Source of the DNA: Arthrobacter antibioticus
GTDB taxonomy: Bacteria > Actinomycetota > Actinomycetes > Actinomycetales > Micrococcaceae
Length of the DNA stretch: 64,000 nt
Reading direction: 5' to 3'
NCBI RefSeq assembly: GCF_030063205.1
Contig: NZ_JASISQ010000001.1
Span: 299,152 to 363,151 of the forward strand
Shown here: positions 1 through 64,000 of the stretch, piece after piece
How the letters are laid out: each line of letters opens with the position of its first letter
Position numbering within the stretch: position 1 is the first letter of the stretch
Program-made: the position numbers and the translations under genes
Notes under the pieces: generated by a model
Databases searched by the model: none
The model's input: only the letters and a program-made list of their open reading frames with translations
What the model was told of the DNA's origin: nothing

Positions 1-2
1 AA

Positions 3-365
3 CTTTATTTCTGTTTTTGGGATGGCTACGGGTTCATCATGCCTGGCGCGAGGTTTGATGTCCCAGAACGCTCATATTTTCTTTACCATGGGAACCCTAC
101 AGAAACTACAGAAACTACAGGAACCACAGAGACCGGCAACACCGAGTGGCGAATCGCCGCCTGCGATCGAGCCCCGAGCCAACTGTGGATTCCGGACCCT
201 GCGTTCATCTGGCCGGCGGACCGCTCTTGGTGTGTGGCCAATGACGTAGACCCGCACTGGGCCGGCATCGGGGCAAGTGGACAAGCCATTGCCGCGCTAA
301 AGGCTGACAAGCGCCTCGATATTGTCTCTGCTGATCCTGCTGCACCCCAACCGGCCTATAGATAG
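3..365 (+). CDS. C-terminal part of an unrecognised protein, cut by the left edge
   Basis: The reading frame is open from the window edge (first full codon at 3) to the stop at 363-365, so this is the last ~120 residues of a longer protein. The visible part reads like real coding sequence: an aromatic start (LYFCFWDGYG), a RSYFLYHG segment, a low-complexity Thr/Glu stretch, then LWIPDPAFIWPADRSWCVAN and a block rich in W, D and G. From memory, similar PADRSWCVANDVD blocks occur in uncharacterised actinobacterial proteins; I cannot assign a function. The Thr/Glu stretch is encoded by four 9-bp tandem units (99-134). The ATG at 39 is internal and should not be taken as the start. Confidence 0.6.
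   Translation, partial: LYFCFWDGYGFIMPGARFDVPERSYFLYHGNPTETTETTGTTETGNTEWRIAACDRAPSQLWIPDPAFIWPADRSWCVANDVDPHWAGIGASGQAIAALKADKRLDIVSADPAAPQPAYR
99..134 (+). repeat. Four tandem 9-bp units inside the partial gene
   Basis: Units are ACAGAAACT (99-107), ACAGAAACT (108-116), ACAGGAACC (117-125) and ACAGAGACC (126-134). They encode Thr-Glu/Gly-Thr triplets in frame, so copy-number change would keep the frame. The first two units are identical and the others differ by two bases each. Confidence 0.85.
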
Positions 366-612
366 CGTGGAGAAGCGACTCAAACGGGTGGCAAAGTCAA
401 CCTACACGAATATGAGCACCCCCTTGGAGTCTCCTGCGAAAAGGTACACGTTACTGAGGTATTGAAACGGAACTGAGGCCTGCTCGCCAACACATCGGTA
501 AGGCGCATCCATGGAACCAATTCGGTTCCTCATGCGCCGGGGAAAATCGAAATGCAAGGCCCGCCACTTTACGTCCTGGCCACGTCCGAACAGTCCTGAA
601 GCAACCCTTGCC

Positions 613-640
613 TTGCCCTTGATCATCCCGCCGATAGGAT
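613..640 (+). promoter_or_regulatory. Candidate promoter for the AAA ATPase
   Basis: TTGCCC at 613-618 and TAGGAT at 635-640 are separated by 16 bp. A start site about 7 bases on falls at the ATG at 647, which opens the mini-ORF leading into the ATPase. The rest of 366-684 shows no supported gene. Confidence 0.3.
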
Positions 641-684
641 GGCATCATGACACAGACACGAGCTGGCGCGCGCCAGACACCGTC

Positions 685-1407
685 ATGATGTTCTCTCAGA
701 CTCCCCTGCGCCATGTTGGTATAAACGATTTCAATGTGCCTGATCCGGATGCGTGGCCGGCAACTCTTCCTTCTGTTCAACAACTCCTTCGCGACGGGCT
801 CGTATTGGGTCGGGCGACGGTTTTTGTTGGGGAGAACGGGTCTGGTAAATCAACCTTGGTTGAGGCGATCGCCATGGCGTGCGGGGTCAATCCGGAGGGT
901 GGATCCACCCATGCCAGGCATCACAGTCGGCCTACGGAGTCTGATCTACATTCTTTTTTGAAGGTGACGCGCAATGCTGGTGCCAGTAAGTACGGGTATT
1001 TTCTGCGTGCGGAGACTATGCACTCGTTCTTTACTTACCTTGAGGAGAACCCCTCCACCGGGCTTCCAGACACCGATTTTCACAGTCTTTCCCACGGCGA
1101 ATCGTTCTTGGAGCTGATTGTTAGCAGGTTCCGCGGAGGCGGGCTGTGGATACTTGATGAGCCCGAATCGGCACTGTCATTTTCCGGCTGCCTCTCCCTG
1201 CTCAGCGTGCTCCAGAAATTAATGGACGACGGCGATTCCCAAGTTATTCTCTCCACGCACTCCCCGCTGTTGGCTTCCCTGCCGGGTGCCGATATTTATG
1301 AGGTGGGGCCTTGGGGCCTGCGTCCAAACAGCTGGGACGATCTGGACTTGGTGAAAAACTGGCGCTCATTCATGGACGCCCCGCACCGATTCCTCAAATA
1401 CCTCTAA
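685..1407 (+). CDS. AAA/ABC-type ATPase, soluble, stand-alone
   Basis: Predicted 240-residue ATPase of the ABC/RecF-like AAA group. Walker A is GENGSGKST (residues 49-57), an ABC-like signature LSHGES is at 135-140, Walker B LWILDEPES at 154-162, and a switch histidine in STHSPLL near 190. There are no membrane segments and no transporter partner next door, so this is not a transporter ATPase by context. Its role is unknown; stand-alone proteins of this kind are usually annotated only as AAA family ATPase. The frame is open back to 511, but the protein-like region begins at MMFSQTPLRH, so I place the start at ATG 685 (ATG 688 is equally possible). There is no clear Shine-Dalgarno; the start overlaps the stop of a 13-codon mini-ORF (647-688). 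Confidence 0.8.
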   Translation: MMFSQTPLRHVGINDFNVPDPDAWPATLPSVQQLLRDGLVLGRATVFVGENGSGKSTLVEAIAMACGVNPEGGSTHARHHSRPTESDLHSFLKVTRNAGASKYGYFLRAETMHSFFTYLEENPSTGLPDTDFHSLSHGESFLELIVSRFRGGGLWILDEPESALSFSGCLSLLSVLQKLMDDGDSQVILSTHSPLLASLPGADIYEVGPWGLRPNSWDDLDLVKNWRSFMDAPHRFLKYL

Positions 1408-1492
1408 CTCTTGCTCAACAGGCGCAGGCACAGAGCCAGTTCCGCCCTCCTTGAGAAAGCACCTCCAAGAGAATCCCGCTAAACTCCCATGT

Positions 1493-1900
1493 GTGAATCA
1501 AACGAAAGCCGCCTTCGGCACCAAAACGCTCATCTCTACCGCCGCCGCAGACTTCGTGCTGGTTCTTCTTTTCGCTCTTGCGGGACGCGGTTCTCATCAT
1601 GAGGCCTTGACGGTGGTGGGTATCCTAGCGACGGCTTGGCCATTCCTGGCCTCTCTTGCTCTGGGCTGGCTGGTATGCCAGAGCTGGAAACACCCGCTAC
1701 GAATTCTCCCTCAGGGAGTCTGCCTGTGGTTGATCACCGTTGCCGGTGGCATGGCCCTACGCCTGATCTCCGGATCAACAGCAGAACTTCCCTTCGTTGC
1801 GGTCGCCACGATCACTCTTGGGGTCTTCTTGCTGGGGCACCGTTTCCTTGCAACCTTCTTCACGCGCCGTCATCGGGGCAGTGATGCAACTCCCGCTTGA
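1493..1900 (+). CDS. DUF3054 family membrane protein
   Basis: Small integral membrane protein of the DUF3054 family, common in actinobacteria and without known function. Four hydrophobic segments are visible: around DFVLVLLFALAG, TVVGILATAWPFLASLALGWLV, GVCLWLITVAGGMALRLI and PFVAVATITLGVFLLG. A WKHPLRILPQG loop sits between the second and third. The frame is open from TTG 1451; I prefer GTG 1493 (VNQTKAAFG) because the preceding 14 residues do not look like part of the family. Neither start has a strong ribosome-binding site. The tail is basic (RRHRG), as expected for a cytoplasmic end. Confidence 0.75.
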   Translation: MNQTKAAFGTKTLISTAAADFVLVLLFALAGRGSHHEALTVVGILATAWPFLASLALGWLVCQSWKHPLRILPQGVCLWLITVAGGMALRLISGSTAELPFVAVATITLGVFLLGHRFLATFFTRRHRGSDATPA

Positions 1901-1962
1901 GATACCATCGAGATGAGCAAATTTTCTCCCAACCATCACACTCCATGACAAGGAACCCACCT

Positions 1963-2244
1963 GTGATCACAGCTTTTGTCCTGATCAAAACTGATGCAAC
2001 GCGGATCCCCGAATCAGCCCAGGAAATCTCCGAACTCAACGGCATCAGCGAAGTTTATTCGGTGACCGGGGAATGGGATCTGATTGCCATTGCCCGCGTG
2101 GAGAAACACGAAGACTTAGCCGACGTCATTGCAGATAGACTTTCCAAGGTTAAGTCAGTTGTCTCCACCACCACACAAATCTCTTTTCGCGCATACTCCC
2201 AACACGATTTGGATGCCGCGTTTTCTCTCGGCTTCAACAACTAA
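1963..2244 (+). CDS. Stand-alone Lrp/AsnC ligand-binding (RAM) domain protein
   Basis: 93-residue protein consisting only of the effector-binding domain of Lrp/AsnC regulators; there is no helix-turn-helix. The family pattern is clear: VITAFVLIKTDA, then SELNGISEVYSVTGEWDLIAIARV, then a helix and VVSTTTQISFRAYS. Such proteins form dimers or larger rings and may bind amino acids or modulate full-length Lrp proteins; the ligand here is unknown. GTG 1963 is chosen because AAGGAA (1950-1955) lies 7 bases upstream and the conserved fold begins there, although the frame is open to 1897. It ends 7 bases before cutC, so the two are probably cotranscribed. Confidence 0.85.
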   Translation: MITAFVLIKTDATRIPESAQEISELNGISEVYSVTGEWDLIAIARVEKHEDLADVIADRLSKVKSVVSTTTQISFRAYSQHDLDAAFSLGFNN

Positions 2245-2251
2245 ATCCATA

Positions 2252-3013
2252 ATGCAACTAGAAATTGCTGTCCAGGATGTCCCCGGCGCCACTCTGGCGT
2301 CCACGCTTGGGGCCGCTCGCATTGAGTTGTGCTGTGCCCTCCAGCTCGGTGGACTTACTCCATCACAAGGTTTATTAAAAAGCGTCCACGATGCTGAGCC
2401 CAGGCTACCTATTCACGCTCTGATCCGTCCCCGTCCCGGCGACTACGTATATGACGAAGCGGCAGTTGCTCTGATGGCTGCGGAGATCAAAGAAGTCCAT
2501 AGCGGGGGCGCAGCCGGGGTCGTGATTGGAGCGTTGACACCAGTTGGTGGCATAGATTACGCGGCAGTGGAAACCCTTGTTGTAGCTGCTGAGGGCCTGC
2601 ACATCACCTTCCACCGGGCGGTGGATCACTTAACTTTCGCCGATGCCGTGGCAGCAGTTCCGCGTCTAGCCGACCTTGGCGTGCAACGCATACTGAGCTC
2701 GGGCGGCGCTGGACGGGCTGGCGAGGGTCTCCATCAGCTAATTGCCATGCATGAAGCGGCCGCTGGCAGACTCACGGTGATGGCCGGTGGCGGAGTCGAT
2801 ATCGCTGATATTGCCACCTTCCATGCGGCAGGCTTGCGCGACGTGCATCTCTCCGCCAAACGCAACATCTGCCACCTTCCACCAGCACCCATGACGGCGT
2901 CAGCACTCGCGCAGGACCACAGCTACTTCAGCACAGACGCCGGACTAGTCAAGCAGGCCGCGCAGGCTGTGCAGAAAACTCAAGAATCTCAAGAAACACT
3001 AACGCCGGCCTAG
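2252..3013 (+). CDS. cutC: Copper homeostasis protein CutC family
   Basis: 253-residue TIM-barrel protein of the CutC family. Family segments visible are [13 protein letters not shown] at the N-terminus, [32 protein letters not shown], a block with [16 protein letters not shown], and LTVMAGGGV followed by HLSAKR. CutC was named for a proposed cytosolic copper role in E. coli, but direct copper handling is disputed, so the name should be read as a family label. ATG 2252 follows the Lrp-domain stop by 7 bases; an upstream in-frame opening to 2129 overlaps that gene and lacks family similarity. The C-terminal tail [13 protein letters not shown] is low complexity. Its end overlaps the end of trpD by 4 bases, convergent. 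Confidence 0.88.
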
Positions 3014-4071
3014 CTTTCGGTGCTCAGCGCAACCCAAGACTTCAGCACGTTGGCTGCGGCACCGCCGTCGATCGCTGCCTCGGCGCGGGCTGCGGCAAAT
3101 TTCATCCGTTCAAGCAGTGGTCCAGAACTTGACCGCTCATAAGCGACGAGCCCGGCAGCAGCATTGAGCACCACGGCATCACGGATCGGTGAGCGTTCTC
3201 CATCCAGAATGCGTTGTACCACTTCAGCATTAAATTCGGCATTCTTCCCGCGCAGGTCCTCTATGGTTGCCCGGGCTATGCCTAGATCCAGCGGATCGAA
3301 ACTGCTTTGCGTGATTTCATTGTTCCGCACCTCCCAAATACTGGAGGTTCCAGTCGTCGTCAGTTCATCCAGTCCGTCGCTGCCCCTGAAAACCAGGGCG
3401 CGGATGTTCCTCGCCGCCAACACGCCAGCCATGAGTGGGGCCATCCGGGCGTCTGCGACACCAATTGCGGAAGCTACAACGCGAGCCGGGTTTGTCAGCG
3501 GCCCAAGGAAGTTAAACGCCGTGGGGACACCAATCTCTTTGCGCGCTATGGCGGCGTAACGCATAGACGGGTGGAAGAAGTTCGCGAAACAAAAGGTGAT
3601 GCCCACTTCGGTGGCAGCAAGGGCTACTTTTTCCAAGGACAGATCCAGGCGAACACCTAATTTTTCTAGTACGTCAGCGGAACCGGCGGCGGAGGAAGAT
3701 GCCCTGTTTCCGTGTTTGATCACAGTTGCACCTGCCCCGGCACAGACGAGCGCTGCCATGGTGGAGATGTTCACAGTATTGAGTCTGTCCCCTCCAGTGC
3801 CCACAATGTCTAAGGCGTCGCCAACAACGTGCAGCGGACGGGCGTTGGCAAGCATTGCCTCGACCAGTCCAGTCACCTCGGCAACAGTCTCGCCCTTGGA
3901 CCGCAGGGCAACAAGGAAGCCGGCAATCTGAACATCCGTGGCATTTCCGGCCATGATCGTGTTCATAGCCCACTGGGTGTCATCCTGGCTGAGGTCCTCC
4001 CCGCCAATCAGGGCAGCGATCAGATTTGGCCACGTGGGGGTGCTTGGGGATGCGTTTTGGAGAGGATTCAC
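3010..4071 (-). CDS. trpD: Anthranilate phosphoribosyltransferase
   Basis: Transfers phosphoribose from PRPP to anthranilate, the second step of tryptophan synthesis from chorismate. Family motifs are present: [17 protein letters not shown] (PRPP/anthranilate site), [10 protein letters not shown] and [11 protein letters not shown]. Length from the chosen GTG at 4071 is 353 residues, normal for the family; the conserved fold begins a few residues later at [16 protein letters not shown]. The frame is open to a TTG at 4149, but the extra 26 residues do not look like TrpD and have no ribosome-binding site. The gene stands alone, away from other trp genes, and is divergent from ctaE. This separation from a trp operon is seen in other actinobacteria. 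Confidence 0.92.
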
Positions 4072-4216
4072 TCTCAAGATGTTAGACGAAAGTGAACCCA
4101 ACGCACGGATTGTGACCATTGACACAGAAGACATGTTGTGCATGGGCAACTGTGATTAACCTGTGAATTCCCCGGAATTTCGCAAGTTTGTAGAAAAAGA
4201 TCCGTGACTCGGAGTT

Positions 4217-4258
4217 TTGCATTGGGAACTCTGGGGTTTTATAGACATAATGTCTATG
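4217..4258 (+). promoter_or_regulatory. ctaE promoter with overlapping perfect 17-bp palindrome
   Basis: A sigma-70-like promoter is visible: TTGCAT (4217-4222), 17 bp, TATAGA (4240-4245). A perfect dyad ATAGACAT-A-ATGTCTAT (4241-4257) overlaps the -10 and runs up to the GTG start of ctaE at 4258. A transcript from this promoter would start about 4252-4254 and be nearly leaderless. A repressor bound to the dyad would block RNA polymerase; that regulatory role is inference. Confidence 0.6.
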
Positions 4259-4896
4259 TGACAACTGTGACCCATGCCCCCAGTAATCCGGCGCATCCGA
4301 CACTGAATCGACCGAACATGGTTTCTGTAGGAACCGTAGTTTGGTTGGCCAGTGAGCTGATGTTCTTCGCCGGCCTTTTTGCCATGTACTTCACGCTGCG
4401 TTCCACCACTGGTGGGATGTGGGCAGAAGAAACGGCGAAGCTGAACTTCCCGTTCGCCCTTGTGAACACTCTGATCCTGGTTTCTAGCTCATTTAGCTGC
4501 CAGATGGGTGTGTTTACTGCGGAGAACCTTCGGCCTCGCCGCACGGGACGCCGCTTCCAATTCTCCCAATGGGGAATGACGGAGTGGTTCCTGTTGACCT
4601 TCGTTCTTGGAGCCATCTTCGTGGCCGGTCAGACGACCGAATACGCCATGCTGACCTCCGAGTACGTGACACTGAACTCAAACCCCTATGGCTCCGCCTT
4701 CTACATTACGACCGGCTTCCACGGCCTGCACGTTCTCGGTGGGCTTATTGCATTCCTCCTCATTATTGGACGCGCCTACGCGGCCAAGAAGTTTGGACAC
4801 TTCGAAGCCACCAGCGCAATCGTGACTTCTTACTACTGGCACTTTGTGGATGTCGTGTGGATTGGCCTCTTCTTGGTCATCTACGTCCTCAAGTAA
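4258..4896 (+). CDS. ctaE: Cytochrome c oxidase subunit III
   Basis: Subunit III of the aa3 oxidase, 212 residues with five hydrophobic helices (roughly 23-45, 66-88, 108-130, 148-172, 188-211). Diagnostic stretches are [29 protein letters not shown] (151-162) and [14 protein letters not shown]. It lies first in the ctaE-qcrC-qcrA-qcrB operon, the usual actinobacterial order, which ties oxidase and bc1 expression together. I choose GTG 4258 because family similarity begins just after it ([21 protein letters not shown]); the frame opens at 4204, but that extension includes the promoter. No Shine-Dalgarno is seen, consistent with a leaderless or near-leaderless message. Confidence 0.93.
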
Positions 4897-4984
4897 GCTG
4901 ACAAACAGCTCACTTCTACACGTAAGAATTAGCATTTGCGGCCCTCACCCGGGGCTGCTGGATACAGATCAAAGGAACCACCAA

Positions 4985-5773
4985 GTGAAGGCACTCTCGC
5001 AGAAGCGACGTCATCCGCTGGCAGCACTAGCGCTGCTGGTGCTTGGGCTCATGCTGACAGGTGGGTTATACGCCGTTGTCACAACCGTGAATGAGGCCAA
5101 GGCCGATACCACCACTTTTACAGCGCAGCAGGTGGACGAGGGCGAGAAGCTCTTCGTCGCCAACTGCGCCACCTGTCACGGCCTAGGCGCCAGCGGCACG
5201 GACGCTGGACCGTCCCTGGCCGGAGTTGGCGCTGCAGCCGTCGACTTCCAGGTCGGCACTGGGCGCATGCCCATGCAGATGCAAGGGCCCCAGGCGCGTC
5301 AGAAACCGCAGCAATTCACCACTGAACAAACCCGTGAATTGGCCGCCTACGTTGCCACGTTGGGCGACGGACCGGCTCTGCCGGAGGAGCAGTACATCGA
5401 CGGCGGCGGCGACGCAGCTGTGGGTGGCGAACTCTTCCGAGTTAACTGCGCCATGTGCCACAACGCTGCTGCAGCCGGTGGAGCATTGACTCGCGGCAAG
5501 TTTGCACCGCCACTGGACGGTGTAACCAGCAGCCACATGTACAGTGCCATGGTGACCGGGCCGCAGAACATGCCGGTGTTCAACGACGCCAACATCAGCC
5601 CTGAGGGCAAACGCGACATCATCACGTTCTTGAACACCATTGAGAACCAGGGCTCACCTGGCGGCGCCAAGCTCGGCTCACTAGGACCAGTATCCGAGGG
5701 CTTGTTCCTTTGGACTGCTGTATTGGGTGTCATCATCGGCTTCACCATCTGGTTGACCTCACGTACTTCCTAG
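4985..5773 (+). CDS. qcrC: Diheme cytochrome c subunit of the bc1 complex
   Basis: Membrane-anchored cytochrome cc that replaces soluble cytochrome c and hands electrons from bc1 to aa3 oxidase in actinobacteria. It has an N-terminal membrane segment (residues 11-33), two heme c motifs, CATCH at 61-65 and CAMCH at 155-159, candidate axial methionines at MPM (95-97) and NMPVF (Met196), and a C-terminal anchor (238-257). GTG 4985 has AAAGGA 8 bases upstream (4971-4976). The length of 262 residues is normal. It follows ctaE by 88 bases and precedes qcrA. Confidence 0.95.
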   Translation: MKALSQKRRHPLAALALLVLGLMLTGGLYAVVTTVNEAKADTTTFTAQQVDEGEKLFVANCATCHGLGASGTDAGPSLAGVGAAAVDFQVGTGRMPMQMQGPQARQKPQQFTTEQTRELAAYVATLGDGPALPEEQYIDGGGDAAVGGELFRVNCAMCHNAAAAGGALTRGKFAPPLDGVTSSHMYSAMVTGPQNMPVFNDANISPEGKRDIITFLNTIENQGSPGGAKLGSLGPVSEGLFLWTAVLGVIIGFTIWLTSRTS

Positions 5774-5869
5774 TACAAGAAGCTACAGATACTGGCTGCA
5801 CTGGCAGCCGCGAGAAACTTACATTACGACCCCGGGAACGTACCGGGATAAGAGAAGGATGAGGGGATT

Positions 5870-6898
5870 ATGGGCAACCATAGTGACGGCTCGCCGACAA
5901 GCTCGGACGCCGTAGCTAAGGCTGGTCAGCAAGAGGTGGACAAGTTCCAAGATCCGGGACTGCCTCCACACAGATTGCGACTAGCTGATACGAATCCCAA
6001 GGCGGCAAAACGGGCCGAACGCCAAGTGGCGTGGCTCTTTGTCATATCCATCGTCGGCACGCTGCTGTTCATGGTTGGTTACTTCGGCGTACGCCTTGAT
6101 GACACGTTTGCCACCTTGCGGCTCCAAAACACCTTCCTGGGCCTTGGCGTGGCATTTGCCATGCTGGGTATTGGAACTGGCATTGTGCACTGGGCCCGCG
6201 CCCTCATGCCGGACCACGAAGTGGCCGAAGATCGCCACGAGTTGCGTTCCGAAGAGGACCGCCTGGCTGCCGTCCAAATCATCGACGATATTGTCGAAGA
6301 GACAGGCATCAAGCGTCGACCCTTGATTCGCAACACCCTCATCGGTGCTGTGGCCTTGGCTCCTCTTCCGGCAATCGCCATTTTCCGCGACCTTGGTCCG
6401 TTGCCAGGAAATGCACTGCGCCACTCGCTCTGGAAAGCTGGCGAGCGTCTAGCCCGCGATCCTGACGGAACACCGATCAAGGCCTCAGATGTGACCATCG
6501 GTTCGGCTTTCCACGTGATCCCGGAGTCCCTGAACTCACTCACCGAGGGCAAGATCGCCGCCAAGGCTAAGGCCGTGGTGTTGTTGATGCGCCTAAACCC
6601 CGAAGACCTTCACCCCTCCGAAGGGCGCGAGGACTGGGGCTACAACGGCATCGTTGCCTACTCCAAGATCTGTACCCATGTTGGCTGCCCCGTTGCCCTC
6701 TACGAGCAGCAAACGCACCACCTATTGTGCCCCTGCCACCAGTCCACCTTCGACTTGACCCAGGAGTGCAAGGTCATCTTTGGACCCGCTGTCCGTCCGC
6801 TGCCTCAGCTGCCCATTGCCATTGACGCAGACGGCTACCTCGTCGCCCAGAGCGACTTCCATGAACCAGTTGGACCGAGCTTTTGGGAGCGTGGCTAA
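5870..6898 (+). CDS. qcrA: Rieske iron-sulfur subunit of the bc1 complex
   Basis: Carries the 2Fe-2S cluster that takes the first electron from menaquinol. Cluster ligand motifs are CTHVGC (268-273) and CPCH (287-290). Three hydrophobic segments precede the cluster domain (about 53-72, 88-110, 155-173), the actinobacterial arrangement, where other bacteria have one. Length 342. ATG 5870 follows a purine-rich stretch (GATGAGGGG). The stop (6896-6898) lies two bases before the qcrB start, so translation is probably coupled. Confidence 0.95.
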   Translation: MGNHSDGSPTSSDAVAKAGQQEVDKFQDPGLPPHRLRLADTNPKAAKRAERQVAWLFVISIVGTLLFMVGYFGVRLDDTFATLRLQNTFLGLGVAFAMLGIGTGIVHWARALMPDHEVAEDRHELRSEEDRLAAVQIIDDIVEETGIKRRPLIRNTLIGAVALAPLPAIAIFRDLGPLPGNALRHSLWKAGERLARDPDGTPIKASDVTIGSAFHVIPESLNSLTEGKIAAKAKAVVLLMRLNPEDLHPSEGREDWGYNGIVAYSKICTHVGCPVALYEQQTHHLLCPCHQSTFDLTQECKVIFGPAVRPLPQLPIAIDADGYLVAQSDFHEPVGPSFWERG

Positions 6899-6900
6899 TA

Positions 6901-8571
6901 ATGACTACTGCAACGCAAACACCTTTCGAAGCCAAGACACCCGCAGGGCGGATCACCAACTTTGTTGATGAGCGTGTTGGCGGATCAGGAATACTCCGAG
7001 AGTTCGGACGCAAGGTCTTCCCAGACCACTGGACATTCATGTTTGGCGAAGTCGCCCTCTACACGTTCGTCATCCTGCTGCTCTCGGGCACTTTTCTGAC
7101 GTTCTTCTACGATCCCTCCATGGCGGAGACCCATTACAGCGGACCTTATGTTCCGCTCAATGGTGTGGAAATGTCAGTGGCCTACGATTCAACTCTGCGC
7201 CTGTCCTTTGAGGTTCGTGGCGGCCTGTTCATGCGTCAGGTCCACCACTGGTCTGCACTGTTATTCGTTGCTGCAGTGTCCGTGCACATGCTGCGAGTTT
7301 TCTTCACCGGTGCTTTCCGTAAACCTCGTGAACTGAACTGGGTTGTTGGCAGCGTGCTGCTGATCTTGTCCATGGCGGCAGGCTTCACCGGCTACTCACT
7401 ACCTGATGATCTGCTCTCCGGTAACGGATTGCGCATTATTGATGGTGTTACCAAATCCATTCCCATTGTTGGAACGTACATCTCGTTCTTCCTCTTTGGC
7501 GGAGAATTCCCTGGAACCATGATCATCGGTCGCTTGTACATGATGCACATCATGCTGGTGCCCGCCATGATCCTGCTGATGATCGCCATTCACCTGTTCA
7601 TGGTAGTTATCCACAAGCACACGCAGTACCCTGGCCCGGGTCGCAACGACCGCAATGTGGTTGGTTACCCACTTGGCCCGGTATATGCAGCTAAGGCTGG
7701 CGGATTCTTCTTCATTGTCTTTGGCATCATCGCTCTCATCTCCGCGTTTTTCCAGATCAACCCGGTCTGGAACTACGGCCCCTACGACCCCTCCCCCGTT
7801 TCAGCAGGCACCCAACCTGACTGGTACATCGGATTTGTTGATGGCGCACTGCGACTCATGCCAGGCTGGTTGTTCAACATCCCGCTCGAGTGGAATATTC
7901 CGTTCCCATGGGGCGTGAACACGCTCTCGATGAACGTTCTCATACCCGCACTTGTACCTGCCGGCATCATCTTTACGCTGATGTTTGCTTACCCGTGGAT
8001 TGAGCGTTGGGTAACCCGCGACAATCGCGAGCACCACGTGCTCGACCGCCCACGCAATGCGGCGACACGTACGGCCATTGGTGTTGCAGGGTTCATCTTC
8101 TACTGCGTCATGTGGGCCGCTGCAAGCTCCGACTTGATCGCCACACACTTTGAAGTGTCCCTCAACGACGTCCTTTACTGGATGCGTGCATTATTCTTCC
8201 TAGGCCCGATCCTTGGTTTCATCGTCAGCAAGCGAGTGTCCCTTGCCTTGCAACGTAAAGACCGCGAAATCGCTCTACACGGTCGTGAAACCGGACGTAT
8301 TGTCCGCTTGCCCCATGGTGAGTTCCAGGAAATCCATGCACAGCTCGATGACTACAAGCGTTACAAGCTTGTTGCCCACGAGTCTCCTGTTCCCGAGGCA
8401 GGCATCCCGAACGAAAACGGGATTGTCACCAAGAAGGAACGGCTACGCAGTAAGCTCAGCAGCTTCTTCTTTGAAGATCGTGTTGCTACTGCATCACCTT
8501 CGGAGCTTGCTGCCGGACACGATCACGAGGCTATTGACGCCAGTGAAGACGACAAGGCCATCACGCACTAA
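6901..8571 (+). CDS. qcrB: Cytochrome b subunit of the bc1 complex
   Basis: 556-residue cytochrome b, with the two b hemes and the quinol sites. Heme histidines lie in HHWSALLFVAAVSVHMLR and HIMLVPAMILLMIAIHLF, and the Qo-site signature is PDWY (in TQPDWYIGF), the actinobacterial form of PEWY. A long soluble C-terminal extension after the last helix is also typical of actinobacterial QcrB, the target of drugs such as Q203 in mycobacteria. ATG 6901 is preferred to an in-frame start at 6883 that overlaps qcrA. The operon ends at the terminator at 8585-8631. Confidence 0.95.
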   Translation: MTTATQTPFEAKTPAGRITNFVDERVGGSGILREFGRKVFPDHWTFMFGEVALYTFVILLLSGTFLTFFYDPSMAETHYSGPYVPLNGVEMSVAYDSTLRLSFEVRGGLFMRQVHHWSALLFVAAVSVHMLRVFFTGAFRKPRELNWVVGSVLLILSMAAGFTGYSLPDDLLSGNGLRIIDGVTKSIPIVGTYISFFLFGGEFPGTMIIGRLYMMHIMLVPAMILLMIAIHLFMVVIHKHTQYPGPGRNDRNVVGYPLGPVYAAKAGGFFFIVFGIIALISAFFQINPVWNYGPYDPSPVSAGTQPDWYIGFVDGALRLMPGWLFNIPLEWNIPFPWGVNTLSMNVLIPALVPAGIIFTLMFAYPWIERWVTRDNREHHVLDRPRNAATRTAIGVAGFIFYCVMWAAASSDLIATHFEVSLNDVLYWMRALFFLGPILGFIVSKRVSLALQRKDREIALHGRETGRIVRLPHGEFQEIHAQLDDYKRYKLVAHESPVPEAGIPNENGIVTKKERLRSKLSSFFFEDRVATASPSELAAGHDHEAIDASEDDKAITH

Positions 8572-8584
8572 AGGCACTCACGAG

Positions 8585-8631
8585 AAGCCGTGCTGCACTT
8601 CCCTTCGGGGCAAGAGCAGCACGGCTTTTTT
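8585..8631 (+). terminator. Rho-independent terminator after qcrB
   Basis: Perfect 12-bp stem AAGCCGTGCTGC (8585-8596) / GCAGCACGGCTT (8616-8627), followed by a run of T to 8631. It closes the ctaE-qcrCAB operon. Confidence 0.9.
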
Positions 8632-8767
8632 GTTCAGATTAACTTACTTGTTGGTCCCCTAGATCACTGCCTTGATCCCAATACACAAGCAGAGGATCCC
8701 CGGTCACGCTTGCAGAGAGCTCACAGTGGAGCTGCAGGTGGGCGCCAGCTTCCTCAAAATACTCCGG

Positions 8768-9547
8768 CTAATACACACGACGTGCACGTACGCCGGGGCG
8801 TTGTAGGGGCACACGCAGCTTGTAACGATCTGCGCGGTAGAAAGACACAGAGTAATCCACTGTGGAACGCGCTACGAAGGCGTGACGTTCGGTGCGCAGC
8901 ACAGGGGCACCTATGTCCACCTGTAGTAAGCGTGCAATTGAGGGCGTGGCAGCATTTGCCTCGATAGTGTCCTCGCCCCATTCAATAACAAGCCCATACC
9001 GCTCCCCCAAAATGTTATAGAGGGAGGATGGCGGGCCAGCGTCCAAAATCCCTGGCACGCGCCATGCTGGGATGAAGTTCTCATCCACACTCATGGGCTC
9101 CTCGTCGGCAAGCAAAAGTCTGCGCAGACGAATCACGCCCTGCCCTTCATCAAGTTGGAGTTCACGGGCCAAACGAGCTGTGGCTGGTATTTGTTCGAAC
9201 GCCAAGGTTCGGGCCGACGGGCGCATGCCACGTCGAGCCATCTCTTCTGAATATGACGTCAATTTCAGTGTCACATCCAGTTTGGTTCTGGCAACGAAGG
9301 TGCCTAAACCAACCACACGCTCAAGCAACTCTTCCTCAACGAGAGCCTGAACGGCATGACGGAGAGTCATACGAGCCACACCGAAATGGGTGGCGAGGTC
9401 CCGCTCCGAAGGCAATTGCCGCCCCGCCTTACTGTGGTTCACAATGTAGTTGCGCAGCAATTCTCGCAACTGGATGTGAACGGAAACCTTTGAATCTCTG
9501 TCCAACGCGCCCGAGATGTCCTTCGCCGACGGCACCGAATAGCCCAT
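8768..9547 (-). CDS. GntR family transcriptional regulator (HutC/UTRA subfamily)
   Basis: 259 residues: winged helix-turn-helix at about 20-90 with PSERDLATHFGVARMTLRHAV (46-66), then a UTRA effector domain to the end. UTRA proteins of this type bind sugars, amino-sugar phosphates or similar small molecules. It is divergent from ptsH (HPr), 83 bases apart, which suggests control of phosphotransferase-linked metabolism, as for DasR/NagR-like regulators. I searched the intergenic region by eye for a DasR-like box and did not find one. The effector and targets are therefore unassigned. Confidence 0.88.
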   Translation of the reverse strand: MGYSVPSAKDISGALDRDSKVSVHIQLRELLRNYIVNHSKAGRQLPSERDLATHFGVARMTLRHAVQALVEEELLERVVGLGTFVARTKLDVTLKLTSYSEEMARRGMRPSARTLAFEQIPATARLARELQLDEGQGVIRLRRLLLADEEPMSVDENFIPAWRVPGILDAGPPSSLYNILGERYGLVIEWGEDTIEANAATPSIARLLQVDIGAPVLRTERHAFVARSTVDYSVSFYRADRYKLRVPLQRPGVRARRVY

Positions 9548-9630
9548 GAAACTCCTCTGTTTACAAGTATCAGCCTAAAACACGACTACTCTCAATACAG
9601 AAACATCTTTCAACAAGGAGTAGTAAACGC

Positions 9631-9918
9631 ATGTACACCCGGAAAGTCACTGTGGCGGCGAGCATTGGCTTGCATGCCCGTCCCGCCGCAGTATTTGTTC
9701 GAGCGGTTAATAGGACCGGCTTGCCCATAACCCTGTCGCAAGAAGGCATGGCTGGCGTGGATGGACGCTCGCTCCTTGAAGTAATGAGCGCGAATTTCGC
9801 CCACGGCGTGGAAGTAGAGATTGGTGTTGGCGACTGCGGGGCTGACATGGAGTCTGTAAAGACAGCCGTGGATCACTTGGCGCAGCTGCTCCGAACGGAC
9901 CTCACGGACCCTCTATAG
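9631..9918 (+). CDS. ptsH: Phosphocarrier protein HPr
   Basis: Relays phosphate from enzyme I to the EII sugar permeases of the PTS. 95 residues; the active-site motif GLHARPA (13-19) holds the phosphorylated histidine (His15). A serine at the position of the regulatory Ser46 of Firmicutes is present in DGRSLLEVMS, though HPr kinase is not general in actinobacteria. AAGGAG (9615-9620) lies 10 bases before the ATG. No ptsI or EII gene is in the window, so HPr is encoded apart from its partners. GAGTAGT (9618-9624), covering part of the ribosome-binding site, could pair with ACTACTC (9585-9591) if transcription starts upstream. Confidence 0.92.
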   Translation: MYTRKVTVAASIGLHARPAAVFVRAVNRTGLPITLSQEGMAGVDGRSLLEVMSANFAHGVEVEIGVGDCGADMESVKTAVDHLAQLLRTDLTDPL

Positions 9919-10013
9919 CGGCACTGAAGCTGGTATAAGTTCCCGGGGACAACATGCCCAGTACCAATCACCTGGTTTTCTGCACTCCTAAACCCTAAAC
10001 ACCATGAAACAAC

Positions 10014-10056
10014 AAAAGGGACTGTTTGCACCACGTGGGTGCAAACAGTCCCTTTT
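10014..10056. terminator. Bidirectional terminator between ptsH and ctaF
   Basis: Perfect 19-bp inverted repeat: AAAAGGGACTGTTTGCACC (10014-10032) and its complement (10038-10056), loop ACGTG. The arms end in A-run and T-run, so it can terminate transcription on both strands between the convergent genes. Confidence 0.92.
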
Positions 10057-10085
10057 ACTTCTCAGTTACTACTCGGCGCAACTTC

Positions 10086-10487
10086 TTAGTGCGCGTGGTC
10101 TCCGCGACTGTACTCGTAGACCCAACCAACCAGTGCGATGACCGCCAGGCCGGCACCGAACAAGAACACCCACCAGCCAACTGCCAGACCCAGGAAACCG
10201 GAGGCGGCTGCAAGTGCAAGCACCAGCGGCCACCAGCTCCAGGGGCTGAAGTGGCCCTGTTCCCCGGAGCCTTCATGAACTTCGGCGTCGGAACGGTCTT
10301 CCGGACGCAGACCAACGCGGTTCCCCGTGTAATAGACGTAGACGCCGATCATCAGGCACAGTGCCGACATGAGGAAAATAGCAAGGAAGCCAACTGGTTC
10401 CATCCATTGGACCATCAGGCCGTAAACAATTCCTACGGGTATAAAGAAAACGCCTAAGAGGAGAAAGAGCCAGGCTTCAACCTTCAT
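10086..10487 (-). CDS. ctaF: Cytochrome c oxidase subunit IV (actinobacterial type)
   Basis: 133-residue membrane protein with four hydrophobic helices (about 3-25, 32-53, 84-104, 105-124), matching the actinobacterial CtaF subunit of aa3 oxidase. Family stretches include [34 protein letters not shown] and [10 protein letters not shown]. The ATG at 10487 overlaps the ctaD stop by 4 bases, indicating translational coupling; the longer open frame to 10664 lies inside ctaD. Confidence 0.93.
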
Positions 10488-12193
10488 TTGAGGTCCCCTT
10501 TCGAGACAGTCCGTACGGGCTGTGCCGGCACATAATGCGGGGCAAGCTCGGGATGGTGGAGATCCAGTGCCGGGCGTTCCGAGCGGATACGGGGCAGTGA
10601 GGTGAAGTTGTGGCGCGGTGGCGGGCAGGATGTTGCCCACTCCAGTGAAGCTCCGAAGCCCCAAGGGTCGTCAACTTCAACCTTCTTGCCGCTGCGCCAG
10701 GTGATGTACACGTTCCAGAACCAAGGAATCATTGAGGCACCCAAGACGAACGAGGCGATGGTGGAGAATTGGTTCATCCACGTGAAGTTGTCTTCGATCA
10801 TGTAGTCAGCGTAACGACGGGGCATACCAAGAACACCCAACCAGTGCTGGATCAGGAAAGTGCCGTGGAAGCCCAGGAACAAGAGCCAGAAGTGGATCTT
10901 GCCGAGGCGCTCGTTAAGCATCTTGCCAGTGAACTTGGGCCACCAGAAGTAGAATCCGGCAAACATTGCGAACACTACTGTGCCAAACACTACGTAGTGG
11001 AAGTGAGCAACCACGAAGTATGTGTCCGTGACGTGGAAGTCAAGTGGCGGAGAGGCCAGGATAATACCCGTCAGTCCACCAAAGAGGAATGTCACAATGA
11101 AGCCCAGACTCCACAGCATAGGCGTCTCAAACGTCAACGACCCTCGCCACATGGTGCCAATCCAGTTGAAGAATTTTACTCCCGTTGGAACGGCGATGAG
11201 CATTGTCATGAACGAGAAGAACGGCAGAGCAACTTGTCCTGTGGCGTACATGTGGTGGGCCCACACGGTCACTGACAGTGCAGCAATTGAAATCGTGGCA
11301 AACACAAGACCCTTGTAACCAAAGATCGGCTTACGGCTAAAAACGGGGAAAATCTCCGAGACAATACCGAAGAACGGCAGCGCAATAATGTAGACCTCAG
11401 GGTGCCCGAAGAACCAGAATAGGTGCTGCCAAAGCATCGCACCACCAAATTCGGCATCAAATATATGTGCCCCGAATCGCCTGTCCGCACCCAACGCGAA
11501 CAATGCTGCCGCCAACGGTGGGAACGCCATGAGAACCAAAATACCTGTGATCAAGGTGTTCCAGGTGAAGATGGGCATACGCCACATCGTCATTCCGGGT
11601 GCTCGCAAGCAGATGATGGTGGTGATGAAGTTTACCGAACCCAAAATGGTTCCGAAGCCGGATAGCGCCAGACCGAACACCCACAAATCTCCGCCCACGC
11701 CGGGACTGAAAGTTGTGTTGGACAACGGGGCGTAGGCAAACCAGCCGAAGGCCGCTGCACCCTGGGGGGTGAGGAACCCTGTCACTGCAATGGTGCTACC
11801 AAAGAGGAAGAACCAGAAGGCCAGAGCGTTCAAACGCGGGAATGCCACGTCAGGTGCACCAATTTGCAAGGGCATGATGACGTTGGCAAAGCCGGCGAAC
11901 AGAGGCGTAGCAAACATCAACAGCATGATGGTGCCGTGCATGGTGAACAACTGGTTGTACTGATCTTTGGTTTGCAGGATCTGCATGCCAGGCTCGAAGA
12001 GCTCTGCACGGATGATCAGCGCCATGACGCCACCAAGGCAGAAGAAAATAAATGATGCAATCAGGTACATGTACCCAATCGTTTTGTGGTCGGTTGACGT
12101 GATCCAGTTGACGACAATGCGTCCCTTGGATACGGGAACAACTCTAGGTGCAGCCGAAGTCACTTCAGCTGCCGAGTACTCGAGCGTAGACAC
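10484..12193 (-). CDS. ctaD: Cytochrome c oxidase subunit I
   Basis: Catalytic heme-copper subunit, 569 residues, about twelve membrane helices. The binuclear-centre motif [14 protein letters not shown] is visible, as is the [10 protein letters not shown] helix carrying heme ligands. GTG 12193 ([11 protein letters not shown]) is chosen because a GAGGAAA ribosome-binding site sits directly upstream on the minus strand and the family sequence begins there; the frame is open to 12250. It follows ctaC by 13 bases and overlaps ctaF. Confidence 0.95.
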
Positions 12194-12206
12194 TTTCCTC
12201 TCCCCC

Positions 12207-13088
12207 CTACTTCTGATTCGCAGTGTTGGCGGCATTGGGATTACGGTCATACTTCTCGGTCAGTTCGCCTGTCTGGCCCTTTGACTTCAGTTCGTTCAGA
12301 TGCGCATCAAATTCAGCCTGCGTGACCACCTTGACGTTGAACAGCATTTCCGAGTGGTATTCCCCGCACAGCTCGGCACATTTGCCGTCATACGTACCCA
12401 GCGCCGTGGGCGTAAGGGTCATGTAGTTTGTCTTGCCCGGGAGTATATCCTTCTTGTTCAAGAATGCTGGAACCCAGAAGGAGTGAATAACGTCGCGGGC
12501 GTTCAGCTGAAGTTCAACGGAACGGTTCACCGGTAAATACAGCGTGGGCAATGTCGACTTATCGAAGGGCTTGCCGTCAAGTTCAGCCTGCACTCCAACG
12601 GAGTAAACGGACTCTTTGACGTCGTTGCCGGCTAGATAGTTGAAGTCCCAAGACCACTGCTTGGCGCGAACATCGATGGTGACATCCGGGTTGTCGTCAC
12701 GGGCGTCAATTGACTGCGACTCCACATCCGTGAAGTGGAAGAAAACCAGCACCATGAACAGCGGCACCAACACATAAAAGACCTCCAGCGGGAGGTTGTA
12801 ACTGGTCTGACGCGGGAAACCAGTGGCACCCTTGCGACGACGGTAGGCAATGATGCACCAGATGATCAGTCCCCATGTAATGAGACCAATGATCAAGACT
12901 GTGATCCAGGTGTTTACCCATAGATCAATGATCCCAGCTGTGTGATTGGTGGTATCACGCTCGGATGGCATCCAGCCGTTCTTATTCTCTGCCGTACATC
13001 CTGACAAAGCTAACGCTCCGGCAATTGCCACCCCTGATAGGGAGATGACTTTTGCGCGTCGGCTGCCGGTTCGGTCCTGCGAACTCAC
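12207..13088 (-). CDS. ctaC: Cytochrome c oxidase subunit II
   Basis: Carries the CuA centre that accepts electrons from QcrC. 293 residues: lipoprotein signal with lipobox LSGC (Cys31), two membrane helices (about 54-80 and 101-119), then the periplasmic-side cupredoxin domain. CuA ligands are His202, Cys237, Glu239, Cys241, His245 and Met248 ([12 protein letters not shown]). First gene of ctaC-ctaD-ctaF on the minus strand, with ctaE encoded separately in the qcr operon. Two CTAC-N5-GTAG dyads lie 68-173 bases upstream. Confidence 0.95.
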
Positions 13089-13155
13089 AGACGGCCCTTC
13101 CTCTTCTTACTGTGCTCGGCAGCGATTTAATGCAGCCGGAGCTAAATGGGTTTTA

Positions 13156-13261
13156 CTACTCGATGTAGAGCTTACCGCTATGGCAGGCAAAAAGCGCACC
13201 AAACTCTCCGTGCGTCGGATGTCCTTCGCGAATTTTTTCCGACAAGCTCTACGCCGAGTAG
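13156..13261. promoter_or_regulatory. Paired CTAC-N5-GTAG dyads upstream of ctaC
   Basis: Two short dyads, CTACTCGATGTAG (13156-13168) and CTACGCCGAGTAG (13249-13261), are 93 bp apart. The longer arms CTACTCGATGTAGAGCTT (13156-13173) and AAGCTCTACGCCGAGTAG (13244-13261) are inverted copies matching at 16 of 18 positions. They lie between erpA and ctaC. They could be operators or the base of a large RNA stem in the ctaC leader; neither is shown. Confidence 0.5.
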
Positions 13262-13271
13262 AAATCATGGC

Positions 13272-13658
13272 TTAGTGGAATGAATCACCGCAGGCGCAAG
13301 AGCCGCCAGCGTTGGGGTTATCAATGGTGAAGCCCTGCTTTGAAATAGTGTCTTCAAAGTCAATGCTTGCGCCATCCAAATACGGCACACTCATCTTGTC
13401 AATAACAACTTCTACGCCTTCGAAGTTGCGCACAGCATCTCCGTCAAGCATGCGCTCGTCAAAGTAGAGTTGGTAGATCAGCCCTGAACAACCGCCAGGC
13501 TGAACCGCAACGCGCAAACGCAGGTCCGTGCGGCCTTCTTGTTCAAGCAGGCTGCGCACCTTACCGGCAGCAACATCGCTGATGAGCACACCGTGGGTGG
13601 GCAGTTCGACATCTGCAATAGCGGCAGATGAGGTTTCTTCGTGGACATTTGCTGTCAT
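13272..13658 (-). CDS. erpA: Iron-sulfur cluster insertion protein (A-type, ErpA/IscA family)
   Basis: 128-residue A-type carrier that delivers Fe-S clusters to apo-proteins. The three conserved cysteines are present: Cys57 in GGCSGLIYQL and Cys121/Cys123 in SCACGDSFH at the C-terminus. Its position upstream of the cytochrome oxidase genes is common in actinobacteria. The first ~20 residues are not conserved in the family. Whether it is ErpA or IscA in function cannot be told from sequence alone. Confidence 0.9.
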   Translation of the reverse strand: MTANVHEETSSAAIADVELPTHGVLISDVAAGKVRSLLEQEGRTDLRLRVAVQPGGCSGLIYQLYFDERMLDGDAVRNFEGVEVVIDKMSVPYLDGASIDFEDTISKQGFTIDNPNAGGSCACGDSFH

Positions 13659-13735
13659 GGCATTTCCTTACGTGAGGGTACAACTACATGCTACGTCGAG
13701 CCCGGCAGGGGCGCTAACTTATGTCAACCATAGCC

Positions 13736-15214
13736 CTACGCCTTCTGTTCCCCGGGCTCCCCTGATTTCTCTGGTTGCCCCAATGCGCCGGCATTGATGG
13801 CCGCCAGCAGGAGCGTCTGCGCCACAATGGCTTTTTCAAAATCTCCCAAGTGCAAAGACTCGTTGGCGCTGTGGGCGCGCGAATCCGGATCCTCCACGCC
13901 TGTGACCAGGATCTGTGCATGGGGGTAGGTTGCCTTCAAGTCAGCAATGAACGGAATGGATCCGCCCATCCCTGTTTCCACCGCGGAAACACCCCAAGAC
14001 TCCCCTAGCGCCCATAGGGCGGCCTGGGCCGCCGGAGCGTGGGTGTCAGTGGCGAACGCCTGCCCGGCTTCACCTGCAGTGAAGCTGACCTGCGCGCCAA
14101 AGGGTGCATGGGCCACAACATGCTTTTCCAAGGCCTCCATGGCCGACGCCGGATCCTGGCCAGGTGCCAGGCGCAGGCTAATCTTGGCCCGGGTTGAGGC
14201 CAGCAAAGTATTTGAGCTCATCTCCACGGATGGAATGTCCATACCAATCACTGACAGGGCCGGCTGGGTCCAGAGACGGGAGGTGATGCTTCCCATTCCG
14301 GCTAATTTGACGCCGTCCAGCACGCCGGCATCAGCCCGGAACGCTTCTTCTTCATAGTCCACCGCTGCGGCTTCCCCGTGATGGAGACCCTTGATGGCAA
14401 CGGAGCCCTGATCATCGTGAAAGGTTGAAATGAGCCGCGCCATAAGAGTCGGTGCGTCCAGAATCGGGCCCCCGAACATGCCGGAGTGCACGGCATGACT
14501 TGTCACCCGGACTTCCACTGTGCCATCGACCAAGCCACGCAGGCTGGTGGTGAGAGCGGGGACGCCCACCTGCCAGTTGGCCGAGTCAGCAACAACAATC
14601 ACGTCTCCGGCGAGGAGCTCCCGGTGCGTTTCTAGGAAGGTGGCGAAAGTGGGTGAGCCGGCTTCCTCCTCACCTTCAATAAAGAACGTCACACCGATCC
14701 CGAACGTGTCCCCAAGAGTTTCGGTGATGGCCCGGAACGCGGCAACATGGGCCATGATGCCGGCCTTGTCATCTGCTGCCCCACGACCATAGAGGCGACC
14801 ATCGCGTTCCACTGCCGTAAATGGTTCGCTGTTCCATAGCTCGCTGTCACCGGGAGGTTGCACATCGTGGTGGGCGTACAACACAACTGTTGGCATACCC
14901 GGCGCCGCGGCTTTCCTGGCGACAATGGCGGGACCGCCCTGTCCGCCGTCGTCCTTGGCCACACGAAGGATCTGCACGTCATCAAGTCCGGTGGAACGAA
15001 TCAGTGCGGCAACGGCTTCGGAGCTGCGCTCAAGCTGGGCGGCGTCGAAGGCGTCCCACGCGATGCCGGGGATAGCAACAAGTTCAACAAGTTCTGCCAC
15101 CGTTTTAGAGAAGTTCTCGCCCACGCTTTGACGCAGCGCGGTGGTTGGCAAGTGGGCTGTAAGATTTGCAAGATTGGCGCCAGGAGTATTGGCTACCGGT
15201 TGGTGAGGTCTCAT
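13736..15214 (-). CDS. M20 family dipeptidase/metallopeptidase
   Basis: 492-residue zinc peptidase of the M20 family (PepV/carnosinase-like group, often annotated dipeptidase). Metal and catalytic motifs are in order: HHDVQ (HxD at 115-117), GRGAADDKAG (143-152, bridging Asp) and EGEEEAGS (180-187, general base and metal ligand). A dimerisation domain is inserted in the middle. Predicted cytosolic, hydrolysing short peptides; the substrate is unknown. It is divergent from the DUF3043 gene with about 70 bases between starts. Confidence 0.9.
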   Translation of the reverse strand: MRPHQPVANTPGANLANLTAHLPTTALRQSVGENFSKTVAELVELVAIPGIAWDAFDAAQLERSSEAVAALIRSTGLDDVQILRVAKDDGGQGGPAIVARKAAAPGMPTVVLYAHHDVQPPGDSELWNSEPFTAVERDGRLYGRGAADDKAGIMAHVAAFRAITETLGDTFGIGVTFFIEGEEEAGSPTFATFLETHRELLAGDVIVVADSANWQVGVPALTTSLRGLVDGTVEVRVTSHAVHSGMFGGPILDAPTLMARLISTFHDDQGSVAIKGLHHGEAAAVDYEEEAFRADAGVLDGVKLAGMGSITSRLWTQPALSVIGMDIPSVEMSSNTLLASTRAKISLRLAPGQDPASAMEALEKHVVAHAPFGAQVSFTAGEAGQAFATDTHAPAAQAALWALGESWGVSAVETGMGGSIPFIADLKATYPHAQILVTGVEDPDSRAHSANESLHLGDFEKAIVAQTLLLAAINAGALGQPEKSGEPGEQKA

Positions 15215-15284
15215 ATTGCAAAGACTACAGTCGGCGAAGTCCTCGCGGTCAAGCTCAGCAGTTGGTTCGGGGTATCCTTTATGG

Positions 15285-15905
15285 GTGTTTGGACGAAAGA
15301 AAGATCAAGCCCCTGCCCAGCAGATAACGCCTGCCTCCCCCGATCAGTTTGCTCGGTCCAAGGACCCGCAGACGGCCAAGGGCGTGCCCACGCCCTCCCG
15401 GAAGGCCCAGGAAGAGGCACGCAAACGGCCTTTGGTGCCCAACGACCGCGCTGCGGCCAAGGTTGCCGCTCGTGATGCCCGACGCGTGGAACAAGCACGG
15501 ATGCGCCGCGCCCTTGACACCGGTGAAGAGCGATTCCTGCCTGCCCGTGACAAGGGTCCACAGAAGCGATATGCCCGTGACTACGTTGACGCCAGGTTCA
15601 GTCTGGGCGAATTTGTGATGTTTGCTGCGCTGGCAATCGTGTTGTTGACAGTGCTCATTCCTGTGCGCAACGCCGACGGCAGCTCCAATAATTCGCAGCT
15701 GATTGTGTTTGGTATCTTCTGGGCCATGGTGGCTTTTGTTGCCGTGGATGTGTGGCTGATGTCGCGCAAGCTCAAACGCTTAATCGCGGCAAAATTTGGT
15801 TCTGTTGACTCCGGTGTTATCTGGTATGGAGCTATGCGCTCCATGCAGTTCCGCCGTTTGCGTTTGCCCAAACCCCTTGTCAGCCGTGGTGAATGGCCCA
15901 CCTGA
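15285..15905 (+). CDS. DUF3043 domain membrane protein
   Basis: 206-residue actinobacterial protein of unknown function. It has a basic, charged N-terminal half (GRKK, RKAQEEARKRP, RDARRVEQARMRR) that is probably cytosolic, followed by two membrane helices (about residues 110-130 and 143-165) and a basic tail. GTG 15285 is chosen because family members start FGRKK; the frame is open to 15216, only one base from the divergent peptidase start. A terminator-like hairpin follows. Confidence 0.82.
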   Translation: MFGRKKDQAPAQQITPASPDQFARSKDPQTAKGVPTPSRKAQEEARKRPLVPNDRAAAKVAARDARRVEQARMRRALDTGEERFLPARDKGPQKRYARDYVDARFSLGEFVMFAALAIVLLTVLIPVRNADGSSNNSQLIVFGIFWAMVAFVAVDVWLMSRKLKRLIAAKFGSVDSGVIWYGAMRSMQFRRLRLPKPLVSRGEWPT

Positions 15906-15950
15906 GCACCAGCTCAGTGATGCCTGCCTCAGAAAACCCGAGCGCAACCC

Positions 15951-15990
15951 GCCGGCCCTTCCTTAACGGAAGCGGCCGGCGTCGTTCTTT
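15951..15990 (+). terminator. Probable terminator after the DUF3043 gene
   Basis: GCCGGCC (15951-15957) pairs with GGCCGGC (15974-15980), extended inward by CTTCC/GGAAG with one bulged base, and is followed by a T-rich stretch (GTCGTTCTTTT). Confidence 0.65.
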
Positions 15991-16058
15991 TAAAACTGGT
16001 AGCCATTATTCGGCCAAACTCCCTGCCGCCAGGTAGCCGGAATCGCTAGGCTGGGTAG

Positions 16059-17063
16059 ATGGAATACCGCTACCTTGGCCGGTCAGGCCTGAAGATCACT
16101 GAAATCACCTACGGCAATTGGCTTACCCACGGCTCCCAAGTGGAAAATGATGTGGCCGCGGCATGTGTACGCGCAGCCCTCGACGCCGGCATCACAACTT
16201 TTGACACGGCTGACGCCTACGCCAACGGTGCTGCTGAGGAGGTGCTCGGGGCCGCGTTGTCTTCCGAAAGACGCGAATCCCTTGAGGTCTTCACCAAGGT
16301 GTACTGGCCGGTTGGGCCCAAAGGACCAAACGATACAGGTCTCTCGCGCAAACACATCATGGAAGGCATCAATAACTCCCTGCGCCGGCTCAACATGGAC
16401 TATGTGGATCTTTACCAGGCACACCGATACGACGTTGAAACCCCGCTTGAGGAAACCATTGCCGCTTTCGCAGACGTGGTACGAGAAGGCAAGGCACTCT
16501 ACATTGGGGTCTCTGAATGGAATGCCGAGCAGTTGCGCGAAGGACAGCGGCTGGCTCGGGAGGCAGGGTTCTCATTGGTCTCCAACCAACCCCAGTACTC
16601 TGCGCTGTGGCGTGTGATAGAGCCCGACGTCATCCCGGCTTGCCTTGAACTGGGCATATCCCAGGTTGTTTGGTCACCTATGGCGCAGGGAGTACTAAGT
16701 GGAAAGTACCTGCCCGGGGCTCCTGTGCCAGCCGGATCCCGCGCCACGGATGAGCAGGGTGGCAAGAACACCATCAAGGACTTCCTCAATGAGGACATTC
16801 TCACAAATGTGCAAATGCTGCGCCCCATCGCTGATGAGCTGAATCTGAGCATGCCCCAATTAGCCATCGCCTGGGTGCTGCAGAACGAGAACGTGGCAAC
16901 AGCCTTGGTAGGCGCCTCACGCCCTGAACAGGTTGCCGAAAACGTCAAGGCCTCCGGGGTTAAGATTCCGGCCGAGCTCATGACTGCGATCGACACTGCT
17001 CTGGCGCCGAGCGTCGTGAACGATCCTTCGAAGACGATCAGCCCGGCGACAAGAGTGGCCTAG
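16059..17063 (+). CDS. Aldo/keto reductase
   Basis: 334-residue NADPH-dependent oxidoreductase with the AKR (beta/alpha)8 barrel. The catalytic tetrad is visible: Asp49, Tyr54, Lys80 and His122 (DTADAY, FTKVYW, YQAHRYD). The overall pattern, starting YRYLGRSGLKITEITYGNW, resembles the voltage-gated potassium channel beta-subunit/YghZ-like group; the substrate is not predictable. ATG 16059 has no clear ribosome-binding site. It converges on pyrD with one base between the stops, so no terminator fits between them. Confidence 0.88.
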   Translation: MEYRYLGRSGLKITEITYGNWLTHGSQVENDVAAACVRAALDAGITTFDTADAYANGAAEEVLGAALSSERRESLEVFTKVYWPVGPKGPNDTGLSRKHIMEGINNSLRRLNMDYVDLYQAHRYDVETPLEETIAAFADVVREGKALYIGVSEWNAEQLREGQRLAREAGFSLVSNQPQYSALWRVIEPDVIPACLELGISQVVWSPMAQGVLSGKYLPGAPVPAGSRATDEQGGKNTIKDFLNEDILTNVQMLRPIADELNLSMPQLAIAWVLQNENVATALVGASRPEQVAENVKASGVKIPAELMTAIDTALAPSVVNDPSKTISPATRVA

Positions 17064-17064
17064 G

Positions 17065-18147
17065 CTACTGACCCAGTTTTGCGCGCCGCAGCTGCACTAG
17101 TTCCTTATTGATCCGGGCCGCCCAGAAAGGCCCCTCATACAGGAATGCCGTGTAGCCCTGCACAAGTGTGGCTCCGGCGTCGAGGCGTTCCTGCACTTCA
17201 GCGCCTGTTTCCACACCGCCTACGGAGATCAATGTCAGCTGGTCATTTACGGCTGCCTTGAGCTGACGCAACACCTCAAGTGAACGTGCCTTCAGCGGCG
17301 CACCAGAAAGCCCGCCAGCACCCGTCTGCGCAACGTCAGCGACGGTGCTGGCCAACCCGTCGCGGCTGATGGTGGTGTTGGTGGCGATAATACCGTCCAG
17401 TTCCAGCTCAAGAGCAAGCGCGGCGACGTCGGCTATGTCCGCATCGGCCAAATCCGGTGCGATCTTCACCAACAACGGCACATGACGTCCGGCAGCCGTG
17501 TCGGCAGCCTCGCGAACACCTGTCAGCAAAGGACGCAGCGTTGCCACGTCCTGAAGCAGGCGAAGCCCGGGAGTGTTAGGTGAACTGACATTGACCACCA
17601 GGTAGTCAGCCGACGGGGCAAGAGTGCTGGCACTAAGAAGGTAATCCGCCAAAGCATCTTCGAGCTCAACCGTCTTGGTTTTACCAATGTTCACACCAAC
17701 GATCGGGCGAACCGACGAATAACTTTTGCCCAAGCCTGCCAAAGCCTGCGCAAGTCTGGGCGCCACGGTGGCAGCGCCGTCGTTGTTAAAGCCCATACGG
17801 TTAATCACGGCACGATCAGCCACCAGACGGAACAATCGAGGCTGCGGGTTGCCGGATTGCGCTTGCGCCGTGATAGTGCCTACCTCTACGTGGCCAAAGC
17901 CCAGATTGGCCAACGCATTGATGCCTTTGCCCTCCTTATCAAACCCGGCGGCGAGTCCGAACGGAGTGGGGAACGTGAGACCAAGCGCCTGCGTCTGTAG
18001 CGATGCCGGCGGTGCGAACATTCTGCGCAACACGGCGCCGGCCCCTGTTGCTTGAGTTGCCTTGACCAGGCAGAAACCGATTTTGTGCGCCCGTTCGGCG
18101 TCCATCCAGGAAAAACAGAGCCGGAAAACTGTGGGATATATTCGCAT
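17065..18147 (-). CDS. pyrD: Dihydroorotate dehydrogenase, quinone type (class 2)
   Basis: FMN enzyme oxidising dihydroorotate to orotate in pyrimidine synthesis, passing electrons to menaquinone. Class 2 features are an N-terminal membrane-associating helix (first ~40 residues), AAGFDKEGKG, ANLGFGHVEVGTIT, and VNVSSPNTPGLR, where a serine is the catalytic base in this class. Length 360 fits. Quinone coupling links it to the respiratory chain also encoded in this window. Confidence 0.94.
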   Translation of the reverse strand: MRIYPTVFRLCFSWMDAERAHKIGFCLVKATQATGAGAVLRRMFAPPASLQTQALGLTFPTPFGLAAGFDKEGKGINALANLGFGHVEVGTITAQAQSGNPQPRLFRLVADRAVINRMGFNNDGAATVAPRLAQALAGLGKSYSSVRPIVGVNIGKTKTVELEDALADYLLSASTLAPSADYLVVNVSSPNTPGLRLLQDVATLRPLLTGVREAADTAAGRHVPLLVKIAPDLADADIADVAALALELELDGIIATNTTISRDGLASTVADVAQTGAGGLSGAPLKARSLEVLRQLKAAVNDQLTLISVGGVETGAEVQERLDAGATLVQGYTAFLYEGPFWAARINKELVQLRRAKLGQ

Positions 18148-18232
18148 GTCTCTAGTTTTCCGGTTCTACGCCGGAACTGCAAAACCTCCTGAAGAATTCA
18201 TTGCGTAAAACCACCGGTTAAAGAGGGTTAGC

Positions 18233-18262
18233 ATGTCCTCATGGACAGCAATAGTGGATTGA
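18233..18262 (+). CDS. Nine-codon mini-ORF overlapping the FAD dehydrogenase start
   Basis: ATG 18233 opens MSSWTAIVD and stops at 18260-18262. It has the best ribosome-binding site in the region (AGAGG, 18222-18226, 6 bases away), while the dehydrogenase ATG at 18241 is 14 bases from the same site. It may couple or dampen translation of the dehydrogenase. It could equally be chance. Confidence 0.3.
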   Translation: MSSWTAIVD

Positions 18263-19914
18263 CATGGCAGCACGCGGACGTTGTGGTTGTTGGAGCCGGG
18301 CTCTCCGGTTTGGTGTGCGCGGCCGAGGCCTACAATGCCGGGCGAACGGTGCTGATAGTGGATCAGGAACCGCAGGCTTCCATGGGTGGGCAGGCACACT
18401 GGTCCTTTGGTGGGCTGTTCCTGGTTGGCTCCCCCGAGCAACGCCGACTGGGTGTGAAGGATTCAGCTGAACTCGCCCTGGCCGATTGGCTTGGTTCGGC
18501 CGCCTTTGACCGCCTTGAGGATACGTGGCCCAGACGTTGGGCGGAAGCTTATGTCGATTTTGCAGCCGGCGAGAAGCGGGCGTGGCTCCACGCCTTGGGC
18601 GTGCGATTCTTTCCCCTGGTCCAGTGGGCGGAGCGTGGCGGCTATGACGCTCAAGGCCACGGAAACTCTGTTCCCCGTTTCCACGTTGTGTGGGGAACAG
18701 GGCCTGGCATACTGGCCCCTTTCCTAGCAAAAATCCAAGAAGGTGTTGGTGCAGGAAAGATCCAGCTTGCTTTCCGGCACCGGGCCACCGAGCTGGTGTT
18801 CGACGCCGGAGCCGTCACCGGAGTGCGCGGTGAAATACTTCAAGCCTCTGACGTGGCCCGTGGCGTGGCCAGCAGCAGGAGCGTTGCCGGGGAATTCAGC
18901 GTCTCTTCCGGTGCGGTTATTGTCACGACCGGGGGAATTGGTGGGAACCATAAAATGGTCCGTGAACAATGGCCCAACGGTAGCGGTCCCCAGTCCATGC
19001 TCACCGGCGTTCCGGCCTCGGTGGATGGTGAATTCCAACAAGTAGTGGCTCGTGCGGGTGCCAATTTGATAAACACAGACCGGATGTGGCACTACCCAGA
19101 AGGTATTCACAACCCCGACCCAGTGTGGCCAAACCACGGGATCCGTATTCTCTCCGGTCCGTCTCCACTGTGGTTGGATGCAACAGGTCACCGCTTACCC
19201 ATTCCGCTCTTCCCCGGCTTTGATTCTCTGGGCACCCTGCGGCATCTGGAAACCACCGGCCATTCTCACTCATGGTTTGTTCTGAATCAGACGATTATCA
19301 GCAAAGAGTTTGCACTTTCAGGTTCCGAACAAAATCCAGACTTGACGGGAAAGGACATGAAACTGCTGGCCAAACGGGCTCTCCCAGGTGTTGGAGGGCA
19401 AATGCAAAAATTTATTGACAGTGGAATAGATTTTGTTCAGTCACAGAGCGCGACTGAGTTGGCCGCAAAAATGAATAAACTCGTGGGCGCCAATCTCATC
19501 GACCCCGCCGGACTCCTGGAAACTCTCAGCGCCAGGGACCGTCAGGTCACCTGTGGTTTAGGCAAGGACACCCAGCTCAATGCCATCCGGGAGGCCCGCC
19601 GGTTCGCAACGGATAAGCTCATGCGTGTTGTGCCTCCCCATCCGATCCTTGCTCCAGAACACGGACCCCTGATGGCCGTCCGGCTGTCGACTCTCACGCG
19701 CAAGAGCCTTGGCGGCTTGGCTACCGATCTTTCCGCCCGGGTTCTCTGCACCGACGGCTCCCCCATAGCAGGACTTTACGCAGCCGGTGAGGCTGCAGGT
19801 TTTGGTGGCGGAGGGATGCACGGGCACAGATCTCTTGAAGGGACGTTCCTAGGCGGCTGCCTCTTCTCCGGACGCATTGCCGGGCGCCACGCGGCAAGTG
19901 TCACGGACGCATGA
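18241..19914 (+). CDS. FAD-binding dehydrogenase (KstD/fumarate-reductase-like family)
   Basis: 557-residue flavoprotein. The dinucleotide-binding motif is ADVVVVGAGLSGLVCAAEA (GAGLSG at 18-23), followed by an FAD-binding acidic end VLIVDQE and GGQAHWSFGGLF; the C-terminal FAD motif is LYAAGEAAGFGGGGMHG. It belongs to the predicted oxidoreductase family often annotated FAD-binding dehydrogenase, related to ketosteroid dehydrogenases and flavocytochrome c. The substrate is unknown. TTG 18259 is an alternative start nearer the conserved part. The stop overlaps the next gene by 4 bases (ATGA), so the pair is an operon. Confidence 0.87.
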   Translation: MDSNSGLTWQHADVVVVGAGLSGLVCAAEAYNAGRTVLIVDQEPQASMGGQAHWSFGGLFLVGSPEQRRLGVKDSAELALADWLGSAAFDRLEDTWPRRWAEAYVDFAAGEKRAWLHALGVRFFPLVQWAERGGYDAQGHGNSVPRFHVVWGTGPGILAPFLAKIQEGVGAGKIQLAFRHRATELVFDAGAVTGVRGEILQASDVARGVASSRSVAGEFSVSSGAVIVTTGGIGGNHKMVREQWPNGSGPQSMLTGVPASVDGEFQQVVARAGANLINTDRMWHYPEGIHNPDPVWPNHGIRILSGPSPLWLDATGHRLPIPLFPGFDSLGTLRHLETTGHSHSWFVLNQTIISKEFALSGSEQNPDLTGKDMKLLAKRALPGVGGQMQKFIDSGIDFVQSQSATELAAKMNKLVGANLIDPAGLLETLSARDRQVTCGLGKDTQLNAIREARRFATDKLMRVVPPHPILAPEHGPLMAVRLSTLTRKSLGGLATDLSARVLCTDGSPIAGLYAAGEAAGFGGGGMHGHRSLEGTFLGGCLFSGRIAGRHAASVTDA

Positions 19915-21062
19915 GCGTGTCTGAACCCCACGGTCTTTCAGGCACGCAGTGGGTCCCCGATATCCTTGGAGCGGACTACCAGAACACCACGCTGCTGGTT
20001 CCCGTGCGCGAGAACACCAATACCCGATCCGGAGGACAACCCGGAGAGGGTGCGAGAAGTTCTGGCTCGCTCTCCGGCGCCACCGCTGCCCATACAAGTG
20101 AGGAACCGCCTTTAGCGGACACCTATAGGGCCACTTTGATTCGGCATAGGCCAGCTGCAAGTCTTGGACGCGATTATGAACCGAATGGACATGCTGTGCT
20201 GTTCATCCATGGCTGGAGCGACTACTTCTTCAACACCGGGCTAGCCGAATTCTTCACGGAGCGTGGCTATTTTTTCTACGCCTTGGATCTCCACAACCAT
20301 GGTCGCAGTCTGGGTTCTCCGGAGATGGGCGGCTATGTTGGCAACCTTGCGGACTACGACGCTGAGATCCTTGCCGCGCATGCCCTCATCGCCAGGGAAT
20401 CCATGACCAATCCGGGACTCCCTGACCCATCAAGAGGGCCCGCACCAGGGGCAGATTCACAGCACCCAGTGATCCTCATGGGCCACTCCACCGGTGGGTT
20501 GATTGCAACATTGTGGGCACACCACCACCCCGGCCTTGTCAGTCACCTGATACTCAACAGCCCGTGGCTGGAAATTCAGGGCGGTGCAGCCATCCGGCGC
20601 GCTGCAAGTCCGCTGGTGCAACTAGCCGACCTGCGCCCCCTCATGCGCATGCGCGTTCCCGAGCGGTCTTTTTACTGGCGAGGTATTAGTTCCGCCGCTT
20701 ACGGGGAATGGAACGTGGACAGGAACTTGCGTCCACCTCATGCATTCCCAGTTCGGGCCGGGTGGATGAAAGCAATCTTGGCGGGACAGCAAGAAGTTGC
20801 CGCTGGCTTGAAACTGCCCATGCCAGTGCTGGTACTGCTTGCAGCCAAAAGCATGCTCGGTCCGGTCTGGAGCGATCTAATGCTTAAGGCAGACGTTGTT
20901 CTTGACGTGCGTTCGCTAGCCTTACGGACGCTTTCGTTGGGTAACAGTGTCACGCTGGAGAGAATCGACGGTGCCCTCCACGAGGTGTTTCTTTCGAGTA
21001 AACCTGTCCGTGAGGATGGATATGCTCGCCTGGAGCGGTGGCTGCGCGGCTACGTTGACTAA
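19911..21062 (+). CDS. Alpha/beta hydrolase (lysophospholipase/monoglyceride lipase-like)
   Basis: 383-residue serine hydrolase. The oxyanion-hole region is HGW (100-102), the nucleophile is Ser193 in GHSTGG, and LDLHNHGRSLG resembles the monoacylglycerol lipase group (COG2267). An N-terminal stretch of about 70 residues and the segment near 165-183 look unstructured. There is no signal peptide, so it is probably cytosolic. Coupling to the FAD dehydrogenase suggests a joint catabolic step, perhaps hydrolysis and oxidation of a lipid- or steroid-like substrate, which is inference. Confidence 0.85.
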   Translation: MSVSEPHGLSGTQWVPDILGADYQNTTLLVPVRENTNTRSGGQPGEGARSSGSLSGATAAHTSEEPPLADTYRATLIRHRPAASLGRDYEPNGHAVLFIHGWSDYFFNTGLAEFFTERGYFFYALDLHNHGRSLGSPEMGGYVGNLADYDAEILAAHALIARESMTNPGLPDPSRGPAPGADSQHPVILMGHSTGGLIATLWAHHHPGLVSHLILNSPWLEIQGGAAIRRAASPLVQLADLRPLMRMRVPERSFYWRGISSAAYGEWNVDRNLRPPHAFPVRAGWMKAILAGQQEVAAGLKLPMPVLVLLAAKSMLGPVWSDLMLKADVVLDVRSLALRTLSLGNSVTLERIDGALHEVFLSSKPVREDGYARLERWLRGYVD

Positions 21063-21146
21063 CTACTACACTGCAAACGTACGCAGCGACAATTATTTAG
21101 CACTGCCGTACTAATATCTAATACGTACGTACTAAATTTTCTCGAG

Positions 21147-21980
21147 TCAGGAAGCTGAGGCGTTTCCATTGGCCGCCGCTGCATCAACGGCCCCACCATA
21201 GCGGCGGTCTCTGCGCGCATATTCATCCACGGCTTCCCACAGAATCAGACGGTCCACATCCGGCCACAGGGTGTTCATGAACACAAATTCTGCATAGGCC
21301 GACTGCCACAGCAAAAAATTGGACAACCTCTGCTCTCCGCTGGAGCGAAGGAACAAGTCAACGTCCGGAACATCCGGAAGGTACATGTATTTTTGGATTG
21401 TCTTTTCATTCACCGCCCTGGGGCTCAACCGCCCGGCAGCCACGTCGGAGGCCAATGCCGAAACAGCGTCGGCAATTTCTGCTCGTCCACCGTAATTAAC
21501 ACACATGGTTAAAGTTATGACGTCGTTGTCTTTTGTGTGCTCCTGCGCTTCTTCTAGCTCTTTAATAACGGAGCCCCAAAGTTTTGGCTTACGCCCAGCC
21601 CACCGAATACGTACACCCCACGCGTCCAACTGATCCCTTTGACGTCTTAATACATCCTTATTAAATCCCATTAAGAAACGAATTTCTTCGGGCGATCGCT
21701 TCCAGTTCTCGGTGGAAAAAGCATAGACGCTAACGTATTTAATACCCATCTCGATGGCACCGGCCATAACGTCAAGCAGCGCTGGCTCACCTGCCTTATG
21801 ACCTTCCACTCTGGGCAGTCCGCGCTGATTGGCCCATCGCCCGTTTCCGTCCATGACGATGGCAACATGTCTGGGAATCAGTTCGCTGGGTAAAGCCGGA
21901 ACGCTTCTCCCCGATTCATGCGGCCACGGTGCCACAACTTGGGGTTTGGATTTGCTCCGAGTACTGCGTTGGATAGCCAT
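21147..21980 (-). CDS. uppS: Isoprenyl transferase (undecaprenyl or decaprenyl diphosphate synthase)
   Basis: Cis-prenyltransferase making the polyprenyl diphosphate carrier for cell-wall synthesis. Signature [13 protein letters not shown] with the catalytic Asp44, then [20 protein letters not shown] and [20 protein letters not shown]. 277 residues from ATG 21980, which lies 4 bases after recO and has GGAG upstream; a longer frame to 22001 overlaps recO. The product chain length is not predictable here; many actinobacteria use decaprenyl. Confidence 0.93.
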
Positions 21981-21984
21981 ATAT

Positions 21985-22731
21985 TTATACACGCTCCACA
22001 AGTTTCAAGGAGCGTAAAGTACGCTCCAGATGCCACTGGACATATCCGGCCACCAAACCAGCGGCTTCCCGTCGGTGGATGGTCATTGAGGCGTCCGCCC
22101 CGGGCCAGTTCCCGCTCAATAGATGTGCCAGCAGAGCCATTGTTTCTGGCGCCGGGGCAGGAGAGCCTGGTGGGCGGCAGTCGTGGCAAACGGCCCCTCC
22201 CAAAGCAGCGTTGAAGGCCCCGTGCGGGCCTGGCTCCCCGCAGCGGGCGCAGTCCAAGAAGCTTGGCGCCCAGCCTCCTATGGAGACGGCCCGCAGCAGA
22301 TAGGAGTCAAGGATCAGCTCAGGTGCATGCGCGCCACGACTCAGGGACGCTAGTGCACCTACCAGAAGCAGATAATGAGAGGTTGACGTTTCGCCATCTA
22401 CATCTGTGAGTCGTTCGGCAGTTTCGGTCATGGCTGCTGCAACAACATAACGGTCATAGTTGGCGCAGATGGCGTCACCGTAACTGGCCCGGGCAACTGC
22501 CTGAGTCACAATATCCAGGGAACGTCCCTTAACCAATTGCAGATCGGCCACCATGAACGGTTCCAATCGTGCACCAAACTTGCTACTGGTGCGTCGGACT
22601 CCTTTAGCCACTGCGCGCAGCTGACCGTGGCGGTGGGTCAGCAAAGTGATGATCCTATCCGCTTCGCCCAACTTATGGGTGCGCAACACAACAGCGTCAT
22701 CCCGATAGGTGCGAATTGCATGATTGGACAT
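21985..22731 (-). CDS. recO: DNA repair protein RecO
   Basis: Mediator that helps load RecA on single-stranded DNA in the RecFOR pathway. The N-terminal OB-fold region reads [25 protein letters not shown], and a four-cysteine zinc site lies at CARCGEPG and CHDCRPPG. Length 248 is normal. It lies between leuA and uppS on the same strand, the usual neighbourhood in Arthrobacter-like genomes. Confidence 0.93.
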
Positions 22732-22827
22732 TCTTATATTCTCCCACCTTTGCCCACCAGGGAGGCAGTGGGCTCACCGGAGTCTAGAGTGTCCTTTGCC
22801 CCAAAACTTGAGAGCAGGCACTCAGGC

Positions 22828-22868
22828 CACCGGGCATGTGTGCCTCAGCACTGGGAACATGCCCGGTG
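22828..22868. terminator. Hairpin after leuA
   Basis: Perfect 12-bp inverted repeat CACCGGGCATGT (22828-22839) / ACATGCCCGGTG (22857-22868) just beyond the leuA stop. There is no T-run, so it may act as a processing barrier or weak terminator before recO. Confidence 0.55.
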
Positions 22869-22874
22869 TCACCG

Positions 22875-24638
<1,764 letters not shown>

Positions 24639-24704
24639 TCAACGAATGGGAAGCCGGCCGGGCAACACAAACACCGCAGCGAGGGTGGCCAGATTCCACG
24701 TTGA
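24639..24704 (-). promoter_or_regulatory. Mutually exclusive pairings in the leuA leader
   Basis: On the minus strand TCAACG (24699-24704) can pair with CGTTGA just upstream (24710-24715, inside the leader ORF) or CGTTGA downstream (24639-24644, about 9 bases before the leuA ribosome-binding site). A ribosome at the leader stop would cover the upstream copy and favour the downstream pairing; one stalled at the leucine codons would not. This matches attenuation logic. Both pairings are only 6 bp. Confidence 0.45.
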
Positions 24705-24752
24705 TCAATTCAACGGGCTACAAGCCTCGCCGCGGCAGCTAAGAAGAAGCAT
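24705..24752 (-). CDS. Candidate leuA leader peptide MLLLSCRGEACSPLN
   Basis: 15-codon ORF with three consecutive CTT leucine codons straight after ATG 24752 and a fourth leucine at codon 14. It ends 87 bases before leuA. Leader-peptide control of leuA is known in actinobacteria. A -10-like TAGGGT lies at 24771-24776. An overlapping 18-codon ORF from ATG 24766 (MCALECFFL start) is the alternative if the transcript is leaderless. Confidence 0.55.
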   Translation of the reverse strand: MLLLSCRGEACSPLN

Positions 24753-24895
24753 TCCAGTGCGCACATTTTTACCCTAACACGACACGTAGGATGATGGTGA
24801 AAGAAGTCACCATTGACCTCAGTACGGTGTCAGTAGGTACTGATGTAAGCAAGCAGCTGAACTACACAGCTAGAAAATAAGGGGAACCGATCCAT

Positions 24896-26860
24896 TTGAC
24901 CCATTCCGGTATTAATCTCTTGAACATTGACCACAGCACAAGGCCACAGGATGATTTATTCGAGCATGTGAACGGTCTCTGGTTGGCCTCGGAGGTGATT
25001 CCCGATGACAGGGCACTGACCGGCTCTTTCATCACCTTGCGTGATGAATCCGAAGCTGCCGTCAAGGCAATCATCGAACACGCCGGCACCGAAGCCACCA
25101 ACCCTGATGCAGGAAACCCGATACTTTCGGCCAAGATCGGGGCGCTGTACTCAGACTTTATGGATGAAGCGGCTATTGAGCGTGCAGGGGCTTCCCCCCT
25201 GACGGAAAAGCTTGAGGCAATCCACTCCGCAGCTAGTATCACCGAAATTGTGCGCCTAATGGGCGAGCTTGACCGAACTGGTGGCAGCACTCTGTTTGGC
25301 GCCTATGTCAATAACGACGCCGGAAATCCTGAACGGGCTTTGCTGCACCTTTTCCAGGCTGGGCTGGGACTGCCAGATGAGTCCTACTACCGTGAGGAAA
25401 AGTTCGAGCCTATCCGATCCGCCTACATCAGCCATGTCCAGGCCATGCTTGAACTGGCTGGTGTCAAGGATGCCGCTGGTAAGGCTCCCCGTATTATGGC
25501 GCTAGAAACAGAGATTGCCGCCACGCACCTGGACAAGGTTTCATTGCGGGATCCGCAAAAAACCTACAACCTTAAGAGTTTTGCGGAAACCTTAGAGTTG
25601 TTGCCTGCCCTGGAAACCTGGCTGGAAGCACTGGGTGTCACGCCCGAGCAGAGTGCAGAACTGGTGGTGGCAACTCCTGGGTTCTTCACCGGCCAGAATG
25701 CGCTACTGGTGGAAGAACGCCGTGCCGACTGGCAGGCATGGTTGGCCATGCGGACCATTTCAAGCATGGCAGGCTACCTTTCCAAGGACTTTGTTGACAC
25801 GAACTTTGCCTTCTACGGAACAACGCTCAGCGGAACTCCAGCCATCCGGGATCGGTGGAAACGCGGGGTTGCCTTGGTTGAGGGCGTACTTGGTGAGGCG
25901 GTGGGCCAACTCTACGTGGCCCAGCACTTCCCGGAGTCACACAAGGCACACATGGAAAAGCTCGTGGCCAACCTCATTGAGGCTTACCGCACAAGCATCG
26001 TTGAATTGAGGTGGATGAGCGAAGAAACCAAGGATAGGGCGCTGGAGAAACTGGCTGCCTTCACCCCTAAAATCGGGTACCCCGCCAAATGGCGCGACTA
26101 CTCCAAACTGGAGATAGTGGCTGGGGAATTACTGGCGAACGTTGAACGCAGCAATGCCTTTGAGCTGGCCCGCCAGCTGGCTAAGATCGGCGCTCCGATT
26201 GACCGGGAAGAGTGGTTAATGAGCCCTCAAACAGTCAATGCTTACTACAACCCCACCATGAATGAGGTGGTTTTCCCAGCAGCAATACTCCAACCGCCTT
26301 TCTACGACGCCGAAGCTGACGACGCTGCAAACTACGGTGGCATTGGGGCCGTGATCGGACATGAAATTGGCCACGGATTCGACGATCAAGGCTCCCAGTT
26401 CGACGGTACCGGTGCCTTAAGAAACTGGTGGACAGATGAGGACAGGGCAGCTTTTGAAAAGTTGACGGCCAGACTTGTTCAGCAGTACAACAAGCTCTCC
26501 CCCACGGCCGCCCCCAATGAGTTTGTCAACGGCGAACTTACTCTCGGTGAGAATATTGGTGACCTTGGCGGTTTGGCCATTGGTTTCAAGGCCTACCAGC
26601 TCAGCCTCAACGGCACGGCGTCACCGGTTGTTGACGGACTGACAGGGGCTCAACGGTTCTTTTTCTCCTGGGCCGAATGCTGGCGCACCAAAATCCGTAC
26701 AGAGGAAGCAATCCGACGCCTGACTATTGATCCGCACTCCCCCGGAGAATTGCGCTGCAATGCCGTGGCCAGCAACTTGGATGCCTTTCACGAGGCCTTT
26801 GGTACCACTGCAACAGATGCCATGTGGCTTGAACCTGCGCAACGCGTGAGTATTTGGTAG
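24896..26860 (+). CDS. M13 family zinc metallopeptidase (neprilysin/PepO-like)
   Basis: 654-residue peptidase acting on short peptides. The zinc motif is HEIGH (489-493) in VIGHEIGHGFDDQGSQFD, with the second glutamate ligand Glu552 in GENIGDLGG; NAYYNPTMNEVVFPAAILQ is the substrate-binding NAYY segment of the family. The C-terminal VASNLDAFHEAF and near-terminal tryptophan also fit. There is no signal peptide or membrane anchor, so like other bacterial PepO proteins it is probably cytosolic. The start is TTG 24896, with GGGG about 11 bases upstream. A candidate promoter TTGACC-N17-GGTACT lies at 24813-24841. Confidence 0.93.
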   Translation: MTHSGINLLNIDHSTRPQDDLFEHVNGLWLASEVIPDDRALTGSFITLRDESEAAVKAIIEHAGTEATNPDAGNPILSAKIGALYSDFMDEAAIERAGASPLTEKLEAIHSAASITEIVRLMGELDRTGGSTLFGAYVNNDAGNPERALLHLFQAGLGLPDESYYREEKFEPIRSAYISHVQAMLELAGVKDAAGKAPRIMALETEIAATHLDKVSLRDPQKTYNLKSFAETLELLPALETWLEALGVTPEQSAELVVATPGFFTGQNALLVEERRADWQAWLAMRTISSMAGYLSKDFVDTNFAFYGTTLSGTPAIRDRWKRGVALVEGVLGEAVGQLYVAQHFPESHKAHMEKLVANLIEAYRTSIVELRWMSEETKDRALEKLAAFTPKIGYPAKWRDYSKLEIVAGELLANVERSNAFELARQLAKIGAPIDREEWLMSPQTVNAYYNPTMNEVVFPAAILQPPFYDAEADDAANYGGIGAVIGHEIGHGFDDQGSQFDGTGALRNWWTDEDRAAFEKLTARLVQQYNKLSPTAAPNEFVNGELTLGENIGDLGGLAIGFKAYQLSLNGTASPVVDGLTGAQRFFFSWAECWRTKIRTEEAIRRLTIDPHSPGELRCNAVASNLDAFHEAFGTTATDAMWLEPAQRVSIW

Positions 26861-26885
26861 CTCTGTAGAAACAAGACTGCAATGT

Positions 26886-26929
26886 AAGTGGCGGAGTTGC
26901 CCGGATTATCCAGGGCAACTCCGCCACTT
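26886..26929. terminator. Bidirectional terminator between the M13 peptidase and LCP genes
   Basis: Perfect 17-bp stem AAGTGGCGGAGTTGCCC (26886-26902) / complement (26913-26929), loop of 10 bases. Outer bases CTGCAAT and ATTGCAG extend the pairing. The genes are convergent. Confidence 0.85.
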
Positions 26930-26974
26930 TATTGCAGTTCAGCTTTTTCCATCACCGCGACAGAACATGATGGT

Positions 26975-28543
26975 TTACTGCGCGTAATTCTCGGCATAGA
27001 ACTGAGGGTTCACCATCAGGCATTCCCCACCTTTGTCCGCGGTGCTGGCCACGATATCCTCAGGCACCACAGCACTGCCAAACTGCGTCCCAGAACCCCA
27101 ATCGGTGCCAACCACTACGCGTACCCCTGAGATGGTGGGATCAGATTGAACCGCTGATGCGGGAAGTTTGAACAATGTGGCAACGTCGGCAGCCACGTCC
27201 GCCATGTCAGAACCATAAAAGACTTTCGATTCTTTCTCAGCTGGAAATTCACCCAACTGATAAGAGTTACTGAACCCTGCTGTGGTGAGAGCCTGAAGGA
27301 GTTCTATTGACCTGCCCACTACTGCTGACGCGTTGGCTATACCCACTGGTTGCAGGGCCTTATCGTAGGCGGGGACAACCGGATCCGTTGTGGGCGCAAC
27401 CTCTGAGGTGGGAGCTGCCGCAGGTGCAGTGGTGGCAGGGGTTAGTGACTTGTCGTTCCGTAGCGCAGCGAAGAATTGCCCCGCCTGAGGTTCCTTGAGC
27501 TGAACCTTGTTGGGATCCCCTGCATAGGGTTCGTAGGGCACTGTGACAAAGGCGACGTTGGCGAGATCAATTTTGGCCAGCCGGTTGGCAATTGTCACCA
27601 TCGAAGGAATATTTGCCAGCCCATCGTCGATCGTCAGATTCTTAGTGACTACATCGGCTAAGTTGTAGAGCTTTGGCAGGTTAAGCAGCGTTCCTTCACT
27701 TTTGACTTTGCGGACCATTGATCCCAGGAAGTACTGCTGAGCCTTGATGCGCTCAAGGTCGCTGGCGTCCCCAAATGCGTGACGGGTGCGCAGGAATGCT
27801 AGTGCCTGCTCGCCCTGGACTAGGCTTTCACCCTTTGGGAGTTTAAGCCACGAGCCGTTGTAGTCATACACGGCATGGTCAACACACACTTCAACTCCAC
27901 CAAGAGCATTGGAGAGTTCTTTTACAGCGGTAAAGTCCGCCAACATGAAGTGGTCAATGGTCAATCCGGTAATGTCATTAATGGCCGCTACCGTGCACCC
28001 CGGTCCGGCTTGCAGCGCTGCGTTTAGCTGCCCCACTGCGGCACCAGCCATGACGGTGCCGCCACCAACCGGCTGGCACGCGGGTATGGGCACCATCAGG
28101 TCTCGAGGAAAACTCGTCACGGAGACTCTGCTGTTATCTGCCGAGATGTCCATCAGCAACATGACGTCGGAGTTACCCTCACCTGCGGAGTCATCGGCGG
28201 TGCCGTACTCACTGTTGGCACCTGCACGAGTGTCGGTGCCAAGGATCAATATCTGTACCGATCCTGTGTCTTCAACCTGGGGCTTATCCGAGGATTTGTT
28301 GCCAACCCCGGCGTTCAGGGGCGAGGTGGTGACATTGGACTGCAGTTTGTAAAAGAGTAGTCCAGCAGTTCCCAGACCCAGAACAAGCACGGCCGAGAGC
28401 GCCAGAGCGGTAACTCTCAACCACAAGGGAGCCCTCCGGGAGTTTTTGAAGTGTCTGCCAAGTGGTTTCTGTACAGTATGGATCTTGGTGCGAGGGGTGC
28501 TGGCGGCGCTGACTGCTCCCGTTTCGGCACGACGTCGCCCCAT
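26975..28543 (-). CDS. LytR-CpsA-Psr (LCP) family protein with LytR_C domain
   Basis: 522 residues. LCP enzymes attach polyprenyl-linked glycopolymers (teichoic acids, arabinogalactan or capsules) to peptidoglycan outside the membrane. A basic N-terminus precedes one membrane helix (about 40-66). The LCP domain follows with ILILGTDTRA, SVTSFPRDLMVPIP and FLRTRHAFGDASDLERIKAQQ, holding the arginines and aspartate that bind pyrophosphate. A Thr/Pro/Ala-rich linker (near residues 395-415) leads to a LytR_C domain. ATG 28543 has GAAAGG just upstream; GTG 28558 is less likely. Confidence 0.9.
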   Translation of the reverse strand: MGRRRAETGAVSAASTPRTKIHTVQKPLGRHFKNSRRAPLWLRVTALALSAVLVLGLGTAGLLFYKLQSNVTTSPLNAGVGNKSSDKPQVEDTGSVQILILGTDTRAGANSEYGTADDSAGEGNSDVMLLMDISADNSRVSVTSFPRDLMVPIPACQPVGGGTVMAGAAVGQLNAALQAGPGCTVAAINDITGLTIDHFMLADFTAVKELSNALGGVEVCVDHAVYDYNGSWLKLPKGESLVQGEQALAFLRTRHAFGDASDLERIKAQQYFLGSMVRKVKSEGTLLNLPKLYNLADVVTKNLTIDDGLANIPSMVTIANRLAKIDLANVAFVTVPYEPYAGDPNKVQLKEPQAGQFFAALRNDKSLTPATTAPAAAPTSEVAPTTDPVVPAYDKALQPVGIANASAVVGRSIELLQALTTAGFSNSYQLGEFPAEKESKVFYGSDMADVAADVATLFKLPASAVQSDPTISGVRVVVGTDWGSGTQFGSAVVPEDIVASTADKGGECLMVNPQFYAENYAQ

Positions 28544-28732
28544 GTAAGAACCTTTCACTGTGAATAATGACTTTGTTGAGCTTAGCGGTCAAGACTGGGA
28601 AGTTCCCACATGCCGCGCACGCGGGACACGATATCGCCTGTTATTGATACTTCTGCGTCTTCATCTGTGGAGAGACGGCGATGCGGCGTGCTGGTGCCGG
28701 GCTACAGTTCCCCACCTTCTAGACGATGGTGC

Positions 28733-29698
28733 CTAGAACCCAAGCTTGACGAGCTGCTTCGGGTCTCTCTGCCAATCCTTGGCAACCTTCACATGAAGAT
28801 CAAGATAAATTTTTGTCCCTAGGAGGGCTTCGATACCCTTGCGCGCGTTAGTGCCTACTTCACGCAAACGTGCGCCGCCCTTGCCAATAATGATCGCCTT
28901 TTGCGAAGACCGCTCCACATAGAGGTTTACGCGCACATCAAGAAGCGGATTGTCCTCCGTGCGTCCCTCACGTGCCACAATCTCCTCAACAACCACGGCC
29001 AAAGAGTGTGGCAATTCATCGCGTACACCCTCAAGGGCTGCCTCCCGGATGAGCTCGGCGACCATGACGGCTTCCGGCTCATCGGTAAGTTCACCGTCAG
29101 GATAAAGTGCCGGAGAAAGGGGAAGATATTCGGCAAAGACAGCGGCCAGAGTCTGAACTTGAAAGTCCTCCACTGCTGAGACTGGGACGACGGCGGCGAA
29201 ACCTCTCTCACCGATCACCTCACGGCCCAACGCTTCAACAGCAATCAGCTGATCTGTGACTGCTTGGCGATCGACCGTGTCAGTTTTAGTCACGATTGCC
29301 ACGACGGGCTTGTTGCCAACGTTTCCTAACTGCGCTGCAATATACCGGTCCCCGGGACCAATTTTCTCATTGGCCGGAAGGCAAAACCCAATGACATCTA
29401 CTTCTGAAAGCGTGTCGGCAACGAGATCGTTGAGGCGCTTTCCCAGCAGTGTCCGTGGCCTATGTAGTCCAGGCGTGTCTACTAAAACCAGCTGGAAAGC
29501 ATCACTGTGGACAATACCGCGGATGGTGTGCCGGGTAGTCTGCGGTTTGGCCGAAGTTATAGCTACCTTCTGGCCTACTAGTGCATTTGTCAGTGTTGAC
29601 TTCCCGGCGTTGGGCCGTCCAGCTAGAACAGCAAAGCCGGCACGGAACCCCTCAGCCTTGGCTTCAATGAGGCCTGACGTGCCCTTTGACTTACTCAT
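28733..29698 (-). CDS. era: GTPase Era
   Basis: Essential-type GTPase that binds the 3' end of 16S rRNA during 30S assembly. G1 is GRPNAGKS (28-35), G3 is DTPGLH and G4 is the variant TKTD; the KH domain near the C-terminus contains KAIIIGKGGARLREVG. 321 residues from ATG 29698, which has AGGAG 6 bases upstream. The start overlaps the end of the CNNM gene by 8 bases. It is the last gene of phoH-ybeY-CNNM-era, a widespread bacterial grouping. Confidence 0.95.
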   Translation of the reverse strand: MSKSKGTSGLIEAKAEGFRAGFAVLAGRPNAGKSTLTNALVGQKVAITSAKPQTTRHTIRGIVHSDAFQLVLVDTPGLHRPRTLLGKRLNDLVADTLSEVDVIGFCLPANEKIGPGDRYIAAQLGNVGNKPVVAIVTKTDTVDRQAVTDQLIAVEALGREVIGERGFAAVVPVSAVEDFQVQTLAAVFAEYLPLSPALYPDGELTDEPEAVMVAELIREAALEGVRDELPHSLAVVVEEIVAREGRTEDNPLLDVRVNLYVERSSQKAIIIGKGGARLREVGTNARKGIEALLGTKIYLDLHVKVAKDWQRDPKQLVKLGF

Positions 29699-31010
29699 GT
29701 TCGCTCCTGTGGTGCTCTTCGGTGGGGTTGGTGCTGTCTGTACGCTCATTCTCGGCTGGTTCAATGGTGCTGGCAATGACGTGGCTGACCCTATTACGGG
29801 AAGCTTCCATCCTGTCGGCAACCAAAAGAAGTCCGTTTACTTCTACGCGGCTACCTAGCGTTGGGATCTTGCCCAGATGTTTGGCTAGGAACCCGCCCAC
29901 GGTGTCCACTTCGTCGTCGTCAATGTCTTTGCCGAACAGTTCGCCAAACTCATCAACTGCCATGCGGGCCTTAATTCGGTACTTACCGTCTCCCAGGTTC
30001 GCCACCTCTGGCGAAACGAGATCATATTCATCAGCGATTTCGCCAACAATTTCCTCAATCAAATCCTCGAGCGTCACCAGGCCAGCAGTACCGCCGTACT
30101 CATCAACCACAATGGCAACATGCGTAGATTCTCGTTGGAGTTCCTTCAACAGGTCATCAACAGGTTTGGACTCAGGGACATACCTGACGCTGCGAGCCAG
30201 GTGTTCAACCAAGGGGCGGGGATCCTCATCCCCAAGTCGGTGCAGGGTGGCCACAACGTCCTTCAGGTACAAGATGCCCAGGATGTGATCTGTACTCTCA
30301 CCTATGACAGGAATCCGCGAATAACCCGAGTTAAGGAAGATTTCAAGTGCATCGTCCAACGCATCGTTTTGATTGATGCTGACGATGTCCATGCGCGGGA
30401 CCATGACTGCACGCACCATTGTCTCACCGAGGTCAAATACGCTGTGAATGAGCTCAGCCTCATTGTCCTCAATCATCTCCGATTCACTGGCTCGGTCTAC
30501 AAACTCACGGAATTCCTCTTCACTGACAAAAGCGTCATTGGCCGACGCGGCATCCTTTGTCATGATCGAACCTAGGCGGATCAGCCACTGGGGAATAGGC
30601 CCTAAGATACGACGCAGAATATGCACCAGCCACGCCGTCCGGGCAATAAGGGTGGTGGCATGCATTCGACCAAGTCTGCGCGGGGAAACGCCCACGAGCA
30701 TGAAGCCTAGGACTGCCATAACGATCGTAGCAATGAGCCCGGCTAGCCATTCGTTGCCAAGAAGCCCCACAAGGAAGATGGCAACTGCTACGGCTGCGGC
30801 CATCTCACACCACACCCGCCAGAAACGCAGTGCGTTGATGTGCACCAACGGCTGGGCTAACACCTTTTCTAGAGACGCCCCAGGACCGTGTGCGGACACA
30901 GAGTCGGCATCATGTCGTGGAAAGAAGTTCAGCGCTGATTCGATGGCCGCTAAAAATGCGGCCATGGCCGTGAAGAGAACTCCCATGACCGGCAAAACAA
31001 CTAGCGTCAC
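29691..31010 (-). CDS. CNNM/CorC family membrane protein (hemolysin C-like)
   Basis: 439 residues: an N-terminal DUF21 transmembrane domain with about three helices (first 135 residues), a pair of CBS domains (about 205-330, with VMVPRMDIVSI and HVAIVVDEYGGTAGLVTLEDLIEEIVGEI) and a C-terminal CorC/HlyC domain. The family includes magnesium exporters; the old hemolysin name is misleading. The start overlaps ybeY by 4 bases. Confidence 0.9.
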   Translation of the reverse strand: MTLVVLPVMGVLFTAMAAFLAAIESALNFFPRHDADSVSAHGPGASLEKVLAQPLVHINALRFWRVWCEMAAAVAVAIFLVGLLGNEWLAGLIATIVMAVLGFMLVGVSPRRLGRMHATTLIARTAWLVHILRRILGPIPQWLIRLGSIMTKDAASANDAFVSEEEFREFVDRASESEMIEDNEAELIHSVFDLGETMVRAVMVPRMDIVSINQNDALDDALEIFLNSGYSRIPVIGESTDHILGILYLKDVVATLHRLGDEDPRPLVEHLARSVRYVPESKPVDDLLKELQRESTHVAIVVDEYGGTAGLVTLEDLIEEIVGEIADEYDLVSPEVANLGDGKYRIKARMAVDEFGELFGKDIDDDEVDTVGGFLAKHLGKIPTLGSRVEVNGLLLVADRMEASRNRVSHVIASTIEPAENERTDSTNPTEEHHRSEHE

Positions 31011-31480
31011 TGCATTGTCTCCCGGGGAGCGTCCTTGCCCAGGAAGTTGGAGAGTAGTTCACGCTGGATACCAAACATCTCTTCTTTTTCTTCCGGTTCG
31101 CCGTGATCGTAGCCCATGAGGTGCAGCATGCCGTGTGTGGTCAGCAGCAACAATTCATCTTCCATGGAGTGCCCGGCGGCGCTCGCTTGTTCCTGGGCAA
31201 TAACGGGGCACAACACAATATCGCCGAGCAGACCAGCGGGGGTACTCATTGAGGCAGTCCCCGGACGCAGCTCGTCCATCGGGAATGAGAGCACATCTGT
31301 TGCGCCAGGTTCATCCATCCATTCAAGGTGGAGTTTCTCCATGGTTTCAATATCTGCCAAGATAACCGACACCTCTGTTTGGGGGTGCAAAAACATGGCG
31401 TTCAAAATGTGCCTGATGAGCCTCACTAGCTCTTCCTGGCGCACCTCCACGCCTGATTCATTGTTTACTTCGATGCTCAT
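31007..31480 (-). CDS. ybeY: Endoribonuclease YbeY (rRNA maturation factor)
   Basis: Zinc-dependent RNase involved in 16S rRNA 3'-end maturation and ribosome quality control. The metal motif HGMLHLMGYDH gives His116, His120 and His126, and the preceding TDVLSFPMDE is the conserved family block. Length 157. It overlaps phoH by 4 bases upstream and the CNNM gene by 4 bases downstream, so the operon is tightly coupled. Confidence 0.94.
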   Translation of the reverse strand: MSIEVNNESGVEVRQEELVRLIRHILNAMFLHPQTEVSVILADIETMEKLHLEWMDEPGATDVLSFPMDELRPGTASMSTPAGLLGDIVLCPVIAQEQASAAGHSMEDELLLLTTHGMLHLMGYDHGEPEEKEEMFGIQRELLSNFLGKDAPRETMQ

Positions 31481-32568
31481 CGCGAGGTGCTTTCTTTCGG
31501 TGGTTGTGTTGTGGGGCCGGGACGGGCATCATCCCAATTGTTGTAGGCGCTGACTATGGCGCCAACCAAACGGTGCCGAAGAACATCTGAGGCATCCAAA
31601 ATGGAGAAGTTGATGTCATCAAGGCCATCAAGAATCTCCCGTACCACTCGAAGCCCGGACTTTGTCCCGCTGGGTAGGTCAACCTGAGTGATGTCACCTG
31701 TGATGACAATCTTAGAGCCAAAGCCCAACCGGGTCAGGAACATCTTCATCTGTTCAGGCGTAGTGTTTTGTGCTTCATCCAAGATGATGAAAGCGTCATT
31801 GAGTGTCCGCCCGCGCATGTAGGCCAACGGGGCAACTTCTATTGTGCCTGCGGCCATGAGGCGCGGGATGGTTTCCGGATCCATCATCTCGTGTAGGGCG
31901 TCGTAGAGAGGGCGAAGATACGGGTCGATCTTGTCGTTCAGTGTCCCGGGTAGGAAGCCCAAGCGTTCCCCCGCCTCAACGGCTGGACGGGTCAATATTA
32001 TGCGGCTTACTTCCTTGTGCTGCAGTGCTTGCACAGCTTTGGCCATGGCCAAATAGGTTTTCCCTGTGCCTGCTGGACCAATGCCGAACACCACCGTATT
32101 CCGATCGATCGCGTCAACATAGTCTTTTTGGTTCGTGGTCTTGGGGCGGATGGTCCTGCCACGGCTGGAAAGAATGTCATGGCTGAAAACGTCAACCATT
32201 GACGTCTGCGGGTGGGTTTTAAGCATGGTCACCAGTTGTTCCCACATATCCGCGCTCATGGGACTGTCTCTGGCTACCATGCCGCGCGCTTCTTCCATCA
32301 AGTGCATAATCCGTGGAACAACACCGGAGGGACCAGTAATGGTCAGAACATTACCGCGCGCCAAGAAAGTTACTTCCGGATACAGATTTTCAACAATCCG
32401 CAGACCTTCGTCCTCGGCACCCAAAGCGGCAACCATCTGTTCGGTCGATAAGAAATGCACCACTTCCGTGCGCGTTCCATCAACAGAATGTGGGAAGTGC
32501 CGTCCCGGGCCCTGGTCCGAGAAGGAGTCCTGAGGGTGCGCTGTTCTCTCTGTCATAAGTTCGGCCAT
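31477..32568 (-). CDS. PhoH family ATPase (PhoH-like)
   Basis: 363-residue P-loop protein related to the helicase core; PhoH proteins are proposed RNA-associated ATPases. Walker A is GPAGTGKT (164-171), Walker B is FIILDEAQNTTPEQM, and MFLTRLGFGSKIVITGD follows. An N-terminal region of about 140 residues has the usual PhoH-like KH-type fold. First gene of phoH-ybeY-CNNM-era. An AAGGAG lies about 14 bases before ATG 32568, somewhat far; in-frame ATG 32556 (MTERTAHP) is an alternative. Confidence 0.92.
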   Translation of the reverse strand: MAELMTERTAHPQDSFSDQGPGRHFPHSVDGTRTEVVHFLSTEQMVAALGAEDEGLRIVENLYPEVTFLARGNVLTITGPSGVVPRIMHLMEEARGMVARDSPMSADMWEQLVTMLKTHPQTSMVDVFSHDILSSRGRTIRPKTTNQKDYVDAIDRNTVVFGIGPAGTGKTYLAMAKAVQALQHKEVSRIILTRPAVEAGERLGFLPGTLNDKIDPYLRPLYDALHEMMDPETIPRLMAAGTIEVAPLAYMRGRTLNDAFIILDEAQNTTPEQMKMFLTRLGFGSKIVITGDITQVDLPSGTKSGLRVVREILDGLDDINFSILDASDVLRHRLVGAIVSAYNNWDDARPGPTTQPPKESTSR

Positions 32569-32972
32569 CCGGCCTGAAATCTCTCCTTGATTTGCCCGGT
32601 GCCATTTCCGGAATTCTTGACATTGCTAACTATTCTCGATTCTAGTGCACAGCCTTGGACCTGTGCTCATATAGCAGTTATGCCGAGGGCACATCTTTGT
32701 GCCATATGCCACGGGAAGTGTTTCGATACGGTTTCAGTTCCTGCGCTAACCCTTTTTTAAGGGCATCTGGAGAACTTGCTGTGCCAAGCTGAGAAAGGTT
32801 CAAAGTCTTGTGGGGAAGCTTGGAACTACCAAGAACATTGTGGCGCCGGGAACAACCGGCTGCCTTTAACACTCAAGATTAACGAGAGCGTTTCAACATG
32901 TCTGCCTTCTTCCCCGCACCTTCAGGGCGCCCCGGCGCCTGTGCTGGTCCTGCCTGCCGGCAGCGCCGCTCG
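32569..32972. other. Intergenic region between phoH and the GerMN lipoprotein
   Basis: About 400 bases separate the divergent genes. A TAGAAT on the minus strand (32639-32644) could be the phoH -10. I see no supported gene; the + strand frame open from ATG 32898 is continuous with the lipoprotein gene but encodes an un-protein-like, Pro/Cys/Arg-rich stretch. Confidence 0.5.
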
Positions 32973-33905
32973 ATGGCGCGCATGCGGATCGTAGACAGAA
33001 TCGCCATCATTGGGCTCTCACTCTCACTGGCCCTTGTCGGTTGCACGCCCAACGAAGCGCAACAGCACGACGCGACGATGCCTACAACGAATGCTTCAAC
33101 CGCGTCCGGGCGTGTAACAAGTGCGCCGCTTGAAACAGCGATAGCCGCCCAGACATTGCCCGTGTACTGGCTCGGCCATAGCAATGACGACGTATTCTTG
33201 TACCGCGAGTTTTTTCCCGCTCAGCCCACAGACGATCCGCTGGTGACAGCGTTGCGAACAATGATGGGCAGCCAACCCCACGACCCTGATTACTTTTCAC
33301 TTTGGAACAGTCCCTCCAGGCTTGGTGCCTCCATTTCGGCAAAAAACATCATCACCATTGATATATCGGCGGATGCCTTCGCTAAAAAAGCGGATCAAGG
33401 TCTGGCTGAGCGCTCAATTTCACAGTTGATCTATACAGCTACGGCCGCCGCTGCAATGGCCGGCCTGGTCGACACCGATAGCTCCATACAGGTTTCTGTC
33501 CTCGTTGACGGACACACTGGTTATAAGGCTTTTGGTCAGGTGCTACTGGATCGTCCACTCACTCGCAAGGCGACATTTCTGGCACCTGTCTGGATTATTG
33601 ACCCAGCTGACGGTGCTACGCACAAGAGTCTGCCTCTGAAAGTCAGCGGTCAGGGCGTCTCACCCACCGGAGCCCTCTTGTGGTCACTTGACCGATTCTC
33701 GGACGGCAAAGTCGGTGAACAGTATTTGAACGGGACAGTGTCCATTCCAGCGGGTGCCAAGGAATTGGGTGAGTTCAGCTTCAACATTGCCCCACCGCCC
33801 GGCAGCTACCAACTCTCGGTGTACATTGCTGACCCTTCACTCCCAGGTCAAAAGGTAGGTATTGACAGCAAAAGGGTCTCCATCGTGGAGCCCTCCCCCA
33901 AATAA
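32973..33905 (+). CDS. Lipoprotein with GerMN and Gmad2-like domains
   Basis: Secreted lipoprotein. From ATG 32973 the signal is MARMRIVDRIAIIGLSLSLALVGC, a 24-residue type II signal with lipobox LVGC. The middle (VYWLGHSNDDVFLYREFFPA to about VLVDGHTGYKAFG) is a GerMN (spore germination GerM-like) domain, and the last ~100 residues (APVWIIDPADGATHKSLPLKVSGQG onward) resemble the immunoglobulin-like Gmad2 domain. Function in non-sporulating actinobacteria is unknown, presumably at the cell envelope. ATG 32898 has a better GAGAG site but would give an unusual 48-residue pre-sequence before the lipid cysteine. Confidence 0.82.
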   Translation: MARMRIVDRIAIIGLSLSLALVGCTPNEAQQHDATMPTTNASTASGRVTSAPLETAIAAQTLPVYWLGHSNDDVFLYREFFPAQPTDDPLVTALRTMMGSQPHDPDYFSLWNSPSRLGASISAKNIITIDISADAFAKKADQGLAERSISQLIYTATAAAAMAGLVDTDSSIQVSVLVDGHTGYKAFGQVLLDRPLTRKATFLAPVWIIDPADGATHKSLPLKVSGQGVSPTGALLWSLDRFSDGKVGEQYLNGTVSIPAGAKELGEFSFNIAPPPGSYQLSVYIADPSLPGQKVGIDSKRVSIVEPSPK

Positions 33906-33940
33906 TTATCTGAGGGCCCCGCAGTCGTCCTTTAGACAGT

Positions 33941-34077
33941 GCAGTGAGCTGGCGAACTGTGGCAGGCGCCGGGTGGGCCCACGGTTGCGAGGGCCCCGCA
34001 GTGAGCTGGCGAACTGTGGAAAGTGCCGGGTGGGCCCACGGTTGCGAGGGCCCCGCAGTGAGCTGGCGAACTGTGGG
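33941..34077. repeat. 57-bp tandem repeat, 2.4 copies, downstream of rsmE
   Basis: Unit 1 is 33941-33997 and unit 2 is 33998-34054, differing at 3 of 57 positions; a third partial copy covers 34055-34077. Each full unit holds the palindrome GTGGGCCCAC (33973-33982, 34030-34039). An isolated copy of the unit junction (GAGGGCCCCGCAG) occurs at 33912-33924. The repeats lie between two convergent genes. Confidence 0.9.
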
Positions 34078-34089
34078 AGCAACCGGGGA

Positions 34090-34872
34090 CTACCAGCGGC
34101 CCAGTTCTTGGCTTAAAAGTACGAGGGCGGCGGGTCCAGCTGTGGAGGAGCGCAACACATGCTTGCCCAGGAGTGCTCGCCTGGCACCGGCGGCAACGAA
34201 TGCTTCGACCTCGGGGGCGCTCATGCCGCCTTCCGGCCCTACTATCAGCAACACAGAGTATTGCCGAGCCACAGTGCTCTTCGCGTCTGGGTTGGCTAGT
34301 AACCACTCGTGGGCACGCGTCGCCACCGAATCTACGGCGTCCTCGTGTAGGACTAATGCAAGGTCAGCTCCTTGAATATGTTCACATACGGCCGCGGTTC
34401 CTGCCAGTTCTCCCACACGTGGCACAGTAGCTCGTCTGGCTTGTTTGGCGGCAGCAGCCACGACTTGACGCCATTTCTCCGGCCCCTTAACGGCTTTGTC
34501 CATTTTCCAGCGCACAATGGATCGCTCCGCTTGCCACGGCACAACTGCATCGATCCCCAACTCTGTGGCCATTTCAATGGCCAATTCATCTCTGTCGCCC
34601 TTGGCCAGAGCCTGGACAAGAGTGAATTCAACGGCTGGTTTTTGCTCAGGCAAAACAGCTTCCACCTGCACCGTCAGGATGCCTTTTTCGGCGTTGGTGA
34701 CGGTGCAGGTCAAACGCAACCCTGCGCCGTCGCACACGTCAACCGGCTCACCAATGCTGAGCCGTTTGACAGTTGTCGCGTGGCGTCCTTCAGCACCGTC
34801 CAGGGAAAATCGGGCGCCGGGGCATAGCGCGCCAATTGACTCTGGGGCAGCGTAAAAGACCGGGTTACTCAT
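34090..34872 (-). CDS. rsmE: 16S rRNA (uracil-1498-N3)-methyltransferase
   Basis: SPOUT-class methyltransferase using S-adenosylmethionine to methylate U1498 in the decoding region. An N-terminal PUA-like domain (to about residue 75) is followed by the knotted domain: VPWQAERSIVRW, LLIVGPEGGMS (GPEGG at 212-216) and LGKHVLRSSTAGPAAL at the end. Length 260. It follows dnaJ by 6 bases in the hrcA-dnaJ-rsmE operon. Confidence 0.94.
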   Translation of the reverse strand: MSNPVFYAAPESIGALCPGARFSLDGAEGRHATTVKRLSIGEPVDVCDGAGLRLTCTVTNAEKGILTVQVEAVLPEQKPAVEFTLVQALAKGDRDELAIEMATELGIDAVVPWQAERSIVRWKMDKAVKGPEKWRQVVAAAAKQARRATVPRVGELAGTAAVCEHIQGADLALVLHEDAVDSVATRAHEWLLANPDAKSTVARQYSVLLIVGPEGGMSAPEVEAFVAAGARRALLGKHVLRSSTAGPAALVLLSQELGRW

Positions 34873-34878
34873 GGCCGC

Positions 34879-36024
34879 TTAGAGACTGCCGAACTTATCA
34901 CGCAGTTTGGCGAACATGCCGCCACTTGTGACTAGTTTGCCTTCGCTGTACGTTTCTCCGCGCAAGGCGGCCAGTTGCTTTAGGAGCTCTTCCTGGGCTG
35001 CATCCGGTTTGGTGGGCGTTTCAACATGCACATGGACCTTCAGATCGCCTCGACCGAACCCACGCAGATGTGTGACACCTAGACCGCGCAAATTAACCAC
35101 TTCGCCGGCTTGTGTGCCCGGCTTGATGCTGACTGGTTGTTCGCCGTCGAACGTTTCAAAGCTGAGCTCTGTGCCCAAAGCCGCAGCTGTCATGGGGACA
35201 CTGAGTGTGGCGTGCAGGTCATCGCCGTCGCGTAGGAATGCGGGGTCATTATTGACCTTCATCTCCACATACAGGTCACCGGCCGGTCCACCGGCAGGTC
35301 CTGCTTCGCCCTGGCCGCCAAGCTGAATACGTGTGCCGGTGCTAACTCCGGCCGGAACCTTTATGGTGAAGGAGCGGCGGTTGCGGACACGACCTTCTCC
35401 CATGCATTCATTACAGGGGTCAATGATCATGGTGCCAAAACCCTGGCAGGAATTGCAGGTTGCCAGGGTCATGACATTACCCAAAATGGAGCGCATGGGT
35501 CGCTGGATCTGGCCGCTGCCGTGGCAGACATCGCAGGTGGTGGGTGAGGTACCTTTGCGGCAGCAGCTGCCATCGCAGGTGGGGCACGTGATGGCAGTGT
35601 CAATTTCAAGTTTCTTATTGACGCCAAACACGGCTTCGCGCAGTTCAACACGTACCGTGATGAGGGCATCTTGGCCACGGCGCATACGTGATGCCGGGCC
35701 CCGGCCACCGCCTCCACCGCCGCCTCCGCCGCCTCCAAAGAAGGTTTCAAAGATGTCTTGGAAGGCGAACCCCTCGCCGCCAAAGTTACCTCCACCACCG
35801 CCGTTGTCATTGCCGTTTTCGTTGCCGGTGGTGTCATAGACACGTCGCTTTTGCGGGTCGGAAAGGACCTCATAGGCATGGGTCACTGCCTTGAAGCTGT
35901 CCTGAGCGTCCGGGGCGTCGTTGACGTCCGGATGAAGTTTGCGTGCCAGCTTGCGGTAGGCCTTTTTGATTTCTTCGGCTGTTGCGTCGCGGGCAACGCC
36001 CAATGCGTCGTAGTGATTACTCAA
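34879..36024 (-). CDS. dnaJ: Molecular chaperone DnaJ (second, HrcA-linked type)
   Basis: Hsp40 co-chaperone that stimulates DnaK ATPase. The J domain has HPD at 31-33, followed by a Gly/Phe region that contains an unusually long glycine run (near 97-110). There are four CxxC zinc motifs ([32 protein letters not shown]) and the C-terminal substrate-binding domain. 381 residues. Being next to hrcA and not dnaK-grpE, it is probably the paralogue often called DnaJ2. A SCC variant in the first zinc motif is usual for this group as far as I recall. Confidence 0.93.
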
Positions 36025-36058
36025 AATGTTGCTCTCTTTACGTGGAAACGGTGGCCGT

Positions 36059-37072
36059 TTAGCCGGCCAGAATTCTAGACAGGTACTGCGCTACTGCTCG
36101 CACACTTGACATGGTGTTGGGGTAATCCATCCGGGTAGGTCCAACCACACCCAGCTTGGCGCTTTCGCCGGGGCCGTAAATGCTTGCCACGACGGAGGCT
36201 TCAGACAGGGAATCATGGGGGTTCTCGCGGCCAATGACAACCGCCATTCCTAAGGTGTCCTGTGCCATAGCCTCAAGGAGTCGCAGTAACACCACTTGTT
36301 CCTCCAAGGCGTCAAGGACAGGACCAATACTCAGTGGGAAGTCATTGTTTGATCGGGCCAGGTTGGCCGTGCCCGCCATCACGATCCTGTCTTCGCGGGC
36401 GTTTTGAGCCAAGAGGACCAAGCCCTGTGCGAGCCTCGCCGCCGGGCCTTGTTCGGCACGCGGTACAGTCGCAGGAATTTTTATCGCCACGGCTGGGATC
36501 TTCGCTACTGCCAAGCCGTTGAGGCTTAGCAGAAACGCCTGCCGCAGCTGTGCCAGGCTCGCATCGTCAAGACAACTCCCGACGTCGATCACGTTTTGCT
36601 CCACTTTTCCCGAGGCCAGAATCAGCACAACAAGCACCTGGCTCGCGGCAAGGGCAACAAACTCAATATGACGGACAGTGGCTGCGGCCGAACGGGGATA
36701 CTGGACAACGGCAACTTGGTTAGTCAGATGCGCCAGCGCACGCACCGTTCGCTCCAGCACGTCATCCAAATCCGTTGAGCCTTCAAGCAGGACAGATATC
36801 GCTCGACGCTCAGCAGCGGAGAGTGGCTTTACCGAGGAAAGCTGATCAACGAAGAGCCTGTACCCCTTGTCAGTGGGGATTCGTCCGGAACTTGTGTGCG
36901 GTGCTGCAATCAAGCCCTCTTCTTCCAAGGCCGCCATGTCGTTGCGGATGGTGGCGCTTGAAACACCCAGCTGGTGCCTTTCAACCAAGGCCTTGGAGCC
37001 GACGGGCTCGCGTGTATGCACATAATCTTCAACGATCGCCCGAAGGACCTCTAACTTACGTGGTTCGCTCAT
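36059..37072 (-). CDS. hrcA: Heat-inducible transcription repressor HrcA
   Basis: Represses heat-shock genes by binding CIRCE, with activity tuned by GroEL. The N-terminal winged helix reads [51 protein letters not shown]; the inducer-binding dimerisation domain follows, ending in [29 protein letters not shown] 37072 is chosen because GGAGGTGAT ends just before it with 8-base spacing, overlapping an earlier in-frame ATG at 37078; 337 residues result. The frame is open to 37177, but that part is repeat-derived. Confidence 0.94.
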
Positions 37073-37083
37073 ACCCATCACCT

Positions 37084-37161
37084 CCCTGTTTGCTGGCCGT
37101 CTAGACCCTGCTGTTTGTTGGTCGTGTAGACCCTGCTGTTTGTTGGCCCTGCTGTTTGTTG
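37084..37161 (-). repeat. Tandem 15-16-base repeats in the hrcA 5' UTR
   Basis: CCCTGCTGTTTGTTGG (plus strand) occurs at 37106-37121 and 37131-37146, with a 15-base copy at 37147-37161 and a degenerate copy at 37084-37096. In the hrcA mRNA this is repeated CAACAAACAGCAGGG. The repeats lie between CIRCE and the hrcA ribosome-binding site. Confidence 0.85.
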
Positions 37162-37187
37162 CGGAAGCAGGGACCACGTCTTCAACG

Positions 37188-37219
37188 TTGGCACTCTAGA
37201 CATCCAAGTGCCAATTCTA
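37188..37219 (-). promoter_or_regulatory. CIRCE operator and promoter of hrcA-dnaJ-rsmE
   Basis: TTGGCACTC (37188-37196), nine-base spacer, AAGTGCCAA (37206-37214): arms and spacer match the CIRCE layout (TTAGCACTC-N9-GAGTGCTAA) with arms pairing at 8 of 9. On the minus strand a -10 TAGAAT (37214-37219) abuts it, with TTGTGG 16 bases upstream, so HrcA would sit over the start site and autoregulate. Confidence 0.85.
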
Positions 37220-37357
37220 ATACTTTTACGCTGACCCACAAATGGCCGCAACCTCCACCAATGCTCGAATTGGTGCACTTCCACCGGATAGCATGGGTTT
37301 TCAGCGAGCAGCGTTCGCCATGAGCGTTGCATTGAACGTCGAGAGTTAGGGTTTTTT

Positions 37358-38206
37358 GTGCATTACAACCAGTGGGGCCCCCAAGACCTCAGCCCACCGC
37401 CCGCGCGCATCTTACGCCGAGTTGAGGCTCGCTCGGGGCTGGTTGTGGAGGAAGTGCCCTCCGGCTGGGTTGGGGCGGTGGTTCGGCTTGAGAAATCCGG
37501 TGGCATGCACATTGTCGAACTTGCCGACAGACGAGAAAAGATCCGCGCTTTCCCCCTTGGTTTCGGATTTTTGCTTGAGGGTGAGCCCATTGAACTCATT
37601 GCACCGGTGATCAACGCGCCCAAAGCGGCGCTGCGAACGGCTTCGGGCTCCGTTAAAGTTGCTGATACCCGAGCGAAAGTTGCCAAGGCCAGCCGCATTT
37701 GGGTTGAAGGTAAGCACGACGCCGAACTGGTTGAGAAGGTATGGGGTGATGATCTTCGAGTTGAAGGCATTGTGGTGGAACCGCTGCGAGGCATTGACGA
37801 TTTAACAGGCGCTGTCGCCGAATTTTCCCCTGGGCCCAACCGTCGGCTCGGTATCTTGGTTGACCATCTGGTGCCCGGATCCAAAGAAACCCGCATTGTG
37901 GGAAATCTCATGAAAGTTCCACGAATGGCCGCCAACGTCTTAGTTGTTGGTCACCCTTATGTCGACGTGTGGCAGGCCATCAAACCATCGACCCTGGGCA
38001 TTCCCGCCTGGCCTGTAGTCCCGAGAACAATGGAGTGGAAGCTAGGAATCCTCAAAGCCTTCGGCTGGCCCCACACAACCGCCGAAGACGTTGGGCTTGG
38101 CTGGCAGCGATTACTCTCCAAAGTGAATTCCTACTCAGACCTGGAACCTTCGCTGCTGGGACGCGTTGAAGAAGTCATAGATTTCCTAACGGCACCGGTA
38201 CCCTAG
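37358..38206 (+). CDS. DUF3097 family protein
   Basis: 282-residue actinobacterial protein of unknown function. The N-terminal ~80 residues form a small beta-rich region (LVVEEVPSGWVGAVVRLEKSGGMHIVELADRR). The central part from RIWVEGKHDAELVEKVWGDDLRVEGI looks like a Toprim-like nucleotide-handling fold (acidic WVEGKHDAE and later LVDHLV). GTG 37358 precedes HYNQWGPQDLS, the usual family start. It is divergent from the hrcA operon. The Toprim resemblance is by eye. Confidence 0.82.
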   Translation: MHYNQWGPQDLSPPPARILRRVEARSGLVVEEVPSGWVGAVVRLEKSGGMHIVELADRREKIRAFPLGFGFLLEGEPIELIAPVINAPKAALRTASGSVKVADTRAKVAKASRIWVEGKHDAELVEKVWGDDLRVEGIVVEPLRGIDDLTGAVAEFSPGPNRRLGILVDHLVPGSKETRIVGNLMKVPRMAANVLVVGHPYVDVWQAIKPSTLGIPAWPVVPRTMEWKLGILKAFGWPHTTAEDVGLGWQRLLSKVNSYSDLEPSLLGRVEEVIDFLTAPVP

Positions 38207-38274
38207 TGCTGAGGCCTATTTCCTACAAGCCTTGGTATCGCCCGCTTTTTTAGTATGTTGAAAGGCTTGTCATT

Positions 38275-38667
38275 GTGAGTCAACCGGATAACCAAACCGA
38301 TGCTGTCCGCGAACGGCCGCTCACGCCGTCAGAAGATAGGCAGTGGGCTTTCTTGGCCCACTGCGGCGGCATCCTTGGCTGCATTCCATCATTTTTGATC
38401 TACAAGGTCTTTGGCCCCCGTGGCCGGTTTACTGCACAAGAATCTTTTGAAGCTCTGAACTTCACGTTGCCACCCACAATTGCAGCCGTCTTCTTGAACA
38501 TCTTGGCCCTGGTGTTTTCAATGTTCAACCCATCAGTGGGTACCATCTTCGCCCTACTGGCTCTCCTTGTATGGGCAGCCCTGACAGTCTTCTCAGTCAT
38601 CGCTGCAATCCATGTCAACAAGGGCCAGCCGTACCGCTACTCAATGAACCTTCGTCTACTCAAATAG
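38275..38667 (+). CDS. DUF4870 domain membrane protein
   Basis: 130-residue membrane protein (Tic20/DUF4870-like). Family pattern: PSEDRQWAFLAHCGGILG, SFLIYKVFGPRGRFTAQESFEALNF, then two hydrophobic helices (about 62-82 and 86-112) and a short tail GQPYRYSMNLRLLK. Function unknown. The start is GTG 38275 with AAAGG 10-11 bases upstream. It converges on hemW. Confidence 0.85.
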   Translation: MSQPDNQTDAVRERPLTPSEDRQWAFLAHCGGILGCIPSFLIYKVFGPRGRFTAQESFEALNFTLPPTIAAVFLNILALVFSMFNPSVGTIFALLALLVWAALTVFSVIAAIHVNKGQPYRYSMNLRLLK

Positions 38668-38698
38668 GTCCTCTGGCAATTAGCGGTGTAGGAAATCG

Positions 38699-39928
38699 CT
38701 AGTCCAGCAACGCCCTCGTGACAGCGTCACCCAAGAGACGTCCCTTCAGGGTGAGCACAAGTGTCCCGGCAAACGCTTTAATCGGATCTACCAGCTCCTG
38801 CGCGATGAGTCCCGCAACAGCTTTGCGTGCCGAAGCAGACAATGTCTTGATCTCCAGACCTTCCACTAATCGCGAAACCAGCATAATCCGTTCAACCTCG
38901 CGCGTCTGCGCATCGAGAGTTTCCCGGCCGGCAGCAGGGGATTCCCCTGCATCCAACCTAGTCGCATAGGCGGTTGGATGCTTGACATTCCACCAACGCA
39001 CGCCACCCATGTGTGAGTGCGCTCCGGGTCCAATTCCCCACCAGTCATCACCACGCCAGTAGGCCAGATTGTGCTGGCAAGCATCTTCCGGGGTTCTTGA
39101 CCAATTACTGACCTCGTACCAGGACATTCCGGCTTCCTGAAACAGGGCGTCAGCAAGTTCATACTTGATGGCGTGATCGTCGTCGTCAATGTTTGGTACC
39201 TGCCCGCGACGTATCTGGGCTGCGAGCTTGGTGCCCTCTTCAACGATAAGTGAGTAGGCGGAAATATGGTCAGGGCAATAACTCAACGCTGTGCGTACCG
39301 AGGTTTCCCAATCCGCGACTGACTCCCCCGGCGTGCCATAAATCAAGTCCACGCTGACCTTCAGCCCCACCTCACGCGCCCAGGCGACTGCCTGCGGGAC
39401 TCGCTCCGGTTTGTGTGTGCGGTCCAGCACCTTCAAAACATGGGGCACAGCAGATTGCATGCCGAAAGAGACTCTGGTGAATCCGCCGTCGAACAGTTCC
39501 TGCAAGGACTCCCTGGTAACAGAATCCGGGTTGGCTTCGGTAGTCACCTCCGCGCCTGCCTCAAGCCCCCAGCGTGCGACGGCGGAATTCAGTACCCGGG
39601 TGAGGTCACCAGCGGGTAAAAGAGTAGGTGTGCCCCCGCCAAAGAAGACTGTGCTCAGCTTGCGCTGCGGCATTCCGGAAGCGGCCATGGCAAGAGCCGC
39701 GAACTCCACCTCACGCACGGCAGTGGCTGCGTACGCATCTTGCGAGGCTCCCCCACCCAATTCCGTAGCCGTATAGGTGTTGAAATCGCAGTAACCGCAG
39801 CGCACAGCGCAAAAGGGTATGTGCGCGTACAAACTGAACTTGCGATTCTGCACGCCGACGGCAGCTTGCGCGGGCAGGATCCCGTCGGCCGGAGCAGGGT
39901 CTCCGAGGGGTAAAGCGCTGGGTGTCAC
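38699..39928 (-). CDS. hemW: Radical SAM heme chaperone HemW
   Basis: Radical SAM protein related to HemN but acting as a heme-trafficking protein. The cluster motif [12 protein letters not shown] gives CxxxCxxC at Cys40, Cys44 and Cys47. The [20 protein letters not shown] block and the short C-terminal HemN_C region distinguish it from true coproporphyrinogen dehydrogenase. 409 residues. GTG start overlapping the lepA stop by 4 bases, so it is coupled to lepA, a frequent bacterial arrangement. Confidence 0.93.
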
Positions 39929-41781
39929 TTCTTTGACTTGTCCTTGGGTGCTTCGGCAGTTGTCAGTGCGGCAATGAACGCTTCCTGGGGAACCTCAACA
40001 CGGCCCACCATCTTCATGCGTTTCTTGCCTTCCTTCTGCTTTTCAAGCAGTTTGCGCTTACGCGAGATGTCGCCGCCGTAACATTTGGCCAAGACGTCCT
40101 TTCGGATGGCCCGGATACTTTCCCGGGCGATGATGCGCGCTCCAATGGCCGCCTGAATTGGCACCTCGAACTGCTGACGAGGGATGAGCTCACGTAGTTT
40201 CCCCGTCATCATGACACCGTAGGCATACGCCTTATCTCGGTGAGTGATGGCACTAAAAGCATCGACCTGCTCGCCCTGCAACAGAATGTCTACCTTGACC
40301 AGATCGGCGGCCTGATCGCCGTCGGCCTTCCAGTCCAGCGAGCCATATCCACGAGTTTTGGACTTTAAAATATCAAAGAAATCAAACACGATCTCGGCCA
40401 GTGGCAGTCTGTACCGGATTTCAACGCGATCCTCGGAGAGGTAGTCCATGCCGCCGAGGATGCCACGGCGACTCTGGCACAGCTCCATGATCGCACCAAC
40501 AAATTCCGTTGGGGCCAGAATGGTGGCCGCCACCATCGGTTCGCGTACTTCAGCAATTTTCCCTGCCGGGTATTCGCTGGGGTTCGTCACATGGACTAGT
40601 TTCTTATCCTCAAGAGTTACCTCATACTCCACGTTCGGAGCAGTCGAGATCAAATCCAGGTTGTGTTCGCGCTCAAGACGTTCACGGGTGATTTCCAAGT
40701 GCAGCAAGCCAAGGAAACCAACTCGGAACCCAAAACCAAGAGCCGCGGAGGTTTCCGGTTCATAGATGAGGGCAGCATCATTGAGCATGAGCTTCTCAAG
40801 TGCATCCCGCAGCACCGGATAATCTGTGCCGTCCATGGGGTATAAACCCGAGAACACCATGGGTTTGGCTTCCTGATAACCAGGCAACGATTGCGTTGCC
40901 GGCTTGTGGAACGTAGTAACGGTGTCGCCCACCTTAGACAGGCGCACATCTTTCACACCAGTAATGAGGTACCCCACTTCGCCAACGCCCAAGCCCTTGG
41001 AAGGTTTCGGTTCCGGTGAGCTGACACCAATTTCCAGGAGTTCGTGCGTAGCACGTGTGGACATCATCTGGATTTTCTCGCGCGGACTCAGGCTGCCATC
41101 GATGACTCGAACATACGTGACAACGCCACGGTAAGTGTCATAGACCGAGTCGAAAATCATGGCCCGTGCCGGAGCATCGGGGTCACCCACGGGAGCTGGT
41201 AAGTCCCGAACAATAAGATCCAGCAGGGCCTCAACGCCGACCCCGGTTTTACCTGAGACCATCAACACGTCTTCGGGTTTTCCACCAATGAGATTCGCCA
41301 GTTCCAACGCATACTTTTCTGGCTGCGCGGCAGGCAGATCAATTTTGTTCAAAACCGGAATGATCGTGAGGTTGTTCTCCATGGCCAGGTATAGGTTCGC
41401 CAAAGTCTGGGCCTCGATGCCTTGCGCAGCATCCACAAGTAAAATGGCACCTTCACACGCAGCCAACGAACGCGATACTTCGTAGGTGAAGTCAACGTGT
41501 CCAGGGGTGTCGATCATATTCAGGCAATAGGCCGTACCGTCCACTTCCCATGGGATGCGCACTGCTTGGGACTTGATGGTGATGCCGCGTTCGCGCTCAA
41601 TGTCCATGCGGTCAAGATATTGCGCCTTCATGTCACGCTGCTGAACCACTCCGGTGAGCTGGAGCATCCGATCGGCCAGGGTTGATTTACCGTGGTCAAT
41701 GTGCGCGATGATGCAGAAATTCCTGATGATCGCCGGATCGGTCGCGGCGGGCACCGGGGCAGTGCGGGCCATGGGTGACAC
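39925..41781 (-). CDS. lepA: Elongation factor 4 (LepA)
   Basis: Ribosome-associated translational GTPase, proposed to back-translocate ribosomes or aid initiation and 30S biogenesis. 618 residues. G1 is AHIDHGKS (26-33), G3 is DTPGHVDF, G4 is NKIDLP; the LepA-specific C-terminal domain ends [17 protein letters not shown]. First of the lepA-hemW pair. Confidence 0.95.
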
Positions 41782-42023
41782 TAGTGTTCCTTACTGTTGC
41801 GTGAGCGCAGGGACAGCGGTGGAATCACCGAACCGTGCAGGAGGTTGCGTCCGCACGTTCCACGTCGGACACTCATTGCCATCAAGTCTGCCATGAATAC
41901 GTGCCGGGCACAGAACTGACGGGCCAAGCCAAGCCACCGGTTCACGTGCGATTATGCGTCATCACTGCAAGATACGCTCCCAGTTCAGCCCAAAGAGGCT
42001 CTCTTGTCGATACTGTAGAAACC

Positions 42024-42599
42024 ATGCCAACCACATCCGAGCGCATTTTCCGTCTCCTCCGTTCACTGACGGGCTCACTGTTAAAGCCCGGCAAATCATT
42101 GCCTCCCAGCGGCAAGCCAAGCAGCTCTAGACGCACCACGCCAAGGGTCAAGCAGGCGGCGCCTTCGGCGTCGAACGGTGTTTTCACTGGACTTAGTGCA
42201 CCATATCCAGGAGATTTCAATGGAAGCTCCACCGTAAGCTACTCCCCCGAAATTGACGGCGCTGCTGACCCCGGAGAGATCGTATGGACATGGGTACCGT
42301 ATGAGGAGGATTACAACCAAGGCAAAGACAGGCCAGTCTTGGTAGTTGGCAAATCTGGAAAGCGACTACTGGCACTCATGCTCACCAGCAAGGATCACAG
42401 CAATGACCGGCGCGCCGACTTGGATTACATTGACATTGGTACCGGCGCCTGGGATAAACAAGGCCGGCCCAGCGAAGTGAAGTTGGATCGGATCCTGCAG
42501 GTCTCCCCAGCCGACATGCGCCGCGAGGGGGCGATCCTTGACGCTAAACGTTTTGCCGTGGTGGCCTCTGCTCTGAGAAAGCAGCACGGTTGGAAGTAA
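42024..42599 (+). CDS. PemK/MazF-like family protein, solitary
   Basis: 191 residues: an N-terminal ~80-residue Ser/Pro/Lys-rich region, then a PemK/MazF-like barrel (GEIVWTWVPYEEDYNQGKDRPVLVVGKSGKRLLALMLTSKDH, later VKLDRILQVSP and a terminal helix). MazF/PemK toxins are mRNA endonucleases, but no antitoxin ORF is adjacent, and similar solitary genes are, as far as I recall, conserved near lepA and rpsT in actinobacteria. Toxin activity is therefore doubtful. ATG 42024 is 7 bases after a -10-like TACTGT and has no ribosome-binding site, suggesting a leaderless message; the frame is open to 41835. Confidence 0.75.
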   Translation: MPTTSERIFRLLRSLTGSLLKPGKSLPPSGKPSSSRRTTPRVKQAAPSASNGVFTGLSAPYPGDFNGSSTVSYSPEIDGAADPGEIVWTWVPYEEDYNQGKDRPVLVVGKSGKRLLALMLTSKDHSNDRRADLDYIDIGTGAWDKQGRPSEVKLDRILQVSPADMRREGAILDAKRFAVVASALRKQHGWK

Positions 42600-42624
42600 G
42601 CAAGACGGATACAGCACGGGAATC

Positions 42625-42639
42625 TGATAAGATTTATCA
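42625..42639 (+). promoter_or_regulatory. Extended -10 promoter and short dyad for rpsT
   Basis: TGATAAGAT (42625-42633) forms a TGn-extended -10 (TAAGAT). The same bases form the dyad TGATAA-GAT-TTATCA (42625-42639). It would give an rpsT leader of about 140 bases. No convincing -35 is seen. Confidence 0.4.
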
Positions 42640-42778
42640 CTGTGTGTGTTCGTGCAGGTCGGCGGACACAACAGCTTGACCTGACGTTCACCATAATTCG
42701 AGCATCCCCACGCCGCTGTCAACGGTCAAGCTACGCCCTCTACGACCGAATTTACGTATCAAAAGAGAGTTAAACAAC

Positions 42779-43039
42779 GTGGCTAATATTAAGTCCCAGA
42801 AGAAGCGCATCCTCACTAACGAGAAGGCGCGTCAGCGCAATCTTGCGGTCCGCTCAGGAGTCAAGACCGCCATCCGCGCAGTTAACACTGCCGTGGCCGC
42901 TGGCGATAAGGATGCAGCTACGGCTGCACTGGTGAATGCAGGCCGCAAGCTGGACAAGGCTGTCGGCAAAGGCGTCTTGCACGCTAACAATGCTGCCAAC
43001 CGCAAGTCAGCCATCTCCAAGAAGGTTAACGCCATCTAA
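42779..43039 (+). CDS. rpsT: 30S ribosomal protein S20
   Basis: 86-residue basic protein binding the 5' domain of 16S rRNA. Typical sequence: [29 protein letters not shown] and [26 protein letters not shown] 42779 with AAGAGAG about 10 bases upstream. Single-gene unit with a strong terminator, opposite in direction to holA, a frequent bacterial neighbour. Confidence 0.96.
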
Positions 43040-43066
43040 GAGAAGCTGATCTGCTTCGCAACGCTG

Positions 43067-43102
43067 ACGAAGGGACCCCACCATTTGGTGGGGTCCCTTC
43101 GT
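43067..43102 (+). terminator. Rho-independent terminator after rpsT
   Basis: Perfect 16-bp stem ACGAAGGGACCCCACC (43067-43082) / complement (43087-43102) with an ATTT loop, followed by GTTTAG. Confidence 0.88.
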
Positions 43103-43182
43103 GTTTAGCGGGTCAGTTCTAACAGGAGAGCACTCACAGGCGAGTACTCAAAGGCTGGGGCCAACAGGCTAGGGCCCACAGG

Positions 43183-44226
43183 CTAGGGACGCGCCGCCGT
43201 GGCGATGACTGTCACAGCATGTTCCACCGCATACACCGGATCCTTTGCTGCGCCCTTAACCTGGGCGTCGGCTTCGGCCAAAACCTTGATGGCAGTTATC
43301 AAAGCCGCACCGCTCCAGTGTCCTGCATCCCGACGGGCCGAATCCACCTGCCAGGGAGACATGCCGAGGTCCCGGGCCAACTGGGCCGAACTACCCCGCA
43401 GTGAAAACACCTTGGCAACCTGGCGCACCTTCATTGCCAGGGCACCCACCAAGGGAACGGGATCCACGCCTGTTGCCAGTGCGTGCCTCAGCGTTGACAA
43501 GGCAACGGGGGCATTGCCAGCCAGGGCCGCGTCTGCCACGCGGAACGCAGTTGCTTCTACCCGGCCACCGTAATACTTATCGACGTCGTCGGTGCTGACC
43601 GTCCCCGTAGTATCGGTAATCAGCTGTGAGCACGCGGCAGCCAGCTCGGACAGACTTGCTCCAACTGCTGCAACCAATCCACGAACGGCTTGGGCGTCGA
43701 TCCGCCTCCGGGCAAGGGAGAACTCTGCACTGACAAATTGGGTCTTTTCCGCGTCCTTCTTCAACGGCTGGCATTCGATCCGGGTAGCACCCACAACTTT
43801 CAAGGCGTCCAAGAGTTTCTTACCGCGAGTACCCCCACCATGGGCTAGCACAAGCGTAACGTCCGGAGCGGGGTCCTTGATGTATGTCAGGGCATCCAGC
43901 AGAAAATCATCATTCATGGTGGCAAGTGCACCCACTTCGATTAATTTCGGTTCGCTAAACAGTGATGGGCTGGCAACCATGCCCAGCTGACCGGCTGTGT
44001 AATGAGCGGCATCAAGGGAGGTCAGTTCCAACTCCGGGTTTTTCTCCCGTAATTTCTTGCGCACATCATCCACAGCCCGACTAGCAATAAAATCTTCGGG
44101 ACCAAAGAGTAGCACCACTGGTGCTAGCGGAACGTCTCGCCAATCAGCACTATTTGTGGAGCGCTGTGTGGTTCTAGCTCCTTGGGTTGCTCTCGGTGCT
44201 GGGCTCACTGGTATGTTCCTGTCCAT
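43183..44226 (-). CDS. holA: DNA polymerase III subunit delta
   Basis: Clamp-loader subunit that opens the beta clamp. 347 residues from ATG 44226 (MDRNIPVSP). Family stretches are PVVLLFGPEDFIASRAVDDVRKKL near the N-terminus, a central ATPase-like fold without a functional P-loop, and a C-terminal domain with RHALATGVDPVPLVGALAMKVRQV. An unconserved N-terminal tail of about 30 residues precedes the fold. The frame opens to 44349, overlapping the comEC end. It follows comEA-comEC on the same strand. Confidence 0.9.
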   Translation of the reverse strand: MDRNIPVSPAPRATQGARTTQRSTNSADWRDVPLAPVVLLFGPEDFIASRAVDDVRKKLREKNPELELTSLDAAHYTAGQLGMVASPSLFSEPKLIEVGALATMNDDFLLDALTYIKDPAPDVTLVLAHGGGTRGKKLLDALKVVGATRIECQPLKKDAEKTQFVSAEFSLARRRIDAQAVRGLVAAVGASLSELAAACSQLITDTTGTVSTDDVDKYYGGRVEATAFRVADAALAGNAPVALSTLRHALATGVDPVPLVGALAMKVRQVAKVFSLRGSSAQLARDLGMSPWQVDSARRDAGHWSGAALITAIKVLAEADAQVKGAAKDPVYAVEHAVTVIATAARP

Positions 44227-44302
44227 GCTGTATTCACAGCGTCTACTCTGCCACCCCTGCGCAGTATTCCCTATCCGCCCTTGCAGTATATCCGCGCCCT
44301 GT

Positions 44303-46159
44303 TCACAACCGAAGAACAGCTGCTGTCCACCACGCTGTTGTTGCCGCAACGAGGGTCACCAATACTCCAAAAACAAATCGTTTTGGCACAAAATGATCAA
44401 TACAACCCAGTAGTCTCGTTTGAAGAACCGCTACTCGCTGCGTCTGGACAATACTAAACAAACAGGCCAATACTGCCATGTTCAAAACTGCCATGAGGAT
44501 CACTCCCTGTGGACCTTCCGGCCAAGGAAGACTGGCTGCCGGCAGGGCTGACATTGTGCGCGCCACCCAACCAACCCACCAAGCGCCCGATCCACTAATG
44601 GCAGCACACAGCGCACCCACTGGTGGCAATATAGCCGCGCTGACCATGCCCAGGGTTCCCACAGTCGTCACCAGGGCCACAACAGGGGCGGCAAGCATGT
44701 TGGCAGGAATAGTGTACGGCGTGAGCCGAGCCTGCAGAAGGACAATGACAGGTGCACAGAACAGTTGTGCGGAAAGTGGAATAGCCACTGCCTGGGCAAG
44801 CCAGAGCGGCATCAGCACCGAAAGCCAACCCACACAGCGTCGGCCAACCAGATGTAGCCCCAAGGTAGCCAGCACTGACAGGATGAACGCATAGTCCACG
44901 GCAAGCCACGGATCAGCCAGAATCAGCACCAGAATACTTGCCGATAGCAGGGCACCAACACGTTTTGGCCGACCACTCAAGATAGCCATGGCTCCCATGG
45001 CACCCATAACGGCAGCCCGCAACACACTGGGATCAGGTCCAACCAGCAAAACGAACACCAGAAGTCCCGCACCGGAGACACCTATAGCAAGGAGTTGAGG
45101 CGTTCGCATAGAACGCAAGGCAAGCATCAGCGAGGCCAATACGAGTGTGCAGTTTGCGCCGCTGACGGCGGTCAGATGTGTCAATCCCACGGTTTTCATG
45201 GCGTCGTTGAGCTCGCTGTTCATACCGCCTCGGTCACCCATGACCATACCGGGCAGGAGTCCGGCAGTGTCTTTTGAATGGGTATCCCAGACACCGTGAA
45301 CCGCCGATACCCACGCTTTCCGAATGGCGGCGAGCGAACGTTGGGCCCAACCTTTGGCAGCCGCCTGTGACTGTGGCCCCGTTGTAGGGTGCAGGATTCC
45401 AGAGACTTTCTCGCGCGCCTGCGCAGGAGCAATTCTTCCAGCTGTATCCGCCCGATCCCCTGGTTTTAGTTGCGCCCAGCTTGTATCTGCCATGACTCTG
45501 ACAGTCATTCTGCCGGTAAGTACGCGTTGATGGGCACTGGCGCGAACAACGAATGCGTCAAAGGTAACAATCGGTGGGCCGTTGGCCGAGTCCAGCGTTC
45601 TCGGAGTTGTTCCCACCTCAAGAGTGAGCACCCAATCAGAACCGTCTGAGACCGCCAGTTCAAGTGGAGAGTTGGCGGCAGTGTAGATCCTTAAACCCGC
45701 AGACAGAAGCACGGCGAAGATGCACAGGCCAGCAAGCAGTACAGTGGGTCCGGATGCAGCAACGAAGGCAACGGGTACCCTCCAACCGTTCGGGCGGCGG
45801 TCCGTACGACTGAGCTTTGGACCGTTGCCTCGCGAGCCGTTCCGCACCAGCCATTGAACACTTGTGCTGACCAGCATTCCGCCACCTAAAACGATCACCC
45901 ATACCAGGAGGATGCTCACCGGCGCTGCGATGGCGATGGCCGCTGTTGCCCAAGCAGCCACCACCGCAGGCAATAATCTGATGTCTGCACGGTGCGTTGG
46001 TTCCGCTGCGGCTTGCTCTGTATGGGCAGCAGCCAGCCTACGCTTCAGGTCTTCAACGTGCCGGCGCAGGCGCCAACGACGTCTTTTTGCCGGTTCGGAA
46101 CCTACATCTCCCACAGCAGCTTTGGTAAAACGCGCCCACCGCGGCTCCCGCTCCCTCAT
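44303..46159 (-). CDS. comEC: ComEC/Rec2-family competence membrane protein
   Basis: 618-residue polytopic protein thought to form the DNA uptake channel. The competence domain with GLTHLTAVSGANCTLVLASLMLALR is present, followed by many hydrophobic helices. The C-terminal metallo-beta-lactamase-like domain found in longer ComEC proteins is missing: the protein ends after the membrane region. This short form may be normal for the family in these organisms. Whether uptake is functional cannot be judged from this window. Confidence 0.88.
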   Translation of the reverse strand: MREREPRWARFTKAAVGDVGSEPAKRRRWRLRRHVEDLKRRLAAAHTEQAAAEPTHRADIRLLPAVVAAWATAAIAIAAPVSILLVWVIVLGGGMLVSTSVQWLVRNGSRGNGPKLSRTDRRPNGWRVPVAFVAASGPTVLLAGLCIFAVLLSAGLRIYTAANSPLELAVSDGSDWVLTLEVGTTPRTLDSANGPPIVTFDAFVVRASAHQRVLTGRMTVRVMADTSWAQLKPGDRADTAGRIAPAQAREKVSGILHPTTGPQSQAAAKGWAQRSLAAIRKAWVSAVHGVWDTHSKDTAGLLPGMVMGDRGGMNSELNDAMKTVGLTHLTAVSGANCTLVLASLMLALRSMRTPQLLAIGVSGAGLLVFVLLVGPDPSVLRAAVMGAMGAMAILSGRPKRVGALLSASILVLILADPWLAVDYAFILSVLATLGLHLVGRRCVGWLSVLMPLWLAQAVAIPLSAQLFCAPVIVLLQARLTPYTIPANMLAAPVVALVTTVGTLGMVSAAILPPVGALCAAISGSGAWWVGWVARTMSALPAASLPWPEGPQGVILMAVLNMAVLACLFSIVQTQRVAVLQTRLLGCIDHFVPKRFVFGVLVTLVAATTAWWTAAVLRL

Positions 46160-46220
46160 GCTGCACGGCTCTTATGGCTAAGCCCATGTGGCTGCGCCGC
46201 AGTATTCCCGCGATGCGCGG

Positions 46221-47147
46221 TCATGACACTGTTACCAAATCCCGAAGCCCCGCCAGCAATTTGGCCCCAATCCCACTCACGGCGTCCAAAGCATCTACAG
46301 AGGAATAGCGTCCGTGATCTGTGCGCCAAGCCACTATCCTGTCAGCTAGCACCGGCCCAATACCGGGCAATGCGTCAAATTCTGCTGCCGTAGCGGTGTT
46401 GAGGTTTAGCAGTGGGGCACTGCCCACCCCTGGGTTGCCGAGAGGCTGTCCTACTGCTCCCGGCACATGAGCAGTTTCTGGCAGTTCCGCCACCCCCGGC
46501 TGTGCAGGCATGCTGGCCGCCTGCTCTTGCGTCAGAACGAGAATCTGCATACCGTCTGTTAAGGGCGCTGCCAGGTTCAAAGCAGACAACTCGGCTGTGG
46601 GGAGAGCCCCGCCGGCAGCACCCAGAGCCTGGAAAATTCTCTTGCCCTGCTCCAGTACGAAAACTCCCGGATTCTTGACTGCGCCGACAACGTGGACCAC
46701 GAGAGAATTCTGCGTCTGCTGTACGTTTAGCCCTAACGGTGCCCCGGGCGTTGCCGCGGCGTCAGCGCCGGCACCAGTAGCCGGAATCGACGCACTTGCT
46801 CCAGCTGATGCTTTAGCCGCGTTCAATGACTCTTCTGAACTCACAGGGGATGGGCCATCCATGGCAGGGACCGCGACTTTGCCGCCATGTTCAGTAGATA
46901 ATTCGGCGGAGGCTACCTGCACCCCGGCCGATTCAATCCACAGTATCCCCAGGGTGGCAGCCATCATGGCCAACACCACTACTATGGCACGCAGAGAAAT
47001 TACCCATCTGGGTCCCCGCAAGGGCAAGCGTGCACCAACAACATGCGCGGTGTTTCTGGGCAAAGGCCCAGGCGAGTTAGACTCACCGCGGCCAGTGTTC
47101 TCAGCCCCGGTTGATCGCGTATTGAAGTCGTCGTTGGAACTACCCAT
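46221..47147 (-). CDS. comEA: ComEA-type DNA-binding protein (SLBB plus helix-hairpin-helix)
   Basis: 308-residue DNA receptor for uptake. A membrane helix (about 49-70) follows a polar N-terminus. An Ala/Pro-rich linker leads to an SLBB domain (about 145-205, VVHVVGAVKNPGVFVLEQGKRIFQALGAAGG) and a C-terminal double helix-hairpin-helix with LNLNTATAAEFDALPGIGPVLADRIVAWR and VSGIGAKLLAGLRDLV. It lies directly upstream of comEC, as in other bacteria. Confidence 0.9.
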   Translation of the reverse strand: MGSSNDDFNTRSTGAENTGRGESNSPGPLPRNTAHVVGARLPLRGPRWVISLRAIVVVLAMMAATLGILWIESAGVQVASAELSTEHGGKVAVPAMDGPSPVSSEESLNAAKASAGASASIPATGAGADAAATPGAPLGLNVQQTQNSLVVHVVGAVKNPGVFVLEQGKRIFQALGAAGGALPTAELSALNLAAPLTDGMQILVLTQEQAASMPAQPGVAELPETAHVPGAVGQPLGNPGVGSAPLLNLNTATAAEFDALPGIGPVLADRIVAWRTDHGRYSSVDALDAVSGIGAKLLAGLRDLVTVS

Positions 47148-47251
47148 AGACTAACGGTAGGCCGAGGATCGCCCACCCCGGCGGTGCTTTACTTGATCTG
47201 TCCTAAATCTGTGCGTAACTCATATTTTGTGCGCCGCTGTGGAGGAAAAGG

Positions 47252-48274
47252 TTAGTGCAGACCGGCTAATGGATAGTCGGGGTTCTGGATGTCCGGGGCG
47301 GCAGGAGCGTCCGCAACAACCACAACTAGTACGCCAAGGCCTGCATGGGCGGCCAGTACTGCGGGCAGACGCGTGAGAGTCACAGCAGCCAAACCGGGAA
47401 AGCGTACCGCCAAAGAATCCCCGAGTTTTTGGCCCTGGATCTCGTTGCCAAAATAGTGGACGCTAATCTGAGTGGCTTCATCCCCCCTTGCCGCGATATT
47501 CCCAGCTGCCAATGCTTCCAATCGAGCGATGGCTCTCGCCGCAGAGCGCACTTTTTCCAAGGGGACCACGGCGCCGTCCCTTATCCCCAGGATCGGTTTG
47601 ATATCCAAAACTGTTCCCAGCCATGAAGATGCCATACTGATCCGTCCACCTCGACGAAGCTGCTCCAAACTAGGAACGTAAAAATAGACTGACGTTCCCA
47701 CCACCGCCGCATGGGCAGCGGCCACAACCTCATCCGCCCCCGCACCGTGGGCAGCGGCAGAAAGTGCTGCCTGGACACCTCTGCCCTGTCCCATTCCCAC
47801 AGTCCCAGAGTCAACGACGTGGACAGGGATCTGGACGCGGTCAGCACCTATCTGGGCGGCATCGAAGGTACCCGAAAGTTTGGTTGAAATATGCAACGAC
47901 ACCACCGCGTCAAAGCCTGCGTCAGCGGCGGCCTTGTACGCGCGCTCGAACTGCCCGGGCGATGGCCTCGATGTTTTCACTGACTTGCCCGCAGCCAAAG
48001 CCAGCGAAATATGCGTTTCCAGTTCTGCATCATCGTCTGAATAAACATTCTCGCCAATAATAACCGGCATAGGCACCACGTTCAGGTACCCGTTCTCGGC
48101 AAACTTAAGTACCCACTCAGGAGGCAGCGCTGCAGCCGAATCAGTGACGATGGCGATTGCCGGCCGCGGTGGTCCTGGAGTCTCATCGGCATCCGGTGTT
48201 TGCCCGATGGTTTTGGGAAGGAGACGTTGGAGATGTTGGAGCAGCCACGCACCTGCTGGCGTTTTCGTAGTCAC
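47252..48274 (-). CDS. DegV family fatty-acid-binding protein
   Basis: 340 residues. DegV/FakB-like proteins bind a fatty acid and present it to FakA kinase in Firmicutes; the actinobacterial role is unproved. Features: IAIVTDSAAALPPEW (TDSAA at 44-48), KTSRPSPGQFERAYKAA, VVSLHISTKLSGTFDAA and VVDSGTVGMGQG. GTG 48274 start with a purine-rich AAGGGAAG close upstream. No fakA-like gene lies nearby. Confidence 0.88.
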   Translation of the reverse strand: MTTKTPAGAWLLQHLQRLLPKTIGQTPDADETPGPPRPAIAIVTDSAAALPPEWVLKFAENGYLNVVPMPVIIGENVYSDDDAELETHISLALAAGKSVKTSRPSPGQFERAYKAAADAGFDAVVSLHISTKLSGTFDAAQIGADRVQIPVHVVDSGTVGMGQGRGVQAALSAAAHGAGADEVVAAAHAAVVGTSVYFYVPSLEQLRRGGRISMASSWLGTVLDIKPILGIRDGAVVPLEKVRSAARAIARLEALAAGNIAARGDEATQISVHYFGNEIQGQKLGDSLAVRFPGLAAVTLTRLPAVLAAHAGLGVLVVVVADAPAAPDIQNPDYPLAGLH

Positions 48275-48316
48275 AGCTTCCCTTCCCTTAAACAGTCCTT
48301 GGGCGTTCCTGACAAA

Positions 48317-48349
48317 AGTGCCTTCCCTGCCTCTGGCAGGGAAGGCACT
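48317..48349 (-). terminator. Rho-independent terminator after leuS
   Basis: Perfect 15-bp stem AGTGCCTTCCCTGCC (48317-48331) / GGCAGGGAAGGCACT (48335-48349) with a three-base loop. On the minus strand it is followed by TTTTGTC, so it terminates leuS. Confidence 0.9.
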
Positions 48350-48370
48350 AACAAGCAGTGGCTCTCCCCG

Positions 48371-50875
48371 CTAGGCAGGAACGATATTGACCAGCTTAGG
48401 CGCACGAACGATCACTGTGCGGATTCCACGGCCGTCAAGAACCTTTTGTACAACCGGCGATGCCAACGCCAACTCGCGCAGATCATCTTCAGAGATATCA
48501 GGTGACACTTCCAAACGCTCGCGGACCTTGCCTTGGATTTGCACAACGGCGGTAATGCTCGCCTGCACCAGAAGTGACTCATCGACAGCTGGGAAGCCAG
48601 CGTTCGCTACCGAGGCTGGATGGCCAAGAGCACTCCACATGTCTTCTGCGGTGTACGGCGCGAAGAGACTCAGAATAATAGCGACAGCTTCTGCAGCCTC
48701 TCGCACCGCGGGATCCAACGCACCAGCACCGGAATCAATGACCTTGCGTGTAGCATTTACCAATTCCATGATCTTGGCGACCACAACATTGAATTTGTGT
48801 CCTTCAAGGAGTGCCTTGGACTCGTGGACGGTCCTGTGGGTCAGAGACCGCAAGGAGGCGTCGCCAGCCAATACATCGGCGCCGGGCTCGCTGTTAACAT
48901 CGTTACCCAAACGCCAAGCCCGTGCCAGGAACTTCGCCGAGCCCGACGGCGAAACATCCGCCCAATCGACGTCGTCCTCGGGCGGACCGGCAAAGACCAT
49001 GGTGAGGCGGACGGCGTCGACCCCGTATTTATCCAGCTGCTCGCCCAGATCAACCCCGTTGCCTAGGGACTTACTCATGGCTTTGCCCCCGTTGAGCACC
49101 TGCCCCTGGTTCAACAGGGCACTGAAAGGCTCGGTGGCCTCCAACATGCCCATGTCGTGGATGACCTTGGTGAAGAAGCGGGCGTACAGCAGATGCAAAA
49201 TGGCGTGCTCAACACCGCCGACGTACTGACCAACCGGCATCCAGTCATTGACCTTGGCCGGATCGAAGGGGCCCTGCGTGAACTGCGGCGAGACAAAACG
49301 CAAGAAGTACCAGGAGGAATCAACAAAAGTATCCATTGTGTCGGTGTCACGCTTGGCTGCCCCGCCGCACGTGGGGCAAGCAACGTTGACCCAATCCGTG
49401 GCAGCCGCCAGCGGGGAGGTGCCCTTGGGTGAGAGGTCCTCGCCGCGCAGGTTCTCCGGCAGGCGGACAGGTAGTTGCTCGTCAGGAACCGGGACCTCAC
49501 CGCAAGCGGCACAATGAATGATGGGAATCGGGGTGCCCCAGAAACGCTGGCGTGAGAGCAACCAGTCACGAAGACGGAAGTTCACAAACTTCTCACCCGT
49601 GCCCAGTTTCTCCAAAATTTCAATTGCCGCGGGGATGGCCTCAGACTTCGAGAGCCCGCTGAGCTCCCCGGAATTCATCAAGGTACCCTCACCCGTGCTG
49701 GCGATGCCACTTTGAGCGGGATCTTCCATGCCTGTGTCCAAGACTGCCCGCACTGGCAACTTGAAGGCCTTAGCGAAGTCCAGGTCACGCTGGTCGTGTG
49801 CGGGAACGGCCATAATGGCGCCCGTGCCGTAATCAGCCAGGACGTAATCAGCCGCCCACACCGGCAGCTTTTCACCCGTGAGCGGGTTAATAGCGTAGCG
49901 GCCAGTGAACACGCCGGACTTCGGGCGTTCCGTTGACTGGCGCTCAATGTCACTAAGTGCCTTGACTTGTTCACGGTATTCGCTCAATGCCTCAGCGTTC
50001 TCGGCCGTGACAAGATCCAGAGCCAACGGAGCATCAGCTGCAACCACAAAGAACGTCGCCCCGTAGAGGGTGTCCGGACGGGTGGTAAAAACTTTCAGTT
50101 CCTGCTCAGGTTTCTGCTCCCCCGCAGCTTCAATCAAAAATGTGACGTGAGCGCCTTCGGAGCGACCAATCCAGTTTTTCTGCATAGCCAGGACACGGTC
50201 AGGCCAGTGCCCCTTCAGCGCGTCCATGTCATCCAAGAGTCGATCGGCGTAATCAGTGATCTTGAAATACCACTGGTTCAGGGACTTCTTAGTCACAACT
50301 GTGCCGCAGCGCTCACAGGCACCACCAACAACTTGTTCGTTAGCTAGGACCGTCTGGTCCTTGGGGCACCAGTTAACGGGTGAGTTCTTCCTATACGCCA
50401 GTCCACGCTCATGAAAGCGTTTAAACAACCACTGGGTCCACCGGTAGTACTCCGGGTCAGAGGTCTGCAGCCGCCGTGACCAATCAACCGAGATGGCGTA
50501 GCGCTTGAACGACTCGGCCTGCGTGTCAATGTTCGCATACGTCCACTCGCTGGGGTGAGCATTGCGTTTAATCGCAGCATTCTCGGCAGGCAACCCAAAA
50601 GAGTCCCAACCGATCGGGTGCAGGACGTCGTAGCCCAGCTGACGCCAGTAGCGTGAAACAACGTCGCCCATGGCAAACGCTTCAGCATGGCCCATGTGCA
50701 GGTCCCCGGAAGGATACGGGAACATATCCAGGACGTAGCGGCGTTCCTTGGATCCGTCATCAAGTGGAGCAAAAACGTTCAGTTCATCCCAGACGGCCGG
50801 CCATTTGGCTTCCATCGAGGTGAAACTGTAGACGCCCTCTTCGCTGTTCTCTTCAGTCTGGGACTGCACGCTCAC
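48371..50875 (-). CDS. leuS: Leucyl-tRNA synthetase
   Basis: Class I synthetase charging tRNA-Leu. HIGH motif is HMGH in [21 protein letters not shown] motif is MSKSLGNG (near residue 598); the CP1 editing domain and cysteine pairs (CxxC in [23 protein letters not shown]) are present. 834 residues from GTG 50875, chosen because AAAGG lies 8 bases upstream; ATG 50896 lacks a ribosome-binding site. The leader carries a leucine-rich mini-ORF and a terminator-like hairpin. Confidence 0.95.
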
Positions 50876-50930
50876 GTACCCTGCCTTTTCATTCATCTAT
50901 GGCTTATTGCACTTTCCGGCCCTTTACACG

Positions 50931-50957
50931 CAAAAGCCCCTCGACGTAGCAAGGGGC
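50931..50957 (-). terminator. Attenuator-like hairpin in the leuS leader
   Basis: On the minus strand GCCCCT (50952-50957) pairs with AGGGGC (50936-50941), followed by TTTTG (50931-50935). It lies about 56 bases before the leuS GTG. A second perfect stem, CCGCAAC-AAGT-GTTGCGG (50961-50978), sits between it and the leader ORF. Confidence 0.6.
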
Positions 50958-50978
50958 GCACCGCAACACTTGTTGCGG

Positions 50979-51005
50979 TTAGCTAAGGAGGAGAAGTTTG
51001 TGCAC
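50979..51005 (-). CDS. Candidate leuS leader peptide (M/V)HKLLLLS
   Basis: Eight-codon ORF on the minus strand: GTG CAC AAA CTT CTC CTC CTT AGC TAA, with four consecutive leucine codons. The GTG at 51005 falls six bases after a -10-like TAAAGT (51012-51017), as for a leaderless message. The stop codon abuts the first stem of the attenuator region. Its position in front of leuS makes a sensor of leucyl-tRNA supply the natural reading. Confidence 0.65.
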   Translation of the reverse strand: MHKLLLLS

Positions 51006-51061
51006 ACCCTTACTTTACCGCACCTTCAAAGTTGACCAGCGCGCCTGCACACCGTTAACGA

Positions 51062-51098
51062 CGAATATGGCGCAGCAAGCACTGCTGCGCCATATTCG
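51062..51098. terminator. Hairpin between glpK and leuS leader
   Basis: Perfect 16-bp stem CGAATATGGCGCAGCA (51062-51077) / complement (51083-51098), loop AGCAC. There is no clear T-run, but its position after glpK fits an operon-end terminator. Confidence 0.7.
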
Positions 51099-51145
51099 AT
51101 CTCAACCATGCGCAGATGCGAGGTTGGGGTGCTACTTGGTGCTTG

Positions 51146-52660
51146 TTACTTCACGTCCTCGTCAACCCAGTCCATGGACTTGGTGACAGCCTTCTTCCAG
51201 AGACGCATCTGACGGTCACGCTCAGATGATTCCATGTTCGGTTCCCAGCGCTTATCTTCAGACCAGTTCGAGGACAGCTCGCCGAGGTCTTTCCAGAAAC
51301 CAACAGCCAGGCCGGCTGCATAGGCAGCACCCAGAGCCGTGGTCTCGGTGACCTTGGGACGGATCACCGGAACGCCAAGAATATCAGCCTGGAACTGCAT
51401 GAGCGCGTCGTTGGCGACCATTCCGCCGTCGACCTTCAACTCAGTCAGGTCAACACCAGAGTCAGCATTGACGGCATCAAGTACTTCGCGCGTCTGGAAT
51501 GCTGTTGCTTCCAGCGCAGCCCGGGCAATATGGTTTTTGTTCACAAAGCGGGTGAGGCCAACAATGGCGCCGCGAGCATCTGAACGCCAGTACGGTGCAA
51601 ACAGACCGGAGAACGCGGGGACAATGTAAACGCCACCGTTGTCCTCTACTGCCGCAGCCAACTCCTCAACTTCAGGTGCAGACTTGATCATCCCGATGTT
51701 GTCACGCAACCACTGGATCAGGGACCCGGTGACGGCGATTGAACCTTCAAGTGCGTAGTGCGGGGCAGCATCGCCAAGCTTGTAGCCAAGCGTGGTGAGC
51801 AGGCCGTTCTTCGAGTGGACAATTTCCTCGCCCGTGTTGAAGATCAGGAAGCAACCCGTGCCATAAGTGTTCTTGGCTTCACCAGTCTTGAACGCCGCCT
51901 GACCGAAGGTGGCAGCCTGCTGATCGCCAAGGATGCCGGCTACGGGAACTTCGCGCAGCAGCTGGCTGCCGTGGACGTGGCCGTAAACCTCAGAGGATGA
52001 CTTGATGGCAGGCATCATTGACTTCGGAACACCGAAGATCTCGAGAATCTCTTCGTCCCACTGCAGCGTTTCCAGATCCATGAACAGTGTGCGTGATGCA
52101 TTGGTGACATCGGTGATGTGCACACCCCCATCAATGCCACCGGTCAGGTTCCAAGTAACCCAGCTATCGGTGTTGCCGAAGAGGAGATCCCCAGCTTCTG
52201 CCTTGGCGCGGGCACCCTCAACGTTGTCAAGGATCCACTTGATCTTGGTACCTGAGAAGTAGGTAGCCAGCGGCAAGCCAACCTTGGACTTGAAACGCTC
52301 AACGCCACCGTCGGCAGCCAGTTCATCAACGATCGGCTGTGTGCGGGTGTCCTGCCACACGATGGCGTTGTATACGGGAACGCCAGTGTTCTTGTCCCAA
52401 ACAACCGCGGTTTCACGCTGGTTGGTGATGCCAACTCCGACAATGTCGTGACGGGTCAAGTTGGCTTGTGCCAACGCAGTACCAATCACTTCGCGAATAT
52501 TGTTCCAGATCTCTGTCGCGTTGTGCTCAACCCAGCCTGCCTTGGGGAAAATCTGCTCGTGTTCAAGCTGCCCCGTGGAAACAATGTTCCCGTCGTGGTC
52601 AAACACAATGGCACGGCTGCTGGTAGTTCCTTGATCAATGGCAATTACATACTGAGACAT
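51146..52660 (-). CDS. glpK: Glycerol kinase
   Basis: Phosphorylates glycerol to sn-glycerol 3-phosphate. FGGY-family fold with the phosphate-binding DQGTTSSR (9-16), [11 protein letters not shown], and [22 protein letters not shown] plus [15 protein letters not shown]. 504 residues from ATG 52660, which AAAGGA places 7 bases downstream; ATG 52663 is also in frame. Last gene of glpD-glpF-glpK. Confidence 0.96.
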
Positions 52661-52710
52661 CATTGTTTCCTTTGCTTGTGATTCGTTTTAAGAACACATT
52701 GGTGAGTGGA

Positions 52711-53451
52711 TTAGCCCACTACCAGCGGCAGCGCTGCTGCCACACCGCCACCCAAAGCTCCACCAATCATCGGTCCTACAACCGGTACCCAGGCGTAGCT
52801 CCAGTCACTTGAGCCCTTGCCCTTGATGGGCAGCAATGCGTGGGCAATACGCGGGCCAAGGTCACGAGCAGGGTTGATGGCGTAACCGGTAGGTCCACCG
52901 AGTGAAGCACCGATTCCAACAACCAGCAAGGCCACCGGCAACGCGCCAAGTTCGGCTGGGCCATTTGAGAAGTGAAGGATAACAAATACAAGAACGAAGG
53001 TACCGATGACTTCAGTGGCAACGTTCCAGCCGTAGCTGCGGATGGCAGGACCTGTGGAGAATACGCCCAGTTTGGTGGCTGCATCCGGTTCGCTATCGAA
53101 GTGCTGCTTGTAGGCGATGTAGCAGAACACCGCACCGATAATGGCACCAACCATTTCGCCACCGAAGTAGGTCATGGTAGATGCGAACGTTACTGCCACA
53201 TCCGGGGCATACTCGGCTTTGCCGTTGGCCAGTAGACCAATCGTGACTGCCGGGTTGAGGTGGGCACCTGACTTCGCGGCAACAAATACACCTGCGAATA
53301 CGGCCAAGCCCCAGCCCCAGTTGACGAGAAGAAAACCGCCGGAATTACCCTTGGTTCCTTTCAGTGCAACGTTTGCAACGACACCGCAACCCAACAGGGT
53401 GAGCATCATGGTTCCCATCACTTCGGATGCGAAGACTATTCCAAGAGACAT
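52711..53451 (-). CDS. glpF: Glycerol uptake facilitator (aquaglyceroporin)
   Basis: 246-residue MIP-family channel with six membrane helices. The two NPA boxes are HLNPAVTIG (Asn66) and INPARDLGPR; the Asp after the second NPAR is typical of glycerol-conducting members. ATG 53451 (MSLGIVFASEVMGT) is chosen from family similarity; the frame opens to 53541. Placed between glpD and glpK. Confidence 0.94.
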   Translation of the reverse strand: MSLGIVFASEVMGTMMLTLLGCGVVANVALKGTKGNSGGFLLVNWGWGLAVFAGVFVAAKSGAHLNPAVTIGLLANGKAEYAPDVAVTFASTMTYFGGEMVGAIIGAVFCYIAYKQHFDSEPDAATKLGVFSTGPAIRSYGWNVATEVIGTFVLVFVILHFSNGPAELGALPVALLVVGIGASLGGPTGYAINPARDLGPRIAHALLPIKGKGSSDWSYAWVPVVGPMIGGALGGGVAAALPLVVG

Positions 53452-53533
53452 CTTTGACTCCAACTGGTTATTTTTACATGAAAGGGCCAGCCCGTATTGA
53501 CTGGCCCTCTTGAGCCCCCTTCGCCCTAGGGGC

Positions 53534-55309
53534 TTAGGCAATCAAGCTTTCTACCTGGACACCGTGATAACGCGCCAGCACATCGATGGCGTGATCAATT
53601 TCCTGCGCTACCTTCTCTTTGTTCCAGCCCAGTGGCTTGGCAAGGGCTGCCGCCGTCTCTGCCAGCAGTTCACTGGTGACAAGACCACGGAACGCCAGAG
53701 AGGTGCGGCGGATCATGACATCGATGAGGTGTCCAATTTGTTCGTTCTCAACCATGAAGAGCACTTCGCGGTCGCTGAGCTCATCCGTAGAGTCAAACAC
53801 CGTGTCTTCACCGTCGTTCAAGAAAGCCAACACCTCTTCGGCACGGGTGCCGTAACGGGTCAGCAATACCCCTGATCGGGCCGCGTCGACTGATCCGCTG
53901 GTGTGCGAGGCAATCCAGGCTTCAACGCCCTCACTGGTTGCGGGGAAGTTCACGCCGCCACCGATGGGTAGCTTGGCTGTGGAAGTTTTCCGAGCAGACC
54001 CCAGAATGGCCAGTACGTCATTGGCCATGTGCTCGGACAGGGCACGGAAGGTTGTCCACTTACCGCCAACCAGGCTCAAGACGGGCACCGATGAACCGCC
54101 AATGGTGCGCTCTGCTCGCTCAATGCGGTAATCGCGGGACACGAAGCCCGGCGCTGTTTCATCGTGGCGAGGTAGTGGGCGAACACCCGAGAAGCTATAG
54201 ACGATGTCATCGCGGGTCACCAGGACCCTGGGGAAGACATGGCCAATCAGGTCGAAGAAGTAATCGATTTCAGTTTCTGTGCAGACAGCATCCTTGGTCA
54301 TATCCGCATCAACATCTGTTGTCCCCACGAGAACTCGGTCACCCATGGGGTAGATCAGAACTATGCGGCCATCAGTGTGCTCAAAGAATATTTCACGTCC
54401 ATTGCAGGCGGCCAGCAGACCCGGGTGGTCCAGCACAATGTGCGAGCCTTTAGTACCGCCCATGAAACGAGAGGCTTTGCCCATGGCGCTGTTGGTCATA
54501 TCAACCCAAGCACCAGTGGTGTTGACAATGACGTCAGCTGTGAACGTAAACGTCTCACCTGTCAGCTGATCGGTAACTTCCACACCCTTGTCATTAACTG
54601 CAGTGACACCAACGTAGTTGCTGGCACGGGCGTGCTCGGTACCGTCCGCTGCCGTTCCGGCCTTCTCCCCGTCTTGCAGGACGTCAAGGGTGAGTCGTTC
54701 CGGGTTGTGCACAGACGCGTCGTAGTAAGTTGCTGCGTACTTCAGGTTCGCCGGCAGCTGGGGAAGCTCGGCAAGAGCCTTCTTGCGGCCCTTGAATTCA
54801 TGCCGAGGGACGGTCCCACCGTCGCGAGAGAACGCGTCATAAAGTGTTAGGCCCGCCTTGATTAGGAATGCTCCACGCTCCTGAGGCTTGCCCTGCTTGT
54901 GAGTTAGGAAGCGAATGGGGGCGCTTAGAATCCCTGAGAAGGTGCTGAAGATGGGGATGGTTGTCTGCAACGGCTTAACGTAATGCGGTGCGATCTTCAG
55001 CAACCCGTTGCGCTCTTCGACAGATTCCTTCACAAGGCGGAATTCACCATTCTCAAGGTAACGGATACCGCCGTGGATCATGTGGGAAGAGGCGCCGGAG
55101 GCTCCTTGGCAGAAGTCTCCCCGTTCAACGAGGGCAACATCAATACCTTGCAGCGCCAAATCACGGAACGTGCCAACACCATTGATGCCGCCGCCAATGA
55201 TCAAAACCTGAGCGTGCGGGCGCTTCTTCAGCGCCTCCACTTCTGCACGAACTACGGGGTGCTGGTCCTGGGATTCTTGATTCTTGCCACTGCTGCCGAC
55301 GATACTCAT
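53534..55309 (-). CDS. glpD: Glycerol-3-phosphate dehydrogenase, aerobic (FAD, quinone-linked)
   Basis: Oxidises glycerol 3-phosphate to dihydroxyacetone phosphate and feeds electrons to the quinone pool. 591 residues. FAD motif GGGINGVG (39-46), then DLALQGIDVALVERGDFCQGASGASSHMIHGG; KGSHIVLDHPGL and YSFSGVRPLPR in the substrate domain; a C-terminal helical DAO_C domain. ATG 55309 with GAGG about 6 bases upstream. First gene of the glp operon, divergent from the SorC-type regulator. Confidence 0.95.
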   Translation of the reverse strand: MSIVGSSGKNQESQDQHPVVRAEVEALKKRPHAQVLIIGGGINGVGTFRDLALQGIDVALVERGDFCQGASGASSHMIHGGIRYLENGEFRLVKESVEERNGLLKIAPHYVKPLQTTIPIFSTFSGILSAPIRFLTHKQGKPQERGAFLIKAGLTLYDAFSRDGGTVPRHEFKGRKKALAELPQLPANLKYAATYYDASVHNPERLTLDVLQDGEKAGTAADGTEHARASNYVGVTAVNDKGVEVTDQLTGETFTFTADVIVNTTGAWVDMTNSAMGKASRFMGGTKGSHIVLDHPGLLAACNGREIFFEHTDGRIVLIYPMGDRVLVGTTDVDADMTKDAVCTETEIDYFFDLIGHVFPRVLVTRDDIVYSFSGVRPLPRHDETAPGFVSRDYRIERAERTIGGSSVPVLSLVGGKWTTFRALSEHMANDVLAILGSARKTSTAKLPIGGGVNFPATSEGVEAWIASHTSGSVDAARSGVLLTRYGTRAEEVLAFLNDGEDTVFDSTDELSDREVLFMVENEQIGHLIDVMIRRTSLAFRGLVTSELLAETAAALAKPLGWNKEKVAQEIDHAIDVLARYHGVQVESLIA

Positions 55310-55395
55310 TTTGACCTCGTTCGAGTCCCGTTGTGTTGCGCGTTTAGCGCCTGTTCCCACTATTGTTTGAATAAATGGAAAATATAGTCAACACG

Positions 55396-55413
55396 TCTGC
55401 ACGAACGTGCAGA
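55396..55413 (+). promoter_or_regulatory. Dyad next to the ribosome-binding site of the glp regulator
   Basis: TCTGCAC-GAAC-GTGCAGA is a perfect 7-bp dyad with a four-base centre. It lies between glpD and the regulator gene, touching the latter's AGAAAGGA. It may be an operator for the regulator or an mRNA hairpin. Confidence 0.4.
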
Positions 55414-55428
55414 AAGGACGCAGATCAC

Positions 55429-56439
55429 ATGCCTGTGAAGCGAACAAAACAGCAAGATGCCCTCCGCGCTGCACAAATGTACTACTTGCAGGATCAAACA
55501 ATGGATGCCATTGCCCGTGAACTTCGCACCTCGCGGTCAACCGTTTCCAGGCTGCTTTCTACTGCTCGTGAAACAGGACTTGTGCAGGTCCAAATCAAGA
55601 CACCCTCAGATAGGGCTCCGGAGTTGGAGCGTGTGATCCGTAAGCGCCACAAAGTGGAGGTGCATGTTGTTCCAGTATCGGACATGCTCAACGAGGTGGA
55701 GGTGCTTGAGCGTGTCAGCATGCAAGCTGCACGCACCATTGGTCCATTAGTTGACTCCAACGCTGTGATAGGTGTGGCGTGGGGATCAACCGTCAGCACT
55801 GTCAGCCGACACCTGACACGGAAAACAACCCACGGCACCACCATTGTCCAGTTGAACGGTGCAGGGAACACACAGACCTCTGGCATCACGTACGCTTCTG
55901 AGATCGTCCGCCGCTTCGGCACGGCCTACGGAGCGAAAGTTGAACAATTTCCTGTGCCTGCCTTCTTTGACCAAGCCGAGACGAAAAACATGATGTGGCA
56001 AGAACGCAGTGTCCAACGCATTCTCGACTTACAAGACCGCATGACGATCGCTATCTTTGGTGTCGGCTCCATGGACGCTGAAATTCCCAGTCATGTGTAC
56101 TCCGGCGGCTACCTTGACTCCACTGACCTCGACGCCCTTGAAGCCAGTGGTGTGGCGGGCGATGTGGCGACAGTCTTCTTCCGCTCGGATGGGAGCGATG
56201 ACGGCATTGTGCTCAACGATCGCTCGAGCGGACCCAGCCTTGACACCCTGCGCAAGGTCCGCCGTCGTATCTGCGTAGTCTCTGGACGCAAAAAGATCAC
56301 TGGCCTGCGCGGGGCGCTCGCAGCCGGACTTGCCACTGACCTGATTTTGGATGAGGGCACAGCCCGGGAATTAGTAGAGCAAGACAGTCACGCAACAGAC
56401 CCGATCTTTGGCTTCCTCAACGGACTGGACGGTCTCTGA
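55429..56439 (+). CDS. SorC/DeoR-type sugar-binding transcriptional regulator
   Basis: 336 residues from ATG 55429: N-terminal helix-turn-helix (24-46, MDAIARELRTSRSTVSRLLSTARETG) and a large sugar-phosphate-binding domain (PF04198-like; GVAWGSTVSTVSRHL, IFGVGSMDAEIPSH, VVSGRKKITGLRGAL). It is divergent from glpD, so it probably controls the glp operon in response to glycerol 3-phosphate or a related phosphate; that is inference from position. AGAAAGGA lies 10 bases upstream of ATG 55429; the frame opens at 55375. Confidence 0.9.
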   Translation: MPVKRTKQQDALRAAQMYYLQDQTMDAIARELRTSRSTVSRLLSTARETGLVQVQIKTPSDRAPELERVIRKRHKVEVHVVPVSDMLNEVEVLERVSMQAARTIGPLVDSNAVIGVAWGSTVSTVSRHLTRKTTHGTTIVQLNGAGNTQTSGITYASEIVRRFGTAYGAKVEQFPVPAFFDQAETKNMMWQERSVQRILDLQDRMTIAIFGVGSMDAEIPSHVYSGGYLDSTDLDALEASGVAGDVATVFFRSDGSDDGIVLNDRSSGPSLDTLRKVRRRICVVSGRKKITGLRGALAAGLATDLILDEGTARELVEQDSHATDPIFGFLNGLDGL

Positions 56440-56510
56440 GCGGCAACACCTGCAAGTATTGGCCGCGCGGCACTGAGCGCTGGCGCCCGCGGATAGGTAA
56501 AGTTGCGAGT

Positions 56511-57344
56511 ATGCAACTCTCCCCCAAGTATGAGCTCAACAACGGCGTCAAAATCGATGTCCTTGGCTATGGTGTCTACAAAGTGCCTGCCGAAGAGTGC
56601 CTGGACCTGGTCTCGACCGCGCTGGATGCCGGGTACCGGATGGTGGATACGGCCGCGCTGTATGGCAACGAGGAGGGTGTGGGGGCGGCTATCAATCACT
56701 CCATAGCGGCCGGGACTCCTCGAGAAGAACTTTTTGTCACCTCCAAAGTGTGGAACACGGAGCAAGGCTATGCCTCAACGCTTGCCGCATTTGCGTCAAG
56801 CATGGAGCGTCTGGGACTGGATTATTTGGATATGTACCTGATCCATTGGCCCTGCCCAGCCCAAGACCTGTTCATCCCCACCTACAAAGCACTTGAAACC
56901 CTGTACCACCAAGGGCGCGTGCGGGCCATTGGGGTGAGTAACTTTGAAGAACCCCACCTGCGTCAGCTCCTTGAGGCTGTGGACGTTGTTCCAGCAGTGA
57001 ACCAAATTGAGCTGCATCCTTGGCTGACCCAGACTAAATTACGCGCAGTTCACGCTGAACTCGGGATTGCCACTCAGGCGTGGAGCCCGCTATCCCGAGG
57101 CACCATCCTGGACGATCCTGTGCTGCTTGAGATTGCTGGACTGCACGGCCGCTCGGTTGCCCAAATTGTGTTGCGCTGGCATGTTCAATCCGGACATCTA
57201 GTGATCCCCAAAGCAAGTTCGGCGCAACGAATTGCAGAGAATTTGGCCGTCTTTGACTTTATTCTCGACGCGTCGGAGATGTCCCGGATTAATGCCATGG
57301 ACAAGGGCCAACGCGCTGGCTCCCACCCGAGCGAGGTCAACTAG
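56511..57344 (+). CDS. Aldo/keto reductase (AKR5-like, diketogluconate reductase group)
   Basis: 277 residues with the tetrad Asp46, Tyr51, Lys79 and His112 (DTAALYGNEEGVG, FVTSKVWN, LIHWPCP) and the NADPH site VIPKASSAQRIAENLAVFDF. Similar proteins are annotated 2,5-diketo-D-gluconate reductase, but substrates are broad. The stop lies two bases before the next gene, so it heads an operon with the hydrolase and glycosyltransferase. Confidence 0.9.
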   Translation: MQLSPKYELNNGVKIDVLGYGVYKVPAEECLDLVSTALDAGYRMVDTAALYGNEEGVGAAINHSIAAGTPREELFVTSKVWNTEQGYASTLAAFASSMERLGLDYLDMYLIHWPCPAQDLFIPTYKALETLYHQGRVRAIGVSNFEEPHLRQLLEAVDVVPAVNQIELHPWLTQTKLRAVHAELGIATQAWSPLSRGTILDDPVLLEIAGLHGRSVAQIVLRWHVQSGHLVIPKASSAQRIAENLAVFDFILDASEMSRINAMDKGQRAGSHPSEVN

Positions 57345-57346
57345 CC

Positions 57347-58357
57347 TTGGTCCTAAAATTTCTAGCCGAAAAGAAGAGTACGACGGCGTCCGGCTCACCA
57401 ATCGGGTTGAACCTGGCCAACCGCGAGAGTGCCCACGTCCTCGAGGTCGCCGACACTGCGGTGCACTACTGGGAATACGCAGCTGTGCCGTGTAGCGATG
57501 CTGTTGCTGACTCAGACGCTGTGCATGTAGCTGACGCTGTGCATGCCGCCACCTCACCAGCGGTGCCCGCACGCACCATTGTGATGGTCCATGGTTTCCG
57601 TGGTGACCATCACGGACTGGAACGCGTGGTTGAACTGCTGCCTGATTTTCGTGTCATCATGGCCGATCTCCCCGGGTTTGGAGCATCCCCAGCGTTCGCC
57701 CATGGCCAGCATGACATAGCCGGCTACGGGAACTTCCTTGAGAACTTCCTCAGGGCCTTGGACCTGGGACCGGACACTGTCTTGCTGGGCCACTCTTTTG
57801 GTTCAATCGTTGTCAGCCATTTTGTGGCAACACGGCCGAAGCGCGTGTATCCGCTGATTCTTGTGAACCCCATCGCAGCCCCTGCTTTGGAAGGCCCAAA
57901 GGGCATTATGACCACGCTTGCGGTTTTCTATTACTGGGCTGCAGCGAAACTTCCCGCCGCCTTGGGTAATGCGTTATTGCGCAGCAAACTCATTGTCCAT
58001 GTCATGAGCGTGACTATGGCTAAAACGCGCGACCCACAGCTGCTCAAGTTCATCCATGGCCAGCATCATGCGTACTTTAGCGGTTTCGCAGACAGGGATA
58101 TGCTGCTTGAGTCCTTCCGCGCCTCCGTCAGTGGCACTGTACGCCAAGTCGCCACTGAACTTTCCCTGCCTACACTCTTGATTGCCGGATCCGAGGATGA
58201 AATAGCAACTCTGCCCAATCAGCACAAGCTGATGGAACTTCTACCCGACGGTGAACTCCAAGTCATTAACAACGTTGGCCATCTGATCCACTACGAAACA
58301 CCCGAGCCGGCTGCCGCCGCTATCATCGAGTTTCTTGAAAGGCACCCCGCACCGTGA
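57347..58357 (+). CDS. Alpha/beta hydrolase
   Basis: 336 residues. HGFRGDHHGLERVVELL near the oxyanion hole, LPGFGAS, nucleophile Ser150 in GHSFGS, a late Asp in GSEDEIATLP and a His in NVGHLIHYE complete the triad pattern. The TTG start at 57347 begins a ~35-residue tail that is not part of the fold. A low-complexity insertion rich in Asp, Ala, Val and His (residues 51-66) is encoded by near-repeats of GACGCTGTGCATG. The stop overlaps the glycosyltransferase start by 4 bases. Confidence 0.85.
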   Translation: MVLKFLAEKKSTTASGSPIGLNLANRESAHVLEVADTAVHYWEYAAVPCSDAVADSDAVHVADAVHAATSPAVPARTIVMVHGFRGDHHGLERVVELLPDFRVIMADLPGFGASPAFAHGQHDIAGYGNFLENFLRALDLGPDTVLLGHSFGSIVVSHFVATRPKRVYPLILVNPIAAPALEGPKGIMTTLAVFYYWAAAKLPAALGNALLRSKLIVHVMSVTMAKTRDPQLLKFIHGQHHAYFSGFADRDMLLESFRASVSGTVRQVATELSLPTLLIAGSEDEIATLPNQHKLMELLPDGELQVINNVGHLIHYETPEPAAAAIIEFLERHPAP

Positions 58358-59481
58358 GTATTTCCGAATCCATGAACAACCACGAAAATGCGCTCCAGAA
58401 ACAAGCAGACGGTAGGCCAGCCATCGTCATGGATGCCCGATTCACCCGCATGGACCACCACGACGGCATCAGCCGCTACGGCGCAAGCCTCATGGCCGCC
58501 GTCGCCCCTTACGCTGATGTGACAATGCTCATTCATGACGAACGTCAGCTGGCATTGCTACCGGATTTGCCCTGGGTGAAAATCAACTCGCCGCTCTCGC
58601 CCATGGAATTGTTCGTGGCCCGCCATGTGAACAAGCTTGGCGCCGACGTGGTGTTTTGTCCCATGCAGACTATGGGAAGTTGGGGCAGAAAATACCCGCT
58701 GGTTCTGACACTGCACGACCTCATTTACTATGAGCACCCGGCACCCCCCGGGTTCCTCCCAGCCCCCGTCCGGGTGCTGTGGCGTCTCTACCACAAGGCG
58801 TATTGGCCGCAGCGGATGTTGCTCAACCGCGCCAATACTGTGGCGACTATCAGCGAAACCACTCTGTCTCTGATGCGCAAACACGGGCTCACCAAACGCC
58901 CTGTCCGGATCATTGGAAATGCACCCCAAGCGCAGCGGACCCCACGAGATCCGTTGGTTTCGCCGGAGAAATCGCTCACCTATATGGGTTCATTCATGCC
59001 CTATAAAAACGTGGAAACGTTGATCCGGGCTATGGCAGAACTGCCAGATTTCACGCTTAACTTACTCAGCCGCATCACCGACGAACGCCGTAGTGAACTC
59101 GCGGCTTTGGTGCCCTCTGGTGCCAAAGTGGTGTTCCACAACGGTGTCACGGACGAGCAGTACGATCAGATGCTTCTGCGCACAACTGCGTTAGTTACTC
59201 TAAGTAAAGCCGAAGGCTACGGCCTGCCGCTGGTTGAGGCTATGGCCTTGGGGACACCGGTGGTGGTGGCGGACACTGAGATTTTCCGTGAAGTTGGCGG
59301 AGATGCCGCTCATTATGTGCCAGCTGATTCACCTGAGGCTTTTGCGGCTGCTGTGCATGCTCTGGCTGAACCCGATCAATGGGCGGAGAGTTCGACGGCG
59401 TCCATTGCCCAAGCGGGCACGTTCAGCTGGGATTCCTCCGCGCGCGAACTGTTGGCAATTGCACAGGAGCTGCGCCGCTAG
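58354..59481 (+). CDS. Glycosyltransferase family 4-like protein
   Basis: 375-residue GT-B glycosyltransferase. The C-terminal donor-binding half has YMGSFMPYKNVETLIRAM and KAEGYGLPLVEAMALGTPVVV, the EX7E region of family 4; the N-terminal half has HHDGISRYGASLMAAV and LTLHDLIYYEHP. Donor and acceptor are unknown; cell-envelope or glycolipid glycosylation is plausible. It is translationally coupled to the preceding hydrolase. Confidence 0.88.
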   Translation: MSISESMNNHENALQKQADGRPAIVMDARFTRMDHHDGISRYGASLMAAVAPYADVTMLIHDERQLALLPDLPWVKINSPLSPMELFVARHVNKLGADVVFCPMQTMGSWGRKYPLVLTLHDLIYYEHPAPPGFLPAPVRVLWRLYHKAYWPQRMLLNRANTVATISETTLSLMRKHGLTKRPVRIIGNAPQAQRTPRDPLVSPEKSLTYMGSFMPYKNVETLIRAMAELPDFTLNLLSRITDERRSELAALVPSGAKVVFHNGVTDEQYDQMLLRTTALVTLSKAEGYGLPLVEAMALGTPVVVADTEIFREVGGDAAHYVPADSPEAFAAAVHALAEPDQWAESSTASIAQAGTFSWDSSARELLAIAQELRR

Positions 59482-59548
59482 CCATGACCACGCAGCTGGT
59501 CCGCGTCCGCAAAAAGCCGCACTTCGGCCGCCCTATTTCTCAGCAGAG

Positions 59549-59590
59549 CTAGAAGCCGTGGTTCGCGAACCCATTAGGACCTAGAAGCCG
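59549..59590 (+). repeat. Direct repeat CTAGAAGCCG flanking a short spacer
   Basis: CTAGAAGCCG at 59549-59558 and 59581-59590, 32 bp apart, in the stretch between the glycosyltransferase and the next ORF. It may mark a small duplication or rearrangement that damaged the N-terminus of the downstream gene. Confidence 0.5.
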
Positions 59591-59635
59591 CTGCGAATAC
59601 TTGTCACCCCTGGGCACCTGCGTCTCGAGGAGAAG

Positions 59636-60382
59636 TTGGGACGCGAAGATCCGGGTGCTGAGGTCATTTTATCCACCACCATCACGAATGCTCAGGGGAT
59701 CCGCGCCCAGGAATACCGGTACTGGAGCACAGGTATCTATCCTGCCGAGGCTGAGCATCTGGAAAACTCTCAATCCGCACTTCAGATATACAGTGCCTAC
59801 GAGTCCAATGTGACACTGGGACATGGCCCCACGGCCGTTGCGGCAGCAGCACAACGAACGGCCAAACTCCTGGATACGGGTCCTATCCAATCTCCGTTAT
59901 TCTGGCTCACAGGAACTGTCACCGGTCTTGGTCTGACGATACTGACGCTGGCGTTCTCACTCTCCAAACGCCAACGTCATGAGTTGATCTTTCGCAGACT
60001 CACCACTGCTCAGCACCTGCTCGCCGGCGTGGTGCTGAGCCTCGATGCACTTGAGCTTGCCCTGGCCCTGGATGACACACGGCTGAACACCGTAGTGATG
60101 CTTGGGACAGCTCCAAAGAACATGTCAGCTGAATCTGACCAGCGGATATTTGAAAGCGCCTTGGCTATGGCATGGCGCTTGGCCGATGACCTCCAGGAAC
60201 GTCCCTTATCGCAGCGCCTTGACCCCGGGTACGTGGCTGAAATTGCGAAGTTGAAACAATCGGTTCAGACGCTTGTCCTACGCAACACCGACGTCCACCG
60301 ACGTACTCAATCCCTACTCGATGCAGCACGTGGCCGAAACCCGAAACGCAACACCTCAGAGATCCCCAAGGTGACGTCCTAA
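59636..60382 (+). CDS. Unrecognised single-pass membrane protein, possibly N-terminally truncated
   Basis: 248 codons from TTG 59636. One membrane helix is visible (SPLFWLTGTVTGLGLTILTLAF, about residues 85-106), flanked by a ~80-residue N-terminal part and a helical, charged C-terminal part with heptad-like leucines. No family recognised. The frame is open upstream only to a stop at 59582-59584 and reads LRILVTPGHLRLEEKLG before the TTG, with no good start, ribosome-binding site or signal peptide. A separate ORF MTTQLVRVRKKPHFGRPISQ begins at 59484 and stops at once near a 10-bp direct repeat. This looks like a gene that lost its original 5' end. Confidence 0.5.
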   Translation: MGREDPGAEVILSTTITNAQGIRAQEYRYWSTGIYPAEAEHLENSQSALQIYSAYESNVTLGHGPTAVAAAAQRTAKLLDTGPIQSPLFWLTGTVTGLGLTILTLAFSLSKRQRHELIFRRLTTAQHLLAGVVLSLDALELALALDDTRLNTVVMLGTAPKNMSAESDQRIFESALAMAWRLADDLQERPLSQRLDPGYVAEIAKLKQSVQTLVLRNTDVHRRTQSLLDAARGRNPKRNTSEIPKVTS

Positions 60383-60468
60383 AACCTGTATACCCTCACG
60401 CCGTGGCTTGGGGCTCCCGGACATCCAGCACACCTGTTGGTTTTGCGCGTTTGTCATGATCGATTGGC

Positions 60469-61261
60469 TTACAGCCTTCTTGTTGTCCTAGTAATAAGAG
60501 CCTTTAGCCATTTGGAGTATTGGGGCCGGTGCGGATCGGTGATCAAGAGTGGAGAATAACTGCCACTAGTCGTAATCCACCCAATCTTGCCGTCCGGGCC
60601 AAGCTTGGGAGTCCACCTGCGCCACTTGGTTCCTTGCCGATCGGGTTCATCTATGCAGCGCCGGAGTCCGTGCCGATTCTCCTTATCCTTGAAGTGCTTC
60701 ATCGTGTGATGGCGTGCGCAGGCGGGGCGTTAGTTTCCAATGGTTGAGGCACCACCAAACTCAAAAGCTCGTAAGTGATCAAACTCAGTGTCCATCTCAG
60801 GATCGGGACAATTGGGCATTTAACAGCCTTCGGCCAACGCCTGCAACACGGCCTTCTCGGCAGCCGCAATGTACACCGTTGTGTGTCCAGCACCAACGGC
60901 TCCGGCAATAGTGGATTTAGCAGTATATGGTGACGCGCCAGCTTTGACAGCCCCTCCAGAAACGTGCAGCGATATACATGCCCGAAGCGCTGACAGTCAA
61001 CACGTACAACGTTGGCCATGACATCCCTTCGCTTCCAGCGTCACAGCTGCGTCTGCGCTCTATCAGCGCTTCCTTCACACGAGTGACGACGGTCTCGGGT
61101 ACATCTTCTCCCGTGTCCTGCCCGCCTTTCCCGCAAAAGAGCACACCGTGGTATGTCCCGCCAGAACTAACAACCGAGTCTCCATCGCAGCCGCATTTTC
61201 CATCGAGAGACTCGCAGTGTACGCCAGCAGCGGCCGTCAATTCGGGAATCCCCAGAGACAT
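60469..61261 (-). pseudogene. Decayed HNH endonuclease / DUF222 protein
   Basis: On the minus strand one frame reads VQALAEGC, stop, MPNCPDPEMDTEFDHLRAFEFGG, TIGN, stop, RPACARHHTMKHFKDKENRHG, then RWTPKLGPDGKIGWITTSGSYSP to a stop at 60469. The C-x4-5 and DH-x-n-HH arrangement with following KHF is that of HNH nucleases at the end of DUF222 proteins common in Arthrobacter. At least two nonsense codons break it and the upstream part (to about 61261) is in another frame. I therefore call it a pseudogene. 60383-60468 and 61262-61356 show nothing else. Confidence 0.6.
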
Positions 61262-61356
61262 CCGAGACGAGCTAAGGGTTCACGACTGCCGATGATTCGC
61301 CCGGGGACGTTATTATCTCCAACCTCAACCGAGGGTGAAGGCTCGTTGCACAGCAG

Positions 61357-63498
61357 CTACAAAACGTCTAGGCCATCGCACCGAACTTGTACAGGAGAGC
61401 CCACTCGTCGAGCCGCGTTGGAAGCCTTCAATGCCCTCATGTTCGTTGTGACAGTCGCCGCCAGTGAGTATGGGAAAAGTAGAATCGTTCGATAATCTGG
61501 AGCCTCTTCACCTGTCTGGCCGGAAGTGCCACCCGAGGCGGGCCTGCCCACAGACACAGGAGCAGGGCCAATGCTGCGCACGGACTCAGGGAGTTGCAAG
61601 GCCGCCGCAAATGCCGCAACGTCCTTTTCTGCTCCAGTCAGCGAGGCAAGGCGCATGGCCGGGGGAAGCCCGAGCTCCTGCCGCAAAGTAAATTCCCGCT
61701 CAGCATGCCCGGCGGGGTCCCATCTAACTAGCGCCGAAACCTCAACTGAGTCCTCAGCCGTGACTACAACAATTCCTCCGTCTTTGGCAGATCTCACCAG
61801 TGCTGCGGCATTCATCCACCGACGGAGTGTCTCTTCTCCAGCACGCAACGACTCACGCCGGAGCATAGAATCTCCGTCCAAGAGCAGTGCCGCCGAGTAG
61901 CCGTGATGAGCCACCGGTTCAGCACCTATAGTTGCCACAACTATGGCGGGCCTGTCAGGCACAGTTGTCCTAATGTGATCCCCTGAAGAGGAAATCACTG
62001 GCACTGAGGGGAAAGCCCTGCCCAATTCCTCTGCGGTCCGCAGTGCACCGATGGAAATAGCCCGCAATTGGCGGTTCCCACACGTACCGCAGCTAAAGGC
62101 AGTTTCCGCCTGCCCGCACCATTTGCACGTGACCATGGAAGAAGCCGACCCCGGGGACCGTGTTTGCATCAGAGGCCCTGTGCAATGTCTGCATCTGGCC
62201 ACCTCTCGACAGCGCTGGCAGGCTAATGCCGGAGCGTAGCCGGTTCGGGCCACCTGAACCAATACCGGGCCCATCTTCAGCGCGGCCTTTGCGGTTTCCC
62301 AGGCCCTGTGTGGCAGCCGGGCCATGGCGGCGGCGGGGTCACGTTCCAGCTCATAGGAATCCGACGTGCTAATGACCCGCGCCGTGGCCTTGCGCACCTC
62401 TGGGCGTTCAGCTAAGAGCTCTTGGGCCCATCCTGTGGCGACCAACCGCTGGGACTCACTGCTTCGGCTGTGCCCGGCCATCAACACCGCCGTTGCCTCA
62501 ACTTCAGAGCGTAACAACAGAACGTCACGGCTGTGTTGGTAGGGAGCTCTACGTTCAATATGAAGCTCGTCACCGTCATCCCAGCAACAAACCAAACCTA
62601 GCTCTGCTACTGGCGCGTACGCCGCGGAACGAGTACCGATCACAATGCGCACGTCGCCTGAAAGAACTTGCAGGAAGTTGGCGTATCTCTTGCTGGGACC
62701 ATCGTCAGCGGTGAGCTTGACGAAGCTGCCCTTCGGAAGGACCGCGGTAAATGCCTGCTCCAATAATTCGAGGTCCCGTAGATCGGGAACAACCACGATG
62801 GCTCCCCGCCCTGACAATTGGCAGTATGCAACTACTTGAGCCAGTTGGTGGTGCCATGACCGGGGCCCCCAACCGTGGAGTGCACCGAGTACGCCTTTGG
62901 GGCACTGGCCCAAAGCCAATTTCGTCAAGAAGTCCTCGGCATGAGCAAACTCAGTGAAGAGAGAATGCCCGGGTTTAGCCTCGGGAAGCATCTCCACGGG
63001 CGCGGGTCCGGTTTCCTTCTTCAGGTAGATCTTCTCGAGGCTGGCGACACGCGGTGGGACAGCTACCCGCAACACATCAGCTACTGTGCCGGCGTACCGT
63101 GCGGCAACCCTCCGGGCCAGTTCAAGTACCTGTGGGGTGAGCACAGGGACAGCTGAATAAACCCTGCTCAGTGGCACCAGCCTTTCGCTTTCAGACTCAG
63201 CAGTGCGCGCAACGAGATACCCGTTGAGGTCTTGGCCAGAGAATTTTACCTTCACCCGAACCCCTGGCCGGGCCTCTGCGTCCAACTCCAGGGGGACGGA
63301 GTAATCAAACATTCGGTCAAGATGGGGCAGCGGTGAATCAATCGCAACTTGGGCAACTGGTAGCGACGGCGCCAACACGACTCCACTGTGTGGATCTGCT
63401 ACTCGATCCTTGGTGACGAATCCACTCAAAAGACTTAACTGCACACCGTGATTGGGCGAAGCGTGACTAGCGGCAGTGTGGTTCTCGGCTTCGGTCAC
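61357..63498 (-). CDS. priA: Primosomal protein N' (PriA-like) lacking helicase motifs
   Basis: 713 residues. The N-terminal DNA-binding domain (VAQVAIDSPLPHLDRMFDYSVP and PGVRVKVKFSGQDLNGYLV) and the zinc-binding cysteines (CQRCREVARCRHC, CKWCGQ, CGTCGN) are PriA-like. The ATPase Walker A is absent (the corresponding region reads HGWGPRSWHHQLAQ) and DEAH is replaced by CCWDDGDE. Loss of helicase motifs is usual for actinobacterial PriA, which is thought to restart replication without unwinding. It lies downstream of metK on the same strand. Confidence 0.92.
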   Translation of the reverse strand: MTEAENHTAASHASPNHGVQLSLLSGFVTKDRVADPHSGVVLAPSLPVAQVAIDSPLPHLDRMFDYSVPLELDAEARPGVRVKVKFSGQDLNGYLVARTAESESERLVPLSRVYSAVPVLTPQVLELARRVAARYAGTVADVLRVAVPPRVASLEKIYLKKETGPAPVEMLPEAKPGHSLFTEFAHAEDFLTKLALGQCPKGVLGALHGWGPRSWHHQLAQVVAYCQLSGRGAIVVVPDLRDLELLEQAFTAVLPKGSFVKLTADDGPSKRYANFLQVLSGDVRIVIGTRSAAYAPVAELGLVCCWDDGDELHIERRAPYQHSRDVLLLRSEVEATAVLMAGHSRSSESQRLVATGWAQELLAERPEVRKATARVISTSDSYELERDPAAAMARLPHRAWETAKAALKMGPVLVQVARTGYAPALACQRCREVARCRHCTGPLMQTRSPGSASSMVTCKWCGQAETAFSCGTCGNRQLRAISIGALRTAEELGRAFPSVPVISSSGDHIRTTVPDRPAIVVATIGAEPVAHHGYSAALLLDGDSMLRRESLRAGEETLRRWMNAAALVRSAKDGGIVVVTAEDSVEVSALVRWDPAGHAEREFTLRQELGLPPAMRLASLTGAEKDVAAFAAALQLPESVRSIGPAPVSVGRPASGGTSGQTGEEAPDYRTILLFPYSLAATVTTNMRALKASNAARRVGSPVQVRCDGLDVL

Positions 63499-63609
63499 GG
63501 CATCCTCCTCTGATATGTGTTGCCAGACCTACGGGCAAAAACTGTAGGCCATGGACAGGGCCTCCAAACCCAACTGTGCAGGTCCCCATTAGTCGTCCTG
63601 AAACCAGCT

Positions 63610-63649
63610 AAGCACAGCCCGCTGACAAAGGAGTCGGCGAACTGTGCTT
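63610..63649. terminator. Imperfect hairpin between metK and priA
   Basis: AAGCACAG (63610-63617) pairs with CTGTGCTT (63642-63649), and CGCTGAC (63620-63626) with GTCGGCG (63633-63639). There is no T-run. Shares the 11-mer GGCGAACTGTG with the 57-bp repeats after rsmE. Confidence 0.45.
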
Positions 63650-63669
63650 GGCTGTGGACAACTTCGAGC

Positions 63670-64000
63670 TTAGGCGTTGAAGAACGCCTTCAGCGCAGCT
63701 ACCCGGTCAAGATTTTCCCACGTGAAATCGGGGTCGTCGCGGCCAAAGTGACCATGTGCTGCCGTTTTGGCGTAAATGGGGCGTTTCAGATCAAGGCTGT
63801 CGATGATGGCCAGCGGACGCAAATCGAAGATAGCCGCAATGGCTTCTTCAATCATGCGAGGGTCAACATGCTCGGTGCCAAAAGTCTCAACATAGGTTCC
63901 CACCGGCTTGGCCACGCCAATGGCATAGCCCACCTGAATTTCGGCACGATCCGCAAGGCCAGCGGCCACCACATTTTTGGCAACCCAGCGCATGGCATAG
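63670..64000 (-). CDS. metK: S-adenosylmethionine synthetase, C-terminal part, cut by the right edge
   Basis: The last ~110 residues of MetK, which makes S-adenosylmethionine from methionine and ATP. The segment [33 protein letters not shown] and the ending [23 protein letters not shown] are family-typical. The frame continues past 64000. The ATG at 63993 is internal. Confidence 0.95.

Follow-up and report, generated by a model that had tools for sequence, protein, structure and literature searches.

The gene leuS, encoding leucine--tRNA ligase (TIGR00396, 954.7 bits against a cut-off of 548.4), is located on the minus strand at positions 48371..50896 of the window, the whole 64 kb stretch of DNA that was analysed. 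Two starts are available to it, ATG at 50896 and GTG at 50875, situated 35 or 56 bases past the TTTT of the terminator described below, and GTG 50875 may be the one used, judging from the conserved motif GTGAGCGT(G/T)CAG. The gene upstream on the same strand is glpK (glycerol kinase, 51146..52663, minus strand; NCBIfam match of 793.6 bits, above the cut-off), and a strong hairpin behind it was read from the sequence at 51092-51068. Since a separate hairpin already follows glpK, leuS probably, and indeed very likely, has a promoter of its own. A simple sigma-70 scan of 50500-51500 returned no promoter pair, the -10-like box alone being visible.

This box, the hexamer TAAAGT (51012..51017, minus strand), which presumably belongs to the leuS promoter, keeps its spacing in relatives and lies 6 nt before the GTG of a short ORF of eight codons plus stop, GTG CAC AAA CTT CTC CTC CTT AGC TAA (MHKLLLLS*; 50979..51005, minus strand), which is presumably leaderless. 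Four Leu codons follow one another in it (50985..50996, minus strand), the last being CTT at 50987-50985. Downstream on this strand come stem 1, ACCGCAAC/GTTGCGGT (50960..50979), whose outermost pair takes the last base of the stop codon and which is supported by folding and covariation, and then an intrinsic terminator, GCCCCTTG..CGAGGGGC with TTTT (50932..50957, hairpin 50957-50936), recognised by sequence, fold and comparison. Three pause-like bases of the minus strand (50927..50937), G 50937 (the last of the terminator arm), T 50928 and G 50927, occupy the G-10 Y-1 G+1 places around the expected point of RNA release. The initial annotation of this region had described the hexamer six bases before the ORF, the four Leu codons, a CCGCAAC/GTTGCGG stem and a terminator-like hairpin GCCCCTTG...CGAGGGGC with TTTTG before leuS, and all of these were found where it had placed them; solely the extent of stem 1 had to be revised, as CCGCAAC/GTTGCGG is present and the helix is one pair longer, the last A of the stop codon pairing with the U after GTTGCGG.

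Within the 64 kb window, no other ORF of up to 14 codons, on either strand, has at least four Leu codons running. Six starts of ORFs of this size with at least three Leu codons in a row were counted in the window, and a TANNNT 6-7 nt upstream was found at the leuS leader alone. The 80-nt leader RNA folds at -29.9 kcal/mol (z = -2.87), a value equalled or bettered by 2 of 200 shuffles. Terminator-like sites were more frequent than expected in the same 1 kb (50500-51500, both strands; 5 observed against 0.7 expected), the leuS terminator being one of them. That the element is not due to chance is settled by its conservation in the comparisons that follow. A T-box reading was rejected, as no Rfam model matched at the region: Rfam 15 gave no family there even at E<=5, and on 12 related loci it returned one tRNA and nothing else. 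Elsewhere in the window (10018-10052), the long inverted repeat GGGACTGTTTGCACC..GGTGCAAACAGTCCC, which has a run of T on each strand, resembles a bidirectional terminator.

For the survey of relatives, the regions preceding leuS were taken from 58 genomes (30 loci) and from a further 80 loci. A loose search recorded a short ORF with at least three Leu codons in 55 of 108 anchored loci, some of them chance ORFs, and a structural search yielded 52 candidate leaders among the same 108, one of which is dubious (L040) and another a repeat (L031, of L016). The candidates were distributed over Arthrobacter, Pseudarthrobacter, Nocardioides, Marmoricola, Microlunatus, Thermoactinospora and Nonomuraea; of 48 loci inspected over 300 bases before leuS, those of Kocuria, Yaniella, Acaricomes, the Microbacteriaceae included and Planktophila showed no such leader. 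Conservation of the Leu run in close relatives, on which the initial annotation had made its proposal depend, was borne out: the leader is present in 22/22 Arthrobacter loci, the genome of the window counted, although the run is interrupted in five of these 22, as in MHNFLPLS. The dubious candidate belongs to Glutamicibacter sp. JC586 and consists of hairpins before leuS with the peptide MNSQHNLA*, which has a single CTA and no Leu run; it is perhaps a decayed or differently tuned leader.

Forty-nine sequences were aligned with MAFFT (alignment A1), leaving out L031 (the same leader as L016), L040 (on account of its peptide without Leu run) and L003, and a covariance model, R1, which includes the Leu stretch and the region from hexamer to start, was built from them. 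With E<=0.01 and strict filters, R1 matched 63 of 120 sampled genomes of the family (18/32 genera) and 191 of 394 sampled genomes of the class (76/138 genera), leaving 57 and 203 genomes, respectively, without a match under these filters. In the genome of the window it found one strong place (84.1 bits), the next match reaching 16.4 bits (E 3.4). Not every match precedes leuS, and the downstream genes were checked at 106 loci. The 66 loci checked from the class search, among which seven had been picked as second matches and two (L117 and L163) are one place, gave 58 leuS, 4 ilvB, 3 citramalate synthase and 1 contig end; the 40 from the family search gave 37 leuS and 3 ilvB. Excluding the 10 loci before ilvB or citramalate synthase, 143 distinct leuS-type leaders were pooled, one of which (L156) was counted as such though its contig ends short of the gene. 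One genome (G261) has two LeuS-matching genes (tblastn), each behind such a leader (L142 and L149).

A short ORF stands at the equivalent place in all 143 leaders, starting with ATG in 109 and GTG in 34, and in 141 of them it begins 6-7 nt past the hexamer position, a stretch that the finding model covers. Leu codons number one in 2 leaders, two in 22, three in 104, four in 13 and five in 2, so that 141/143 have at least two, in a search that favours Leu-bearing leaders by containing the Leu stretch. A run of at least three was present in 115 leaders and missing in 28, and the interrupted runs (MSALELS.., MHNFLPLS, MSAVLRLS) suggest that two Leu codons may suffice. Among the leaders, Leu codons are swapped for synonymous ones, so that it is the amino acid and not the RNA alone that is kept. 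As last Leu codon, 124 leaders have CTT (the others CTC 8, CTA 8, TTG 2, CTG 1), against a background of 316 CTT in 1892 Leu codons (16.7%) over 47 ORFs of the window. Of the 51 tRNA matches in this genome, nine long-arm tRNA genes were read, and four of these are tRNA-Leu (CAA, CAG, TAG, GAG); CUU would be decoded by the GAG tRNA through wobble.

The two stems were then evaluated in 74 Micrococcaceae sequences, where 93.8% of the cells pair, compared with 43.8-53.2% when the partner is slid, and none of 500 shuffles reached the covariation score of both stems; this alignment was fitted to the model, hence its pair counts lean towards it. Compensatory changes, which the initial annotation had named as support if present in both stems, were found in stem 1, with two-sided changes in 8/9 pairs. 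Alignment A1, which is unfitted, gave 92.3% pairing, seven pairs with two-sided changes and again 0/500 shuffles reaching the score, and RNAalifold on A1 returned the same two stems. The outermost pair of stem 1 is G-C in 56, G-U in 13 and A-U in 5 of the 74 sequences, the window having A-U, and the terminator is nearly invariant, every lettered cell being a standard pair in the 74.

The geometry is equally regular. In 65 of the 74 Micrococcaceae the start of the last Leu codon precedes the first paired base of stem 1 by 8 nt, and in 68 of 69 leaders from outside the family the distance is 6-8 nt. The stop codon ranges from -6 to +25 nt relative to the start of stem 1, lying at -2 in 59/74 Micrococcaceae and 7-10 nt inside stem 1 in 41/69 others. 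Since the distance is fixed while the stop moves, it is the distance from codon to stem, not the stop, that is kept. The gap between stem 1 and the terminator is at most 3 nt in 142/143 leaders, a figure that includes helices drawn one base too far into the terminator (gap -1, 17/143), though stem 1 spans 19 to 62 nt. G-10 Y-1 G+1 is given as the consensus of the elemental pause in the text of PMC12288461, and all three bases are present in 121 of 142 leaders. By these comparisons, the Leu codons, stem 1 and the spacing are all under selection.

Additionally, the R1 matches ahead of other genes were analyzed. Seven precede ilvB (L143, L146, L148, L180, L190, L191 and L192, by tblastn; L148 also by NCBIfam), and they carry Ile, Val and Leu codons and a stem 1 that differs in sequence, for instance GCGCGU/ACGCGC or GCACGUG/CACGUGC. 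Three precede a gene for citramalate synthase, an enzyme of an isoleucine route (L144, above the model cut-off; L145 and L147, by tblastn to the L144 gene). These leaders (L144:488-583, L145:441-550, L147:3023-3117) have the same architecture, a stem 1 of another sequence and Ile codons in their peptides MQHRIRIP, MQHRVIIIS and MLHHVIIIR; no publication on Ile-codon leaders before citramalate synthase was found in a search of the open-licence literature. Because the codons match the amino acid of the downstream gene in three cases (leuS, ilvB and citramalate synthase), amino-acid sensing is favoured.

A short Leu-rich ORF (MHKLLLLS*) thus lies ahead of leuS and, by sequence and fold, an intrinsic terminator lies between the two. 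The layout of an attenuator responding to charged tRNA-Leu, as initially proposed, is strongly supported by the comparison of the Leu codons, the leaderless-type start, the two stems, their contiguity and the downstream gene, and we consider that the element is a ribosome-mediated transcription attenuator of leuS sensing leucyl-tRNA with a probability of about 0.72. A 70S ribosome would begin translating the leaderless RNA from its 5' end and then read the Leu codons. With ample leucyl-tRNA it would pass the Leu run, finish where stem 1 begins and depart; stem 1 and then the adjoining terminator would fold, and most transcription would end ahead of leuS. With scarce leucyl-tRNA the ribosome would be held up at the Leu codons, and its wait at the final one, CUU, would be the most telling. 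With CUU occupying the A site, stem 1 has its first paired base 8 nt downstream, and the footprint of a ribosome reaches about 12-13 nt downstream; a stalled footprint of this size would mask exactly the first five pairs of stem 1. With stem 1 blocked, RNA polymerase would read through into leuS more often. Leaderless translation, the stalling, the direction of control and lower termination upon loss of stem 1 are steps that we infer from this layout. The contiguity of the hairpins and the pause-like bases suggest that the efficiency of termination may depend on stem 1 itself, and our guess is that the two hairpins, lying nearly end to end, act as one unit. Hence, confidence is high in attenuation as the purpose of the element and low in its last step.

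This last step is where the strongest alternative applies, a classical attenuator with a true antiterminator that went unrecognised, for example because it differs from species to species. The text of PMC1262725 ascribes antiterminator and terminator hairpins to the leaders that precede leuS in S. avermitilis and S. coelicolor, although the hairpin named antiterminator there may be stem 1 itself, and some of our sequences permit weak alternative hairpins between the freed 3' arm and the terminator loop. If the freed 3' arm of stem 1 acted as antiterminator, the terminator would be expected to become less probable once the 5' arm is masked, and folding of 106 sequences showed no drop: its mean probability was 0.965 in the complete leader and 0.977 after masking of that arm, values below 0.5 occurring in four and two sequences, respectively. 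Likewise, the nascent RNA pairs with the 5' arm of the terminator in 26% of these sequences masked and 28% unmasked. Two candidate pairings were tried on the alignment and rejected, neither showing covariation. That of the stem 1 3' arm with the terminator 5' arm pairs in 70.8% of cells without supporting variation, one inner position pairing in 1/74; the other, between the Leu run and the 3' arm of the terminator, pairs in 87.3%, and 499/500 shuffles reach its covariation score. In the latter, CUU would pair worse than CUC with the GAG of the terminator 3' arm. The initial annotation had seen no clear antiterminator pairing either, and no conserved one emerged from the masking folds and the two pairings tested. 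An overlooked antiterminator is, on this evidence, unlikely. Because no exclusive antiterminator pairing of the strict trp type was found, within the scope of the masking test and the two candidate pairings, the element is filed as a translation-dependent leader in the wider sense.

Less likely again is translational control, in which the leader ORF and the hairpins would act on the initiation of leuS and not on termination. The GAGGGG arm resembles a Shine-Dalgarno sequence, and about 7 nt beyond it comes an RTG, the first base being mostly A or G. This RTG falls within offsets 5-9 in 121 of 143 leaders (50926-50937 in the window); measured from where the hairpin ends, offset 6 holds one in 76% of 115 leader terminators and in 10% of 42 other terminator-like sites, many of which come from related loci. 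Offset 12 is another frequent place for RTG in these control terminators (24% of 42), owing to related sites. Leaderless polycysteine ORFs of mycobacteria, reportedly the subject of work by Canestrari in 2020, are a possible precedent. However, the ORF from this RTG is unconserved, 17/121 stopping at once and 39/121 staying open beyond the LeuS motif or as far as the sequence was read; the tail fits the pause consensus in 121 of 142 leaders; there is a U tract; and the same arm and tail occur after a tRNA gene in the genome of the window. A second ORF starting from GAGGGG and RTG was rejected for these reasons, as its frame and length vary and the tail is also found behind the tRNA gene. The site in question (L266, G000:C18, near 30749) is a terminator-like hairpin with arm and tail GCCCCTC..GAGGGGCTTTTTCGTG; the arm-plus-tail pattern gave 6 matches in this genome against 5 in the reversed control and is not a general feature there. 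A plain terminator that stops readthrough from glpK, the upstream gene on the same strand, beside a chance or unimportant ORF and without any regulation is scarcely credible, since glpK already has its own hairpin behind it and the Leu codons, spacing and stem 1 are maintained class-wide ahead of leuS, comparative data which make this reading very unlikely.

Returning to ribosome-mediated attenuation, we put forward tentatively, as a possibility less likely than the sensing function itself, that these widespread actinomycete leaders dispense with an antiterminator: the leading edge of a ribosome on a fixed CUU, 8 nt away, would block a hairpin that has to abut the terminator if termination at a consensus pause site is to be efficient, in versions with Leu, Ile/Val/Leu or Ile codons ahead of leuS, ilvB and citramalate synthase, respectively. 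The missing antiterminator is the most interesting feature of the leuS leader; if its absence is true, a common class of synthetase leaders would fall outside the textbook 2:3 / 3:4 logic. The fixed spacing from Leu to stem, CUU as last codon, the near-contiguous hairpins, the pause-like bases and the lack of a visible antiterminator are testable features, and the related leaders offer a natural set of variants ready for reporters.

Compared with known systems, the leuS leader shares with the classical attenuation of trp, his and pheST the regulatory codons, the first hairpin and the terminator, and differs from it in its presumed leaderless start and in that no 2:3 antiterminator was found. 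With T-box leaders, in which a synthetase gene is controlled by the charging of its tRNA, the concept is common, and an ORF appears to stand where the T-box has its tRNA-binding RNA. The LEU element of leuA also has a Leu-run leader peptide in the same phylum; it is described as a pseudoknot in which the Leu run pairs with the Shine-Dalgarno box of leuA (PMC1262725), whereas the corresponding pairing with the purine-rich arm is not supported here, as it lacks covariation. Attenuators of ilvB have been reported in Actinobacteria (PMC1262725) and for ilvB1 of Mycobacterium tuberculosis, where reporters and disruption of the terminator were tested experimentally (PMC13236596). They resemble the present element in having a short ORF with branched-chain codons and a terminator, and R1 also matches ilvB leaders, the differences being the gene, the codons and the sequence of stem 1. 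In S. coelicolor, the replacement of candidate codons ahead of ilvBNC had no effect, according to the text of PMC1262725, a result that counts against the attenuation reading.

The closest systems precede leuS itself. The initial annotation had named T-boxes and pheST as the precedents for synthetase genes; in fact leuS attenuators had already been predicted in Streptomyces avermitilis and S. coelicolor (Seliverstov et al. 2005, PMC1262725), and a LeuL2 leader had been annotated (PMC8079986). The former share with the window the gene, a short ORF with Leu codons, one or more hairpins and a terminator with a U tract, and differ in the antiterminator hairpin reported for them, no conserved one having been found here. 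The leuS case is given there for the two Streptomyces species, and the main text of that paper contains neither "Arthrobacter" nor "Micrococc"; among the open-licence papers listed in literature searches, none on such a leuS leader in Micrococcaceae was found. LeuL2 of Streptomyces lividans TK24, known from RNA-seq, is a leaderless leader, MRAVRLLLSEPR*, ahead of leuS (PMC8079986), and it is followed by a hairpin and a U stretch, as is the Leu-run ORF in the window. Four of our loci (L152, L159, L174 and L176) encode exactly the LeuL2 peptide, and the same covariance model matches them and the window. Their stop codon lies within the 5' arm of stem 1, whereas that of the window is at the first base of the stem, and the LeuL2 peptide differs from that of the window outside LLLS. 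The element is thus very probably a real regulatory leader which would extend the leuS leader type known from Streptomyces to the Micrococcaceae and other Actinomycetes.
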